Shown: positions 1 through 54,367 of the stretch, one piece after another
Numbering within the stretch: position 1 is the stretch's first letter
Layout: every line of letters begins with the position of its first letter
Assembly: GCA_030532685.1 (NCBI GenBank)
Contig: JAUNKN010000008.1
Location: 1 to 54,367, forward strand
Length of the DNA: 54,367 nucleotides
Direction: 5' to 3'
From: Bacteroidales bacterium
Lineage (GTDB): Bacteria > Bacteroidota > Bacteroidia > Bacteroidales > Bacteroidaceae
Notes under the pieces: generated by a model
Seen by the model: the letters and a program-made list of their open reading frames with translations, nothing else
Databases searched by the model: none
What the model was told of the DNA's origin: nothing
Program-made: the position numbers and the translations under genes

Positions 1-642
1 AAGGCGCAGCGTTTGAGGCTCGACATCGAGAACCAGCGGAGTGGTGGGCGATTGAATATTGAGCAACACATCGGCTATGGCACCACCATTTTTCAAAATC
101 CCATTGGGGCCCATTGGGCTTCCATCATCGGGCGAGAGTGCTCCAGCGGGGTCTACATTGTTCCAATCGACCTTGAAACGTAAACGATAAATGCCCGGAG
201 CTATATCCTTGGGGAGCATATAGCTTGGAGGCGCTACTCCCACATTGCCTGCGACTTTATTTCCGAGAGAGTTTTTCCCTTGATGGTAGGAGTAGCTGAT
301 TAGTTCGCTATCGGCACCTTCAGTGACGTCAAACTTTCCATTTTGATTGCGATCGAGATAGACATAGCCGTGCATCCAGCCTGTACTAAAAGCAAAATCG
401 AAACGCAAGGATTCGCCAGGGAAAGCGCATAAAGGAACGGAATTAGGTGAATAGGTGTAAGAATGGGCACGCTCGCGAACCTGTTGCTGTGCACCGCGGG
501 AAGTGCTGATCCCTACGCTGCTTAAAAAGCGGCTGGGGTGAGTCACTTTTTCCGTGGGCGAGAAATTGAGGGCATATTCCTTAGATTGAGCCGAAGCCAT
601 TAGCCCCAGCGTAGAGAAGAAAAGAAGAGGAAGAATACGCAT
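1..642 (-). CDS. Secreted GEVED-like domain protein (partial, C-terminus outside window)
   Basis: Reading leftward from the ATG at 642 the frame stays open to the window edge, giving at least 214 residues. It starts with a signal peptide (MRILPLLFFSTLGLMASAQS). A beta-sandwich-like stretch follows, with 'GWMHGYVYLDRNQNGKFD' and 'APGIYRLRFKVDWNNVDPAG'. This closely resembles the middle of the 721-residue protein at 3916-6081, so the two are paralogous in this domain, which resembles GEVED-type domains of secreted Bacteroidetes proteins. It lies 83 bp downstream of the GH95 fucosidase on the same strand, with a hairpin between them. A role in glycan binding or use is inferred from context only. 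Confidence 0.75.
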   Translation of the reverse strand, partial: MRILPLLFFSTLGLMASAQSKEYALNFSPTEKVTHPSRFLSSVGISTSRGAQQQVRERAHSYTYSPNSVPLCAFPGESLRFDFAFSTGWMHGYVYLDRNQNGKFDVTEGADSELISYSYHQGKNSLGNKVAGNVGVAPPSYMLPKDIAPGIYRLRFKVDWNNVDPAGALSPDDGSPMGPNGILKNGGAIADVLLNIQSPTTPLVLDVEPQTLRL

Positions 643-663
643 GGTGAGAGGATTTGAAAGGAA

Positions 664-702
664 AGCAAGCCTCCTCCTCGAGGAGAGGAAAGGAGGCTTG
701 CT
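664..702 (-). terminator. Hairpin downstream of GH95 gene
   Basis: A perfect 12-bp inverted repeat (664-675 with 691-702) lies just past the GH95 stop codon. On the minus strand it is followed by a modest T-rich run, so it may be a weak terminator or may let some transcription reach the gene at 642. Confidence 0.55.
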
Positions 703-725
703 GAATAAGAGAAAAAAGGAGAGGA

Positions 726-3700
726 TTATTGTGCAACTTTCTGACCATTGATCACGCGGATACCATGATGCTTGTCAGAAATGCGGCGACCAGAGAGGTC
801 ATAGACTTCCTGCTTACCTTGTGCCGTCGTTGCAGTAGCGATGGCAGTGGGAGTCTTGGAGAAATCGATGTCGATGGTAGAACCTTCTGCAGCGGGGATG
901 CTATATTGGCCAGGCTTACCCTCGACGGGAGTCACTTTCAGCTCTTCAGCACCGCTGCTCACACGTACCTTCGTAAGGTCTTGTTCGCTCTTAACGACAA
1001 GGGGAGTGCCCTTGTGGCTCACAATCTTAACCATTGTGGCCTTACCATTTTCCCAAGTGAGGTCTACGGTGAAGTTACCCACGGCTTTCAAGCCTGTGAT
1101 AGAACCGCTCTTCCAATCGCTGGGGAGTGCAGGGAGAATTTCGATAACACCGAGGTGGCTCTGCATGAGCATTTCGGCTACACCTGCGCATACACCGAAG
1201 TTTCCATCAATTTGGAAAGGAGCGTGGGCATCGTAGAGGTTGTAGTAAATACCACCTGCACCTGCATTCGTGCCATAAGAAGTCGAGTGCTTCAGGGCGT
1301 TGCGGATGATGAGGTGAGCGTGGTCACCGTCCTTGGCACGAGCCCAGAGGTTCACCTTCCAACCCATGGACCAACCTGTAGCGGCATCGCCACGGTGGCG
1401 GAGAGAGTTGACAGCTGCTTCATAGGCTTCTTCGCCGGGAGACACTTGGCTGAAGGGATAGAGGCACATCAAGTGGCTCATGTGGCGGTGGTTCTTTTCT
1501 GCACTCTTGTAGTTGCTGTACTTCCATTCGCGGAGGAGTTTTTCGCCTCTCTTCACACCGTTGAAAGGACTGCCCCATGCACCATCGTAAGTCTCGATGT
1601 GAAGACCACGGTCGATGCTAGCCAAGTAGGATTTCAGATTCTCGTAGTCTGCTTGAGAGATGTTAGCAGCAGCAGGACCTCCCAAAGCCTCAACAGCGTC
1701 CACACACATTTGCAAATTCTCGGTCACGAGTTGCTGAGCATGCGCTGTAGCGTCTTCGCTACTTGGACCATGTTCGGGCGACCATTCGTCGGGGCAAATC
1801 CAAGTGTTGTCCTTGACGCGGCGATCCTTTTTCATGCGACCCATCCAGAACTCTGCGCTGCCCCACATCGCGGGGAATGCACGCTTCAAGTATTCCTTAT
1901 CGAGCGTGTAGCGGTAGTGCTGCCAAAGGTGAGAGCAGTACCAAGCATTGGCTACAAAGTAGTTGCTGGCAAAGACCGACATACCTCCAAAGATGGTGCT
2001 TTCGGTGAATACCGTCCAGCCTTTGTTTTGTTTACCATACTCTTTGGCTGCGCGTTTCCAGTTTGCCGAAGCAGCATTGTCGATGATGTAGTTCAAGAGG
2101 GGAACGTGGCACTCGCTGAGGTTAGTTGGCTCGGTGGGCCAGTAGTTCATCTGAATGTTGATGTTCGTATGGATATCGCTCTTCCAAGGGGCATCGGCCT
2201 TGTCGTTCCAAATACCTTGCAAGTTGTTGGGAGCACGCATACTACCACGGCTTGAAGAAATGCTCAGATAGCGGCCGTAGTTGAAGTAGAGCTGTTCGAG
2301 GAAAAGACCATCGGTGCTTTTCTTGTTGGCCGCCGATTGGTTGTAGAACTTCACGAGTTCTTCGGTGTTCTTGCTACTTGCTGCGTTGTTGAGATTGAGC
2401 GAAACGCGGTTCATGTAGCTTTGGAATTCTTTCACATGGTCGGCAAGGAGCATGTCCCAGCTCTTTTGGCTGGCCTTATCTACCGTTTCCTTTACCTTGT
2501 TCATGACAGAGTTGGCGTCGCCAGTGGTGCGGCTTGCAGCCAAACCATCGAAAGTGGTCGCACCGCCCAAAATGAGGTAGATTTCGCTGGCGTTCTTTAC
2601 TTCTACACCTTTCTCCGAAGAGCTCACTTGTCCATCGGGAGTGAGGACTTTGAAACGTGTGTTGTAGTAGACGGTCATGAGCTTACCTGCAAAGGTACCA
2701 TAGCCATCGTTGGTATAGCTGGGCGTATTGTTGTTCAGCTGGTCGCCGGGCTTGTAAGAGAAGCGGAGAGCGAGCTTGCTTGCACCTTCGGCCTTGTAGC
2801 GTACGGCGACAACTCCATCCACCTGAGAAGCAAAGTAGCGACGAGTATATTTCGTGCCGTCAGCACCTGTGAAGTTGACACCTGCGATGGCGCGTTCAAT
2901 GTCGAGATAGCGCACATAATCAGTCAAGGTCTTGCTTTCGTCGGTCGAGAAGAGATCCTTGGCTATGTTGTCTACGAGTACACTACCAAAGTTCATGTAC
3001 TTACCATAGCCACCACCAGCACCTTGAAGGTCGCTGGGCTTTCCGTCCCAAAGACTCTTTTCGTTGAACTGGATTTCGTCTTTCTTTACACCACCGAAGA
3101 GGCTGGCGCCAAACTCTCCGTTGCCGATGGGCAAGGAGTATTCCATCCAAATGTTGGCAACGCCTGTTGCTGTGGCAGGGCGATCATACCAAAGGGTATG
3201 TTTGCTTTCGGGAGTAAAGCTGCTGGCACCACGGAAAGCATATTCGGGCAAATCGTTAGGGTCGATGAAGGTGACAAGATTGCCTGCGTCGTTTGCATCC
3301 CAAAAACCAATGCTTTGTCCTTCCTTAGCACCGCCCCATTGGTTGAAGCTTCTGCTCTTGTCGGTGGTGCGCACAACATGGTAGTAGTCGGCAGGGCCTC
3401 CTTTCTTGAGCGTAAAGGTTGTGGCATTGTTTTCGTTGGCCGTGGCGATGAGGAAAGTACCGTTCTGGTTGTTGGTCGCTTTTCCTGCTTTGGTTCCTAC
3501 AAAATGACCGCTCTTGATCTTCATCTTGAAGTTCTCTTTGTTGCCGATGAGTGCGAAGAGTTGTTGATCCTTTGCTCCGAGTGCGGCTGTGAGAATTTGA
3601 GCTTCGGCCCCCTTATCCTCCAAGACAAGGTTGCTGTTCTTAAATTGCACACGATAGTACACGGGCTGCTCGGCCGTGCTAAATTTGGGAAAGTCGTCCT

Positions 3701-3761
3701 GTGCAAACAGACCTACCGCAATCCCTACGAAAAGGGAGAAAAGTGTAATAATTCTTTTCAT
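726..3761 (-). CDS. Glycoside hydrolase family 95 alpha-L-fucosidase, secreted
   Basis: Predicted GH95 enzyme of 1011 residues that removes alpha-linked fucose (alpha-1,2 in characterised members) from host or plant glycans. The start at 3761 gives a clean signal peptide (MKRIITLFSLFVGIAVGLFAQ); the frame extends 17 codons further, but that part overlaps the promoter region. Residues ~25-170 look like a beta-trefoil or carbohydrate-binding module (inference). The GH95 signatures follow: 'YSLPIGNGEFGASLFGG', 'NLQGIWND', 'NINIQMNYWPTEP' (catalytic Asn pair), 'CPDEWSPEHGP' (acid Glu) and 'FQIDGNFG' (Asp). All expected catalytic residues appear present. The last 25 residues form the 'YDLSGRR...GIRVINGQK' tail shared with other secreted proteins here. 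It has its own promoter and lies downstream of a terminator. Confidence 0.93.
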   Translation of the reverse strand: MKRIITLFSLFVGIAVGLFAQDDFPKFSTAEQPVYYRVQFKNSNLVLEDKGAEAQILTAALGAKDQQLFALIGNKENFKMKIKSGHFVGTKAGKATNNQNGTFLIATANENNATTFTLKKGGPADYYHVVRTTDKSRSFNQWGGAKEGQSIGFWDANDAGNLVTFIDPNDLPEYAFRGASSFTPESKHTLWYDRPATATGVANIWMEYSLPIGNGEFGASLFGGVKKDEIQFNEKSLWDGKPSDLQGAGGGYGKYMNFGSVLVDNIAKDLFSTDESKTLTDYVRYLDIERAIAGVNFTGADGTKYTRRYFASQVDGVVAVRYKAEGASKLALRFSYKPGDQLNNNTPSYTNDGYGTFAGKLMTVYYNTRFKVLTPDGQVSSSEKGVEVKNASEIYLILGGATTFDGLAASRTTGDANSVMNKVKETVDKASQKSWDMLLADHVKEFQSYMNRVSLNLNNAASSKNTEELVKFYNQSAANKKSTDGLFLEQLYFNYGRYLSISSSRGSMRAPNNLQGIWNDKADAPWKSDIHTNINIQMNYWPTEPTNLSECHVPLLNYIIDNAASANWKRAAKEYGKQNKGWTVFTESTIFGGMSVFASNYFVANAWYCSHLWQHYRYTLDKEYLKRAFPAMWGSAEFWMGRMKKDRRVKDNTWICPDEWSPEHGPSSEDATAHAQQLVTENLQMCVDAVEALGGPAAANISQADYENLKSYLASIDRGLHIETYDGAWGSPFNGVKRGEKLLREWKYSNYKSAEKNHRHMSHLMCLYPFSQVSPGEEAYEAAVNSLRHRGDAATGWSMGWKVNLWARAKDGDHAHLIIRNALKHSTSYGTNAGAGGIYYNLYDAHAPFQIDGNFGVCAGVAEMLMQSHLGVIEILPALPSDWKSGSITGLKAVGNFTVDLTWENGKATMVKIVSHKGTPLVVKSEQDLTKVRVSSGAEELKVTPVEGKPGQYSIPAAEGSTIDIDFSKTPTAIATATTAQGKQEVYDLSGRRISDKHHGIRVINGQKVAQ

Positions 3762-3809
3762 TATGGTTTGTTTTTGTATAGTGCGAGTGTGAAAACTACC
3801 TTTCTCGGG

Positions 3810-3840
3810 CAAAAATACGATATCTTATGCAATCTGGCAA
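3810..3840 (-). promoter_or_regulatory. Bacteroidetes-type promoter for GH95 gene
   Basis: On the minus strand TTG (3838-3840) is followed by 20 bases and TATTTTTG (3810-3817), matching the Bacteroidetes -33/-7 pattern. The -7 box lies about 48 bases upstream of the ATG at 3761. Confidence 0.7.
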
Positions 3841-3860
3841 TAGCAATACCATAAAAAGGA

Positions 3861-3891
3861 ACTCCCACACTTGAAAAGCAAGTGTGGGAGT
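3861..3891 (-). terminator. Rho-independent terminator after secreted protein gene
   Basis: A perfect 12-bp stem (3861-3872 with 3880-3891) with a 7-base loop is followed on the minus strand by TCCTTTTTAT. It ends the transcript of the 721-residue protein before the GH95 promoter. Confidence 0.85.
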
Positions 3892-3915
3892 CAAAAAGAG
3901 GAAAAAATCAGCCCA

Positions 3916-6081
3916 TTAAGGGATTACGATTTTCTTGCCACCGCGAAGATAAATGCCGTGTGCGGCTTTGGAAACGCGACGTCCTGTCAAATCGTAGGTG
4001 TTGGACGTACGTTTCTGGTTGTGTACGCTTTCGATGCTGGTGATGGGGCCATCGGTTGTTTTGGCTTCGAGGATGCGAAGTGTAGAACCGCTATCTTGTC
4101 CGCCTGTCCAAAAAGAGAACTTATTGTCGCGATTGTTGACCTTGTTTGAGACATAGCCCAACATGTGCATGTAGGCATATTCTACACCTGTACCAAGATC
4201 GGAAGAGTCAAGGAAATTCCATGTAGCGACATAGCCTTCGGGGATTTTGTCTACAGGGCGCATCGTAGGAAAGGTACTGCCTCCTGCTTTTCCTTCCATT
4301 TTTGTTGGGGAAGCTAATACTTTGGTGGAACCTTCCTTCATGTTGTAGAGCTGATAGCCTTTACGATTGCTACCTACAAAGCACCAAAGGTGAGCAGGAT
4401 TCTCACGATCAACTTCGGTAGAGTTGAGTGCAATAGTCTGTGCATCGTTTGCGGCTACGACGTAGCCCTGCTGGCCTATTTGGATGGTGTACCAAGTGGT
4501 TCCGGCTGCGAAAACACCATTTTCCACTTTGGTCGTTTTGTAGCGAGCAGGTGGGGTGTAACGTCCTTCTTGAACGAATACGCCTTCCACTTGAACATCA
4601 CCATCTAAGAGACGTCCGGGAATCGTGTAGGAATGGTCGCTTTCGTCGAAGTTTTCACGAGAAATGAATATGGTTTCCCATTGCTGATTGTCCTTGATGA
4701 GGCTATCCTTATCGAGGTTGTAGCCGTGCTTCACAATGATTCCGCTGTATTCAAATCCGTTCTCTGGACGCATCTTAATCTTGAAGTCCTTGCCGAAAGG
4801 AACTACTTTGTTGATGAGTCGTTCGCCATCGGCAGCAAGTACTTCGCCGTTGCGGCTGCTGGAGGTGAGCGTTACGTTTTCGCCGTGAATGTTCAGACGA
4901 ATATCCACGAAGCTACCGCCGTTGCTCAACAGATTGTTGTCGCCACTTAGGTTACCAGCGGGGTCTGAGTTGTTCCAATCGAGCTTGTAGCGCAAACGAT
5001 AGTAACCAGGCGTCAAATCGTTGGGAATGTCGAAAGGAGGAAGTTTCACCGTGTTGCGTCGGCTGCCAGAGATGGCCTCTCCTGCACTGTTTTGACCACG
5101 CTCGCCATCGTCGCTGGTGCTCAGGAAAGAGTAGCTGACGAGCTCAGAATTGTTGGCGTCCATGTTGAACAGGCCATCTTTGTTCTTGTCGAGGTAGACA
5201 TAGCTGTTCATCCATCCGCCAGTGATTTGTACTGAGGGAGTCACCTTTTCTCCTGCACGTGCCCATAAGCTTGTACCCTTGGCATTGACATAGACGGGGC
5301 ATTTCTTGATAGCATCGCCAGTCTTGCCTTTGGTGGGAGTGTCGAAGCTACTCGTGCCATCGCTGGGCGAAGTGAGCTTCACGACATCCATGTGGCGCCC
5401 GTTGTCGGGACGGGTGTACTTCTGCTCGTAGTCGAAGTTGATGGGGTAGTAGCCCACCAGGAGCGAAGGCTTGGGGTCGTTGTTTACGACAACATTGTCG
5501 ATATAGGCAACGAAGTCTTCCTTGAGGTCATGTGGGCTTTCGGCATCGGGTACCACGACGAGGCTGTGGATGTCGATGCCACCATTTCCTTTGACCGCAA
5601 TAACAACCTCGGTCCATTGATTGGCCTCGACCGTGATGGAGGAAAGCCCCCAGAACTGCTCTGTCTCAGCACTTTGTCCAGGACGATCCTGGCGCTTTCC
5701 TAAACCTACGACCATTACGCGGCCTTTTACAGGCTTGTAGACCCATACGTGTACGTATTGAGACTTTGGCGTCAATTCGAAAGTTTCCTTCAGGTCAATG
5801 CGCGCTCCGAAGGTGTTTGAGCCGTAGCGAGAGCGTTGCAGGCCCAACACAAATTTCGACTCATTGCTCACTTTACCCGTGATGGGGTCGATTACTTTGT
5901 TGGTGGGATTCTCGACAACAGCTACATTACCAGGAAGGTCGCCTTTTCGGAATGGAGATTCCTCCCAAGTGTCGTAGACGCTGATATTTTTTCCACTGTT
6001 GGTGTCGAAATCAATGTTTTGTGCAGTCGCTGCGATAGGCAAAGCCATAGCAGCCATAGTGAATATATGCTTGAATTTCAT
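3916..6081 (-). CDS. Large secreted protein of unknown function with GEVED-like and lectin-like regions
   Basis: 721 residues with signal peptide MKFKHIFTMAAMALPIAATAQ. Residues ~20-220 look like a carbohydrate-binding beta-sandwich ('YVHVWVYKPVKGRVMVVGLGK', 'AYIDNVVVNNDPKPS'). Residues ~225-400 contain the GEVED-like block ('GWMNSYVYLDKNKDGLFN', 'TPGYYRLRYKLDWNNSDPAG') shared with the partial gene at 1-642. Residues ~520-680 resemble a beta-trefoil. The C-terminus is the common tail 'TYDLTGRRVSKAAHGIYLRGGKK'. No catalytic motif was recognised. It starts 21 bp after the GH29 fucosidase and very likely shares its transcript, so a role in binding fucosylated glycans is plausible but inferred. 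Confidence 0.8.
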   Translation of the reverse strand: MKFKHIFTMAAMALPIAATAQNIDFDTNSGKNISVYDTWEESPFRKGDLPGNVAVVENPTNKVIDPITGKVSNESKFVLGLQRSRYGSNTFGARIDLKETFELTPKSQYVHVWVYKPVKGRVMVVGLGKRQDRPGQSAETEQFWGLSSITVEANQWTEVVIAVKGNGGIDIHSLVVVPDAESPHDLKEDFVAYIDNVVVNNDPKPSLLVGYYPINFDYEQKYTRPDNGRHMDVVKLTSPSDGTSSFDTPTKGKTGDAIKKCPVYVNAKGTSLWARAGEKVTPSVQITGGWMNSYVYLDKNKDGLFNMDANNSELVSYSFLSTSDDGERGQNSAGEAISGSRRNTVKLPPFDIPNDLTPGYYRLRYKLDWNNSDPAGNLSGDNNLLSNGGSFVDIRLNIHGENVTLTSSSRNGEVLAADGERLINKVVPFGKDFKIKMRPENGFEYSGIIVKHGYNLDKDSLIKDNQQWETIFISRENFDESDHSYTIPGRLLDGDVQVEGVFVQEGRYTPPARYKTTKVENGVFAAGTTWYTIQIGQQGYVVAANDAQTIALNSTEVDRENPAHLWCFVGSNRKGYQLYNMKEGSTKVLASPTKMEGKAGGSTFPTMRPVDKIPEGYVATWNFLDSSDLGTGVEYAYMHMLGYVSNKVNNRDNKFSFWTGGQDSGSTLRILEAKTTDGPITSIESVHNQKRTSNTYDLTGRRVSKAAHGIYLRGGKKIVIP

Positions 6082-6102
6082 GGTTGTTGCTTGGCTAAGA
6101 GG

Positions 6103-7620
6103 TTAGTAGACAGCGATGTGTGAGAGCAAAGGACAGGCCTTTGAGTCTTCGATAGTGATGCGCAATGCCTTGGCTTTGAAACCGTTGCCATAGCTGTGCG
6201 AAGTCGAGCCGTTGAGCGGAATGATGCGCTTGTAGCCGATGGTGGTTTGCTTCACGCCAACGCCTGTGGGCTTCCAGTTGCTGCCATCTTCCGAAATTTC
6301 GAGTTTGAACTTCTTGACGCGCTGTCCTTTGGCAATGAACTCCATCAGCTCGACATAGCGCACGGTCTGCATCTGTTCCCATTCGATAGTGAGAGAGGCT
6401 GTCTTGACATCGTCGTTGGTGGCCCAGTAAGTCTTTTTGTCGTCGTCCACCAAGTTCTTCACTTCATAGGTGCGGGTCTTGCCTGCTGTACGAGTGGCAC
6501 TTGCGGTGATTTTTCCTTGTTTAGCCAGATTGTTTTTGAGGCGTTCCTTAATCAGATTGCCCATGCCCACGGCCGATTTGACAGTTGCGTCGGGAAGGCT
6601 ACCTGACTTGTCGGGAGGCAAGTTGAGAATGAGTGTAGAGTTGCGGCCCACCGTTTCGAGATACATTTGGAACAAACGCTCGGGAGAGAGAGGAGCTTCG
6701 CCCGCATGCCAAAACCATCCTTTGTTGGTACCCTTGGCATCGCTCTCGCCTGGAAGCCAGAACCAGCCGTTTTCTGCACCATACATGCCATTTTTCTCGG
6801 GAGCATAGTCGCGGTTTTCGGGACTCCAGTTGGTTTCGCCTGCCCAGCCTTCTTCATTGCCTATCCAGCGGGCTTCGCCACCCACTCCCCACATCACACA
6901 ATTGGGTTGAATCTTGTGAATGGTGTCGCGCAGGTTGGGCACGTCATAGTAGGTCGAGCGGTCCACGGTGCGGTTTCTGGGAGCTTCGCCACCGTAGTGT
7001 CCATCGTCGCCAGCGGCACCGTCAAACCACATTTCAAACTGGTCGTCGCCATATTTGGCCAATTCGGCACATTGCTTCAAGAATACCTCCTTGACATATT
7101 GGGGTTTGCCAAACCATTTCGAGTTGCGGTCCCAAGGAGAAACGTAAAAGCCATACTTCATGCCCAAATCCTTAGAGGCTTGGGCGAAATCACGAGGGAT
7201 GTTGGTGTTTTTGCCAAACTCATTGCCTGAGTTGGACACGTTATGATCGGTGGTTGCAGTGGGCCAAAGACAAAAACCATCATGGTGCTTCACCACGGCA
7301 ATGCCGCCTTTCATACCAGCTGCTTGAGCCGTTTCTACCCATTGACGAGGATTGGGAGCTGCCGTAGGCTTGAAGAGGGTTTCCTTTTCGTCGCCAAATC
7401 CCCACTCCTTGTTGGTGTAGGTGTTCATCGAGTAGTGGTAGAAAGCGTAAAACTCCGTTTCTTGCCACATCAATTGACGAGGGTGAGGAACGGGGTGAAC
7501 GGGAAGTGGTTCGTTTTCGGGATTGGACAGAGTTTGCGGTTTGATGGCCAAACCCTGCGCTCCCGCCATGGTGGGTACGGTCAAGGCCGCCGCCACTGCA
7601 AGATGCGTAAAGAACTTCAT
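6103..7620 (-). CDS. Glycoside hydrolase family 29 alpha-L-fucosidase with C-terminal F5/8 (discoidin) domain
   Basis: 505 residues with signal peptide MKFFTHLAVAAALTVPTMAGAQ; this fixes the start at 7620 although the frame is open for 101 codons upstream, across the promoter. The N-terminal ~350 residues form the GH29 barrel: 'MNTYTNKEWGFGDE', 'VVKHHDGFCLWPT', 'YGFYVSPWDRNSKWFGKP' and 'QFEMWFDGAAG', where the Asp is the expected nucleophile. Residues ~365-505 resemble a coagulation-factor F5/8 C domain ('KNLVDDDKKTYWATND', 'EISEDGSNWKPTGVG'), often carbohydrate binding. It is the first gene of the minus-strand fucose locus and is preceded by a good promoter. Confidence 0.95.
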   Translation of the reverse strand: MKFFTHLAVAAALTVPTMAGAQGLAIKPQTLSNPENEPLPVHPVPHPRQLMWQETEFYAFYHYSMNTYTNKEWGFGDEKETLFKPTAAPNPRQWVETAQAAGMKGGIAVVKHHDGFCLWPTATTDHNVSNSGNEFGKNTNIPRDFAQASKDLGMKYGFYVSPWDRNSKWFGKPQYVKEVFLKQCAELAKYGDDQFEMWFDGAAGDDGHYGGEAPRNRTVDRSTYYDVPNLRDTIHKIQPNCVMWGVGGEARWIGNEEGWAGETNWSPENRDYAPEKNGMYGAENGWFWLPGESDAKGTNKGWFWHAGEAPLSPERLFQMYLETVGRNSTLILNLPPDKSGSLPDATVKSAVGMGNLIKERLKNNLAKQGKITASATRTAGKTRTYEVKNLVDDDKKTYWATNDDVKTASLTIEWEQMQTVRYVELMEFIAKGQRVKKFKLEISEDGSNWKPTGVGVKQTTIGYKRIIPLNGSTSHSYGNGFKAKALRITIEDSKACPLLSHIAVY

Positions 7621-7651
7621 GGTTGATAGATTAGTGTTACAAAACTGCCGA

Positions 7652-7682
7652 CAAAAATACAAACTTCTTCTTGTTTGGACAA
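7652..7682 (-). promoter_or_regulatory. Bacteroidetes-type promoter for the GH29 operon
   Basis: On the minus strand TTG (7680-7682), 20 bases, then TATTTTTG (7652-7659). The -7 box is ~31 bases upstream of the GH29 ATG. The arrangement matches the GH95 promoter. Confidence 0.75.
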
Positions 7683-8388
7683 CTTTTTTAACTTTTTCTA
7701 TCTCTTTATGCACTCTCGATTGTTCAATTTCCCGCTTATGGCTTGTCCTCTTTGGAAATGAGTGTTGAGGGGCAAGTGTGGAACAGCGGGTTGTCGCTAA
7801 GGGAATGGTGCAATGGTAGAGGCTTGTGGAGCGATAGGTGGATGGAGGGAGTAGGCCGTCTTGAGGAATTGCACGACGAGCTCCTCCTCCTCGCGTGCGC
7901 CTCCTCTTATAGGCTGTGTACATTGCCTACATTGCTTCCACTATTTATCGTAACCCTTTCTTTTTCAGTGAATAAGTGATGGAGGTAAAGAGGAAGTTTG
8001 CTTCCACTTTTTCTTACTGTTGTTCTTAACAATGAGGACGAAGTGGCTGGAGGTTGTGGAAGTGCTTGGAGGGTCGCTTCCATAGGGGTATGAGCTTATT
8101 ATCAATGGCTTATAGTCGAAAATGGAAGGAAAGAGTAGAAAACAATCCCTTAGTATGACGCGCGTGCGAGGAAGCTCGACGAAAGTCGCAGCGCGGAAAA
8201 TAAAACTCGCAGCGCGAATTGCGAAACTGGGAACGCCGTTGGGCGAAGAGGGAAGCTCTCTACTGGAGCAGATAGGATAGAACTTGAGTGCTCATTCTGT
8301 TTTCTGGCGAAAGGACTTGCGTGAAATAATAATGAAGTTGTTTTTTCGAGTAGACTTAGGTGGAGGCACAAAATTACCGAAAGAAAAA
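7683..8388. other. Gene-free intergenic stretch with a 21-bp repeated motif
   Basis: About 700 bp without a credible gene: the short open frames on both strands have no recognisable motif and low-complexity composition. Within it the motif TCGCAGCGCG occurs twice exactly 21 bp apart (8186 and 8207). Nothing else was recognised. Confidence 0.5.
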
Positions 8389-8426
8389 CGTGCCAACGCA
8401 GAGCAATAAGCCTCTGCGTTGGCACG
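8389..8426 (-). terminator. Rho-independent terminator of purT
   Basis: Perfect 15-bp stem (8389-8403 with 8412-8426), 8-base loop, then TTTTTCTTT on the minus strand, 12 bases after the purT stop codon. Confidence 0.9.
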
Positions 8427-8437
8427 AAAAGTTGGGT

Positions 8438-9601
8438 TTAATATACTTCGACGTAGCTGGCCAAACGTTTGGCCTTGTCGCGGATAGGTTCGAGATCGGC
8501 ACCAACTTCTCCGCTCACCAGCACCACGCCCATACGGCGATTCACGCGTGTGCTGGGTTTTCCGAAGAGCCGCAAGTCGGCATCTTCCTCGCAGGTCAGT
8601 TCTACACCACGGAAGTTGGGTCGTTCTTGCGAAGCTATATTGCTCAATATCACTGCGCTTGCTCCGTGACGTAGAGTTTTTATACAAGGGATAGGGAGGC
8701 CCAATGCTGCACGGCAATGGAGCTCAAACTCATTGAAGTTTTGCGTGCCTGCCAGGGTTACCATACCTGTGTCGTGGGGGCGAGGAGAGAGCTCGCTGAA
8801 ATATACACCTCCTTCGTCGCTGATGAAGAATTCTACTCCCCAAATGCCCGCACCTGTGAGTGCCTCGGTCACGAGTTTGGCTTGTCGTTGCGCTTCGGCC
8901 AAGTGTTCTGGTTTCATGGCGATGGGTTGGAAACTTTCGCGATAGTCGCCGCCCTTTTGCACGTGTCCGATAGGAGGGCAGAAGAGGGTGTTGCCGTTTT
9001 GTTGAGTCACGGTGAGGAGGGTGATTTCGTAGTCGAAATGGATGAATTCCTCAATGATGAGCTCTTTGACATCGCCGCGACTGCCTTCCATGCCGTAGTC
9101 GAAGGCGTGGCGCAGGTCGTCGTGGCTTTTGACAAGGCTTTGCCCCTTTCCACTCGAGGACATGAGCGGTTTCACGATACAGGGATAGCCGATGACTTTG
9201 GCTGCTTCTTCGAGTTGTTCGTAGGTCGTGGCATAGAAATACTTGGCGGTTTTCAAGCCTAACTCTTGGGCCGCGAGGTCGCGTATGGCTTTGCGGTTCA
9301 TTGTGAAGTTCACAGCGCGCGCCGAAGGAACGACGCGCACGCCTTGCTTTTCGTAGGCATAAAGGCGCTCTGTGCGAATAGCTTCGATTTCGCATATAAT
9401 CAAGTCGGGCTTGTGCTTGGCTACGACGGTATCCAAAGCGTCGCCGTCGAGCATGGAGAACACTTCGCACTCGTCGGCCACTTGCATGGCGGGGGCACCT
9501 GCGTAGCTATCACAAGCAACGACGTGCTGCCCCAAGCGCTGAGCAGCTATGACAAACTCTTTACCGAGTTCGCCCGATCCAAGAAGGAGGATTTTCTTCA
9601 T
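8438..9601 (-). CDS. purT: Formate-dependent phosphoribosylglycinamide formyltransferase (GAR transformylase 2)
   Basis: ATP-grasp enzyme that uses formate and ATP to formylate GAR in purine synthesis without folate. The 387-residue length is normal for PurT. Visible features are the N-terminal '[11 protein letters not shown]' nucleotide-binding loop, '[13 protein letters not shown]', the ATP-grasp block '[16 protein letters not shown]', and '[29 protein letters not shown]' with the metal-binding Glu residues. It appears to be a single-gene unit with a strong terminator; the hairpin at 9621-9642 separates it from the upstream sigma factor transcript. Confidence 0.96.
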
Positions 9602-9620
9602 AAGGTGGTGTAAAAAAGTA

Positions 9621-9642
9621 GCCCTCAGCAGGAGCAGAGGGC
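9621..9642 (-). terminator. Terminator downstream of the sigma factor / small ORF
   Basis: Inverted repeat GCCCTC (9621-9626) with GAGGGC (9637-9642), followed on the minus strand by TACTTTTTT. The stop codon of the small frame at 9625-9771 lies inside the stem. Confidence 0.6.
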
Positions 9643-9771
9643 ATAGATTTGGGAGGTTGAAATAAAGGCCAGCTTACCATTGGTCGCCTGAGAGGCAGGT
9701 TGCAAATCGCGGGCTAACTTTTTGAGGTATTCGAGCGTGCTCGGTCGAGGCTGAGGGGTAGAATGCTCCAT
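9625..9771 (-). CDS. Possible small protein, 48 residues, downstream of ECF sigma factor
   Basis: An ATG-started frame of 48 residues begins 116 bp after the sigma factor stop, on the same strand. It reads like a small helical protein ('[13 protein letters not shown]'). Its stop codon sits in a terminator hairpin, as expected for the last gene of a transcript. Bacteroidales sigma genes of this type are often followed by a tiny helical ORF (from memory), which is why it is kept. There is no domain and no clear ribosome binding site, and it could be untranslated. Confidence 0.4.
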
Positions 9772-9887
9772 AGGCAAGGGTTTAGTTGAGGGATATATCT
9801 CTCTAAACGCTTACAGCACGCTTTTAGTATATTGTGCAGTATGAATTATATCGCTTTTCTACTCTTTCCCCTTTTGTTGGGTTGTTT

Positions 9888-10481
9888 TCACACGGCTTCG
9901 AGCGAGATGCCATGCTCTTGTGCCATGCGACGCATATTGAGGAGCGCATAGCGCATACGGCCCAAGGAAGTATTGATGCTCACTCCCGTGGCATCAGCTA
10001 TCTCCTTGAAAGGCATATCTTGATAAAAGCGCATGAACACGACTTGCTTTTGTTCTTCGGGCAAATGGTTCATAAGACGTCGCACATCGGTCAGCGTTTG
10101 CTCATTGATGAGTTCGGCTTCTTGATAGCTGTCGGCCAATTGGCTTTGATAGAACAAGTCGCACTTGTATTCCTCTTGATAACTGAGATCAGCGCGTTCC
10201 TCTTGTCGAAAAGTGTCGATGATGAGGTTGTGTGCTACGCGTGTGAGCCATGCATAAAACTGGCCTGTTTCCGTGTAGCGTCCTTCGTGCAAGGAGTAGA
10301 GCACTTTTGTGAAGGTCTCTTGAAAAAGGTCGTCGGCCAAGTCGGCGTTGTGCACCCGATAGTAGATATAGTTGAATAGCCTATCTTTGTGACGAAAGAG
10401 CAGGCAGTCGAACGCTTCATTGTCGCCTGCCAAATATAGAGCCACCAATTGCTGGTCGCTCATTGCATTGAGCTTTTCCAT
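9888..10481 (-). CDS. ECF-type RNA polymerase sigma factor
   Basis: 197-residue sigma-70 family protein of the extracytoplasmic function class, which directs RNA polymerase to a specific promoter set. Region 2 is visible as 'RHKDRLFNYIYYRVHNADLADDLFQETFTKV' (residues ~28-65). Region 4 is a helix-turn-helix, 'EEQKQVVFMRFYQDMPFKEIADATGVSINTSLGRMRYAL' (~130-175). No anti-sigma factor gene is adjacent, unlike the FecI/FecR type, so its signal is unknown. It has its own promoter and a ~70-base leader. Confidence 0.93.
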   Translation of the reverse strand: MEKLNAMSDQQLVALYLAGDNEAFDCLLFRHKDRLFNYIYYRVHNADLADDLFQETFTKVLYSLHEGRYTETGQFYAWLTRVAHNLIIDTFRQEERADLSYQEEYKCDLFYQSQLADSYQEAELINEQTLTDVRRLMNHLPEEQKQVVFMRFYQDMPFKEIADATGVSINTSLGRMRYALLNMRRMAQEHGISLEAV

Positions 10482-10555
10482 TACTTTGGGAAGTTTGGTG
10501 TTAGCGTAGTGCTGTTTCGATAGGCTGTAGGGGTATAAAGGGTGAATAGATGCGG

Positions 10556-10586
10556 CAAATTTATCAATTTTCTTCTAATCTGCCAA
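10556..10586 (-). promoter_or_regulatory. Promoter for ECF sigma factor gene
   Basis: On the minus strand TTG (10584-10586), 20 bases, then TAAATTTG (10556-10563); a good fit to the Bacteroidetes consensus. Confidence 0.65.
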
Positions 10587-10825
10587 AACTCTTTGCGTAG
10601 AAAGTCAATATTGGAACGAGAACAGTAGAAAAATAAGGAGAAACGCTCTGAAAGAATCTTTGTTTTTTCACAGGTAGGGCGCACAAAGCATCTATCCTTG
10701 TGCAACCATGATGTAGAAAATACGACGATGATGTTCTTAGAGTAGGACTTGTGATGGTGAAATAGGGTAGTAGAGAGCTGGCTTGTCTAGCACCTTGGTC
10801 AATCCTGCTGAAATATGTTGAAAAG
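10587..10825. other. Gene-free spacer between tRNAs and sigma factor
   Basis: No gene or structured element was recognised between the sigma factor promoter and the tRNA terminator. Confidence 0.4.
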
Positions 10826-10858
10826 AAAAATCCCCCAACGTCCAGCGACGATGAGGGA
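10826..10858 (-). terminator. Probable terminator of the tRNA transcript
   Basis: On the minus strand a 7-bp stem (TCCCTCA with TGGGGGA, one wobble) is followed by TTTTTCTTTT, just downstream of tRNA-Glu. Confidence 0.55.
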
Positions 10859-10867
10859 AATCTTAAG

Positions 10868-10939
10868 TACTGCCTACGGGAATCGAACCCGTATGTCATG
10901 CGTGAGAGGCATGTATCCTAACCATTAGATGAAGGCAGC
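10868..10939 (-). tRNA. tRNA-Glu (anticodon CTC)
   Basis: 72-base cloverleaf on the minus strand. The acceptor GCTGCCT pairs with AGGCAGT (one G-T) and the T-arm is CGGGTTCGATTCCCG. The anticodon stem CATGC/GCATG encloses loop CTCTCAC, giving anticodon CTC. No CCA is encoded. It is 6 bases downstream of tRNA-Ser. Confidence 0.95.
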
Positions 10940-10945
10940 ATAGAG

Positions 10946-11032
10946 CGGAAGGAGGGGGATTCGAACCCCCGGTACGGTTGCCCGTACGTCAGTTTAGCAA
11001 ACTGGTGGTTTAAGCCACTCACCCATCCTTCC
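10946..11032 (-). tRNA. tRNA-Ser (anticodon GCT)
   Basis: 87-base class II tRNA on the minus strand with a long variable arm (GTACGGGCAACCGTAC). Acceptor GGAAGGA pairs with TCCTTCC and the discriminator is G. The anticodon loop TTGCTAA gives GCT, reading AGC/AGU. It is first in the tRNA pair. Confidence 0.95.
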
Positions 11033-11085
11033 TTACCTGTGGAGGATTTTGCCCTGAGAAGCAGGAGCGCCCCTCAAACGCAGTG

Positions 11086-11116
11086 CAAAAGTACGTACTA
11101 TTTTTGAACCGTGCAA
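11086..11116 (-). promoter_or_regulatory. Promoter for the tRNA-Ser/tRNA-Glu unit
   Basis: On the minus strand TTG (11114-11116), 20 bases, then TACTTTTG (11086-11093). Confidence 0.75.
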
Positions 11117-11178
11117 GGGTTTCGTGTAGAAAAGTGAAGAAAAAGCACAAAGAGAGGAAGAACTCCCCGAGTTTTTCG

Positions 11179-11186
11179 TATTTTTG
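11179..11186 (+). promoter_or_regulatory. -7 element upstream of GH109-like gene
   Basis: TATTTTTG on the plus strand, 21 bases before the ATG at 11208. No clear -33 TTG is seen at the usual distance. Its position argues against the earlier in-frame start at 11184, which lies inside it. Confidence 0.5.
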
Positions 11187-11207
11187 CTCTACCAAATTAG
11201 TAACACA

Positions 11208-12380
11208 ATGCCCAAAAACACTTCTGTACTCGCACTGCGCTCTCACCCCATTCCTTTGGTGCGCATAGGCCTGATTGGCTTGGGGCAGCGTGGCTTGGCC
11301 ACTCTGCGTCGCTATGCTTATATTGAAGGAGCAGAAATACAAGTGCTGGCCAATCTCACTGAAGCCCCTATGCTTGAGGCACAGAAATGCCTTCGCGAGA
11401 GTGGACGGCCTGCGGCCCGTACATTTGTGGGCGAGGAAGCGTGGCGTGAAGTGTGTAAGGACGAAAATCTCGACTTAATCTATATCTGTACCGATTGGGC
11501 CAGCCATACGCCCATTGCTCTCGAGGCGATGCGTTGTGGCAAGCACGTGGCGGTCGAGGTGCCTGCGGCCACGAGTGTAGAAGAGTGCTGGGCTTTGGTG
11601 CGTATGGCTGAGGCCACACAGCGGCATTGCTTCATGACTGAAAATTGCTGCTACGATTGGTTTGCATTAGGCTGTTTGGGGCTGCGCGACGCAGGATACT
11701 TTGGAACCATTACTCATTGCGAAGGAGCTTATTTACACGACTGGCGAGCGCTTTTCTCCACTCTCGACACAGAGGGAGCAAGGGCATGGTATCGCGATAG
11801 TTGCCGGCACGGGGGCAACCCCTATCCCACGCATGGCATAGGCCCTATTGCTCAGCTGTTGGGCCTGCATCGTCAAGACCGTTTGAGTCATCTTGTATCG
11901 ATGACGGGCAAGGCCGATGGTGAAGAGAGTTTGCTGGGGCATGCCAATACCACTTTGCTCACGACCGAGAGAGGAGTGACGATACTCCTGCAATTTGACG
12001 GCACCACTCCGCGTCCCTATTCGCGCATTCAAGGGGTGAGCGGCACGAAAGGCTTTGTGCAAAAATATCCTTTGATTCAGGCTTCTGATGCTGCTGGAGA
12101 GCGAACGCCAGAGGATGCCGAGACTTGGGTGCGAAAACACATGAAAGGTCATGCAGCCGATTTGTGGCGAGAGGGAGAAGCACGTGGGGTGGACAATCCG
12201 ATGAATTATGCCATGGATGCCCGTCTTATCCATTGCTTGAGAGAAGGCTTGCCGCTCGATATCGATGTCTATGACGCCGCCGAATGGAGCTGTTTGGCTG
12301 AACTCTCCCGCCTGTCGGCTCAACAAGGAGGAGCTATTGTTAAGGTGCCCAATTTCTTGTCAGATACTATAGAGGGATAG
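11208..12380 (+). CDS. Gfo/Idh/MocA family oxidoreductase, GH109-like
   Basis: 390 residues. The Rossmann fold begins at 'VRIGLIGLGQRGLATLRRY' (residues ~18-36), followed by 'DLIYICTDWASHTPIALEAMRCGKHVAVEVP'. The C-terminal domain has 'GNPYPTHGIGPIAQLLGLHRQDRLSHLVSM', like GH109 enzymes that use bound NAD to cleave alpha-N-acetylgalactosamine. GH109 members commonly have a His-containing block here, so GH109 is the best guess, but an ordinary sugar dehydrogenase is possible. No signal peptide is seen. With the fucosidases nearby it could act on mucin-type glycans (inference). Confidence 0.8.
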   Translation: MPKNTSVLALRSHPIPLVRIGLIGLGQRGLATLRRYAYIEGAEIQVLANLTEAPMLEAQKCLRESGRPAARTFVGEEAWREVCKDENLDLIYICTDWASHTPIALEAMRCGKHVAVEVPAATSVEECWALVRMAEATQRHCFMTENCCYDWFALGCLGLRDAGYFGTITHCEGAYLHDWRALFSTLDTEGARAWYRDSCRHGGNPYPTHGIGPIAQLLGLHRQDRLSHLVSMTGKADGEESLLGHANTTLLTTERGVTILLQFDGTTPRPYSRIQGVSGTKGFVQKYPLIQASDAAGERTPEDAETWVRKHMKGHAADLWREGEARGVDNPMNYAMDARLIHCLREGLPLDIDVYDAAEWSCLAELSRLSAQQGGAIVKVPNFLSDTIEG

Positions 12381-12640
12381 AGAAAAGGCCAGTTCTTTGT
12401 TTTTTTTCATACTAAGCTCCTACTAAGTAACTCGCCTGTCTGTTGTGCTAAAGGAGGGGAGTAAATGAGCCCGACATGACTCGATGATGTGCTCATCGGA
12501 GTTCGTTTCGGAAATGTCCAATCTGTGTTCCAGTGTAAGCTTCATTGTTTTTGGATTAGCTTTTTAAGGCGTTGTAAATGTCAGAACTTTGGAGCTTATA
12601 TTCTTTCAATGGGATAGTATCCTATTACTTGTGAGTCAAA
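12381..12640. other. Intergenic stretch without recognised genes
   Basis: Roughly 260 bp between convergent transcripts; nothing recognisable apart from the terminator at 12646-12669 next to it. Confidence 0.4.
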
Positions 12641-12645
12641 AAAGA

Positions 12646-12669
12646 AGGCGACCTTTTCTAAGGTCGCCT
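12646..12669 (-). terminator. Rho-independent terminator after secreted protein gene
   Basis: Perfect 10-bp stem (12646-12655 with 12660-12669) and 4-base loop, followed on the minus strand by TCTTTTTTGA. Confidence 0.85.
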
Positions 12670-12745
12670 AAATTGTATAAGAAGCAAGGAAAAAGAGAAA
12701 AACTCATCCCGAATAGGATTTCCTGCCAAAAAGTGTTCCGAAGAG

Positions 12746-14107
12746 TTAGTGCGCCAAATGTGTTTTGCCTCCTTGTAAATAAAGTTGGCCCGAGTGGGGA
12801 GCAACAATTCGACGTCCGTTCAAATCATAACATTCGGTAGAGCGAACGGGCGAGATAGGGGGAGCGTGCAAACCCAGGGGAGCATCAAGAAAATGCAAAC
12901 GGAGCGCTTGAGCTTGATGTTCGGCCGATAGGAGAAGATAGGCCTTTCCTGCCGGAATATCCACACCTGTGCTCACGGGATAGAAGGCTAAGCGATCGTT
13001 GAGATGTGCCAAGGCATAGAAAGTGTGGTTAGGCAAATTCTGAATTTGCTGATGCTTGATTTCTCGTACGGCTGCGTGCAAATCGTTGCGAGGAGCAATC
13101 GATGTGTGAGGAAGAGGAATGAAGTCGTAGCTTTTTACTTCGGGGCTGTACAAAACTACCCCTGTGTGGGGAGGGATAATGTTGTGAATTTCTTTGAGGT
13201 GTAGTGTGTTCGCCTTCAAGACACCGACAAAGGCTTGTACGCCTTGAGGAATGGCCACGGGATCGGGAGCCGAGAAAGTGGCATAGTGGGCTTCGCTCAT
13301 GCGTACGGTATAGCTGGGCGAGGAGGTGTAAAAAATGAGCGAGCCCTCTGTTTCTTCGTAGGCCAAAAGGCTGTAGTTTTTGTTGGCCCCTTTTGCCATA
13401 CGTATTGTGCCGGTCCCCGTTACATAAACTCTGTGTTCAGGCGCATCGGGATTGCACAATCCTTCTTTCCAACCTGCCTCCCATGAAGTAGAATTTAGGC
13501 TAATGCCAGAGCGAAGAATTTTCAGATAAGGCGTTTTGGAGTTGGACAGATATACTGAACGGGGACAGATTCCTCCTAATTGTGGAAGGTCCCACCAGAG
13601 AGTGCTTTGATGGGCATACAAGCAGGTTCCTCCTTGCGACAGAAAGGGAAATACCTGTGTTCCTGTGGCAGTGCCTGCTTTTAAGGGGATTTTGGCGGCA
13701 TCAAGGGCAAAGGTGAGCCCACTCTCGTTCTTTCCAGCGAATATATAGCGTTTTCCTTCAGAAGGACGAGTGGAGATGCGACGAAAATAGGTGCAACGAT
13801 GTGCTTGTTGATACACCGCATACAATTCTTTTGCTTGTTCGTTGGGAGAGATGCGTCCTTGTCTATCTCCTACCCATTGGGGAGGAATGGGGGAGAGGGC
13901 GATGGGCTGCGTGCTCCATCCCACAAAAGCATATTGCCCCACGTCTTTCGGGTGAGGCAGTGTGACTCCCTGTTCAGAAAGAGGGAGAGTGAGGGTACTA
14001 CCATGGATGTGGAGCAGGATGCTACGGTCTTGCGCCCACATCGTATGGGGATGTAGGCCGCAAAACCAAAAAGCGAGAAAGAGAAGAAGAGGATAAAACC
14101 GCAGCAT
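12746..14107 (-). CDS. Secreted protein with InlB-type repeat-like region and common C-terminal tail
   Basis: 453 residues with an N-terminal signal peptide ending near 'TMWAQ'. Residues ~30-95 ('VTLPHPKDVGQYAFVGWSTQP...KELYAVY') resemble a Listeria-Bacteroides InlB B-repeat. The middle of the protein is beta-rich with no catalytic motif recognised. The end carries 'CYDLNGRRIVAPHSGQLYLQGGK', the tail shared with three other secreted proteins here. It is the last gene of a probable minus-strand unit (hypothetical, ygiQ, DUF4468, this gene), 35 bp after DUF4468, and is followed by a strong terminator. Its function is unknown. Confidence 0.7.
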   Translation of the reverse strand: MLRFYPLLLFLAFWFCGLHPHTMWAQDRSILLHIHGSTLTLPLSEQGVTLPHPKDVGQYAFVGWSTQPIALSPIPPQWVGDRQGRISPNEQAKELYAVYQQAHRCTYFRRISTRPSEGKRYIFAGKNESGLTFALDAAKIPLKAGTATGTQVFPFLSQGGTCLYAHQSTLWWDLPQLGGICPRSVYLSNSKTPYLKILRSGISLNSTSWEAGWKEGLCNPDAPEHRVYVTGTGTIRMAKGANKNYSLLAYEETEGSLIFYTSSPSYTVRMSEAHYATFSAPDPVAIPQGVQAFVGVLKANTLHLKEIHNIIPPHTGVVLYSPEVKSYDFIPLPHTSIAPRNDLHAAVREIKHQQIQNLPNHTFYALAHLNDRLAFYPVSTGVDIPAGKAYLLLSAEHQAQALRLHFLDAPLGLHAPPISPVRSTECYDLNGRRIVAPHSGQLYLQGGKTHLAH

Positions 14108-14142
14108 AGGAATGAAAACGGAAAGGAGAAAAGCTATGTGAG

Positions 14143-14730
14143 TTATTGTGTAGCGGCCAGCGCGGCAGCCGCAAAAATATCGTCCTTGCGGTCTATCGTA
14201 CGTACACGAAATTTACGGCCACCTACCCGCGTGAGTTTCTTTCCCTTGGAGGTGAGAGCGGCACGGTCGGTAATCCAATCTTCGGCCTTGTAGTTGCTGT
14301 CGACTCCCGTACCTTGGATACTCTCGTAGTCGTAGCGAATGTTGCGCATTGTGGCGGTAAAGGCTTCGTCGACAATGTTGAACACGAGTTGATAGCGCAT
14401 CACGGCGCGATCCCAGACAAAGGCGTTGCGCTTGAACCAAATATACTCCTCGACAGAAGCTGCTATAGTGCCCGAATCGGGCGATAGTTCAGTGATGCGT
14501 GAATGAGGCAGTTTGTCTTTGACCTCTACGAGTTGATGCACCAACTGCTGGAGGCGCTCATAAATTTGTGCACGACTCCGTTGCGCTACGGGAAACTTTT
14601 GTTCAAAAACGACCATGCCATTGCGCTCCGTCACGGCTCCTGCTAAATAGTGAGCTGTGGGACGAACTTGAGGTTGTGCGACTGCCAATAGCGAACTGCT
14701 AACCAGCAGAAGGAGAAAAAGAATACGCAT
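14143..14730 (-). CDS. DUF4468 domain protein, exported
   Basis: 195 residues. The ATG at 14730 gives signal peptide MRILFLLLLVSSSLLAVAQ; the longer open frame upstream overlaps the ygiQ end and lacks a signal. The body ('GMVVFEQKFPVAQRSRAQIYERLQQLV', 'VMRYQLVFNIVDEAFTATMRNIRYDY') matches the pattern of DUF4468 proteins with a TBP-like fold, found mainly in Bacteroidetes. Biochemical role unknown. It starts 13 bp after the ygiQ stop, so the two are probably cotranscribed. Confidence 0.75.
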   Translation of the reverse strand: MRILFLLLLVSSSLLAVAQPQVRPTAHYLAGAVTERNGMVVFEQKFPVAQRSRAQIYERLQQLVHQLVEVKDKLPHSRITELSPDSGTIAASVEEYIWFKRNAFVWDRAVMRYQLVFNIVDEAFTATMRNIRYDYESIQGTGVDSNYKAEDWITDRAALTSKGKKLTRVGGRKFRVRTIDRKDDIFAAAALAATQ

Positions 14731-14743
14731 AATAGAAGTAGAA

Positions 14744-16816
14744 TTAAGGTTTTCGTTTGGGTTTGTGAGTCTTGTGCGATGGCTTGGCAGGGCTTGCAAA
14801 ATTGGGGTTATAACTCTTGGCTTTTGACTTTCCCTCACGCTTTCCCTTGTTTTTGCCACTCGAGTTTTTTTCCGAAGGCCGTGCCCCTGGCCCCTGAGGA
14901 TAGAGGCGTGCAATAAGGTCCTCGCGTCCTAAACGGCGAAGTTCGCTCACAATGCGCTGTCGTTCTTCGGGTTTGTACCAGAAGAAAAACATGTGCTGGC
15001 GTTTTTTGTCCTCGGGCGTGTGTGCCGAGAATACCTCCTCGAGCGTATAGGGGTGGTAGCCGCTGGTCCAGGCCTCAGTACTCACCGTCATGGGGGTGGG
15101 AGTGAAGTCTTGGACTTGTTCGAGTTGGAAGTCCAAATCTTTGGTTTGCACGGCCAAATCGGCCATATCTTCGGGCAGGCAACCAGGGTGCGAGGAAATA
15201 AAATAGGGAATGAGCTGCTGGCGCAAGCCGGCTTCACGATTGATGCGATCGAAGAGACGCTTGAACTCGTGGAAGAGCTGGAAGGAGGGCTTTCGCATGA
15301 AGTTGAGCACGCGATCGCTCGTGTGTTCGGGAGCTACCTTTAGTCGCCCCGATACATGATTGACAATGAGTTCACGTGCGTAGTCCATCGCAGCTTTGCG
15401 CAAGTGCTCCTCCTTGTAGGGGTGCAGCAAGAGGTCGTAGCGTACGCCCGAACCGATGAAACTCTTTTTCATGCCAGGGAGAGCATCGACCTCCTTGAAG
15501 ATTTCGAGCATCGGCGCGTGGTCGGCATTGAGATTGGGGCAAACCTTGGGATGGATGCAAGAAGGCTTTTTGCACTTGCGGCAAATGTCGAGGTTTTTGC
15601 CCTGCATACCATACATATTGGCCGAGGGGCCGCCCAAATCTGAGAGGTAACCCTTGAAATCGGGCATTTGTGTGATTTTGCGCACTTCGCGCACAATACT
15701 CTCCTTCGAGCGGCTCTGTATGAATTTGCCTTGGTGGGCCGAAATCGTACAGAAAGAACAGCCGCCGAAGCATCCTCGGTGCATATTGACCGAGAATTTG
15801 ATCATTTCGTAGGCCGGAATTGTCTTCCCGCGGTATTTAGGATGCGGTAGGCGAGTGTAAGGGAGGTCGAAACTATGGTCGACTTCTGCCTGTGTGAGAG
15901 GAGGATAAGGAGGGTTGATTACGGCAAAGCGTGGTTCGTAGTGCTCTTGCCCTTCGTCGTCCACCCATCGGCCTATTTGTTGCACCATGCGCTGTGCTTC
16001 CCACTTGTTGCTCTCTTCCTCTACATGGCGAAAGTTGGCGGCATGCTTGCGTTTATCGGCCACGCTTGCCTCGTGTGAGTGCAGCACAATATCGTCGGGC
16101 GTTAAACCTCCTGGGATGTCGGCTTCATGTTCGAGCACCACTGTTTGCGGAATGGGATAGCGGCGCAGCACTTGATGAAAGTCGTGAGCTGTCGCGTAGC
16201 GTTCCTCCTTGCCATGACAGAGTTTGTCCTCTATCAAGCGGCAAAGGGCAGGAATGGGTTTCTCGCCCATGCCATATATGATGAGATCGGCCTGACTCTC
16301 GGCCAAGAGGCAAGGACGCATGCGGTTTTTCCAATAGTCATAGTGCGTCACACGACGCAGCGAAGCCTCGATGCCTCCCAAGATAACGGGGGCATCGGGG
16401 TAAAGCTGTTTCAAAATGCGTGTGTAAACGATGCTGGGCATCTCGGGGCGCATGGAGTGCGAGCCATTGGGGCTATATGCATCTTCCGAACGCAAACGAC
16501 GGGCTGCCGTGTAACGATTGACCATCGAGTCCATATTGCCTGGAGAGATGGCAAAGAACAATCGGGGACGGCCAAAACGCTTAAAGTCGCGGAAATCACC
16601 ATGCCAATCGGGTTGTGGAACGATGCAAATGCGCAAGCCTTCGGCCTCGATGAGACGCCCCACCACTGCTGCGCCAAAGGAGGGGTGGTCCACATAAGCA
16701 TCGCCCGAAAAGAGCACCACATCTGGCTGTTCCCAACCGCGCAGTTCCATTTCGCGCCGCGTCGTGGGCAACCAGTCGCTCAGCAATGGCTGGGTACTAT
16801 TGGGCTGCGCTTTCAT
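14744..16816 (-). CDS. ygiQ: YgiQ family radical SAM protein
   Basis: 690 residues from the ATG at 16816 (an ATG eight codons earlier, 16840, is also possible). N-terminal block 'LPTTRREMELRGWEQPDVVLFSGDAYVDHPSFG' is typical of YgiQ/UPF0313. The radical SAM cluster motif is 'CFGGCSFC' (C-x3-C-x2-C), which binds a 4Fe-4S cluster and SAM. A second cysteine group 'CRKCKKPSCIHPKVC' may hold another cluster. The basic Lys/Arg-rich C-terminus is common in the family. The substrate is not established. It overlaps the upstream 104-residue gene by 20 bp, suggesting translational coupling. Confidence 0.93.
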   Translation of the reverse strand: MKAQPNSTQPLLSDWLPTTRREMELRGWEQPDVVLFSGDAYVDHPSFGAAVVGRLIEAEGLRICIVPQPDWHGDFRDFKRFGRPRLFFAISPGNMDSMVNRYTAARRLRSEDAYSPNGSHSMRPEMPSIVYTRILKQLYPDAPVILGGIEASLRRVTHYDYWKNRMRPCLLAESQADLIIYGMGEKPIPALCRLIEDKLCHGKEERYATAHDFHQVLRRYPIPQTVVLEHEADIPGGLTPDDIVLHSHEASVADKRKHAANFRHVEEESNKWEAQRMVQQIGRWVDDEGQEHYEPRFAVINPPYPPLTQAEVDHSFDLPYTRLPHPKYRGKTIPAYEMIKFSVNMHRGCFGGCSFCTISAHQGKFIQSRSKESIVREVRKITQMPDFKGYLSDLGGPSANMYGMQGKNLDICRKCKKPSCIHPKVCPNLNADHAPMLEIFKEVDALPGMKKSFIGSGVRYDLLLHPYKEEHLRKAAMDYARELIVNHVSGRLKVAPEHTSDRVLNFMRKPSFQLFHEFKRLFDRINREAGLRQQLIPYFISSHPGCLPEDMADLAVQTKDLDFQLEQVQDFTPTPMTVSTEAWTSGYHPYTLEEVFSAHTPEDKKRQHMFFFWYKPEERQRIVSELRRLGREDLIARLYPQGPGARPSEKNSSGKNKGKREGKSKAKSYNPNFASPAKPSHKTHKPKRKP

Positions 16817-17111
16817 GGCGTTGGTTTTCCCATTCGACATAAAGGAGTATCAAGTTTTTGAGTCCAAAGGCTTTCATCTTCTCATGGTAAATCACATCGA
16901 TGCAAAGGTCGAGTAGATCCTTTGTATTTTCGGCCGAGGTGGCAATGAGTGCCCTTACGTTTTGACGCAGTTTCTCGAGTACATCTTCGGTCACATAGCC
17001 GGTCGAGTCGACCAAATCTCGCAGCAAAGCATAGCGCTCGATCGTGGCAAGATGTTGAGGAAGAACTGTGAGCTGGCGAGTGCCACTCTCATTGAGTTGC
17101 AGGGAGTACAT
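16797..17111 (-). CDS. Conserved-looking small protein of unknown function
   Basis: 104 residues from ATG 17111, chosen because the promoter -7 box lies just upstream; a start nine codons earlier lies within the promoter spacing. The composition is mixed alpha/beta and soluble ('LPQHLATIERYALLRDLVDSTGYVTEDVLEKLRQNVRALI', 'LLDLCIDVIYHEKMKAFGLKNLILLYVEW'). No domain was recognised. Its end overlaps ygiQ by 20 bp, so it probably heads the ygiQ operon. Confidence 0.7.
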   Translation of the reverse strand: MYSLQLNESGTRQLTVLPQHLATIERYALLRDLVDSTGYVTEDVLEKLRQNVRALIATSAENTKDLLDLCIDVIYHEKMKAFGLKNLILLYVEWENQRHESAAQ

Positions 17112-17135
17112 AGGTGTTTTTTCTTTTTGGCTTCG

Positions 17136-17166
17136 CAAATATAAGACATTTGCAAGGAGAGAACAA
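17136..17166 (-). promoter_or_regulatory. Promoter for the ygiQ operon
   Basis: On the minus strand TTG (17164-17166), 20 bases, then TATATTTG (17136-17143), about 25 bases upstream of the ATG at 17111. Confidence 0.7.
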
Positions 17167-17313
17167 GCAAAAGGTTAGATTTCTGTAGCTCCCCAAAGGG
17201 GCTTCCTTTGACGGATAGAAAGGAGAAAAAGAGCGTCCGATAGCTTTTTTTCTCCCCCTCTGTATAGGCGTATGCCTTTCGTTCAAGCTCGGAAATCTGA
17301 TATGGGAGAAAAG

Positions 17314-17381
17314 AAAATCTACGTCCCACGTAAAAAATCCTGCGTGCGTCGTAGGATTTTTTACGTGGGACGTAGAATTTT
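17314..17381. repeat. Intergenic repeat family copy A (long inverted repeat with CCCACGTA core)
   Basis: A nearly perfect inverted repeat: the left arm reads GAAAATCTACGTCCCACG onward and the right arm mirrors it with one or two differences, closing around CCTGCGTGCGTCGTAGG. On the minus strand, 17343-17369 is identical over 27 bases to 37785-37811 (copy B) and nearly identical to 45524-45550 (copy C). It lies between the TPR gene end and the ygiQ operon promoter. Confidence 0.8.
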
Positions 17382-17505
17382 CGGCTTCGCATCCTTTTTC
17401 TTTTACCTTAAAAAGGCGACAGCGGAAGCCATGACACGCAAGACCTCAAAGCAAGAAAAGGAGGGTGAATAGAGTAGATGAGCTGAGTTTGGGGGCGGAA
17501 CACAA

Positions 17506-19332
17506 CTATTGGGCTTTGGGGGAATGCGATTTCACTTGTTTCAGTAATCCATAGGCACGATACAGCCCTAACTCGCCTGCACGCGAGAGGTCGGGCACGG
17601 CAGCCTCGTTCTCGCCGAGTAGTAAATGAGCCACCGCACGATTGTAATAGGCCTCTGCCAAAAGAGGGTCTATAGCGATTGCCTTATGATAAGAGGAAAT
17701 GGCATCGTGAACATTGCCAGATGCTGCTAACAAACAACCGTGGTTATAGTGCAAAAAGGCCAGTTGAGGCTGTAGGGCAAGTGCTCGCTCTGAGGCGCGA
17801 AGAGCCTCTTGGGGTAAACTGTCAGATAGGTGGGCCGCACGTTGCGTTTCGATAAGAGCTTGGAGCTCAGGATTGGAAGCGAAAGAAAGATTTTCCAATG
17901 CCGCAAGAGGAAGCAATGTACCTTCAGCTGAAGAAAGGTGGCCATGCTGCTTGCTGAGCGACTTATCGGCAGGGGTATAGAGCCTACGCGCTTTTTCTCG
18001 CTCCGTAGGGGGGAGCTGTACGAAGCGATACATGGGCAGTGCGATACGCTCTACGCGGCGATTCTGTATGCGTCCGGAATGCTCATTGAAATAAGTGCGC
18101 GTTGAGGGAGACTCCGCCTCTACGAGTTGTTGATATTGCTCAAGAGCTTTGTCTGAACGACGACGCACACGGCTGGTCGTTCTACGCTGTTGCGGTTTGA
18201 AGCGATTGTCTAACTGACGACGGGCGAGATAGGTTTCGTCGGCCAGCGCTCCTCGAATGTTGCCCAACTTGCGTAAACAACGAGCGCGGGCAGCATAGCC
18301 ATAAAGAAAATTAGGATAGGCCTTTATCAAGGAAGAGAAGTCATGGGCGGCCTTTCGGTAGTTTCCTATTCGTTCAAAAAGTTGAGCACGATTATAGCGC
18401 GCCAGCGTGTTGTCGGGTTCTTGCTCCAAAACAAAATTAAAATCCTCAATAGCTCGATTGTCATCTCCGACAAAGGAACGTAGCAAACCACGATTATAGT
18501 GAGCCACAAAATGTTGAGGAATCAGCAGGATAGCCTTATCATAATCTAAAAGTGCATCGCCATAACGTCCTAAAGCGTGGCGAGCTTGGGCACGTGCAAC
18601 GTAAAAATCATGATTATCCTTGTCGTATCGTATAGCTTGCGTAAACAAGCTATCGGCGAGTTGGTTGTTGTCGTGTTGCAAGGCATAACGTGCTTTTAAG
18701 GCCCATGCAGAAGTTTCGGTAGGCGAAAGGGAAAGCAAGGTGTCTATGCTCGATAGTGCTCGAAGGGTATCGCCCACAAGAAAGAGGTATTGAGCATGAA
18801 GCATATGCGCTTTTGACCACTTGGGGTATTGGTGCAAGAGTTCTGCTACACTCAGACGGATGGAGGCGGTATCTTTCAGTTCGATGAAGCACAAACTACG
18901 ATTAAAACGCATACTTTGATCTTCTGGGAAGTCTGCGAGTGCGCGATTGTAGTCTGCAATGGCAGCACGATAATCATAGAGGTTGATGTGGCACAGTGCA
19001 CGCAGTCGATAGTAGTCTGCCTGATAGGGATTTCGTGTGATAGCCGAATCTAAATCGGCATTTGCTCCAGGATAGTCGTCCAATGAAAATTTAGCAACGC
19101 CCCTCCAATAGTAGGGTTCGGACATATAAGGTCGAGCCTCGATGGCTCGATTAAAAAAAGAAATAGCAGTGACATAGTCGTCGTAAGAAAGTGCTGCTCG
19201 TCCTAACTGTACTACAGCAGAAGCATCTGTTTGCGCCCTGCTTACAAAAGTAAACAGGGCGCAAAGAAAGACTAAGCATATCGTCAAGACACGCTTAGAT
19301 ATGTTGCTGATGCGAGGACAGACTCCTACCAT
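17506..19332 (-). CDS. Exported tetratricopeptide repeat protein
   Basis: 608 residues. A hydrophobic N-terminal segment ('VLTICLVFLCALFTFVSRAQ') serves as signal peptide. At least ten TPR units follow, e.g. 'AVVQLGRAALSYDDYVTAISFFNRAIEARP', 'YYWRGVAKFSLDDYPGANADLDSAITRNP' and 'DFYVARAQARHALGRYGDALLDYDKAILLIP'. A non-TPR linker near residues 390-490 separates a final TPR block. TPRs are protein-binding scaffolds; the partner is unknown. It starts 8 bp after def and is probably the last gene of the wza-to-TPR operon. Confidence 0.88.
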   Translation of the reverse strand: MVGVCPRISNISKRVLTICLVFLCALFTFVSRAQTDASAVVQLGRAALSYDDYVTAISFFNRAIEARPYMSEPYYWRGVAKFSLDDYPGANADLDSAITRNPYQADYYRLRALCHINLYDYRAAIADYNRALADFPEDQSMRFNRSLCFIELKDTASIRLSVAELLHQYPKWSKAHMLHAQYLFLVGDTLRALSSIDTLLSLSPTETSAWALKARYALQHDNNQLADSLFTQAIRYDKDNHDFYVARAQARHALGRYGDALLDYDKAILLIPQHFVAHYNRGLLRSFVGDDNRAIEDFNFVLEQEPDNTLARYNRAQLFERIGNYRKAAHDFSSLIKAYPNFLYGYAARARCLRKLGNIRGALADETYLARRQLDNRFKPQQRRTTSRVRRRSDKALEQYQQLVEAESPSTRTYFNEHSGRIQNRRVERIALPMYRFVQLPPTEREKARRLYTPADKSLSKQHGHLSSAEGTLLPLAALENLSFASNPELQALIETQRAAHLSDSLPQEALRASERALALQPQLAFLHYNHGCLLAASGNVHDAISSYHKAIAIDPLLAEAYYNRAVAHLLLGENEAAVPDLSRAGELGLYRAYGLLKQVKSHSPKAQ

Positions 19333-19340
19333 CCTTTGAT

Positions 19341-19898
19341 TTAAGCTTTGGGTTTAACCTTGTAGCGGCAAGAGAACTTACCCGAAAGTAGATTAGAAAG
19401 CTTTTTCTTGTTCATTTGCTTTCGCAAGGGAGAGAGGTAATCCGTAAATAGTTTTCCCTCCAAATGGTCAATTTCGTGCTGGATAGCTCGTGCTAAGAAC
19501 CCGTCTAACCATTCATCGTGCTCCTTGAACTCACGATCGAACCAACGTACGCGCACTCGACGTGGACGACGTACGGACTCGTAAATGCCAGGAATAGAGA
19601 GGCAACCTTCGTCCATCGAGCAAATGTCGCTTTCGTCGGCTTCTACAATGTGGGCATTGATATAGGCTTGTCGAAAGTCCTTGTATTCAGGATAATCTTC
19701 GCTCATTCCATCCAGTCCAAGCACGAGTACTCGAATGGGGAGCCCCACTTGAGGAGCGGCCAAACCAACACCATCGCAGTGGTCCATGGTTTCAAACATG
19801 TTGTCGATAAGCTCTTGGAGTTGAGGATAATCTGGTGTGATATCCTGTGCCACTTCTCGCAGCACTTTCTGTCCTAAGGTATAAATGGGAAGTATCAT
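19341..19898 (-). CDS. def: Peptide deformylase
   Basis: Metalloenzyme that removes the formyl group from the N-terminal methionine of new proteins. The three family motifs are intact: 'GVGLAAPQVG', 'EGCLSIPG' (metal Cys) and 'QHEIDHLEG' (HExxH metal site). The length of 185 residues is normal. It sits between ruvX and the TPR gene, the usual Bacteroides order for these two neighbours. Confidence 0.97.
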   Translation of the reverse strand: MILPIYTLGQKVLREVAQDITPDYPQLQELIDNMFETMDHCDGVGLAAPQVGLPIRVLVLGLDGMSEDYPEYKDFRQAYINAHIVEADESDICSMDEGCLSIPGIYESVRRPRRVRVRWFDREFKEHDEWLDGFLARAIQHEIDHLEGKLFTDYLSPLRKQMNKKKLSNLLSGKFSCRYKVKPKA

Positions 19899-19957
19899 TT
19901 GTTTTTGTCGGTCTTATAATTTGAGGAAAGGGGCTCGAAGCGAGACTAAGTCTTTAT

Positions 19958-20368
19958 TTATCTTCGACTTTCCATGTAGTTTTGAAGAATGATGCAAGCC
20001 GATATTTCATCAACCAGCGCTTTGTCTCGTCGTTTCATTTTCCCAATTCCGCTTTGAAGCATTGCTTGGTGAGCAAGAACAGAAGTGAAACGCTCATCGT
20101 AAAACTCAATTGGAATATCGGGAAGAGCCTGATGCAACTTTTCGGCAAAAGCGCGTACTCGTGCTTGATTCTCTGAAGGCTGCCCATTGGGTTGTATGGG
20201 GAGGCCAAGAATGAAACGCTCCACTTGTTCTTTGGCACAATAGTCTTTGAGGAAAGAAAGGAGCTCGGACGTCTCTACGGTCGTGAGCCCATTTGCTATG
20301 AGCTGCAAAGTGTCGCTCACAGCTATCCCCGTACGCTTTTTGCCAAAATCTATGGAGAGTAAACGCAT
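19958..20368 (-). CDS. ruvX: RuvX/YqgF-type putative Holliday junction resolvase
   Basis: 136 residues from ATG 20368; the longer open frame upstream lacks similarity. The RNase H-like fold begins 'MRLLSIDFGKKRTGIAVSD', with 'RFILGLPIQPNGQPSENQARVRAFAEKL', 'EFYDERFTSVLAHQAM' and 'KALVDEISACIILQNYME', which carry the conserved acidic residues. The family acts in pre-16S rRNA processing and/or junction resolution. It lies 59 bp upstream of def on the same strand. Confidence 0.93.
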   Translation of the reverse strand: MRLLSIDFGKKRTGIAVSDTLQLIANGLTTVETSELLSFLKDYCAKEQVERFILGLPIQPNGQPSENQARVRAFAEKLHQALPDIPIEFYDERFTSVLAHQAMLQSGIGKMKRRDKALVDEISACIILQNYMESRR

Positions 20369-20476
20369 AAATGAAAAGATAAGTTTTTGTAGAAGCCTTT
20401 CAGCCTTTCGCCTTATGACGGATTGAGAATCGTCCAACGAAAGTAGAAAGTTCCAAAGCAAAATGCCGCCTCTTTA

Positions 20477-22882
20477 TTAAGAAGAATGGCCATAATAACC
20501 ATACTTATAGCCATAACGGCGGTAACCATAAGGCTTATACTCATCAGAAGTGCCATTGAGGAGAAGCATCATCTTGGGGTAACGCTCCGTCTGATAGTTT
20601 TTCTCGATGTCAGGGAGGAGCGAACGCTCAAGCAATCCTGCTCGTGCCACAAAAATAGTGCGATCAACATGGTGAGCAACGATAGCGCTATCGGCAACTA
20701 TTTCGACAGGAGGACAATCTAAAAACACATAATCATACTCTTGTCGAAGCTGTTCAATGACTTCAGACAATCGTTCTGAGTAGAGAAGCTCTGTGGGGTT
20801 AGGAGGAATAGTTCCTACAGGAATGACCGCAAGATCAGTATCTGAATAGTGACAAACGACATCTCGTAGTTCGCATTGGTCATTCAAAATATTGGAAATT
20901 CCTATTTTAGGACGATTCACGAATAGAGAGGCATTGGCTTTACGCAAATCCAAATCAACGACAACGGCTCGTTTCCCTTTGAGCACCATGCTCATGGCGA
21001 GGTTCATCGTGACGAATGTCTTTCCTGAGCCAGGATTTGCCGAAACAATCATGGTAACAATTCCCTGTTCCTGGCGCTCTACGACAAATTCAAAATTCGT
21101 TCTCACTACTCGGAAAGCGTCATTCATCAAATCCGATTGCTGAGCTTTGACTACAATTTCTGCATTGTCTGTTCGAGGACGAGAAACCTTCCAACCGAGA
21201 AATCCTAAGAGTTTTTCCCGAGTGTTTGCTTGCGTGCCCTCCATTTGGGGTATCTCACCTATGTATGGTAAACTCAAATGTTCTATATCCTTGCGATTGC
21301 GGATGCGAGTATTCAAAATCTCTTTCAAATAGAGAAGAACAAAGGGCAAGAATAAGCCCACGGCAAAAGCAATGAGCATGATTCTATTTTTCACGGGAGC
21401 AATCGGGAGAGTACTTCCCATGGGGAGAGTAACCACACGAGTATTTAGGGCTGTAAAGGCGATTGAAAGTTCATTTTCTTCACGTTTTTGAAGCAAGAAG
21501 ATATAGAGGGTAGATTTTACTTCTTGTTCGCGCCCAATGGACGTTAGAAAGGAAGACTGCTTTGGAGCTTGGGCTATTTTTGACGTGAGGCTACCTGCTT
21601 GAGTCTTTAGACTACCAATTTGTGCCTGTAATGTAACGATGAGATTATTGACCGAGGCGATAATCGCTTGACGTTCTTTGTGAATACGGTCATCTAACTC
21701 CTGTACACGAGAGTTGGCTGCAGAACTATTGAGGACGATGCGATTGCGCTCGAGAACATCGCGATTATGCTCGGCTATCATCGTTTCGATGGCAGGAGCA
21801 TTGAGGCCTGAGTTTGCTGGTAGAATTTCGTAATCTTTGTTCTCGCTGCCTACTGCCGTTTGTACAAATTGTGCCATATAAAGCTGGCTCTCCAAACTGG
21901 TTAGCTTGTCACTGTTATCTTGCGTTTTTCGCATGTACAGGTCAGAGGCTGCGTCTGCATTGGGCATGAGATTGGCACTCTTGTAGTTCGAAATGCGTCG
22001 ATCTACACTGCCCAATTCTTCTTCTATGATGCGTAGGCGCTCATTGATAAATTTTGAAGTAGTAAGTGCCACTTGCTTTTTATCGCTCAGCCAAGCTTCG
22101 TTGTAGGCTTCAATATGAGCGTTGATGATATCCGTAGCTCTCTCTGCCGAGACATCCGAGCAAGAAAGCGTAATCATTTCGGCATCTTTCTGGGCGAGTT
22201 CTACGTTCACGGTGTTATACATCGCGGTAGCCTGCTCCAGTGGGAGGCGAGTCACTTGTATCGTCTGAGGAATGATTGAGGAGAAGTGGGAAGTTGGTGT
22301 CACGATTACGCGACCGATGGGGGTACTGATGGTCTGATGCAGCCGCCCCTGAACCACTTGATCTTGATATTGAGTTCCTGCTCTCGTACTTTGAAAATCA
22401 CTCAGTTCGACACTTCCTTGTTGGGTATATTGAATCCGTAGAGAGGCTGCATCTTCAGGTCCTAAGGTTAAAAAGGTGACTTGTAAAGGTAATGTGCTAC
22501 CATATAGAGTATGGTCATGGAAACGTCCTTTCGTGTGGTAGCTTACATCCAAATGTAATCGCTTCACCACATCTTGGGCGAGCGAAGGCGATTGAAAGGC
22601 AAGCATTTCATTGCTTACCATGGAAGATGAACGCAGACCTAATTGAGAAAATTGTTGCTCAATGTTTGTATTTCGTGAACTCTGATCATCCTTTATCAAA
22701 ACCATAGCTTGGCGTTGATATAAAGGAGGAGTACGTAGGATTTCGAAGACTCCCCACCCTAAACATAGAAGAAGAGAGAGTACAAACCAATACCATTTAG
22801 ACTAGCAACGAAAAAGAAAGCTTTGCCAATCGAAGCCCGATTCTTGCTCCAGCTCTTGAAAGGAATTTCCTTGAGCAACCAT
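20477..22882 (-). CDS. Polysaccharide BY-kinase / Wzz-type chain-length regulator, interrupted by an in-frame amber codon
   Basis: From ATG 22882, 13 bp after the exporter gene, the frame encodes a normal BY-kinase N-terminus ('DWQSFLFRC'), then TAG at codon 27 (22804-22802), then continues in frame with the first membrane segment ('SKWYWFVLSLLLCLGWGVFEI') and the rest of a full-length protein, 801 codons in all. Intact parts are the Wzz-like periplasmic region with coiled coil, a second TM ('IMLIAFAVGLFLPFVLLYL'), Walker A 'ANPGSGKTFVTMN', Walker A' 'VVDLDLRKA', Walker B 'YVFLDCPPVEIV' and a tyrosine-rich tail 'YKPYGYRRYGYKYGYYG'. A product started at the next in-frame ATG (22705, 742 residues) would lack TM1. 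Either the gene is inactivated, the base is a sequence error, or the stop is bypassed. Confidence 0.85.
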
Positions 22883-22895
22883 ACTTTCTTATTGC

Positions 22896-23714
22896 TTAGT
22901 TCTTGACCAAATTCGTGATCAGCACAGCCACAGAAACCATGACGGAGGTCATAGACAGATAAATCGATGGATTCTGCCATGAATTGCTCCATGGCGTACT
23001 TTCGCGCTGGCGGGTCACGTTGGGCTGTACATACACAACATCATTCTGCTGCAACTGGTAAGCGGGAGATGTCACCAATTGCTGGGCGTTGGATAGGTCT
23101 ACACGATAGGCCTTCTGAGTATTTCCCTCTTGACGGAGCACCAATACATTTTGACGCTCTCCCTTAATGGTAAGATCCCCACTTTGGCTAAGAGCTTCGA
23201 GAATGGTGAGTCTATCCTTGTCGATGTTTACACGTCCTGGACGATTCACCTCTCCCAATACATTTACATAATGATTGAGAATTTCCACCGTTACCACAGC
23301 TGTTTTCAAGAGACTGCGTTTCAACAGAATATCTTTGATACTCTCGGCAACCTCTTCACGTGTCATTCCTTCTACGCGTATCTTTCCAATTTCAGGGAAA
23401 TCAATATTTCCTTTAGAGTCTACATAATAGGGCATCGTGCTTTGAGCTCCTCCAAAATCTCCTAGAGCGCCTATACGAGCGGCTTGTAAAGGAAGATTAT
23501 AAGATGCTGCAATATCATTGGCAGAACTGCTACTGCTAACAATGATGTTGAGTTTGTCGCCAGGTTGTACACGCAATTGGGTGTGAGGCGCCAAAAGCGA
23601 CACACTCTGTGTTACCTGTTGTAAGTCTTGGAAATAAGGAACTTTCTGATAAGAATTGCAAGAGGACATTAATAGTAGCCCCAAGCCCATAAGATAAAGG
23701 GATTTAATGCGCAT
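22896..23714 (-). CDS. Polysaccharide export outer-membrane protein (Wza/OPX family)
   Basis: 272-residue lipoprotein (lipobox near 'LLMSSCNS'). It contains the polysaccharide export domain ('LRVQPGDKLNIIVSSSS...VDSKGNIDFPEIGKIRVEGMTREEVAESI') and a SLBB-type segment ('NVLGEVNRPGRVNIDKDRLTILEALSQSGDLT'). A C-terminal hydrophobic stretch ('IYLSMTSVMVSVAVLITNLV') is likely the membrane anchor. It works with the BY-kinase downstream to export capsule or exopolysaccharide. No glycosyltransferase genes are nearby, so the assembly genes must be elsewhere. Confidence 0.93.
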   Translation of the reverse strand: MRIKSLYLMGLGLLLMSSCNSYQKVPYFQDLQQVTQSVSLLAPHTQLRVQPGDKLNIIVSSSSSANDIAASYNLPLQAARIGALGDFGGAQSTMPYYVDSKGNIDFPEIGKIRVEGMTREEVAESIKDILLKRSLLKTAVVTVEILNHYVNVLGEVNRPGRVNIDKDRLTILEALSQSGDLTIKGERQNVLVLRQEGNTQKAYRVDLSNAQQLVTSPAYQLQQNDVVYVQPNVTRQRESTPWSNSWQNPSIYLSMTSVMVSVAVLITNLVKN

Positions 23715-23793
23715 AGTATATTGAAAAAACTCCTCTCCTCCTTTAACTGCAATCCATAAAAGAATAACTCGGGAGATTAGAGTATAGTTTCTG

Positions 23794-23824
23794 CAAAAGT
23801 AACTCTAATCCACGAAACTGCAAA
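23794..23824 (-). promoter_or_regulatory. Promoter for the export/kinase/ruvX/def operon
   Basis: On the minus strand TTTG (23821-23824), 19 bases, then TACTTTTG (23794-23801), a full match to the Bacteroidetes consensus. The leader to the ATG at 23714 is about 70 bases. Confidence 0.75.
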
Positions 23825-23843
23825 GAACTTTTAAAAGAATATC

Positions 23844-24497
23844 TTACAGACCCTCGTATGCTTCCTTAAACAGGGCACGTACAGCTTTCCAATTGATATT
23901 GGCGAAGGTCTCAAAAGAAAGATCGGAAAATGGCTGAATAATAGCAGAGTTTAGAGAAGTGGATAAACCTATCGTTTTGCAACCAGCAGCCTTACCAGCC
24001 TGCAAACCATTGAGACTATCTTCCACAACAACACATTGTGAGGGGAGGACTTGCAAGCGTTCCGCGGCTTTAAGATAACCATCTGGTGCAGGTTTAGAGT
24101 GTGTATAATCCTCAGAGGTAAGAATATGATGAAAAAGGTGATGGAAGTCAGAATGTTGAGCATATACTCGCTCCATCTTTGCACGATTACTACTCGTGAC
24201 AATCGCAAAAGGTCTATTTTCTTTCCGTAGTTGTTCTACGATTTCACGTACACCAGCAAAGAGTGGGTAGGACATCGTGTGTTCAAACCTCTCCAAATGC
24301 TGTTTGATTTGAAGCTGTATGGCTGGACTTTGTGAGCAGTATTCGTCAAAAATCTGGTGCAACGATAATCCCTTTATCCGAGCCGCGAAGTCTCTTTGAT
24401 CAGAGAAATAGACTTCCCCCATCTTTTGCCAAAACATTGTGTACTGAGGCTCCGAATCAATGAGAACACCATCTAAGTCAAAAAATACCGCTTGCAT
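23844..24497 (-). CDS. HAD-superfamily hydrolase, beta-phosphoglucomutase-like subfamily
   Basis: 217 residues. HAD motif I 'FFDLDGVLIDSEP' holds the nucleophile Asp and acid Asp, motif II is 'IVTSSNR', motif III 'KPAPDGYLKA' and motif IV 'VVVEDSLNGLQAGKAAG'. A helical cap lies between motifs I and II. The family includes sugar-phosphate phosphatases and beta-phosphoglucomutase; the substrate cannot be told. It is a single gene between two unrelated transcripts. Confidence 0.9.
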   Translation of the reverse strand: MQAVFFDLDGVLIDSEPQYTMFWQKMGEVYFSDQRDFAARIKGLSLHQIFDEYCSQSPAIQLQIKQHLERFEHTMSYPLFAGVREIVEQLRKENRPFAIVTSSNRAKMERVYAQHSDFHHLFHHILTSEDYTHSKPAPDGYLKAAERLQVLPSQCVVVEDSLNGLQAGKAAGCKTIGLSTSLNSAIIQPFSDLSFETFANINWKAVRALFKEAYEGL

Positions 24498-24598
24498 ACT
24501 TCAAAACTTTTTGTTTTATAGATAAAAAGTTGAGGACTAACTGTCTCTCGACAATCAATCCTCTGTTTAACCTTAAATCTAATACCATGAAAACGCTG

Positions 24599-24606
24599 CA
24601 AAGGTA
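24599..24606 (-). promoter_or_regulatory. Possible -7 element for HAD hydrolase gene
   Basis: TACCTTTG on the minus strand ~100 bases upstream of the ATG at 24497, with a TTG 21 bases further upstream. Confidence 0.4.
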
Positions 24607-24689
24607 CACCGTTTTTCTGCCTTGCTCCAAGAAAAGAAGAGGAAAAGCGCAGAAAAAAAATATCTTGCACGATGGTCTGAAAAGCCTAC

Positions 24690-26417
24690 TTAGCAAAGAC
24701 TTTGCTCTGGAAAGGAGGAGTGTCTTGAAAGCTTCAGATGCTGTGTGCAGAATTTCAACACAGAGGGGCGATGAGTGATGAAGATCAATGTTCTGCCTTG
24801 GCAGTAATCTATGATGCGCTCAATGACTTTGCTTTCTGTCTCAGCGTCAAGTGCAGAGGTGCTTTCATCAAAAATCATCACCTCGCTATCGCGCAGGAGC
24901 GTACGGGCGATGCACAAGCGTTGCGCTTGTCCTTCGGAAAATCCTCCTCCCATCTCTGTACACAACGTATCCAAACGTAGTGGAAGTTGTTTCACAAAAT
25001 CGGCGGCGGCGACATGCAAAGCGCGCCACATTTCTGCTTCATGAGCAAAAGGGTTGCCCAACAATAAATTTTCGCGTATAGTACCTGAGAGTAGTGTGTT
25101 GCCCTGAGGAACATAAGAAAAACGGCGTCGGCTCGTTACATCTATCGCTGAAAATCGACCATCAGGACTACGAAAACCGACTTTTCCTTTCAGAGGTGCA
25201 ACCAATGCCAATAGCAGTCGAATGAGTGTTGTCTTTCCTGCTCCCGTTTCGCCTTGTATCGCCGTTATGCTACCAGGAGGAAACGAGTAGGAGAAGTTCT
25301 GTAAAATAGGACGACTTCCATTCACGTAAGCATAATCCACATTTTCCAGCAGCAATGTGTCGATAGGCTCAGGAGCTGGTAAAATGTTCTCACGCCCGCT
25401 TTGCGGTGTTTCTCGCAACGACGATACTTCTAGCATCGATTTTTCGAGTGGCATTTGTTCCATTTCCATCAACCGCTCACTGGCAGTAGCTGCACTAATC
25501 AGCACAGGGATATATTGGGAAAGAGCACGAACAGGGCTTTGCATTTGCCCTACCAATTGAATGAAGGCTAAAAATTGTCCGTACCCTCCTGTACCTTCTT
25601 GTAGTTGATAAACGCCCCAAGCAAATGTAACCATGTAGCCGATTCCAAATCCGAGGCTCATCACCATAGCCGAAATGCTGCTATATGTCGTCTTGTGCAT
25701 GACGCATGCTCGCAAGTGTCCTTGTTGTTGCGCTAACTTCCCGACCACATGTTCCACACGTTCCAACGTTTTGATGACGAGCGAGTGTTGCATACTCTCC
25801 TGCATCATGGCCTGTATGCCACTGTCGGCTTCGCGCACCTCATGGGTAAGCCGTCGCAAACGACGCACATAGAGTTTGCTCACGAGAATAAAAAACGGCG
25901 CAATAATCACGACAATCAGCGCCAAATGCTTGTCCATATAATAGAGAAGCAAGAAAGCACCAATAAATTGTACAAGAGTCGTCAGTATGGCAGGAATATC
26001 CTCTGTGAGTAGCGATACGATGTTGGAGACATCCTTGAGCATACGATTGAGCACATCGCCACTATGATATTGACGCAAACTGCTCCAATCGCCACAAAGC
26101 AGACGGTGAAACAAACGTCGCTGCATCCTATTTTGCGAACGCACTCCCAACACGGCTTTCACCCAACGACTTACGAAGCCCAAGAATACCTGCGTCAGAA
26201 TGATTCCTCCAATCAAGCTCAAACCTTGGAGCAAGGTGAAATCTCGACATTGTCCCGTGGCGATATCGATCGTGAGTTTAGTAGCAGCAACGAGCCCCAA
26301 ATTCAAACCAACAAGTGAAATCCCCAAGAATGTATTGAGCAAGGCTTGTCCACGAAAATCTTTCCAGTAGCTCAGCAGCCATCGCGCGATAGATGTGTAA
26401 GAAGAGAGTTGCCTCAT
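24690..26417 (-). CDS. ABC exporter, fused permease and ATPase
   Basis: 575 residues, a half-transporter expected to dimerise in the inner membrane. The first ~320 residues hold about six membrane segments. The nucleotide-binding domain has Walker A 'GETGAGKTTL', Q-loop 'YVPQGNTLLSGTIREN', signature 'FSEGQAQRLCIARTLL' (SEGQ instead of SGGQ), Walker B 'VMIFDESTSALD' and H-loop 'FITHRPS'. Substrate unknown; lipid, peptide or drug export is typical of the class. It starts 5 bp after nadK, so the two are cotranscribed. Confidence 0.93.
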   Translation of the reverse strand: MRQLSSYTSIARWLLSYWKDFRGQALLNTFLGISLVGLNLGLVAATKLTIDIATGQCRDFTLLQGLSLIGGIILTQVFLGFVSRWVKAVLGVRSQNRMQRRLFHRLLCGDWSSLRQYHSGDVLNRMLKDVSNIVSLLTEDIPAILTTLVQFIGAFLLLYYMDKHLALIVVIIAPFFILVSKLYVRRLRRLTHEVREADSGIQAMMQESMQHSLVIKTLERVEHVVGKLAQQQGHLRACVMHKTTYSSISAMVMSLGFGIGYMVTFAWGVYQLQEGTGGYGQFLAFIQLVGQMQSPVRALSQYIPVLISAATASERLMEMEQMPLEKSMLEVSSLRETPQSGRENILPAPEPIDTLLLENVDYAYVNGSRPILQNFSYSFPPGSITAIQGETGAGKTTLIRLLLALVAPLKGKVGFRSPDGRFSAIDVTSRRRFSYVPQGNTLLSGTIRENLLLGNPFAHEAEMWRALHVAAADFVKQLPLRLDTLCTEMGGGFSEGQAQRLCIARTLLRDSEVMIFDESTSALDAETESKVIERIIDYCQGRTLIFITHRPSVLKFCTQHLKLSRHSSFPEQSLC

Positions 26418-26422
26418 GCTGA

Positions 26423-27328
26423 CTATGTATTACGTTGATCCTTGCCCCACATCAGTTTCTCGCGAAGTGTGCGGAAAAAGTTTTGGCCTTGTATCTTTAC
26501 CACTGGTTGTGTGAAATTTGCTCGACGCAAATGTACATGAGTTCCTTCTGGTAGGCTCTGGTTGCGCCCGTCGAGCGCGAGCAAAAAACTCCCACTTCGG
26601 CTGCGCACGCACAAATCAATTTCGACATCATCAGGAAGCACCATAGGACGCATTGTCAAGCTATGCGCAGCTACGGGAGAAAGGCAAAAAGTTGCCGAAA
26701 CGGGCTCTAAGACGGGACCACCTACAGAGAGAGAATAGCCCGTAGAACCTGTAGGAGTGCATATGATGAGCCCGTCGGCCAGATAGTTCGTGAGCAATTG
26801 TCCATCGACGAGTGTCGAAATTTCGATGAGCGAAGAGTTGTCGTGTTTCAGAAGAGCCACCTCATTGAGTGCATAAGGGCGAATCCCCAGCTCGCGTTCT
26901 TCAATGCTCACTTCTATAAGACTGCGCTGTTGCACTTCGTAAGTTCCTCGTACCACACAAGCCATGGCATCCTCTATATCGTTTGGACTCACATCGGCCA
27001 AAAAACCAAGTCGCCCAGTATTCACGCCAAGAATAGGCACACGTTTACGTCCCAGCTGCTCCACCGTGTTGAGAAAAGTCCCATCGCCACCCACCGATAC
27101 AACAAGGTCGGCCTCGCAACAATCAGCCTCGAATGTCTCAAAAGGCTGTACATTCTTTAACAGCGATGCATGGTGTTTGTTGAGAAACTCTGCAAACCGA
27201 TTTTCTACCTGTACGCGTACACTTTGAGTTTGCAGAGCGGCAATAATCCGAGCAGCATATTGGCTTTTTTCTGCCTGATAATTGTTCCCAAATACGGCTA
27301 TTTTGCTGGGGGTATTACTTTGGAGCAT
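26423..27328 (-). CDS. nadK: NAD kinase
   Basis: Phosphorylates NAD to NADP. The 301-residue protein has the family motifs 'VVSVGGDGTFLNTVE' (GGDGT), 'LGVNTGRLGFLADV', 'ALNEVALLK' (NE) and 'TPTGSTGYSLSVGGP'. It is transcribed divergently from pdxJ and is first in an operon with the ABC exporter. Confidence 0.97.
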   Translation of the reverse strand: MLQSNTPSKIAVFGNNYQAEKSQYAARIIAALQTQSVRVQVENRFAEFLNKHHASLLKNVQPFETFEADCCEADLVVSVGGDGTFLNTVEQLGRKRVPILGVNTGRLGFLADVSPNDIEDAMACVVRGTYEVQQRSLIEVSIEERELGIRPYALNEVALLKHDNSSLIEISTLVDGQLLTNYLADGLIICTPTGSTGYSLSVGGPVLEPVSATFCLSPVAAHSLTMRPMVLPDDVEIDLCVRSRSGSFLLALDGRNQSLPEGTHVHLRRANFTQPVVKIQGQNFFRTLREKLMWGKDQRNT

Positions 27329-27381
27329 AGGATTTTTCGTGATTTAACAATTTGCGACTCCGAGATGTTGAAAACTATTTG

Positions 27382-27389
27382 TACCTTTG
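27382..27389 (+). promoter_or_regulatory. -7 element upstream of pdxJ
   Basis: TACCTTTG on the plus strand, 73 bases before the pdxJ ATG. No TTG is at the usual 19-20 base distance, so support is partial. Confidence 0.4.
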
Positions 27390-27462
27390 TAATCCAAAAG
27401 CAAGGAGAAGTATATTTTCAATAGCAAAAGTACACATTTCTCCCTGCTATACAAAACTAATC

Positions 27463-28179
27463 ATGACTAAACTGAGTGTGAACATCAACAAGGTAGCTAC
27501 CTTGCGAAACGCCCGTGGTGGCTCCGTTCCCGATGTCTTACAGGTGGCTCTCGACTGTGAAAAATGGGGGGCACAAGGCATCACGGTACATCCTCGACCA
27601 GACGAGCGACACATCCGAAAAAGCGATGTTCGTGAACTCTCCTCGGCGATTCGCACAGAGTTCAATATCGAAGGCTATCCCTCTCCTGAATTTCTTGATT
27701 TGGTGTGCCAAGTACACCCTGCACAGGTCACTCTCGTACCCGATGCTCCCGATGCCCTCACTTCCAATGCGGGTTGGGACACTTGTGCTCAAAAGGAGAA
27801 GTTAGGGCCCATCGTACAACGTCTGAAAAGGGAAGGCATTCGGGTTTCTATCTTCATAGAACCCAGCGAAGCCATGGCACAGGGAGCCAAAGACCTTGGA
27901 GCTGACCGCATCGAGATGTACACCGAGCCTTATGCCCAAGCATACCCCTCAGATCCTGCGGCAGCTGTCGCCCCCTATGTGCATTGTGCAGAGTTTTGCA
28001 AAAAGATAGGACTGGGTGTCAATGCAGGGCACGATTTAAGCCTTGAAAATTTGGCCTATTTTGCGCAAGCTGTGCAACCTCTCGACGAAGTGAGCATAGG
28101 GCATGCTCTAATATGCGATGCACTCTATCTGGGACTCGAAACGACGATAAGCCGTTATCGTCAATGCTTACAGAAATAA
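27463..28179 (+). CDS. pdxJ: Pyridoxine 5'-phosphate synthase
   Basis: 238 residues from ATG 27463, where homology starts ('[20 protein letters not shown]'); the frame is open further upstream through the promoter. PdxJ condenses 1-deoxyxylulose 5-phosphate with 3-amino-2-oxopropyl phosphate to make vitamin B6. Recognisable are '[17 protein letters not shown]', 'FNIEGYPS', 'VTLVPD', 'VSIFIEPS', '[10 protein letters not shown]', '[10 protein letters not shown]' and '[12 protein letters not shown]'. It is divergent from nadK, a common Bacteroides arrangement. Confidence 0.97.
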
Positions 28180-28230
28180 GCGATATTTCTTTGCTGAACA
28201 AAACCAACACAACAACTATATTGGCGAACT

Positions 28231-28770
28231 ATGCTTCACATTTTTATCGCCGAAGGCTTTGAGGAAATCGAAGCCTTTACCACGATTGACATCCTACGCC
28301 GTTGCGGTTTGGAGGTTACCTTGGTATCCATCACTGGCACCCGTCTCATACGTGGTGCTCATGGTATTCCAGTGATGGTCGACACTGTATTTCGCCGTGG
28401 TGAACTGCTTAAAAGCATGGGACTCATTCTCCCTGGTGGCATGCCTGGGGCTAAAAATTTGGGACTCCATGATGGCCTGGGCAAACTTCTTCACTACCAC
28501 GCTCCCATGCGTACGCTCATCGCGGCCATTTGTGCTGCTCCTAAGGTGCTGAGCAAACATGGCTTGCTTCGAGGACGTCGAGCAACCTGCTATCCTGGCT
28601 TTGAATCAGAATTGGAAGGTGCCATTTGCACCAACGAAATGGTTGTCGAGGACGACAATTTTATCACAGCCCGTGGCCCTGCTGCCGCCACCGACTTTGC
28701 TTTTGCCATTGCTGCACGCTTTGTAGACAATGCCACCCTCGCACGAGTAAAGGCCGAAATGCTGCTATAA
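28231..28770 (+). CDS. DJ-1/PfpI family protein
   Basis: 179 residues, close to YajL/DJ-1. The nucleophile elbow is 'AAICAAPKVL' (Cys ~101), with the conserved acidic residue in 'FIAEGFEEIEAFTTIDILRR' near the N-terminus, and 'LILPGGMPGAKNL' and 'ITARGPAAATDFA'. Members protect against oxidative or carbonyl damage; exact activity debated. It lies 51 bp after pdxJ and is likely cotranscribed. Confidence 0.92.
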   Translation: MLHIFIAEGFEEIEAFTTIDILRRCGLEVTLVSITGTRLIRGAHGIPVMVDTVFRRGELLKSMGLILPGGMPGAKNLGLHDGLGKLLHYHAPMRTLIAAICAAPKVLSKHGLLRGRRATCYPGFESELEGAICTNEMVVEDDNFITARGPAAATDFAFAIAARFVDNATLARVKAEMLL

Positions 28771-28809
28771 GACATCGCAGTATTGACATTATTCAGACTT
28801 TCTTCAGTT

Positions 28810-28853
28810 CTCGAACCTCGACCAAAGGCGTCAAGGTTCGGGAGCTTTTTTTT
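28810..28853 (+). terminator. Terminator of the pdxJ transcript
   Basis: Stem 28810-28818 with 28834-28842 (one wobble), an inner 3-bp extension, then eight T (28846-28853). Confidence 0.85.
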
Positions 28854-29104
28854 CGCTTTCTCTTAGAAAGCGTCATGCAGGGGAAAAAGAAAAGTGCTAA
28901 ACCCTATCCGAGAGAACAATACCAAAGGAGTGAAACGTGTCATGTACAGTATTTGTAGCGATAAAATGCGACTAATGTCTTGAATCGAAATCCTTTTTAT
29001 CGCTCTGTCTCACGGAGAAGGATTAGAAACCCTCTTTACGTTTGATTAAAGCCGAGGAATTTCCCAACAGAGGGAGGAGGAAAATACTAACTCGCAGGTT
29101 GATG
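28854..29104. other. Gene-free intergenic stretch
   Basis: No gene recognised between the pdxJ-unit terminator and the large palindrome. Confidence 0.4.
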
Positions 29105-29192
29105 TATTATTTCCGCGCAATTATTTAATTATTTCCGCGAGATTATGAAATTAAGTCCGCGGAAATAATTAAATAATTGCGCGGAAATAATA
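29105..29192. repeat. Large perfect palindrome with TTTCCGCG motifs
   Basis: A 35-bp perfect inverted repeat (29105-29139 with 29158-29192) around an 18-base centre. Each arm contains ATTTCCGCG twice, 22 bp apart (29109 and 29131; mirrored at 29158 and 29180). It lies between the converging pdxJ-side and amidase transcripts but is separate from both terminators. A single related motif is at ~50340. Confidence 0.85.
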
Positions 29193-29212
29193 AACTTTGA
29201 ACGGAGTGAAAA

Positions 29213-29250
29213 AATAGGCCCTCTGTCACTAAGAAAGTGGAGGACCTATT
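29213..29250 (-). terminator. Terminator of the amidase-containing transcript
   Basis: Imperfect hairpin (AATAGG..CCTATT ends, bulged centre), followed on the minus strand by six T. It lies ~125 bases after the stop of the gene at 29376. Confidence 0.65.
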
Positions 29251-29375
29251 GGAATGAGAGCTATAAAAGGCTCTGCTCTTGCAGAGTTGTGTAGTGTTCC
29301 CGACTTAGGGTAGAGGCAAAGAAAGAGAGAGAAGCGTCGGGAGGCATGGTCGGCAGGAGAGGGAGGAGCTATGGC

Positions 29376-32084
29376 TTAGGGGAGTAAGAAGCGCAAGATT
29401 GCTCCCATGCTTTGTGCTCGAAGAGAGTTGCCTACGATACACTCGAAAGGAAAGCCCAAAGTGAGGCAGCGTCGCTGCGGAGAAGAATAGGCAACTCCAG
29501 CAGAGTAGCCTCCATAGCCATAGGTGAAGGCCGAAAAGGCACCTTCGAGAGGACTGAGCACGTCGCTGTGCGTGCAAGCGTAGTGCGTGCTGTTGAGCTG
29601 TGTGAAGACCGGGAGATGCAGTTTGAGACCATAAAAATTACGTCGTTCTCCGTGAGCAATGTTGGCTTCGTGGCGCAAGCGCAGTGTCGTGGCGAGCCAT
29701 TGGCGCTGAGACTCGCTGGGCATATCGCTCCCTATGAAACTGCCGCTCACCAAGAGTGCTCCTCCGCGCGATTGAAAGCGTGAAAGCTGTTCTTGGGCGG
29801 CTGTGGGGAAGGCGCGATAGGGGAGGAGGTTGTGAGGGACATCGCGATTAAGGCCTGCGATATAGTCGATGAGGGCATAGGGCTGGAGCTGGCGTTCGCT
29901 CATGCGGCCAAAAGCCGATACGGAGGTCGAAGAGATGGAGAGGTCGCTGCGCGTAGCGAGGAGGGCGTTGCTATGCAATTCTACGCCATCGAAAGCATTG
30001 CCTGCAAGGAGTTGACCATTGATTTCGGTGCTTCCAAATCCGAATCCTGATGGCCCTTCTTTGCCCATGGCGGCACGAGAAAAATTGGTTTGTTGTCCTG
30101 TAAAGGCGGTCGTATAGTGGTAGGGTACCCCTAAATCGGCCGAGAGGTCAAAGCCCAAGCTATCGGCTGTTTCTATGCGAGCGGGCCCCGACAAACGATC
30201 GAAGGCATTGACCATGAGTACTTCTCTTCCGCGACCGCTGCGATGCAATTTGCTCGCATACACACTGAGAGGTTCGGAAGCAAAACTTTCGCCCCCAGCA
30301 TTCAGGGCTGCCACTTTGTAGATATAGTGCACACCGGGCTCAATGTCGAGGGTGATGGAGGTGCGACCATTGGTGAGGCGTCCATTGTCGAAGTCGGTAT
30401 GAGCCGTGCGCTGATACACGATGTAATTGCTGGCTTGGGCGTGAGCTTCGAGGGTATCGAGCGTGGGCTGCCAAGCGAGTTTCACTTGGTTGGCACCTTT
30501 CACGAGTGTTGCACTAAAGGAGGAGGGAGGGAGAGGTTGCACCACGGGATTGCGCTCGCCGTGCATCGAAGCTACGTAGCGTAAGATGCCTTTGTAAATG
30601 GCGCGCGAAGCCAAAAATTTGAAGTGAGGGTCATGGGCCAACTTCATGTCGTAGAAGTTTTGATGGGCCAAGAGTTCCAAAATCATGCTGGGCACGAGAG
30701 GGCTGCGCGTTTCGCCATAGTTGGCATTGCGCAATTCGCGGAGAGGAAACGTGGGGCTAAAGGTGCGAGAGATGTCGTTCGTGACGCTATTGAGCACCTC
30801 TTGGGCATAGCTGAATGCACTGCGACGATCGGTACCTGTGCGGTAGGTCGAGTCGGCGCGATCGCCCGTGGTGGTGACAATGCCCAACGCTCCCGTGTGG
30901 GCTCCCGTGCGAGAAAAGCCGGCATCGGTGTGCAGCGCAAAGGCCAACTCGAAGGGAACTCCACGTCCCGTTGTGTCGGGAACATAGGCCGAACCTCCTG
31001 CCAGATAGTTGAGCAGGTGTGAGCGTGAGCGAATGTCGTCGGCATAGTCGTTGAGGCTCAATCCCGTATTGAACAGCGTGTCGGGGAGCCCTGCCCACTG
31101 TGCATAGTAGCGGGCCCCCTCGTGCTGGCGAGCCATGCCCGAAGTGAGCCCTCTGGCATAGCTGCGCACAATAGTACTATCGGCTTGTAGCGTTTCGATG
31201 GGGAGAGAGCGTTCTGTTTGAGCCATACCTCCTCCAAAGCGCACGGCATCGGCAGCAATACTGCCTTGCTGTTTGCTGTAGTTGTGGAGCATCACGCTTC
31301 CTTGGGCATTTTTTCCTTCGTCAAAGAAGAAGGTGCCCAAGTAGAGCCACGTGCCGCCCCCAATGCGCTGATTGACACGAAAGGTGGTGTTGCCACCCGA
31401 ATGGCGCACCGTGTAGCGCGCATCGCTCACTGCATCGGGAAGGTTGGGGTAGGTCACATAGACGGCGTAGTGTCCAGCTTGCGGAATGAGAGGAGTCCAA
31501 CTGACGCTGGCGGCATTGTCGCGATTGCGAGTCGTCGGGATGCTGCGTGCCGTACCTGATAGAAAGGGTTGAGAGAGGTCGTTGAGCGTGGTCATCGGCT
31601 GGAGAAAACCTCGCACAGATGCAGTTTGCCAAGATTGGCTCGCGGTGTTGGTTTCGACATAGCTACCATAGCGAGAAGGGCTATCGTTGTCTACCACGGC
31701 CTCGCGGGTTTGAGGGTCGCGTTCGCGTGGGGTGTACACCACAGCCCCTGCTTTCTCGAGCATGGGAATGAGGTAGGGGAAGACATAGCTCTGAGTGAGC
31801 AAATCTTCGACCGTGCAGAACATGATGGGGCGCTGCCATTTCCACTTCGTTCCGTCGAAATATCGCCCATGGCTGGGAGAGATGTAGAGGTGCCGTCCAG
31901 CCAGTCCGTGCTTGAAGTTGTAAGGACGAGAGGCGTTGAGCACCCAAGGTTCGCCTTGATGTTGGGTCGATCCCCAAGAAAGGAAGGAGGGAAGTTGAGG
32001 TACAGCATTTTGCCCCTGCGCACGGAAGGGCGCAAGGGCAAAAAGGAAAGCGAAAACAAAGAGAACAGCGCGAAACTGATGCAT
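29376..32084 (-). CDS. Secreted amidase-like protein with golvesin/xanthan-lyase-type CBD and fibronectin III domain
   Basis: 902 residues with signal peptide 'AVLFVFAFLFALAPFRAQGQ'. Residues ~60-160 ('LYISPSHGRYF', 'LTQSYVFPYLIPMLEKAGAVVYTPRERD') and ~380-520 ('FALHTDAGF...GALGIVTTTG', 'VPSMILELLAHQNFYDMKLAHDPHFK') look like a split N-acetylmuramoyl-L-alanine amidase fold. Between them lies a golvesin/Xly CBD-like domain ('AGHYAVYVTYPNLPDAVSDARYTVRHSGG', 'LGTFFFDEGKNAQGSV'). A fibronectin III domain follows at ~545-635, then a C-terminal region with a flavodoxin-like or GATase-like look. Similar proteins in Bacteroides are often named xanthan lyase; cell-wall cleavage is the more likely activity (inference). 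Confidence 0.82.
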   Translation of the reverse strand: MHQFRAVLFVFAFLFALAPFRAQGQNAVPQLPSFLSWGSTQHQGEPWVLNASRPYNFKHGLAGRHLYISPSHGRYFDGTKWKWQRPIMFCTVEDLLTQSYVFPYLIPMLEKAGAVVYTPRERDPQTREAVVDNDSPSRYGSYVETNTASQSWQTASVRGFLQPMTTLNDLSQPFLSGTARSIPTTRNRDNAASVSWTPLIPQAGHYAVYVTYPNLPDAVSDARYTVRHSGGNTTFRVNQRIGGGTWLYLGTFFFDEGKNAQGSVMLHNYSKQQGSIAADAVRFGGGMAQTERSLPIETLQADSTIVRSYARGLTSGMARQHEGARYYAQWAGLPDTLFNTGLSLNDYADDIRSRSHLLNYLAGGSAYVPDTTGRGVPFELAFALHTDAGFSRTGAHTGALGIVTTTGDRADSTYRTGTDRRSAFSYAQEVLNSVTNDISRTFSPTFPLRELRNANYGETRSPLVPSMILELLAHQNFYDMKLAHDPHFKFLASRAIYKGILRYVASMHGERNPVVQPLPPSSFSATLVKGANQVKLAWQPTLDTLEAHAQASNYIVYQRTAHTDFDNGRLTNGRTSITLDIEPGVHYIYKVAALNAGGESFASEPLSVYASKLHRSGRGREVLMVNAFDRLSGPARIETADSLGFDLSADLGVPYHYTTAFTGQQTNFSRAAMGKEGPSGFGFGSTEINGQLLAGNAFDGVELHSNALLATRSDLSISSTSVSAFGRMSERQLQPYALIDYIAGLNRDVPHNLLPYRAFPTAAQEQLSRFQSRGGALLVSGSFIGSDMPSESQRQWLATTLRLRHEANIAHGERRNFYGLKLHLPVFTQLNSTHYACTHSDVLSPLEGAFSAFTYGYGGYSAGVAYSSPQRRCLTLGFPFECIVGNSLRAQSMGAILRFLLP

Positions 32085-32096
32085 GAAAGAGGTGGA

Positions 32097-32687
32097 TTAG
32101 AGCGATTCGACGGCAAACTTATGGGGATGAATGGCACGACCTTCAAATGCGCGGTAGTATTCCATGATTTCGCGCATATCGGCTTCGATATTGCCTGTGG
32201 GGAATAGTTCTTTGCTACATACTACTCGCTTGGCGCGAGCATCGATGGCAAAGAGCTGAATGGGAATGCCTGCCTTGTGGGCGATGTGGTAGAAACCGCG
32301 TTTCCAAGTGTGCACGAGCGAGCGAGTGCCTTCGGGGGTAACAGCGAGATTGAAATAGTCGCTCTTTTGAGCCACCTCCGCCAGTTGGTCGGTGAGCGAA
32401 ACTTGTTTGGAGCGATGCACAGGTATGCCTCCAATGGCACGAAGAAGGGGACCTAATGGCCAGAAAAACCATTCTTTTTTCATCAGAAAGCCTGCTTTGC
32501 GACCGAGGGCGGTATAGAAGATTTCACCGAGGATGAAATCCCAGTTGCTCGTATGAGGGGCTACACAGAGAATACATTTGTCGCGCTGGGGCACGCTGAC
32601 TTCGATAGTCCAGCCCAGCACACGAAAATAAAGGAATTTACAGAGAGATTGGAGCATCTGTGAGGGTGTTTTGATGTAACGCAACAT
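32097..32687 (-). CDS. Lysophospholipid acyltransferase family protein (PlsC-like)
   Basis: 196 residues from ATG 32687 (a GTG two codons earlier is possible). The acyltransferase motif HX4D is 'HTSNWD', with 'GGIPVHRS' and 'VTPEGTRS' as the other conserved blocks. It probably acylates a glycerophospholipid or lipid A-like precursor at the inner membrane. It ends 12 bp before the amidase-type gene. The ATG is at the 3' edge of a perfect inverted repeat. Confidence 0.9.
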   Translation of the reverse strand: MLRYIKTPSQMLQSLCKFLYFRVLGWTIEVSVPQRDKCILCVAPHTSNWDFILGEIFYTALGRKAGFLMKKEWFFWPLGPLLRAIGGIPVHRSKQVSLTDQLAEVAQKSDYFNLAVTPEGTRSLVHTWKRGFYHIAHKAGIPIQLFAIDARAKRVVCSKELFPTGNIEADMREIMEYYRAFEGRAIHPHKFAVESL

Positions 32688-32731
32688 TTGCACCCAGTAG
32701 CCGCACGCGTGGCGGTTCTTGGGTGCAAATG
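32685..32731 (-). promoter_or_regulatory. Hairpin including the start codon of the acyltransferase gene
   Basis: Perfect 12-bp inverted repeat (32685-32696 with 32720-32731) with a further inner stem (GCCGC/GCGGT type). In the mRNA the 3' arm contains the ATG at 32687, so folding would hide the start site. Confidence 0.6.
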
Positions 32732-32740
32732 CTGAGAGAG

Positions 32741-32759
32741 AAGGAGCTTTGCGCTCCTT
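32741..32759 (-). terminator. Small hairpin after the 87-residue gene
   Basis: 7-bp stem (AAGGAGC 32741-32747 with GCTCCTT 32753-32759), immediately after the stop at 32763. It has no good T run, so it may be an attenuator or mRNA end stabiliser. Confidence 0.35.
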
Positions 32760-32762
32760 GGC

Positions 32763-33026
32763 TTAAGCCTTGAGAATGGCCTGCCCAATGGCATTGGCCT
32801 TGTCGAGAAATTCGCTACGTAACTTGCGGTAGTAAAGGCGTTCGCTACCAGGTTCGGTGTGCGAAATGCGAGCTACATACTCTTGATTGAGGCGAACGAC
32901 GTCTTGCATCAAGGACTCGAGTGCAGCTTTGTCAGTGTCGTCTACGAGCTGCAATACCAGGCAGTCGGCAAAGAGCGACTGGCAGATGTTCTTGAGCGTT
33001 TTTTTGAGTTGTCGGCGGCTAGCCAT
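32763..33026 (-). CDS. Small conserved helical protein of unknown function
   Basis: 87 residues, alpha-helical ('RQLKKTLKNICQSLFADCLVLQLV', 'ALESLMQDVVRLNQEYVARISHTEPG'). Similar small proteins occur in other Bacteroidales (from memory) but no function is known. It follows the gamma subunit gene by 12 bp and is probably the last cistron of the oxidoreductase operon. Confidence 0.75.
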   Translation of the reverse strand: MASRRQLKKTLKNICQSLFADCLVLQLVDDTDKAALESLMQDVVRLNQEYVARISHTEPGSERLYYRKLRSEFLDKANAIGQAILKA

Positions 33027-33038
33027 AAGCGTAAGGGG

Positions 33039-33578
33039 TTAGAGGTTGATAAGTTCCATTCCTTTGAGAATGGCGGTTTCGTTGATGGGGAGCAGGTGAT
33101 GGTGCCGCTCGGGGAGGGATTTGCGCAGGGCAGCCATAACGCTGTCGATTTGTACGATGGGGTGCACTTTTAAGTATCCCCCAAGGACAATCATATTGAA
33201 ACATTTGGCCAGCTTCATCTCTGTGGCCGTGTTCATCGCTTGCATACAATGCACAGCGATGTCCTCGCGCGAAGGAGCGTCCATCACACCAAAACCATCG
33301 TAGATGAGTGTGCCGCCCTCTTTCACCTTCTTCTGGAACTTGTCGATCGAGGGTTGGTTCAGAAGAATGGCTGTATCATAGTGCGAGAGGATGGGCGAGG
33401 AAATTTTGTCGTCGCTCACAATGACGGTGACATTGGCTGTACCACCGCGCTGTTCTGGACCATAGGCGGGCATCCAGCTCACCTCTTTGCCCTCCATCAG
33501 AGCTGCGTAGGCGAGAATTTTACCCATAGAGAGCACGCCTTGTCCGCCAAATCCTGCGATAATGATCTCTTGTGTCAT
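33039..33578 (-). CDS. 2-oxoacid:acceptor oxidoreductase, gamma subunit
   Basis: 179 residues of the POR/KOR/VOR gamma domain: 'EIIIAGFGGQGVLSMGKILAYAALMEGKEVSWMPAYGPEQRGGTANVTVIVSDDKI' carries the GxGGQG loop and the 'PEQRGG' motif. It joins the alpha and beta subunits in oxidative decarboxylation of 2-oxoacids to acyl-CoA with ferredoxin reduction. It overlaps the beta gene by four bases (ATGA), so translation is coupled. Confidence 0.95.
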   Translation of the reverse strand: MTQEIIIAGFGGQGVLSMGKILAYAALMEGKEVSWMPAYGPEQRGGTANVTVIVSDDKISSPILSHYDTAILLNQPSIDKFQKKVKEGGTLIYDGFGVMDAPSREDIAVHCMQAMNTATEMKLAKCFNMIVLGGYLKVHPIVQIDSVMAALRKSLPERHHHLLPINETAILKGMELINL

Positions 33579-34354
33579 GGTTGCGGAGTCTTAGTGATGT
33601 CTTTAAGGTCGCCTTTGGGGTAGTGGGAGAACATGTTCTCCTTCATCCACTCGTTGGCATCGGCTGGCGAAATCTTCCAGCCCGAATTGCAGGTCGAAAC
33701 GAACTCGACGAAGCACGAACCCTTGTGTTGCAAAGAAAGGTCGAAAGCTTTGCGCAGAGCCAATTTGGCTTTACGTATCGAGGCTACGCTTTCCACGCTT
33801 TGTCGGGTCACATAGGCTGTGCCTTCGAGCATCGCGGCAATCTCTGCGAGCTTGATGGGATAGCCATGCAACGACGCTTCGCGCCCATAAGGACTGGTCG
33901 ATGTGACTTGTCCGAGTAGCGTGGTGGGCGACATTTGTCCGCCCGTCATGCCGTAAATGCCGTTGTTGATGTAGATAATGGTGATACCTTCGCCTCGGTT
34001 GAGCGCGTGTACGGTTTCGGTGAGTCCAATCGCGGAGGCATCGCCATCGCCTTGGTAGGTGAATACCAAATGCTCGGGCAGCACGCGCTTGATGGCCGTG
34101 GCTACGGCGCCTGCGCGTCCGTGTGCCGCTTCTTGGAAGTCTACATCGACGTATTTGTAAATGAACACGCCACAACCTACGGGGCTCACTCCTATGGCTT
34201 GTCCGCCCATGCCCATCTCTTCAATCACTTCGGCGATGAGCTTGTTGATGACGCCGTGCGAGCACCCTGGACAGTAGTGCATGGTGTTGCTATTGAGCAG
34301 CGAAGAGGTCTTATAGACCTGTGTGCCTTGTTGGATAATTTCTTCTTTGGTCAT
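33575..34354 (-). CDS. 2-oxoacid:ferredoxin oxidoreductase, beta subunit (TPP-binding)
   Basis: 259 residues. The TPP/Mg site is visible as 'GDGDASAIG...IYINNGIYGMTGGQMSPTT'. Cysteines in 'HYCPGCSHG' and 'PVGCGVF' fit the cluster ligands of the beta subunit. It forms the catalytic core with the alpha subunit encoded two genes upstream. Substrate specificity (2-oxoglutarate, branched-chain oxoacid or pyruvate) cannot be fixed from sequence. Confidence 0.95.
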   Translation of the reverse strand: MTKEEIIQQGTQVYKTSSLLNSNTMHYCPGCSHGVINKLIAEVIEEMGMGGQAIGVSPVGCGVFIYKYVDVDFQEAAHGRAGAVATAIKRVLPEHLVFTYQGDGDASAIGLTETVHALNRGEGITIIYINNGIYGMTGGQMSPTTLLGQVTSTSPYGREASLHGYPIKLAEIAAMLEGTAYVTRQSVESVASIRKAKLALRKAFDLSLQHKGSCFVEFVSTCNSGWKISPADANEWMKENMFSHYPKGDLKDITKTPQP

Positions 34355-34366
34355 AGCTTCAAGGTG

Positions 34367-34609
34367 CTAAAGCTTGTTGAAAATACCAGGCATACGAAAT
34401 AGTGCTTCGACCATCTTGATAAGAATGGCCACGAGGGCTATGCCGTAGCTGATGTAGAGCTTAATGTCGCCTGCGTCGAAGAGCAAAACTCCGAGAATGG
34501 CAAGAAGGGCCAAAAGTATGAAGATGCCGTTGAGCCAATTGCGCACCACGAGGAGGCGATGCTTGCGACGCTCGCTTTCTAATTGCTGTTGGGGAGAAAG
34601 GGACTTCAT
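34367..34609 (-). CDS. Small two-TM membrane protein inside the oxidoreductase operon
   Basis: 80 residues: a charged N-terminus ('SPQQQLESERRKHRLLVV') and two membrane spans ('WLNGIFILLALLAILGVLLF', 'LYISYGIALVAILIKMVEALF'). Its ATG overlaps the stop of the alpha subunit gene by four bases and it ends 12 bp before the beta gene, so it is translated together with the complex. It may anchor the enzyme at the membrane (inference); no family function is known. Confidence 0.8.
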   Translation of the reverse strand: MKSLSPQQQLESERRKHRLLVVRNWLNGIFILLALLAILGVLLFDAGDIKLYISYGIALVAILIKMVEALFRMPGIFNKL

Positions 34610-35685
34610 TGGGGGAGCATCGTTTTGAGTTCGCGCAAAATCTCGCTTGGGCTGGGCACAATGCCACCGAGGCGTCCGTAATGCTTCACGGGGACGCGTC
34701 CCTCGACTTCGAGGCGTACGTCATGGACCATCTGTCCTGCATTGATTTCGACCACAAGAATGCCTGCCACTTTGCGAGCCATTTCTGAAATCGCAGCTTT
34801 TGGGAAAGGCCATAAGGTAATGGGGCGAAGAAGCTGCACTTCGATGCCTTCTTCGCGGGCTAAATCGACCACCTTTTGAGAGATGCGGGCTGCCGAACCA
34901 AAGGCCACGATGCCCAAAACTGGGTGGTCCGAGCCCGAGAGCTCGTAGCGCACTTCGTTTTTCTCAATTTCTCGATATTTGGCTTGAAGATGGAGGTTAT
35001 GCTTCTCCATAATTTCGGGTTGCAACTCCACGGAGGTAATCACGTTGGGCTTGCGGCCTCGCGCACCGATGGTGGCCCAAGGGTAGCGTTCGGCAATCTC
35101 CTCGTTGGTGAGGCGAGGTTTTTGTGGGCGCAATTCGACTTTTTCCATCATTTGCCCAATGACTCCATCGGAAAGCATAATCACGGGATTGCGATACTTG
35201 AAAGCAATTTCGAAACCGAGGTCCACGAAATCGGCCATTTCTTGCACGCTGTTGGGGGCGAGCACCACGGTCTCGTAGTCGCCGTTTCCTCCTCCACGTG
35301 TGGCTTGGTTGTAGTCGCTCTGCGAGGGTTGAATAGTGCCTAAGCCTGGGCCACCGCGCTGCACGTTGACGATGAGTGCGGGAACTTCGGCGCCTACCAT
35401 GTAGCTAATGCCCTCCTGCATCAGGGCTATGCCCACACTGGCCGATGAGGTCATGACGCGCTTGCCGCAACCTCCCGCGCCATAGAGCATATTGATGCTG
35501 GCCACTTCGCTCTCGGCTTGTAGTACCACCATGCCCGTTGTGTTCCAGGGAGCGAGCTCGGCAAAAGTTTCGAGCACTTCGCTTTGAGGGGTGATGGGAT
35601 AGCCAAAGTAGGCGTCGCAGCCGCAACGAATGGCGGCATGGGCCACGGCTTCATTGCCTTTGAGCAGATATATTTCCTTGTCCAT
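34606..35685 (-). CDS. vorB: 2-oxoacid:ferredoxin oxidoreductase, alpha subunit (VorB type)
   Basis: 359 residues from ATG 35685; the frame is open farther upstream but that part overlaps the ferredoxin gene. The alpha-subunit start 'LLKGNEAVAHAAIRCGCDAYFGYPITPQSEVLE' is clear, followed by 'ESEVASINMLYGAGGCGKRVMTSSASVGIALMQEG', 'NVQRGGPGLGTIQPSQSDYNQA' and 'PVIMLSDGVIGQMMEKV'. Bacteroides homologues are labelled 3-methyl-2-oxobutanoate dehydrogenase VorB, but 2-oxoglutarate is equally possible as substrate. Confidence 0.95.
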   Translation of the reverse strand: MDKEIYLLKGNEAVAHAAIRCGCDAYFGYPITPQSEVLETFAELAPWNTTGMVVLQAESEVASINMLYGAGGCGKRVMTSSASVGIALMQEGISYMVGAEVPALIVNVQRGGPGLGTIQPSQSDYNQATRGGGNGDYETVVLAPNSVQEMADFVDLGFEIAFKYRNPVIMLSDGVIGQMMEKVELRPQKPRLTNEEIAERYPWATIGARGRKPNVITSVELQPEIMEKHNLHLQAKYREIEKNEVRYELSGSDHPVLGIVAFGSAARISQKVVDLAREEGIEVQLLRPITLWPFPKAAISEMARKVAGILVVEINAGQMVHDVRLEVEGRVPVKHYGRLGGIVPSPSEILRELKTMLPQ

Positions 35686-35714
35686 AATGTGTGCAATCTG
35701 GAAGGTGGGAGGAT

Positions 35715-35945
35715 TTATTCCACCTTGAGTTTGTAAACTTCGATGCAGCCGTCGGGACACACCGTGGCGCAAGCCGCGCATCCCACGCAGGCGTCGGGAT
35801 TCACGTCTTGTGAAAACGCATAGCCGCGATGGTTCACCGCGGTGGTGCTCAGTGCGAGCGTTTGAGTGGGGCAGGCCACGACGCAAAGCCGGCAGCCTTT
35901 GCATCGTTCTTGGTCGATGACTACTGCGCCTCTAATCTTAGCCAT
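35715..35945 (-). CDS. 2x[4Fe-4S] ferredoxin-type subunit
   Basis: 76 residues with two complete cluster motifs, 'CKGCRLCVVACP' and 'CVGCAACATVCP', each C-x2-C-x2-C-x3-C(P). It is the delta/ferredoxin subunit that takes electrons from the alpha-beta-gamma core. It lies 29 bp upstream of vorB. Confidence 0.95.
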   Translation of the reverse strand: MAKIRGAVVIDQERCKGCRLCVVACPTQTLALSTTAVNHRGYAFSQDVNPDACVGCAACATVCPDGCIEVYKLKVE

Positions 35946-35959
35946 AAGAATTTAAGTTG

Positions 35960-36235
35960 TTATGGGTTGAGCAAGTCTTTGTAGTAGAAGTCGTAGATGT
36001 CAGTAAGAACGTCCAGCGCCTCGCCAGCTGGCCCGTCGGGTTCCAGCTCGTAGGCTTGTAGAAACCTTCCCTTGGCGCTCGCCCAATCGCTTCGCTTGGA
36101 ATGAAGCAGGCCGTAAAGATAGTGGATATCGGCCTGTGACAAAGCTGCGTGGGCAGGAGTTTGCTCCAAGATGGCTTCGGCTTCGTCTAAACGTTGCTCT
36201 TCGATGAGCTTCTTGACTTCGTCTCTGCTTCTCAT
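35960..36235 (-). CDS. Small TPR-like protein at the head of the oxidoreductase genes
   Basis: 91 residues from ATG 36235. One to two TPR-like helical hairpins are seen ('IEEQRLDEAEAILEQTPAHAALSQADIHYLYGLLHSKRSDWASAKGRFLQAYELEPDG'). A TPR gene precedes the ferredoxin-vorB cluster in other Bacteroidales too (from memory). A -7-like TATTTTTG lies immediately upstream (36240-36247), which would give an almost leaderless mRNA. Function unknown; assembly factor possible. Confidence 0.78.
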   Translation of the reverse strand: MRSRDEVKKLIEEQRLDEAEAILEQTPAHAALSQADIHYLYGLLHSKRSDWASAKGRFLQAYELEPDGPAGEALDVLTDIYDFYYKDLLNP

Positions 36236-36356
36236 AAGGCAAAAATAAAGTATTCTCAGCAATCGCAGTGCATGAAAAAGGCTTTTTTTCTTCTGAATGC
36301 GATTATTTTTCGTTTTTCGTACTTTGATTTCGATTTCTTCGCTTTGCAAAATCTCT

Positions 36357-37025
36357 CTATTGGCGCGCGCCGAAGATTTTGGAGCCTATCCTTACGAGAG
36401 TGCTTCCCTCGGCGATGGCCAGCGAATAGTCGTCGCTCATGCCCCAAGAGCATTCCGAAAAATGGGGTGCATTGGCAAAATGATGAGCTTTTGCCCAAGT
36501 GAAAAGCTGATGGGCAGTGTGGAACTCTGTCCGCACTTGTTCTTCATCGTCCACGAAGCTGGCCATGGCCATGAGGCCACAAATGTCCACCTGCTTGCAG
36601 CCGCGCCATGCGCCTTCGTTGAGGAAGTCGCGCAATTCGTCGGGCGAAAACCCAAACTTGGTGCTTTCCTGAGCTACGTGTATCTGCAGCAGCACGCGTA
36701 TGCGGCGTTGGCAACGCGTTGCCTGTCGGTCTATCTCTTGAAGCAGTCGCAAACTATCGACGGCATGAATGAGCGATACGTAGGGAGCGATGTATTTCAC
36801 CTTGTTCGTCTGCAAGTGCCCGATAAAGTGCCACTCGCAGTCGGAGGGGAGAAGAGCCTGTTTTTCTTGCAGTTCCTGCACGCGGCTCTCTCCAAAAATG
36901 CGTTGTCCCACATCGTAGGCTTCTTGCAGAGCCGAGGCTGGGTGAAACTTGGATACGGCCACCAAGCGTACGCCCTGAGGGAGCGACGCGTGTAGCGTGG
37001 AGAGTTGCTGTTGCAAAGGAGTCAT
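36357..37025 (-). CDS. YggS family PLP homeostasis protein
   Basis: 222 residues of the single-domain alanine-racemase-like fold. PLP lysine is in 'RLVAVSKFHP' (~Lys27). Other conserved blocks are 'IFGESRVQELQEK', 'WHFIGHLQTNKVKYI', 'ESTKFGF', 'ICGLMAMA' and 'LAIAEGSTLVRIGSKIFGAR'. It binds PLP and keeps vitamin B6 and amino-acid pools balanced. It starts 22 bp after DUF4494, so they form one unit. Confidence 0.94.
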   Translation of the reverse strand: MTPLQQQLSTLHASLPQGVRLVAVSKFHPASALQEAYDVGQRIFGESRVQELQEKQALLPSDCEWHFIGHLQTNKVKYIAPYVSLIHAVDSLRLLQEIDRQATRCQRRIRVLLQIHVAQESTKFGFSPDELRDFLNEGAWRGCKQVDICGLMAMASFVDDEEQVRTEFHTAHQLFTWAKAHHFANAPHFSECSWGMSDDYSLAIAEGSTLVRIGSKIFGARQ

Positions 37026-37047
37026 ACGCGGAGAGTAGGGAGGGATA

Positions 37048-37509
37048 TTATTGTCCTTCGGGCTTTTCGGGGATTTCGGCCGTATAATGGAACACGTCCA
37101 TAATGGTTGTTTCGGTCACGGAGGAAATGACGTAGTCCATCATCGAGCCCTTCATGCCTTCGTCCAAACGCTTCACCGCATCGCGCAGGTCGGCTGCTTG
37201 CACGAGGATGTTGTGGCTCGATTTTTTTTCCTTCCCACTCTTTTCGTCGAGGGTGATGAAGGTGAGTTTTGCGCGAAACCACTTATCGGCACTTTCGTCT
37301 GTTGTTTCAAACATTTCGGCGTAGCGTGCACGCTTGATGTCGCTCACTTGAAACTCTCCTGTCATGAAAGGAGTGATTTCTTCGATAATGCGGCGTTCGG
37401 CCTCGGTAAAGTTGAGCGCATCGACCAAGTAAGGTTCGTTCACCTTCTTGACCAATCCGTTGTCCATCGTGCGCTCGTATTTGATTTTGCATTCAAACCA
37501 TTCTGCCAT
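37048..37509 (-). CDS. DUF4494 family protein
   Basis: 153 residues from ATG 37509, where homology starts ('MAEWFECKIKYERTMDNGLVKKVNEPYLVDALNFTEAE'); the open frame upstream is promoter and repeat sequence. The rest ('VSDIKRARYAEMF', 'KLTFITLDEKSGKEKKSS', 'LVQAADLRDAVKRLDEGMKGSMMDYVI') matches the Bacteroidetes DUF4494 family. Function unknown; pairing with yggS is usual in the order (from memory). Confidence 0.9.
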   Translation of the reverse strand: MAEWFECKIKYERTMDNGLVKKVNEPYLVDALNFTEAERRIIEEITPFMTGEFQVSDIKRARYAEMFETTDESADKWFRAKLTFITLDEKSGKEKKSSHNILVQAADLRDAVKRLDEGMKGSMMDYVISSVTETTIMDVFHYTAEIPEKPEGQ

Positions 37510-37567
37510 AGTCTTGTCGTTGAAGTCGTTAGGGTTGTGAGGGAAAACGGCTCCCTCTTTCGTAGGG

Positions 37568-37599
37568 CAAAGGTACGTTTTTCTCTCGTTTGCCCCAAA
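37568..37599 (-). promoter_or_regulatory. Promoter for the DUF4494-yggS transcript
   Basis: On the minus strand TTTG (37596-37599), 20 bases, then TACCTTTG (37568-37575). Confidence 0.72.
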
Positions 37600-37760
37600 C
37601 GAAAAACTCGCAATCTTCCTCTCTTCTTCCCCCACTTTGGGCGTAGCTTTTGCTCCGTGTGCATTCGCAGAGAGGGGGAACTTGTTGTGCGAGTTGTAGG
37701 GGGAGGGCGAAGTGGCGAAGATAGGCCGCGAACAGACTATGAAGAGGAGAGGTTTTTTTT

Positions 37761-37811
37761 CTTCCCACGCAGAAAATTCTTCTTCCCACGTAAAAAATCC
37801 TACGACGCACG
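37761..37811. repeat. Intergenic repeat family copy B (two CCCACG units 21 bp apart)
   Basis: CTTCCCACG occurs at 37761 and 37782 (period 21). The second unit leads into the 27-bp core 37785-37811 that is identical, inverted, to 17343-17369. It lies between the DUF4494 and tkt promoters. Confidence 0.8.
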
Positions 37812-37932
37812 AAAAAACAAAGGCAAGGGATTGTGTCATTTTTCTGTACGACTCTTATTGTCCAAACTGCCCACTCGGTTGCTCTTTTCGCTCTGTAAAA
37901 CTCTGCTCCCTCGTGGAAAAACTGGTGAATAC

Positions 37933-37963
37933 TTGGCTAAATGCTTAAAAATATGTACTTTTG
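37933..37963 (+). promoter_or_regulatory. Promoter for tkt-rpiB
   Basis: TTG (37933-37935), 20 bases, TACTTTTG (37956-37963), 79 bases before the tkt ATG. Confidence 0.75.
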
Positions 37964-38042
37964 CCACAGTGTCCGATAGCCGCGATGGCGCGTCGGGCAC
38001 AGTTTATTTCGCTCAACCTCGTAGCCACTTTTCATCCCAACA

Positions 38043-40064
38043 ATGGAAAACTCCACTCAACTTCTCAATTTAGCTGCCGACAACATTCGTGTTTTGGCCG
38101 TGAGCATGGTAGAACGCGCAAAGTCTGGTCACCCTGGCGGTGCCATGGGCGGAGCCGATTTTATCAATGTTCTCTATAGCGAATTTCTGACCTACGATCC
38201 CGACAGCCCCTCTTGGGAGTGTCGCGACCGTTTCTTCTTGGATCCCGGCCACATGTCGCCCATGCTCTATGCACAGTTGGCCCTCATCGGTCGCTTTGAT
38301 ATCCAAGACCTTAAGGAGTTTCGCCAGTGGGGAAGTGCTACGCCTGGACACCCTGAGGTCAATGTGGAGCGCGGTATCGAAAATACGAGTGGCCCTCTCG
38401 GACAGGGACACACCTTTGCTGTAGGTGCGGCCATCGCGGCCAAAGCTCTCCATGCTCGTACGGGCAATCCCGGATTCCTGCGCGAAAAGATTTACGCTTA
38501 CATCTCCGATGGAGGCATTCAAGAGGAAATCTCCCAAGGAGCTGGTCGCATAGCAGGCCACTTGGGCTTGGACAACCTCATCATGTTTTTCGATGCCAAC
38601 GACATTCAGCTCTCTACCGAGACGGCCGACGTCATCTCCGAGGATACCGCAATGAAGTATCGCGCGTGGAATTGGAACGTACTCGAAATCGACGGCAACG
38701 ACCCTGAGCAAATTCGCAAGGCTTTGCGCGAAGCCAATGCCGAAACCAATCGTCCCACACTCATCATCGGCCACACCGTGATGGGTAAGGGGGCTCGTCA
38801 GGCCGATGGCAGTAGCTATGAGTGTGACTGCCGCACACACGGAGCTCCCCTCGGTGGCGATGCCTACAAAAATACCGTGCTCAACTTGGGAGGTTCGCTC
38901 GAGGACCCCTTCCACGTGCGTCCCGAAGTGGCCGAACTCTATGCTCGTCGTCGCGAGGAACTCAAAGAAATTGTGGCCAAGCATCGTGCCGAAGAGGCTG
39001 CATGGGCCGAAGCTCACCCCGAGAAGGCTAAGATGCAAGCCGATTGGTTTGCACGTAGACTCCCCGATTTGCCTTGGGACGCAGTGCAGCAAAAGGCCAA
39101 TGGTCCCACGCGCAACGGCTCGGCCACTTGTTTGTCTATGCTCTCGGAGCATGTCAAGAACATGATTGTTTCGTCGGCCGACCTCTGCAACTCCGACAAG
39201 ACCGATGGCTTCTTGGCACACACGCATGTCATTCGCCGTGGCGATTTCTCAGGAGGCTTCTTGCAAGCAGGCGTGAGCGAACTAACGATGGCTTGTGTGT
39301 GCATTGGTATCTCCTTGCATGGGGGTATGCTCACGGCAATGGGCACTTTCTTTGTCTTCTCCGACTATATGAAACCCGCCATTCGCATGGCGGCCCTCAT
39401 GGAGCAACCCGTCAAGTTCGTATGGAGCCACGACGCATTCCGCGTGGGCGAAGACGGGCCTACCCACGAGCCCGTGGAACAAGAGGCACAAATTCGCCTC
39501 ATGGAGAAGCTCCAAAACCATTCTGGCCGCGACAGTGTGCGCGTGTTGCGTCCTGCCGATGTGCATGAGACTACAGAGTGCTGGCGCATGGCGATGGAAA
39601 ATATGGATACGCCCACGGCGCTCATCCTCTCGCGTCAAAATATCACAGACCTCCCCACTGGAACGGACTACAAGCAGGTGGAGCGTGGAGCCTACACTGT
39701 GCTCGAAGCTGCGCAGCCCGATGTAACACTCGTAGCCAGTGGTTCGGAAGTTGCCACGCTGGTGGCTGCCGCCGAGCTCTTGAAGCAAGATGGCATTCAA
39801 GCGCGCGTAGTGAACTGTCCTTCCGAGCAGCTTTTCCGTCACCAAGACGAAGCTTATCGCACGAGCGTTATCCCGACCACGGGCAAGCGCTTCTTCCTCA
39901 CAGCAGGTCTGCCCGTCGTCTTCGAAGGTCTTGCGGGCTGTGATGGACGTGTGTTTGGTTTGAACCATTTTGGGCACAGTGCTCCCTTCAACGTGCTCGA
40001 CGAGAAGTTTGGCTTCACTCCCAGCAATATCTATAACGAAGTAAAGGAATACCTTGCTCAATAA
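38043..40064 (+). CDS. tkt: Transketolase
   Basis: 673 residues, normal full length. TPP-dependent transfer of two-carbon units in the non-oxidative pentose phosphate pathway. Visible are 'MVERAKSGHPGGAMGGADF' (substrate/TPP His), 'SGPLGQGHTFAVGAAIAAK', the TPP motif 'YISDGGIQEEISQGAGRIAGHLGLDNLIMFFDAND', and the pyrimidine domain with 'SHDAFRVGEDGPTHEPVEQ'. rpiB follows 9 bp later, so two pentose phosphate steps are cotranscribed. Confidence 0.97.
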   Translation: MENSTQLLNLAADNIRVLAVSMVERAKSGHPGGAMGGADFINVLYSEFLTYDPDSPSWECRDRFFLDPGHMSPMLYAQLALIGRFDIQDLKEFRQWGSATPGHPEVNVERGIENTSGPLGQGHTFAVGAAIAAKALHARTGNPGFLREKIYAYISDGGIQEEISQGAGRIAGHLGLDNLIMFFDANDIQLSTETADVISEDTAMKYRAWNWNVLEIDGNDPEQIRKALREANAETNRPTLIIGHTVMGKGARQADGSSYECDCRTHGAPLGGDAYKNTVLNLGGSLEDPFHVRPEVAELYARRREELKEIVAKHRAEEAAWAEAHPEKAKMQADWFARRLPDLPWDAVQQKANGPTRNGSATCLSMLSEHVKNMIVSSADLCNSDKTDGFLAHTHVIRRGDFSGGFLQAGVSELTMACVCIGISLHGGMLTAMGTFFVFSDYMKPAIRMAALMEQPVKFVWSHDAFRVGEDGPTHEPVEQEAQIRLMEKLQNHSGRDSVRVLRPADVHETTECWRMAMENMDTPTALILSRQNITDLPTGTDYKQVERGAYTVLEAAQPDVTLVASGSEVATLVAAAELLKQDGIQARVVNCPSEQLFRHQDEAYRTSVIPTTGKRFFLTAGLPVVFEGLAGCDGRVFGLNHFGHSAPFNVLDEKFGFTPSNIYNEVKEYLAQ

Positions 40065-40073
40065 ATCACGTTC

Positions 40074-40508
40074 ATGAAACCCATAGGTCTCGCCTCCGAT
40101 CATGCGGGCTTTGCCCTCAAACAGTATGTAAAGGAATATCTCACTGCGGCTCAAATCCCTTTTGTCGATTTTGGAACCGATAGCGAGGCTTCCTGTGATT
40201 ATCCCGACTATGCTCACGCTTTGGCGCGAGCCATTGGTCAGGGAGAATGTGAGCGTGGTATTGCCATTTGCGGCAGCGGTGAAGGCATAGCAATGACGCT
40301 CAACAAGCACCAGCATATTCGTGCGGCGCTTGTGTGGATGCCCGAAATTGCCGAAATGACGCGTCTGCACAACGATGCCAATGTGCTCGTAATGCCTGGT
40401 CGTTACATTGGGGTGGAAGTGGCCGAAGCCATTATGGAGCGCTTCCTCAATACCGAATTTGAAGGAGGGCGCCACCAAGGTCGCATCGACAAGATGAGCT
40501 GCTGCTAA
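40074..40508 (+). CDS. rpiB: Ribose-5-phosphate isomerase B
   Basis: 144 residues of the RpiB/LacAB family that interconverts ribose 5-phosphate and ribulose 5-phosphate. 'GLASDHAGFALKQYVKEYL' holds the phosphate-binding DHAG; 'CDYPDYAHALARAIGQGECERGIAICGSGEGIAMTLNK' is the active-site block (Cys in GIAICGSG); 'HNDANVLVMPGRYIG' is conserved. It is the last gene before two hairpins. Confidence 0.96.
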   Translation: MKPIGLASDHAGFALKQYVKEYLTAAQIPFVDFGTDSEASCDYPDYAHALARAIGQGECERGIAICGSGEGIAMTLNKHQHIRAALVWMPEIAEMTRLHNDANVLVMPGRYIGVEVAEAIMERFLNTEFEGGRHQGRIDKMSCC

Positions 40509-40532
40509 GTTGCTCTCTTAACTCCTTCCTAA

Positions 40533-40580
40533 CATCAACCGCAAGCCTAAACGATGCGTTCGCTGGGCTTGCGGTTGATG
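40533..40580 (+). terminator. 15-bp stem hairpin after rpiB
   Basis: Perfect inverted repeat 40533-40547 with 40566-40580 and an 18-base loop. The T run is weak (CTGTTTCCC); it may act with the palindrome at 40633-40668. Confidence 0.55.
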
Positions 40581-40632
40581 CTGTTTCCCTCCAAGAGAAA
40601 TCCCGTGCATTGTGGGATTCCCTATGCTCCAT

Positions 40633-40668
40633 AAAAAGCCCACCTCATTCGAATGAGGTGGGCTTTTT
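40633..40668. terminator. Bidirectional terminator, 36-bp perfect palindrome
   Basis: Perfect palindrome with A5 at one end and T5 at the other, located between the converging rpiB and protease genes; it can stop both transcripts. Confidence 0.9.
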
Positions 40669-40690
40669 GTACGGTAGTGGTGCTTCGGAG

Positions 40691-42337
40691 TTAGCGGAAG
40701 ACAACTTTGCGACCACCTTGCAGGTAAATGCCTGGAGCAGCCTGCTCGGGAGCAATGTGTCGGCCGTCGAGTGTGGTGAGTTTCTGCGATGAGAACTTGT
40801 GAACTGGGAGAGTAAGGTGTAGAGTTTTGTCGAGATAAGAGAAACTCACTGTTCCGTCGGCCTCTTGGGCGATTTGATAAATGGGGCGTTCGTCCGCAGG
40901 ATTATACCAGCGCATGGCCGGAGTTCCGTCGGGTGTGAAGTTGACTACGTGCTGCGTACCTGGGAAAAAGTCGCCCGCATAATCGGCTGCGGTGGCCGTT
41001 TTATTGCCCTGCCATTTTCCATCGGCTGCGACCACTGTGTAGCGCAAGCGCTGGGCATTGGTGTTCACGCGGTTGGAGAACCACGCAGATTGGTTGTAGT
41101 CGATGTGGTGCACGAGCATTCCGCGTCCCAGCGAAGTGAAAAACCAATCGTTGGGTTGGCGATTTTCGAGCACGAAGTACTCTTTGGGATTATTCTTATT
41201 GCGCACCAAATATCCCTGAGCTCTTCCTTTCGTATCGCTTTCTCCTAAAGCGGCGATGCGCCCTCGTTGCGGCGTTTCGCCCAATTCCTCGAGTTTCAAC
41301 CAGCCTAAGCAGTTGCGTTCGTAGGCCGAGAGCCCTACGGGGCGGTAACCATCGTTGCCATATTGGCCATAGTCCATCAAATCGTGGTAGTCGGGAGTTT
41401 CTTGCGCTTCCTCGGTGCTGTAAAAATCGGGAAGCCCCAGAGCGTGACAAAGCTCGTGGCAAAGTACGCCTATTCCTTCTAGCTGGGCATCTTGTACAAT
41501 GGGATTTCCATGGGAATCCAATACGGGCTTTTTCACCTCCTTGCCATCGACAATCTCTATCTTGGAGCGGTAGGTTTGCATGAGTTCGCAGCCTACAAAA
41601 TACCCTTTGAAATCTACGCCCTTGTTGCGCAGGTATGTGTCCGAGAAATGGGCCCAAACATAGTCTTCGCGTCCCGTTTCAAAAGCATCGTGCTCTCCTG
41701 GTCCCGCGTGGTAGAGCACTACGAGTGGAACGCTCCCTTGGCTGGCATATTGGGAAAAATCTGTCCCTTGTGCCGCTGCTTTTTCGATGGCTTCGCGATA
41801 GAGCTGAACGATATTGACGTTTTTGCTGCTGCCCTCGTTCTTTCCATAATAAGCACGAGGCTGTGCGGTTTTCACTTTGCCCACGATATCGAAAGAAGGC
41901 TGGAACATGCCGTAGCTTTGCGCGACGAAATAGTCGCGGACACTACCGCGAGAGAGTTTATTTTGCTTGTAGCCTTTTCGATTAAAGATGCTGTCCACAA
42001 GGGCTGGCGTAGTGCTCGCTTGGAAAGCTACGTCGGAAAACTCTACCATGATGACGGGAATTTTGGGACTCCCAATGCTATTCAATACGCCCATTCCCGA
42101 TTCGCCAAAGGTGCCCAAACCATCGGTATTACGGGCGTGTAGAGCGCGTGTGTTGAGAGCCTGTTGTCCCATGTGCGAAGGGCAACCTTCGTGCTTGTCG
42201 TCTGCCCGAAGAGGCGAGTAGGAAAGGGTGGCCAGCGAACCATCGGCCAAACGAGTGCGTAGGGTGCGCACGGGGCGAGTAGCCTGTGCCGTGAGCGTTG
42301 CACACATCATTATATATAGGAGTAGCTTTTTCATCAT
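40691..42337 (-). CDS. M6-family (immune inhibitor A-like) secreted metalloprotease
   Basis: 548 residues with signal peptide 'MMKKLLLYIMMCATLTAQA'. The zinc site 'HELCHALGLPDFY' (HExxHxxGxxD) and the preceding 'IPVIMVEFSDVAF' and 'VLYHAGPGEHD' fit M6 domain proteases. 'DLMDYGQYG' and 'ENRQPNDWFFTSLGRGMLVHHIDY' follow, as in the family. The end 'KLTTLDGRHIAPEQAAPGIYLQGGRKVVFR' is a variant of the shared C-terminal tail. Target proteins unknown. Confidence 0.9.
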   Translation of the reverse strand: MMKKLLLYIMMCATLTAQATRPVRTLRTRLADGSLATLSYSPLRADDKHEGCPSHMGQQALNTRALHARNTDGLGTFGESGMGVLNSIGSPKIPVIMVEFSDVAFQASTTPALVDSIFNRKGYKQNKLSRGSVRDYFVAQSYGMFQPSFDIVGKVKTAQPRAYYGKNEGSSKNVNIVQLYREAIEKAAAQGTDFSQYASQGSVPLVVLYHAGPGEHDAFETGREDYVWAHFSDTYLRNKGVDFKGYFVGCELMQTYRSKIEIVDGKEVKKPVLDSHGNPIVQDAQLEGIGVLCHELCHALGLPDFYSTEEAQETPDYHDLMDYGQYGNDGYRPVGLSAYERNCLGWLKLEELGETPQRGRIAALGESDTKGRAQGYLVRNKNNPKEYFVLENRQPNDWFFTSLGRGMLVHHIDYNQSAWFSNRVNTNAQRLRYTVVAADGKWQGNKTATAADYAGDFFPGTQHVVNFTPDGTPAMRWYNPADERPIYQIAQEADGTVSFSYLDKTLHLTLPVHKFSSQKLTTLDGRHIAPEQAAPGIYLQGGRKVVFR

Positions 42338-42407
42338 GTTTTGTCAAAAAAAGAGACGCAGACATTTGTGGTTTTATTGGATGTGTTCTAATCCTTGTGC
42401 CGTGGCT

Positions 42408-42995
42408 CTAAAAGGCCCGATGGGTAAGCACTAAGCGGATGTAAAAAGCCAAGACTTGAAGCACCCACATACCGATAGCGGCGATAGCCGCCAGTGTCCA
42501 CCAGAGCGCCATGGGAAGAACGACCAAATCGTCTTGAAGTTGTGCCATTGTGAGGGTACCGATACCGAGCGAAATCGTGAGCATCGGCAGTGTCCAAAGG
42601 AGTCCCCAAAAAGCGATTAGCGAAGCGCAAAGAGTGATGCGCATGATGCGGCGTTCGCTGTGCATCTTTTCGTTTTTTGCACGAGCATAGGGGGCTGCCG
42701 CTTTCCGTGAGGCACGATGCGCCCACACTGCACAGACGATGCAGGCCAGTAGCCCAACTATGGTGCAAGCGATGCCCGCGAGATCTACTCCCACAATCTG
42801 TGCCACGACCTCGTTGGGCACTCCTTCGCTTTGTAGCCAGCCGAGTGGCAGGAACCAACGCGTGAGCAAGTGCACCCCTCCCACGATGAACAGCGCAGCA
42901 GCAATGGCAAAGGCCGTATAGGGACGCCAAAGCTGGCGAGAAAGTGCGCCGCGTTGCGAAAGGAGAAGGCGAAAAGAGTGTCGGAAGGATTTCAT
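42408..42995 (-). CDS. Four-TM membrane protein of unknown function
   Basis: 195 residues with about four membrane spans ('FAIAAALFIVGGVHLLTRWFL', 'AGIACTIVGLLACIVCAVWA', 'LCASLIAFWGLLWTLPMLTI', 'LWWTLAAIAAIGMWVLQVLAFYI') and a basic cytoplasmic loop ('HRASRKAAAPYARAKNEKMHSERR'). No family recognised. It is transcribed divergently from the Gfo/Idh/MocA gene at 43051; the gap is only 55 bp. Confidence 0.75.
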   Translation of the reverse strand: MKSFRHSFRLLLSQRGALSRQLWRPYTAFAIAAALFIVGGVHLLTRWFLPLGWLQSEGVPNEVVAQIVGVDLAGIACTIVGLLACIVCAVWAHRASRKAAAPYARAKNEKMHSERRIMRITLCASLIAFWGLLWTLPMLTISLGIGTLTMAQLQDDLVVLPMALWWTLAAIAAIGMWVLQVLAFYIRLVLTHRAF

Positions 42996-43017
42996 GGATT
43001 TCGTGTACTTATAGGGG

Positions 43018-43043
43018 CAAAGTTACTAATAATATCGTAACTT
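43018..43043. promoter_or_regulatory. Palindromic divergent promoter region
   Basis: CAAAGTTAC (43018-43026) and GTAACTTCG (43035-43043) are mirror images around a 9-base A/T-rich centre. Read leftward the first is TAACTTTG, a perfect -7 box for the membrane protein gene. Read rightward the second is TAACTTCG, a near match for the 43051 gene. Confidence 0.5.
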
Positions 43044-43050
43044 CGCACGT

Positions 43051-44040
43051 ATGAAAGAGAAAAAGACCATATGCTGGGGCTTCATCGGTTGTGGCGAAGC
43101 CACCGAGAAGCGATTCTTCCCAGCCTTCGAACATGTTCCCGATAGCTACGTGGTGGCCGTGATGAGCCGCAATGCCGATCGTGCTCGCAATTTTGCCCGT
43201 CGCCACAATATAGAACGCTGGTATAGCGATGCGCAAAACCTTGTGACCGACCCTGAAGTCGATGTCGTTTACATTGCCACGCCTCCCTCTACCCACGCCA
43301 CCTATGCCTTGATGGCGATGAAAGCAGGTAAGGCAGTGCTGGTCGAAAAGCCTCTCGCTACGCACTATGACGATTGTCTGCGCATCAATCGTGTGGCAGC
43401 CGCTATGCATGCCTCTTGTTTCGTGGCCTACTATCGGCGCTTCTTGCCCTATTTTCTGCGCGTCAAAGAACTGGTAGATGGCGGAGCGATAGGGCGCGTG
43501 ATGAGTGCACAAATTCGTTTTGCCGCACCGCCTCGCGACATGGACTACAATAGTAAGAGTCTGCCTTGGCGCTTACAGCCCGACATAGCAGGGGGAGGCT
43601 ATTTCTATGACCTTGCTCCCCACCAGCTCGACTTGCTGCAGTTGCTTTTTGGCCCCATAGTCGAAGCACAAGGCTATACGGCCAATCGCGGCGGCATTTA
43701 TCCCACCGAAGATACCGTGAGTGCTGCTTTTCGTTTTGCCGATGGCATGCCTGCTTCGGGCACGTGGTGCTTTGCCAGCCACGAGACTGCGCGCGAAGAC
43801 CGCATCCTGCTCATTGGCGAGCGAGGCGAACTGAACTTTTCTGTTTTTACCTACGCTCCCATCTTTTTGCAAAATAGCGAAGGCGTGCAGCATATCTCTG
43901 TCGACAATCCCGAACAAGTGCAGCTCCCCCTCATTCGCAACATTGTCGAGCATCTCCGTGGCACGGCTATTTGCACCTGCGATTCGGTAAGTGCGACGCC
44001 CACCAATTGGGTCATCGATCGCATTTTGGGCAAAATTTAA
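43051..44040 (+). CDS. Gfo/Idh/MocA family oxidoreductase
   Basis: 329 residues. The NAD(P)-binding fold 'CWGFIGCGEATEKRFFPAF' is followed by 'DVVYIATPPSTHATYALMAMKAGKAVLVEKPLA' with the family's EKP catalytic Lys. C-terminal domain: 'GGGYFYDLAPHQLDLLQLLFGP', including the conserved Asp and His. It is likely a sugar or inositol dehydrogenase; substrate unknown. It is unrelated in detail to the GH109-like protein at 11208. Confidence 0.92.
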   Translation: MKEKKTICWGFIGCGEATEKRFFPAFEHVPDSYVVAVMSRNADRARNFARRHNIERWYSDAQNLVTDPEVDVVYIATPPSTHATYALMAMKAGKAVLVEKPLATHYDDCLRINRVAAAMHASCFVAYYRRFLPYFLRVKELVDGGAIGRVMSAQIRFAAPPRDMDYNSKSLPWRLQPDIAGGGYFYDLAPHQLDLLQLLFGPIVEAQGYTANRGGIYPTEDTVSAAFRFADGMPASGTWCFASHETAREDRILLIGERGELNFSVFTYAPIFLQNSEGVQHISVDNPEQVQLPLIRNIVEHLRGTAICTCDSVSATPTNWVIDRILGKI

Positions 44041-44229
44041 GCTTTCTGGCTGAGCGTTGAGTAGTGCCCCTCTGTCGAAGGCTTGGCCATATAGCGTCCG
44101 TTCCTGCGGTTGTTTTCTCTCTTTCCCTTTTCCTCGCGTTTGCCTTCTCCGGGAGTGCTTTCTGTGGTCGTTTCGTGGAGGTCGCGCTGCGGAGGAGGGA
44201 CATGTTTCTTCCTTTTTCACGCTTTCCCT

Positions 44230-45186
44230 ATGCTCAATATCGTTTTTCTCGATGGTCGCGCGCTCAATCCTGGCGACCTCTCTTTTGCTCCTCTCGAAGC
44301 CTTTGGGAATTTTACACTCTATGATCGCACTCCACAAGAAGAAGTGGTGCTTCGTGCTCGAGAGGCCGATGTGCTCATTGTGAACAAACGGCGTTTGGGC
44401 GATGAAGAATTTGCCCAACTTCCCCGTTTGCGCTTGGTGCTCGTTTCTTCTACGGGCTATGACACCGTCGATGTCGAAGCTGCTCGCAGACACGGAGTGC
44501 TGGTGTGCAATGTTCCTGCCTATTCGACCATGGCCGTGGCACAGCATACACTTGCTCTACTGCTTGAGGTGTGCAATAGTGTGGGGCACTATGCACAGCT
44601 CAATCGCGAAGGCTACTGGTCACGTTCGCGCGACTTCTGTCTGTGGGACGCGCCCGTAGTCGAACTTTCAGGCTTGCCTGTGGCACTTGTCGGGCTGGGT
44701 AATATCGGGAGGAAAGTGGCCGAACTGCTGCATGTCTTGGGGGCAAAGGTTTGGGCCGTGACCAGCCGTGCGGCAGAGACACTGCCCGATTATATCACCA
44801 AAGTGTCGCTCGAGGAAGCGGTGAGTACGGCACATTTCCTCTCCTTGCATTGCCCTCTCACGCCCAGCACACGTGCCTTGATCAATGCCCAACTGCTCAC
44901 CAAAGCACAGCCCGATTTGGTGATTGTAAACACCGCGCGTGGCGCGCTGATCGACGATGAGGCTGTGGCTACTGCTCTACACGAAGGCCGCCTGCGTGCC
45001 TATGCCGCCGACGTGTTGAGCCAAGAGCCCCCCTCTGCCTCGCACCCTCTCCTGCATGCTCCTCGCACCTATCTGACCCCACACATAGCTTGGGCCAGCG
45101 CGGCGGCACGCATGCGCATCGTCGATATTATGGCGAGCAACTTGCAAGCCTTCTTGGACGGACGACCACAAAATGTGGTGTCGTAG
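44230..45186 (+). CDS. D-2-hydroxyacid dehydrogenase (hydroxypyruvate reductase-like)
   Basis: 318 residues from ATG 44230; an in-frame start 40 codons upstream gives a Cys/Arg/Phe-rich extension without homology. NAD site 'PVALVGLGNIGRKVAELLHVLGAKV' (GxGxxG). The catalytic Arg is in 'VNTARGALID', the Glu in 'DVLSQEPP' and the His in 'LTPHIAWAS'. 'STGYDTVDVEAARRHGVLVCNVPAYSTMAVAQH' is typical of glycerate/hydroxypyruvate enzymes. The terminator at 45187-45218 follows. Confidence 0.93.
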   Translation: MLNIVFLDGRALNPGDLSFAPLEAFGNFTLYDRTPQEEVVLRAREADVLIVNKRRLGDEEFAQLPRLRLVLVSSTGYDTVDVEAARRHGVLVCNVPAYSTMAVAQHTLALLLEVCNSVGHYAQLNREGYWSRSRDFCLWDAPVVELSGLPVALVGLGNIGRKVAELLHVLGAKVWAVTSRAAETLPDYITKVSLEEAVSTAHFLSLHCPLTPSTRALINAQLLTKAQPDLVIVNTARGALIDDEAVATALHEGRLRAYAADVLSQEPPSASHPLLHAPRTYLTPHIAWASAAARMRIVDIMASNLQAFLDGRPQNVVS

Positions 45187-45218
45187 GCAGAAAAAGTCAC
45201 TTTTTGCCGTTTTTTTTG
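45187..45218 (+). terminator. Terminator of the hydroxyacid dehydrogenase gene
   Basis: Imperfect stem GGCAGAAAAAGT with ACTTTTTGCC, followed by GTTTTTTTTG, directly after the stop codon. Confidence 0.7.
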
Positions 45219-45226
45219 CTCCAATG

Positions 45227-45258
45227 TTTGGTAGCACCAGCAAAAAGTAATACTTTTG
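45227..45258 (+). promoter_or_regulatory. Promoter of the trp attenuator / trpB transcript
   Basis: TTTG (45227-45230), exactly 20 bases, TACTTTTG (45251-45258). It begins right after the previous gene's terminator, so the leader is independently transcribed from ~45265. Confidence 0.85.
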
Positions 45259-45282
45259 CTTTTGAAACAATTGAAAAAGACG

Positions 45283-45345
45283 ATGATGCGTAGCAAGATT
45301 TTGGTACATCTTTGGTGGCGTAACTCAGGATATAGCTTATCGTGA
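45283..45345 (+). CDS. trpL: Tryptophan attenuator leader peptide, 20 residues, tandem Trp codons
   Basis: ATG ATG start at 45283, then 20 codons ending at TGA 45343-45345. Codons 11 and 12 are TGG TGG (45313-45318). The peptide starts ~18 bases after the predicted transcription start and is followed 46 bases later by a perfect terminator. Ribosome stalling at the Trp codons when charged tRNA-Trp is scarce would change the RNA fold and allow read-through into trpB. The structure is as expected of the Bacteroid-trp RNA class known upstream of trp genes; the class match is from memory. Confidence 0.85.
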   Translation: MMRSKILVHLWWRNSGYSLS

Positions 45346-45377
45346 GTCGAACGCCCGTGCGCCATTAGCCCTTGCTA
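45291..45377 (+). ncRNA. Structured trp leader RNA (nested stems around the leader peptide)
   Basis: Nested pairings are visible: TAGCAAG (45291-45297) with CTTGCTA (45371-45377); TGGCG (45316-45320, including the second Trp codon) with CGCCA (45360-45364); ACTCA (45323-45327) with TGAGT (45343-45347). An alternative GGCGT (45317-45321)/ACGCC (45351-45355) competes with the second. Ribosome position at the Trp codons would decide which forms. Confidence 0.65.
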
Positions 45378-45391
45378 AAAGCCATACGAAG

Positions 45392-45426
45392 GAGGTTTGT
45401 CGTAGCTCACGACAAACCTCTTTTTT
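45392..45426 (+). terminator. Attenuator terminator upstream of trpB
   Basis: Perfect 12-bp stem (45392-45403 with 45409-45420), loop AGCTC, then six T (45421-45426). It lies 244 bp before trpB and after the leader peptide, so it can end transcription only in the leader. Confidence 0.92.
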
Positions 45427-45469
45427 GTAGATGTGTCGTGCCTGCTACTTTTCCTTGCTTTTGAGGGAG

Positions 45470-45550
45470 AAAATTCTTCTTCCCACGTAGATTTTTTTTC
45501 TTCCCACGTAGGATTTTTTTCTTCCCACGTAGAAAATTCTACGACGCACG
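45470..45550. repeat. Intergenic repeat family copy C (three CCCACGTAG units, period 21)
   Basis: CCCACGTAG starts at 45482, 45503 and 45524, exactly 21 bp apart and separated by T-rich spacers. The last unit extends into the CTACGACGCACG end seen in copies A and B (45524-45550; two differences from the 27-bp core). It lies in the trpB leader, downstream of the attenuator. Confidence 0.85.
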
Positions 45551-45670
45551 CAAATTTAGGGCCTTCATTGCTCGTTGCTTTTGTCCCTATCGTTCCTTGC
45601 TGTCTATCCTCTTTTTAGGCCTGCATCTCGTTCGTTTTTCTCTCCGTTCCACCCTTTCAAAATCCTTCCC

Positions 45671-46870
45671 ATGAACAATACTTTTCACATCGACGCCCAC
45701 GGTTTTTATGGCGAGTTTGGCGGTGCTTTCGTACCCGAGGTGCTGTTGCCCAACCTGCAAGAGCTGACGAGCCAATATGCTACGATTATTGAGAGCGAAG
45801 ACTTCCAGCGGGAGTTTCACACCCTGCTGCGCGACTATGTGGGTCGCCCCTCTCCCCTCTACCATGCCAAACGACTGAGCGAGAAATATGGTTGCACCAT
45901 CTATCTGAAACGCGAAGATTTGAACCATACGGGAGCACACAAAATCAACAACTCCATTGGGCAAATACTCATAGCTCAGCGCATGGGAAAGCGCAAAATC
46001 ATCGCCGAGACGGGAGCAGGACAGCACGGAGTGGCCACGGCTACGGCCTGCGCTCTCATGGGTATGGAATGCCGTATATTTATGGGAGCAACCGACATAG
46101 AGCGGCAGCACACCAATGTGGAGCGTATGCGCATGTTGGGCGCAGAGGTAGTGCCAGCCACGAGCGGCACGCAAACCCTGACCGATGCTGTCAACGAAGC
46201 ACTCATGTATTGGTGTGAGCATCCTGAGGATACGTTCTATCTCATTGGTTCGGCCGTAGGGCCTCACCCTTATCCCGACATGGTGGCGCGCTTGCAAAGT
46301 GTGATTAGTGCTGAAATCAAGCAGCAACTGCTTGAAAAGACTGGTCGCGACTATCCCGACCACCTCGTTGCCTGCATCGGAGGTGGCTCCAATGCCGCAG
46401 GCACCATATATCACTACTTGGACGATACGCGTGTGCACATCACGCTGGCCGAGGGAGGAGGATTGGGTAAGGACAGCGGACAGACCGCTGCTACGCTCAA
46501 CATTGGAGTGCCAGGTGTGCTGCATGGCAGTCGCACGCTCGTGATGCAAGATGCCCAAGGCGAAGTGGCCGAACCCTATAGCATCTCGGCAGGATTGGAC
46601 TACCCAGCCATTGGCCCGCTCTATGCGCATCTCGCCACGGCAGGGCGCATCACTCCCTTGGCCATAACCGACCGCGAGGCCCTCACTGCCGCCTTTGAAT
46701 TGACGCGTTTGGAGGGTATCATTCCCGCGCTCGAGTCGAGCCATGCCTTGGCCGTGTTGCCTCACCTTTCGGTCAAGGCTGACGATGTCGTAGTGCTCAC
46801 CGTGAGTGGACGTGGCGACAAAGATTTGTCCACTTATCTTGCTGTGAAAGACGAAATCATAGGTCAATAG
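45671..46870 (+). CDS. trpB: Tryptophan synthase beta chain
   Basis: 399 residues from ATG 45671 ('MNNTFHIDAHGFYGEFGGAFVPEVLLPNLQEL'); the longer frame upstream lies in the repeat/leader. PLP Lys is in 'LNHTGAHKINNSIG'; 'ETGAGQHGVATAT', 'ACIGGGSNAAG' (phosphate loop) and 'EPYSISAGLDYP' are intact. TrpB joins indole and serine to form tryptophan. trpA, trpC, trpD, trpE and trpF are not next to it. It is controlled by the attenuator and followed by an amidotransferase gene after 4 bp. Confidence 0.97.
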   Translation: MNNTFHIDAHGFYGEFGGAFVPEVLLPNLQELTSQYATIIESEDFQREFHTLLRDYVGRPSPLYHAKRLSEKYGCTIYLKREDLNHTGAHKINNSIGQILIAQRMGKRKIIAETGAGQHGVATATACALMGMECRIFMGATDIERQHTNVERMRMLGAEVVPATSGTQTLTDAVNEALMYWCEHPEDTFYLIGSAVGPHPYPDMVARLQSVISAEIKQQLLEKTGRDYPDHLVACIGGGSNAAGTIYHYLDDTRVHITLAEGGGLGKDSGQTAATLNIGVPGVLHGSRTLVMQDAQGEVAEPYSISAGLDYPAIGPLYAHLATAGRITPLAITDREALTAAFELTRLEGIIPALESSHALAVLPHLSVKADDVVVLTVSGRGDKDLSTYLAVKDEIIGQ

Positions 46871-46874
46871 TCCC

Positions 46875-47441
46875 ATGCGCATCGCCGTTATTGACAATTA
46901 CGACTCCTTTGTCTACAACCTCGTCCACCTCCTCACCCATCTCGGTGCGGAGGTGGACGTGTGGCGCAACGACAGCTTTGAATTGTCCCAGTTGGCTGCC
47001 TACGATGGACTCTTGCTTTCGCCTGGGCCAGGGCTTCCCCGTGAGGCCGGTTTGCTGCTCGACGTGGTGCGACACTATGCTGGTCGTTTGCCCATTTTAG
47101 GAGTTTGCTTGGGGCAGCAAGCCATCGCCGAAGCCTTTGGAGGACAGCTTCGACAACTTCCCGAGGTGCGCCATGGTATCGCAACACCTTGCCATTGTTG
47201 TGTGGACGACGAAGTGTTGTTTCGCCATCTTTCCTCCCCTTTTTGGGTGGGACGTTATCACTCTTGGGTGGTCGAGGAGAGCACGCTTCCTGCTTGTCTT
47301 GAGGCCACGGCGCTCACCGAACAGGGAGAAATTATGGCGCTGCGACATCGTTGGCTCGACGTGCGCGCCGTGCAGTTTCATCCTGAGAGCATTTTGACTC
47401 CCCAAGGAGAGCAAATGTTGCGCAACTGGATGAAACGATAA
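46875..47441 (+). CDS. Anthranilate/aminodeoxychorismate synthase glutamine amidotransferase subunit
   Basis: 188-residue class I amidotransferase: 'MRIAVIDNYDSFVYNLVHLL', 'LLLSPGPGLP', nucleophile Cys in 'LGVCLGQQAIAEAFGG', and the His-Glu pair in 'AVQFHPESIL'. It supplies ammonia from glutamine to a chorismate-using partner, either TrpE (anthranilate) or PabB (folate). Neither partner is in the window, so trpG and pabA cannot be told apart; a shared subunit is possible. It lies 4 bp after trpB. Confidence 0.93.
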   Translation: MRIAVIDNYDSFVYNLVHLLTHLGAEVDVWRNDSFELSQLAAYDGLLLSPGPGLPREAGLLLDVVRHYAGRLPILGVCLGQQAIAEAFGGQLRQLPEVRHGIATPCHCCVDDEVLFRHLSSPFWVGRYHSWVVEESTLPACLEATALTEQGEIMALRHRWLDVRAVQFHPESILTPQGEQMLRNWMKR

Positions 47442-47445
47442 GGCC

Positions 47446-47476
47446 TTGGCAGGCCGCCAATTTATGCGTATCTTTG
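47446..47476 (+). promoter_or_regulatory. Promoter for phosphodiesterase gene
   Basis: TTG (47446-47448), 20 bases, TATCTTTG (47469-47476), directly after the amidotransferase stop. Confidence 0.7.
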
Positions 47477-47510
47477 TGGACGATTTTTTCCTTCTTTGTT
47501 CTGCCGATTT

Positions 47511-48056
47511 ATGAAATATCTCATCCTCTCTGACCTGCACGGCTCTATCGATAGTTTGGAACAGGTGCTGCATCATTTCGACGAAATGAGCTGCGACATG
47601 CTCCTGCTACTGGGCGACTTGCTGAACTATGGGCCTCGCAACTCTCTCCCTCCAGGGCTTGACCCCAAAGCGGTAGCCGAGCGATTGTCGGCCTTGTCAA
47701 GCCGCATTGTTGCCGTACGTGGTAATTGCGACAGCGAGGTGGACCAGATGCTCATGCCTTTTCCCCTCTTGGCCGACTATGCCATGGTTGTGGACGAAGG
47801 GCGACGGCTCTTTTTGACCCATGGACACGTGTACAACGAAGAGCGACACCCTGCACAGGGATTCGATGTACTGTTTTGTGGGCATTCTCACCTTCAGCAC
47901 ATCACTCCGCTACTTGATGGGCGCGTTCTGGTCAATACAGGAAGCCCCACTTTCCCCAAGGGAGGAAATCCACCCACCTTTGCCACCTACGAGGCTGGCA
48001 CGATACGCATTCACACGCTCGATGGTGCCGTGTTAGCTCAGCATAGTTTGTCCTAA
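47511..48056 (+). CDS. YfcE/MJ0936-type metallophosphodiesterase
   Basis: 181 residues from ATG 47511. Metal-binding motifs of calcineurin-like enzymes: 'LILSDLHGS' (DxH), 'LLLGDLLNYGPRN' (GD), 'VRGNCDSE' (GNCD), 'FLTHGHVYN' and 'LFCGHSHLQ' (GHSH). Its action on small phosphodiesters is inferred from the family. It starts a new promoter-led unit with the HAD-IIB gene 12 bp downstream. Confidence 0.93.
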   Translation: MKYLILSDLHGSIDSLEQVLHHFDEMSCDMLLLLGDLLNYGPRNSLPPGLDPKAVAERLSALSSRIVAVRGNCDSEVDQMLMPFPLLADYAMVVDEGRRLFLTHGHVYNEERHPAQGFDVLFCGHSHLQHITPLLDGRVLVNTGSPTFPKGGNPPTFATYEAGTIRIHTLDGAVLAQHSLS

Positions 48057-48068
48057 TCTCCTTGTTTC

Positions 48069-48890
48069 ATGTCCTATCCTCTTCTTGCTCTTGACCTTGA
48101 TGGTACGCTCACCAATGGGCAAAAAATCATTACTCCTCGCACGCTGTCTGCTTTGCAAGCTGCTCAAAAGCGTGGCACACGTCTTGTGCTGGCTTCGGGA
48201 CGCCCCACGCGAGGCATTGCTCCCCTGGCTGAACAGCTTGAATTGGCGCGCTACGGGGGCTATGTGCTCTCCTACAATGGAGGAAAAATCATAGAGTGGA
48301 GCACGAAGGAAGTGGTGCACGAACAGACACTTTCGCTCTCGCTCGTGCGCCGTTTGTATGCCTATGCTCAGCGAGAGGATTTGCCGCTCGTTACTTATAG
48401 CAACACGGGAATTATCACCGACCATCCAGGCAATCCCTACTTGGACGAAGAGGCGCGTATCAACCAAATGCCGGTGGAGCGCGTTCCCGATTTCTTGGCG
48501 GCAGTAGAAAACCTACCTTTTCTCCCCACGAAATGTCTGATTGCGGGCGACCCCGAACGCTTGGTGACGCTCACCGAGGAAATGCGTCAAGCCTTTGAAG
48601 GGGAGATGGAGGTGTTTCGCTCTGCACCTTTCTTCATAGAGCTCCCCCCCTTGGGCATTGACAAAGCCAAATCCTTGCAACGACTGCTCGAACACCTTGG
48701 ACTGAAAGCTGCACAGCTCATGGCTTGTGGCGATGGCTACAACGATCTTTCAATGTTGCGCTTGGCTGGTTTTAGCGTGGCTATGGCCAATGCCGAGGCC
48801 GAGGTTAAGGCCGTGGCACACCACATCACCACGAGCAATGAGGAGGATGGAGTAGGGCTCGCTGTAGAGCGTTTCATCTTGGCGGACTGA
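48069..48890 (+). CDS. Cof-type HAD-IIB phosphatase
   Basis: 273 residues. Motif I 'LALDLDGTLTNGQ', motif II 'VLASGRP', Lys 'IDKAKSLQRLLEHLG' and motif IV 'MACGDGYNDLSMLRLAGFSVAMANAEAEVKAVA' are intact. The family dephosphorylates sugar phosphates or nucleotide-like metabolites; substrate unknown. Confidence 0.93.
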   Translation: MSYPLLALDLDGTLTNGQKIITPRTLSALQAAQKRGTRLVLASGRPTRGIAPLAEQLELARYGGYVLSYNGGKIIEWSTKEVVHEQTLSLSLVRRLYAYAQREDLPLVTYSNTGIITDHPGNPYLDEEARINQMPVERVPDFLAAVENLPFLPTKCLIAGDPERLVTLTEEMRQAFEGEMEVFRSAPFFIELPPLGIDKAKSLQRLLEHLGLKAAQLMACGDGYNDLSMLRLAGFSVAMANAEAEVKAVAHHITTSNEEDGVGLAVERFILAD

Positions 48891-48911
48891 GCCCCTTTTA
48901 GCACCAAGAGC

Positions 48912-48942
48912 TTGTCCGTGTGACGAGAAATTGCGAACTTTG
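48912..48942 (+). promoter_or_regulatory. Possible promoter for the LysE-type gene
   Basis: TTG (48912-48914), 20 bases, GAACTTTG (48935-48942), one mismatch at the first base of the -7 box. It would give an almost leaderless mRNA. Confidence 0.5.
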
Positions 48943-48950
48943 CTTCAATT

Positions 48951-49643
48951 ATGACCATCGATCCTACCATAGCCACTATTTGGGCGGAGTTTAGCAGTAC
49001 GCTACAACTCGTCGTCAAAGGCATTATTATCGGCGTTGTTGTGTCGGCTCCCATGGGGCCGGTAGGAGTGCTGTGCATTCAGCGCACGATGAAGAAAGGA
49101 CGTGTTTATGGGCTCGTGACGGGAGCGGGAGCGTCCCTTTCCGATATGCTCTATGCCCTATTGGCTGGTTCTGGCATGACGGTAGTCATGGCTTATATTG
49201 AGCGTCCCGAAATCATCTTTTGGTTGAAAGTCGCGGGTAGTTTGCTGCTCTTTATTTTTGGACTGCACACGCTGCTCACCAATCCTGTCAAGGCTTTGCG
49301 GCGTCCTTCTCGTGGAAAGGGGACGTTGTTTCACAACTTTCTGACCTCCTTTCTGCTCACGCTTTCCAACCCTCTCATCGTTTTCTTGCTCATCGCGCTG
49401 TTTGCTCAGCTCACCTTTACCGTTCCGGCCAATCCCTTTGGCGTGGCCTGCGGTTACCTTTCTATTTTGGGGGGTGCGATGTTGTGGTGGTTTGGACTCA
49501 CCTATTTGATTACGCGCATGCGCAATAGTTTCGGGCTACGTGGCATGATGTTCATCAATCGTACCATTGGTACCATACTGGTGGTGGTGAGTGTTTTTTA
49601 TGCCATCGCTACGGCCTTCCGTATTCCTCTGCAATTTTATTAA
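48951..49643 (+). CDS. LysE family exporter
   Basis: 230 residues with about six membrane segments. The family's N-terminal block 'GVVVSAPMGPVGVLCIQRTMKKGRVYGLVTGAGASLSDMLYALLAG' is clear, followed by 'FLLTLSNPLIVFLLIALFAQL'. The family exports amino acids or related compounds. Substrate not predictable. Confidence 0.9.
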   Translation: MTIDPTIATIWAEFSSTLQLVVKGIIIGVVVSAPMGPVGVLCIQRTMKKGRVYGLVTGAGASLSDMLYALLAGSGMTVVMAYIERPEIIFWLKVAGSLLLFIFGLHTLLTNPVKALRRPSRGKGTLFHNFLTSFLLTLSNPLIVFLLIALFAQLTFTVPANPFGVACGYLSILGGAMLWWFGLTYLITRMRNSFGLRGMMFINRTIGTILVVVSVFYAIATAFRIPLQFY

Positions 49644-49647
49644 ACCT

Positions 49648-50208
49648 ATGCTCATTGCTCAACGTTTGCAATATACCAATCGCGCGGAGTACCTGCTTTA
49701 TATGTGGCAGGTAGAGGATATATTGCGTGCCCATGATTTGAACATCGACAAGCTCGAAAAAGAATATCTTTCTCGCTTTGAGCTTGACGAGCAGCAGCGT
49801 GATGCAACGCGCACTTGGTATGAGCAACTCATAGAGATGATGCATCATGAGGGCAAACAAAAGAGTGGGCATCTGCGTATCAATGAAAATGTAATTGAAG
49901 GCTTGGCCGAAGTGCATGATGCTCTGCTGCGCTCCACAAAATATCCCTACTATCGCGAATTGTACCATCGGGTGCTCCCATTGCTGGTGGAGTTGCGAGC
50001 AAAATCGGGAGAGCAACTTCCTCCGGCAGGCACCGCGGGTGAGCTTTCCCTCTGTTTTCAATTGCTCTACGGAGTACTGCTTTTGCGCTTGCAACAAAAA
50101 GAAGTGAGCTCTGGCACAGCTCAAGCTGCAGGGGAAGTTTCGACTTTCTTGGGGCAGCTTTCGGACTATTGGAAGGCTCATCGAGAAGAGCGTTTAGACT
50201 TGGAGTGA
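49648..50208 (+). CDS. DUF4924 family protein
   Basis: 186 residues from ATG 49648. The start 'MLIAQRLQYTNRAEYLLYMWQVEDILRAHDLNIDKLEKEYL' fits the Bacteroidales DUF4924 family, an all-helical protein of unknown role. It begins 4 bp after the LysE gene, so both share a transcript that ends at the hairpin 50236-50265. Confidence 0.85.
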   Translation: MLIAQRLQYTNRAEYLLYMWQVEDILRAHDLNIDKLEKEYLSRFELDEQQRDATRTWYEQLIEMMHHEGKQKSGHLRINENVIEGLAEVHDALLRSTKYPYYRELYHRVLPLLVELRAKSGEQLPPAGTAGELSLCFQLLYGVLLLRLQQKEVSSGTAQAAGEVSTFLGQLSDYWKAHREERLDLE

Positions 50209-50235
50209 AGCGATGGCGTGATATTCTTGAGATTG

Positions 50236-50275
50236 GCTCTCATATCCTTGGAAGGATGTGGGAGCTCGTTTTTTT
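50236..50275 (+). terminator. Terminator after DUF4924
   Basis: Stem 50236-50249 with 50252-50265 (two wobble pairs, tight loop), then TCG and seven T (50269-50275). Confidence 0.8.
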
Positions 50276-50429
50276 ATCCGTCTTATTTTGAGATGGTGAC
50301 AGCTCAACAAAAGACTTTTTAGAGCGATTCTTGCTGAGTATTTCCGCGAGAATAGTTTTCTTTCTTGCGATTGACGATTCAACTTCTCTTTTGGAATGAG
50401 AGTTGCACGGCCGAAAAACAGAAACAAAA

Positions 50430-50461
50430 TTTGCATATCCGCCCTAAAACTCCTAACTTTG
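50430..50461 (+). promoter_or_regulatory. Promoter for thrS, with leader hairpin downstream
   Basis: TTTG (50430-50433), 20 bases, TAACTTTG (50454-50461). The ~75-base leader can form an imperfect hairpin (GACG near 50470 with CGTC near 50505). No known regulatory motif was recognised in it. Confidence 0.75.
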
Positions 50462-50545
50462 CCGAGAAGAAGACGTGGGAAAGAAAGGGATACTTCCTTC
50501 CTGCGTCGGCTCATTGAGAGACAATAATAAAAAAACAAGATACAA

Positions 50546-52495
50546 ATGATTAAAATCACATTTCCCGACGGGAGCGTGCGCGAATATGAAAGCGGCGTGA
50601 CGGGATTGCAAATAGCCGAGAGCATTTCGCAGCGTTTAGCGCAAGATGTGCTGGCTTGCGGAGTGAACGGTAAAACCGTAGAGCTCAATCGCCCCATCAC
50701 CGAGGATGCAACCATCGCGCTCTACAAGTGGGACGATGCAGAGGGTAAACATGCTTTCTGGCACACTTCGGCTCACCTTATGGCCGAAGCTATTCAAGAG
50801 CTGTGGCCAGGTACGCAGTTTGGTATTGGACCTGCCATCGAGGTAGGTTTTTACTACGACGTGATGCCTCCCGAGGGCGTAACCTTGCGTGAAGAAGACT
50901 TCGAGAAAATCGAGAAAAAGATGACCGAACTTGTGGCTCGCAAAGAGGCCCTCGTGCGTAAGCCCATAGCCAAAGCTGATGCCTTGAATTTCTTCGGCGA
51001 CATGGGACAGCATTACAAGAACGAACTCATCAACGACCTCGAAGATGGTACCATCACTACCTATTCGCAGGGCAGTTTTATCGATCTTTGTCGTGGCCCT
51101 CACCTCATGACGACGGCGCCTATTAAGGCCGTGAAGGTTATGAGCGTAAGTTCGGCCTATTGGCGTGGCGATGAGAAGCGTCCCATGATGACACGTGTTT
51201 ATGGAGTCACCTTCCCGAAGAAGAAGTTGCTTGATGAGTACCTCTTGCTTTTGGAAGAAGCCAAGCGTCGCGACCACCGCAAGATTGGCAAGGAAATGGA
51301 GTTATTTATGTTCTCCGAGTTGGTGGGCAAGGGGCTTCCTATGTGGTTGCCCAAGGGCACAGCCTTGCGCTTGCGCTTGGAAGACATCTTGAAGAAAATT
51401 CAAAAGCGCTTTGGCTACCAGCAGGTGATGACGCCGCATATAGGCTCGAAAAACCTGTACATTACTTCGGGGCACTACGCCAAGTATGGTAAGGATTCGT
51501 TCCAGCCTATCACCACGCCTGAAGAGGGCGAAGAGTACTTCCTCAAGCCAATGAACTGCCCTCACCACTGTGCGATTTTCGCTTGGAAGCCTCGTTCCTA
51601 TAAGGAGTTGCCTTTGCGCATGGCCGAATTTGGTACGGTGTATCGCTACGAACAGAGCGGAGAGTTGCATGGATTGACGCGTGTGCGTGGTTTTACGCAG
51701 GACGATGCTCACATCTTCTGCCGTCCTGACCAAGTGAAGCAGGAGTTCCTCAACGTGATGGACATTATCCTGATTATCTTCCGCGCCTTGAAATTTGAAA
51801 ACTTTGAAGCGCAGATTTCTTTGCGTCATCAGACCAATCGCGAGAAGTACATTGGCGATGAAGCCAATTGGGAAAAGGCAGAACAGGCTATTATTGAGGC
51901 TTGTGCAGAGAAGGGACTTCCGGCCAAAATTGAGTATGGCGAAGCCGCTTTCTATGGACCTAAGCTCGACTTTATGGTGAAGGACGCCCTTGGTCGTCGC
52001 TGGCAGCTGGGTACGATACAGGTCGACTATAATCTTCCTGAGCGTTTCCAACTCGAATATACAGGAGAAGACAACAAGAAGCATCGTCCCGTGATGATTC
52101 ATCGTGCTCCCTTCGGTTCGATGGAGCGCTTCGTGGCTGTGCTTATCGAACACACAGCAGGACGCTTCCCCTTGTGGCTTACCCCCGATCAGGTCGTTGT
52201 GTTGCCAATTTCCGACAAATTCAATGATTATGCCCAAGAGGTACGTGCCCAGCTCGAAGCTTTAGATGTGCGCACACTCATTGACGATCGTAGCGAAAAG
52301 ATTGGCCGCAAGATACGTGACAACGAAATGAAGCACATCCCCTATCTCCTCGTTGTGGGTGAGAAGGAAGCTGCCGAAGGTACTGTTGCCGTGCGCGTAC
52401 AGGGCCAGCAAGGTGGAGCTCCAGAGGTGATGAGTATTGCCGACTTTGCAGCTCGTGTGCAAGCAGAGGTTGCAGAACAACTCGGCGAGTTTTAA
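50546..52495 (+). CDS. thrS: Threonyl-tRNA synthetase
   Basis: 649 residues, full length. N-terminal TGS domain (residues ~1-60, '[25 protein letters not shown]'), editing/additional domain with '[12 protein letters not shown]' and 'DLCRGPHL', class II catalytic core with motif 2 '[34 protein letters not shown]' and motif 3 '[15 protein letters not shown]', and anticodon-binding domain at the end. The zinc Cys is in 'MNCPHH'. In many Bacteroidales thrS precedes infC-rpmI-rplT (from memory); here lrgA/lrgB follow instead. Confidence 0.98.
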
Positions 52496-52511
52496 TTTTG
52501 ATTTTTCTTGG

Positions 52512-52545
52512 CGACCCTCCTTGTCCAAACGGGCAGGGAGGGTCG
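52512..52545 (+). terminator. 15-bp hairpin after thrS
   Basis: Stem 52512-52526 with 52531-52545 (wobbles in the centre) and 4-base loop. No T run follows, so it may be a weak terminator or a 3' end stabiliser. Confidence 0.5.
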
Positions 52546-52576
52546 TGCGTAAGTGATATACTAAACGTTTGTGCCT

Positions 52577-52927
52577 ATGATTAGACAATGCACTGTGATT
52601 TTTGGCTGCTTAGCCTTGGGAGAGTTGCTTGTGTGGGCTCTTTCTTTGCCACTTCCTGGTAGTATTTTGGGAATGTTGCTTCTCGCAGCTTTTCTACAAA
52701 TGGGGTGGGTGAAACTGCAATGGGTCAAGGGGATAAGTGATTTCCTTTTGGGCAATCTTGGATTCTTTTTCGTGCCTCCAGGAGTGGCATTGATGCTTTA
52801 TTTTGATGTGATTGCTGCTGAATTTTGGCCTATTGTTGGAGCCACACTTGTGAGTACAATACTCGTGCTGCTGGCTACGGGTTGGAGTCACCAAATGCTA
52901 CGTCGCTATGTCCGTTTTAGAAAATAA
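52577..52927 (+). CDS. lrgA: CidA/LrgA family membrane protein
   Basis: 116 residues from ATG 52577 (GTG at 52571 also possible). About four membrane spans with the family core 'LPLPGSILGMLLLAAFL' and 'GNLGFFFVPPGVALM'. CidA/LrgA proteins are holin-like and form membrane complexes with CidB/LrgB, linked to autolysis and to pyruvate or glycolate transport in other bacteria. Overlaps lrgB by 20 bp. Confidence 0.92.
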   Translation: MIRQCTVIFGCLALGELLVWALSLPLPGSILGMLLLAAFLQMGWVKLQWVKGISDFLLGNLGFFFVPPGVALMLYFDVIAAEFWPIVGATLVSTILVLLATGWSHQMLRRYVRFRK

Positions 52928-53603
52928 ATTTATCCTCATTGCGCTTACCTTTGGTTGTTTTTGGGTGGCCAAATGGTTGCAAAAGAAAACGGGTTGGGTG
53001 CTTCTCAATCCCATTCTCCTTACGATCGCTGCGCTCATTGCTTTCTTGAAAATTGCGGGTGTGAATTATGACACTTATAAGGCTGCTGGCGAGCAAATAG
53101 ACTTTTGGCTTCGTCCGGCCATTGTGGCGTTGGGTGTTCCGCTCTATCAGCAGCTTCGTGTCATTCGCAAACAGTGGCTTCCTATTGTGCTTTCTCAACT
53201 GATAGGTAGTGTCGTGGGGATAGTATCGGTGGTGCTGGTGGCGAGCCTGTTGGGGGCAAGCCGCGAGGTGGTTGTTTCCTTGGCCCCTAAGAGTGTAACA
53301 ACGCCGATTGCTATGGAAGTGTGCACGGCAACAGGAGGAATCCCCTCGCTGACCGCAGCTATTGTTGTATTGGTGGGCTTGTTTGGGGCTGTGGCAGGTT
53401 TCAAAGTCTTGCAAGTGGGTCGCGTGCGTAGTCCTATTGCGCAAGGTTTGAGCATGGGGACGGCTTCTCACGCCGTAGGTACCTCACGGGCTATGGAGTA
53501 TGGCTCGCGTTATGGTGCTTTCTCGAGTCTTGGTTTGATAGCTAATGGGGTGCTCACTGCGATTTTAGCTCCACTCTTATTGAGGCTTTTGGGCTACTTG
53601 TAA
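52908..53603 (+). CDS. lrgB: CidB/LrgB family membrane protein
   Basis: 231 residues with about seven to eight membrane spans and the family signature 'LAPKSVTTPIAMEVCTATGGIPSLTAAIVVLVGLFGAVAG' plus 'GLSMGTASHAVGTSRAME'. Works with LrgA. The 20-bp overlap indicates coupled translation; a terminator follows. Confidence 0.95.
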   Translation: MSVLENKFILIALTFGCFWVAKWLQKKTGWVLLNPILLTIAALIAFLKIAGVNYDTYKAAGEQIDFWLRPAIVALGVPLYQQLRVIRKQWLPIVLSQLIGSVVGIVSVVLVASLLGASREVVVSLAPKSVTTPIAMEVCTATGGIPSLTAAIVVLVGLFGAVAGFKVLQVGRVRSPIAQGLSMGTASHAVGTSRAMEYGSRYGAFSSLGLIANGVLTAILAPLLLRLLGYL

Positions 53604-53606
53604 CAG

Positions 53607-53642
53607 GAAAACGGCTGTGTTCTAAAAGAGCGCAGCCGTTTT
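53607..53642 (+). terminator. Rho-independent terminator of lrgAB
   Basis: Stem AAAACGGCTGTG (53607-53618) with CGCAGCCGTTTT (53630-53641), one wobble, ending in five T. Confidence 0.9.
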
Positions 53643-53679
53643 TCTGTATTTTGCGAAGGAAAAAGAACGAGCAAGGAGA

Positions 53680-53775
53680 AATTCTCTATTCAGAGGCGCT
53701 GAATGTACATTCGGCGGCACCGAATGTGCATTCAAAGGCGTCGAATGTACATTCAGTGCCTTTGAATAGAGAATT
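53680..53775. repeat. Intergenic array of five palindromic units with 21-bp period
   Basis: GAATGTACATTC-type units start at 53701, 53722 and 53743, exactly 21 bp apart. Flanking units at 53680 (AATTCTCTATTC) and 53764 (GAATAGAGAATT) keep the same phase and are reverse complements of each other. The whole block also folds into a long hairpin with 53680-53692 pairing 53763-53775. It lies between the converging lrgB and DUF2147 genes. Confidence 0.85.
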
Positions 53776-53860
53776 CTTGCGTGAAAAGGATTGATGGCTC
53801 GAAGATAAAGTAGATATTCTTGTGGGAAAGAAATGAAGTAGGGGAGCTTAAGAAAAAAAC

Positions 53861-53925
53861 GTCGCAAACTCATCTCTTTCCACCTTACTAAGGGTAAGGA
53901 TGGAAGGAAGAGGCGAGTTTGCGAC
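53861..53925 (-). terminator. Terminator of the DUF2147 gene
   Basis: Long hairpin with perfect 11-bp base (53861-53871 with 53915-53925) and a partly paired interior, followed on the minus strand by GTTTTTTTC. Confidence 0.8.
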
Positions 53926-54002
53926 AAGATGTGCAGAAGAACGAATCGGAGGCTTAGGCCTGACCTCTTGATAGAGGAAGGGTAGAGGTGGAGGGAAAGT
54001 CT

Positions 54003-54367
54003 TTATTGTAGCTTGGTCCAATAAACTCTCTTGAAGAATGGGCCTAATTTTCCTTTGACTGTTAGAATGTTAGGATTATCAAAGTAGAGTTCTACATTAT
54101 ATACTTTCCCGCTGGTGGGGTCGTAGATTTTTCCTTCGTTCCACTCCTGGTCGTCGGCATCGTAGACGACTCTATCTATGAGCACAATTTGATTAGAAGG
54201 TGTGTTTCGTTTGGCGGGGTTGGGATTTTTCTGATCGGTACGTGGTGTGCCGTCCTCGTTGGTCATGTTCTCGAGCCAAATGACTTGAGCGCGATAGCCA
54301 CCTTGGTGCTTGAAAATTTTCACTTTTGAATTACGCCCATCCTTTTTAGCGCTATAGATACCCACGA
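54003..54367 (-). CDS. DUF2147 domain protein (partial, N-terminus outside window)
   Basis: The C-terminal ~121 residues are visible; the gene continues past the window edge, where its signal peptide should be. 'SKVKIFKHQGGYRAQVIWLEN', 'DQKNPNPAKRNTPSNQIVLIDRVVYDADDQEWNEGKIYDPTSGKVYNVELYFDNPNILTVKGKLG' and the final 'RVYWTKLQ' fit the DUF2147 pattern (lipocalin-like secreted proteins). Function unknown. Confidence 0.85.
   Translation of the reverse strand, partial: VGIYSAKKDGRNSKVKIFKHQGGYRAQVIWLENMTNEDGTPRTDQKNPNPAKRNTPSNQIVLIDRVVYDADDQEWNEGKIYDPTSGKVYNVELYFDNPNILTVKGKLGPFFKRVYWTKLQ

Follow-up and report, generated by a model that had tools for sequence, protein, structure and literature searches.

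Why should a trpB gene stand behind a tryptophan attenuator in a draft genome where trpA, trpC, and trpF find no match? The question arises at one locus of the window, meaning here the whole stretch of DNA analysed: 54,367 nucleotides of a Bacteroidales bacterium (assembly GCA_030532685.1, contig JAUNKN010000008.1). Its sequence argues that the trpB leader very probably works as a tryptophan attenuator mediated by the ribosome. The explanation as a whole can be offered with good confidence: an attenuator of a Bacteroidales class gates both trpB, for indole salvage, and trpG, whose product would work with PabB. The elements of the locus are these:

45227-45230 and 45251-45258, forward strand: promoter TTTG-N20-TACTTTTG, a consensus that we take to be the Bacteroidota type; window sequence.
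45283-45345, forward strand: leader peptide reading frame, 20 codons (MMRSKILVHLWWRNSGYSLS, then stop); Trp-Trp leaders also lie upstream of trpB in relatives.
45313-45318, forward strand: tandem Trp codons TGG TGG (codons 11-12), within the 5' side of the 1:2 stem.
45312-45322 with 45358-45368, forward strand: outer part of the 1:2 stem (anti-antiterminator); window fold.
45323-45327 with 45343-45347, and 45329-45332 with 45338-45341, forward strand: further helices of the 1:2 stem; window fold.
45340-45346, forward strand: region 2, TCGTGAG, which overlaps the stop codon of the leader and forms the 5' half of the antiterminator.
45406-45412, forward strand: region 3, CTCACGA, which spans the terminator loop and inner 3' arm and forms the 3' half of the antiterminator.
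45392-45403 with 45409-45420, forward strand: intrinsic terminator, 12 perfect pairs and a 5-nt loop.
45421-45426, forward strand: terminator T run, T6; window sequence.
45671-46870, forward strand: trpB, ATG at 45671, encoding a canonical TrpB1, tryptophan synthase beta subunit; TIGR00263.
46875-47441, forward strand: trpG/pabA-type glutamine amidotransferase gene, 4 bases after trpB; TIGR00566.

The promoter, the 20-codon leader with its TGG pair, the nested stems, and the 12-bp terminator with T6 had been named in a first-pass annotation, and all can be read in the window sequence. Its description of stems touching the Trp codons also agrees with the window fold, in which the 1:2 region is one nested element that pairs both codons. 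The annotation had placed these elements ahead of trpB; the order is right and, more precisely, 244 bases containing a repeat array separate T6 from the gene. The names given to the two genes are borne out as well, since both proteins score over the curated cut-offs: TrpB, 556.7 bits against TIGR00263 (cut-off 392.45); and the TrpG/PabA-type protein, 200 bits against TIGR00566 (cut-off 121.05).

A sigma-70 scan of the window calls nothing at the leader promoter, which is what a promoter of the Bacteroidota type would lead one to expect. The hairpin at 45392-45420 is absent from the output of a consensus terminator scan of the window, probably because G-T pairs extend its stem into the T run; indeed, an extended stem running into the T run was seen in the hairpin listing of the leaders.

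A transcription unit reaching past trpG was considered, and the unit was stopped at trpG, with a promoter-like element at 47446-47476 ahead of the next gene. This element (TTG-N20-TATCTTTG) lies upstream of a gene for a YfcE-type phosphodiesterase. The order trpB-trpG-phosphodiesterase-HAD is apparently repeated in the relative G011, the genes there being named by eye.

The array between terminator and trpB holds three exact copies of CTTCCCACGTAG plus a T run, with a period of 21 (45479-45532). Two copies with one mismatch each occur at 37761 and 37782 (37761-37793). Exact copies of the 12-mer number 126 in the source genome (67 forward, 59 reverse; none for the reversed control), and some sit no more than 40 bases from the start of a contig.

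The leader RNA folds far more stably than its shuffled counterparts: z is -4.78 for the whole leader, with 0 of 200 shuffles equally stable. For the 1:2 region by itself the signal is smaller (z -2.25; 2 of 200). Moreover, a layout scan (ATG-TGGTGG-stop, then at most 120 nt to a perfectly paired stem of 10 bp or more plus a T run) has the trp leader site as its sole match on the two strands of the window, and no match in 100 one-strand mononucleotide shuffles.

Comparison with relatives covered 105 trpB loci, mostly Bacteroidales: 25 from the genus of the source genome, and 80 from named records outside it (the best 80 of 587). A short reading frame with Trp-Trp, followed by a hairpin at most 200 bases on, occurs at 86 of these loci; the other 19 show no Trp-Trp leader within 520 bases. 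Of the 86 leaders, 72 have a promoter-like element, TTG-N18-23-TAnnTTTG, in the 110 bases upstream, where shuffles predict 0.4. Seven loci whose hairpin or leader was in doubt (L011, L016, L022, L023, L025, L035, and L074) were set aside, leaving 79 for the permutation test described below. From 78 of these, the window itself being excluded, 53 leaders with Trp-Trp were selected for alignment; the 25 left outside include near-duplicates and atypical leaders (such as L037, L057, L059, L068, L103, L106, L019, and L024).

The first-pass annotation had staked its reading on the tandem TGG codons and the competing stems being conserved, and both are kept in this alignment. One TGG is invariant in 53 of 53 leaders, a set chosen for having Trp-Trp. 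Most of them carry GTCGTAAG or GTCGTGAG around the leader stop codon, and in most the complement of this sequence sits in the terminator loop and 3' arm.

Two mutually exclusive helices that share region 2 covary across the 53 selected leaders. The paired fractions, which lean high because near-duplicates and atypical leaders were left out, are 90.0% of cells in the inner 1:2 helix and 91.9% in the 2:3 helix, against slid controls of 30-56% and 25-42%, respectively, a comparison that can be inflated by naming the helices on the same sequences. Double-change cells number 47 in the inner 1:2 helix, the only part of 1:2 that these figures cover, and 34 in 2:3, against 15.1 and 13.0 in shuffles, a comparison that relatedness can inflate. 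A single 1:2 pair fails in 22 of the 53 leaders; the outer 2:3 pairs are broken in 10, 12, and 10; and further pair types in the 2:3 helix do not rise above shuffles (194 of 500 reach the count). The consensus terminator stem in relatives shows covariation as well. Regions 1 and 3 vary together with region 2, as those of a switch would.

The antiterminator partner of region 2 is the terminator loop and inner 3' arm, not the 5' arm. Across the 79 loci, region 2 matches its own loop and 3' arm with a mean of 6.08, against 5.18 +/- 0.12 when permuted; none of 500 permutations is as high. The candidate pairing of region 2 with the 5' arm and loop was rejected: its mean of 4.75, against 4.58 +/- 0.09, falls within 200 permutations (maximum 4.81).

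How this geometry might switch was examined by nascent-chain folding. In these calculations, which treat truncated chains at equilibrium with an assumed start site and assumed ribosome footprints and are not a kinetic simulation, a ribosome masking the Trp codons gives the 2:3 helix a probability of 0.96-0.98, and the terminator about 0, once RNA has emerged to 45412-45416. With no ribosome, or with one at the stop codon, the terminator reaches 0.88-0.89 at 45416. Once the chain is complete, the terminator prevails even with the ribosome masking the Trp codons (0.99 at 45420-45426); antitermination must therefore depend on kinetics. These mask results, at 45412-45426, imply that read-through would be decided as the last bases leave the polymerase.

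The proposed model runs as follows. When charged tRNA-Trp is ample, the ribosome would reach the stop codon, which is located in region 2. There it would cover region 2, or release and allow 1:2 to form; both ways the terminator would form, and transcription would end near 45426. When tryptophan is short, the ribosome would stall on the two Trp codons and cover region 1. TCGTGAG of region 2 would then capture CTCACGA on its exit from the polymerase, blocking nucleation of the terminator and enabling transcription of trpB and trpG.

The first-pass annotation had further proposed a classical tryptophan attenuator related to Bacteroid-trp, to be sought with the Rfam model. That search fails for the window copy and succeeds for others. 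A 601-base search of the window with RF01692 stays empty up to E 10, and the source genome has no match at E <= 1; the model reaches its cut-off of 49 bits at four of nine further trpB loci searched (B. fragilis, 107.2 bits; B. cellulosilyticus, 99.6; Parabacteroides, 78.5; and Dysgonomonas, 49.0) and stays below it at L073, L082, L033, L032, and L037. With the RF00513 Trp_leader model, too, the window search stays empty up to E 10; one weak match lies in the relative L023 (24 bits against 41). Nor do Rfam T-box models match the window, for which Rfam searches gave no leader family.

The proposed kinship itself stands. Two covariance models were built from relatives: R1 from the 53 aligned leaders, without the window and with 11 from its genus; and R2 from 42 non-genus leaders, including the four RF01692-positive loci. 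On E-values that are rough, the calibration being short, R1 scores the window at 72 bits (E 4.5e-14), its only match at E <= 0.01 in the source genome, and R2 at 73 bits (E 1.9e-12), its only strong site there. The four RF01692-positive loci align together with the 11 leaders of the genus. The window itself has a tandem-Trp leader upstream of trpB, and exclusive 1:2 and 2:3 helices followed by a terminator. By homology, its leader is assigned to the Bacteroidales trpB-leader class that RF01692 samples, though it falls under that model's threshold. Among the matches listed, RF01692 exceeds its cut-off in none of 58 genus genomes (six have weaker matches at E <= 1), whereas R1 at E <= 2.5e-5 matches at least 24 of the 58, 11 of those 24 having supplied training leaders; this suggests that RF01692 misses much of the class across the whole genus.

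Reduced leaders may also exist. By eye, L020 and L021, from trpA-bearing genomes, have leader-like reading frames with a single Trp or Trp-Arg-Trp plus a hairpin before trpB; neither has an R1 match.

The more interesting part, which the first-pass annotation had not remarked on, is the genes that were not found. TrpB can form tryptophan from indole and serine. The window TrpB has the PLP and active-site motifs, as we take those motifs to be. Because trpA, trpC, and trpF were not found in the source genome, the protein is predicted, most likely, to make tryptophan from salvaged indole plus serine. In the related pair G003 and G007, dN/dS is 0.05 for trpB and 0.07 for trpG, which indicates purifying selection.

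TrpB alone is also able to deaminate serine. A TrpB lacking TrpA might thus catalyse this or another reaction, with the leader reporting tryptophan or the general state of translation. Such a role is very unlikely: a tandem-Trp leader suits an enzyme whose product is tryptophan, and the active-site motifs, taken as above, are intact.

Neither a second close TrpG/PabA homologue nor a TrpE was found in the source genome; the two chorismate-binding genes of G000 encode PabB, over its curated cut-off, and an isochorismate-synthase-like protein, just below its own. With PabB present, no TrpE found, and TrpG the sole close homologue found, PabB is the likely partner, and TrpG is predicted, most likely, to serve it in folate synthesis. 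The leader would then probably regulate indole salvage and perhaps the folate amidotransferase. If TrpG does partner PabB, a folate gene is under tryptophan control.

The source genome is 85.5% complete in 54 contigs, and absences there lean on relatives. Searches for trpA and trpF covered all 58 genus genomes, and those for trpC and chorismate-binding genes 15 of the 58. The usual gene order at the named loci is trpB-E-G-D-C-F-A. The order trpB-trpG is found in the window and in G003, G007, G010, and G011 (95-97% complete), none of which has a match for trpA or trpF. Four relatives with trpB alone (G009, G017, G024, and G041) also lack trpA and trpF matches, and have no further trp gene in the 1.5 kb examined after trpB; nor do the named L049 and L071 in 8 kb. 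The draft state of the source genome invites the view that the attenuator is as described and trpB-trpG a split trp operon, the rest of the pathway sitting in unassembled DNA. This is less likely still, given the four nearly complete relatives. Moreover, no B. fragilis trp gene has a match among the reading frames that follow trpG in stretches from those four; the five trpB-trpG rows group together as a clade (SH-aLRT 96; the tree was a quick one and warns of long branches); and the chorismate-binding genes of G000 do not include TrpE. In the source genome, trpB appears to be the sole remaining tryptophan-making gene, the rest of the pathway apparently being lost.

Several trpB-only rows have longer end branches than their near kin (L049, 0.31; L071, 0.42; L018 is also listed), which perhaps reflects adaptation to working without TrpA. 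A lone trpC-like gene is present in G003 (L125:6693-7502) and G007 (G007:C17:41575-42357), two of the genomes without trpA or trpF matches. In G003 it lies about 46 kb from trpB and, by eye, adjoins an ispF-like reading frame; its protein scores under the curated TrpC cut-offs. Simple salvage does not account for this gene.

Among the 25 genomes of the genus with trpB1, trpA is over the cut-off in 15, is a weak fragment in G014, and has no match in nine (81-97% complete), which have no trpF match either. R1 finds the leader in all nine, five of which supplied training leaders, as well as in G014; of the 15 with trpA, 10 have it. Five of the 25 loci have no R1 match. R2, which had no training leaders from the genus, also matches nine of nine (weakest, L024, E 1.6e-4). 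This suggests a state that recurs in these bacteria, namely salvage of indole under tryptophan control by a TrpB that lacks TrpA. In three further genomes with trpA undetected, only 58-85% complete, the leader precedes a trpB2-type gene for a TrpB-like PLP enzyme, the type being confirmed by NCBIfam in G020 and G038:

L123:7462-7582 (G020): leader before trpB2-type gene.
L124:2894-3034 (G038): leader before trpB2-type gene.
G016:C40:15151-15291: leader before trpB2-type gene.

In G046 (L142:1501-1630 onward), a leader stands before a trpB start that is truncated by eye, possibly an end stage of decay. That the window attenuator is itself a decaying relic of an ancestral trpBEGDCFA operon, with no useful regulation left, is the least likely account of all: relics seem to occur, as in G046 (R1, 65.3 bits), and the window copy is under the Rfam threshold, but its Trp codons, exclusive helices, terminator, and promoter are all intact, the leader is present in nine of nine trpA-less trpB1 genomes against 10 of 15 with trpA, and purifying selection acts on trpB and trpG in G003/G007.

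The preferred explanation, an attenuator gating indole salvage together with a PabB partner, can be extended. In this joint reading, the attenuator now senses tryptophan for cells that make it only from the indole of their neighbours; through this switch the only PabA-type amidotransferase, and with it folate synthesis, also comes to depend on tryptophan hunger; region 2 mimics the terminator 5' arm and captures loop and 3' arm, as a distinct kinetic antiterminator; and the switch has become joined to trpB2-type genes in G016, G020, and G038. We advance the combination tentatively, with slightly less than even confidence.

A literature search, with most subscription journals outside its reach, returned nothing on tryptophan attenuation of a trpA-less trpB, and nothing on a Bacteroid-trp antiterminator. 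In the accessible portion of a reconstruction of gut amino-acid synthesis, the shortest tryptophan variant listed is TrpA plus TrpB, not TrpB alone (PMC9026213). The trpRBA genes of Chlamydia trachomatis are likewise a tryptophan salvage pathway under tryptophan control; there, according to the accessible parts of two reports, control is exerted by proteins, TrpR and YtgR (PMC6504234, PMC7755916).

The Bacteroid-trp leader RF01692 is listed in the accessible part of Weinberg et al. 2010 (PMC2864571). It resembles the window leader in its position before trpB, its Trp-rich leader peptide, and its fold around TGGTGG and GTCGTAAG. However, the model does not report the window copy, and its setting is trpBEGDCFA rather than trpB-trpG. 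As printed, the model contains no antiterminator, since it holds 1:2-type pairs only and ends at the terminator start; the covariation described here is evidence for an exclusive antiterminator of Bacteroidales trp leaders that the model lacks.

Leaders of the E. coli trpL type encode a Trp-Trp-Arg peptide, place the Trp codons in the 1:2 stem, and form an antiterminator and a terminator that exclude each other. The window leader would follow the same working principle, although the proteobacterial model, RF00513, does not match it. In the E. coli trp leader, region 2 pairs with the terminator 5' arm, whereas in the window its partner is the loop and 3' arm. The class of mechanism is already known; the additions made here are its salvage context, its wider reach, and the geometry of its antiterminator.
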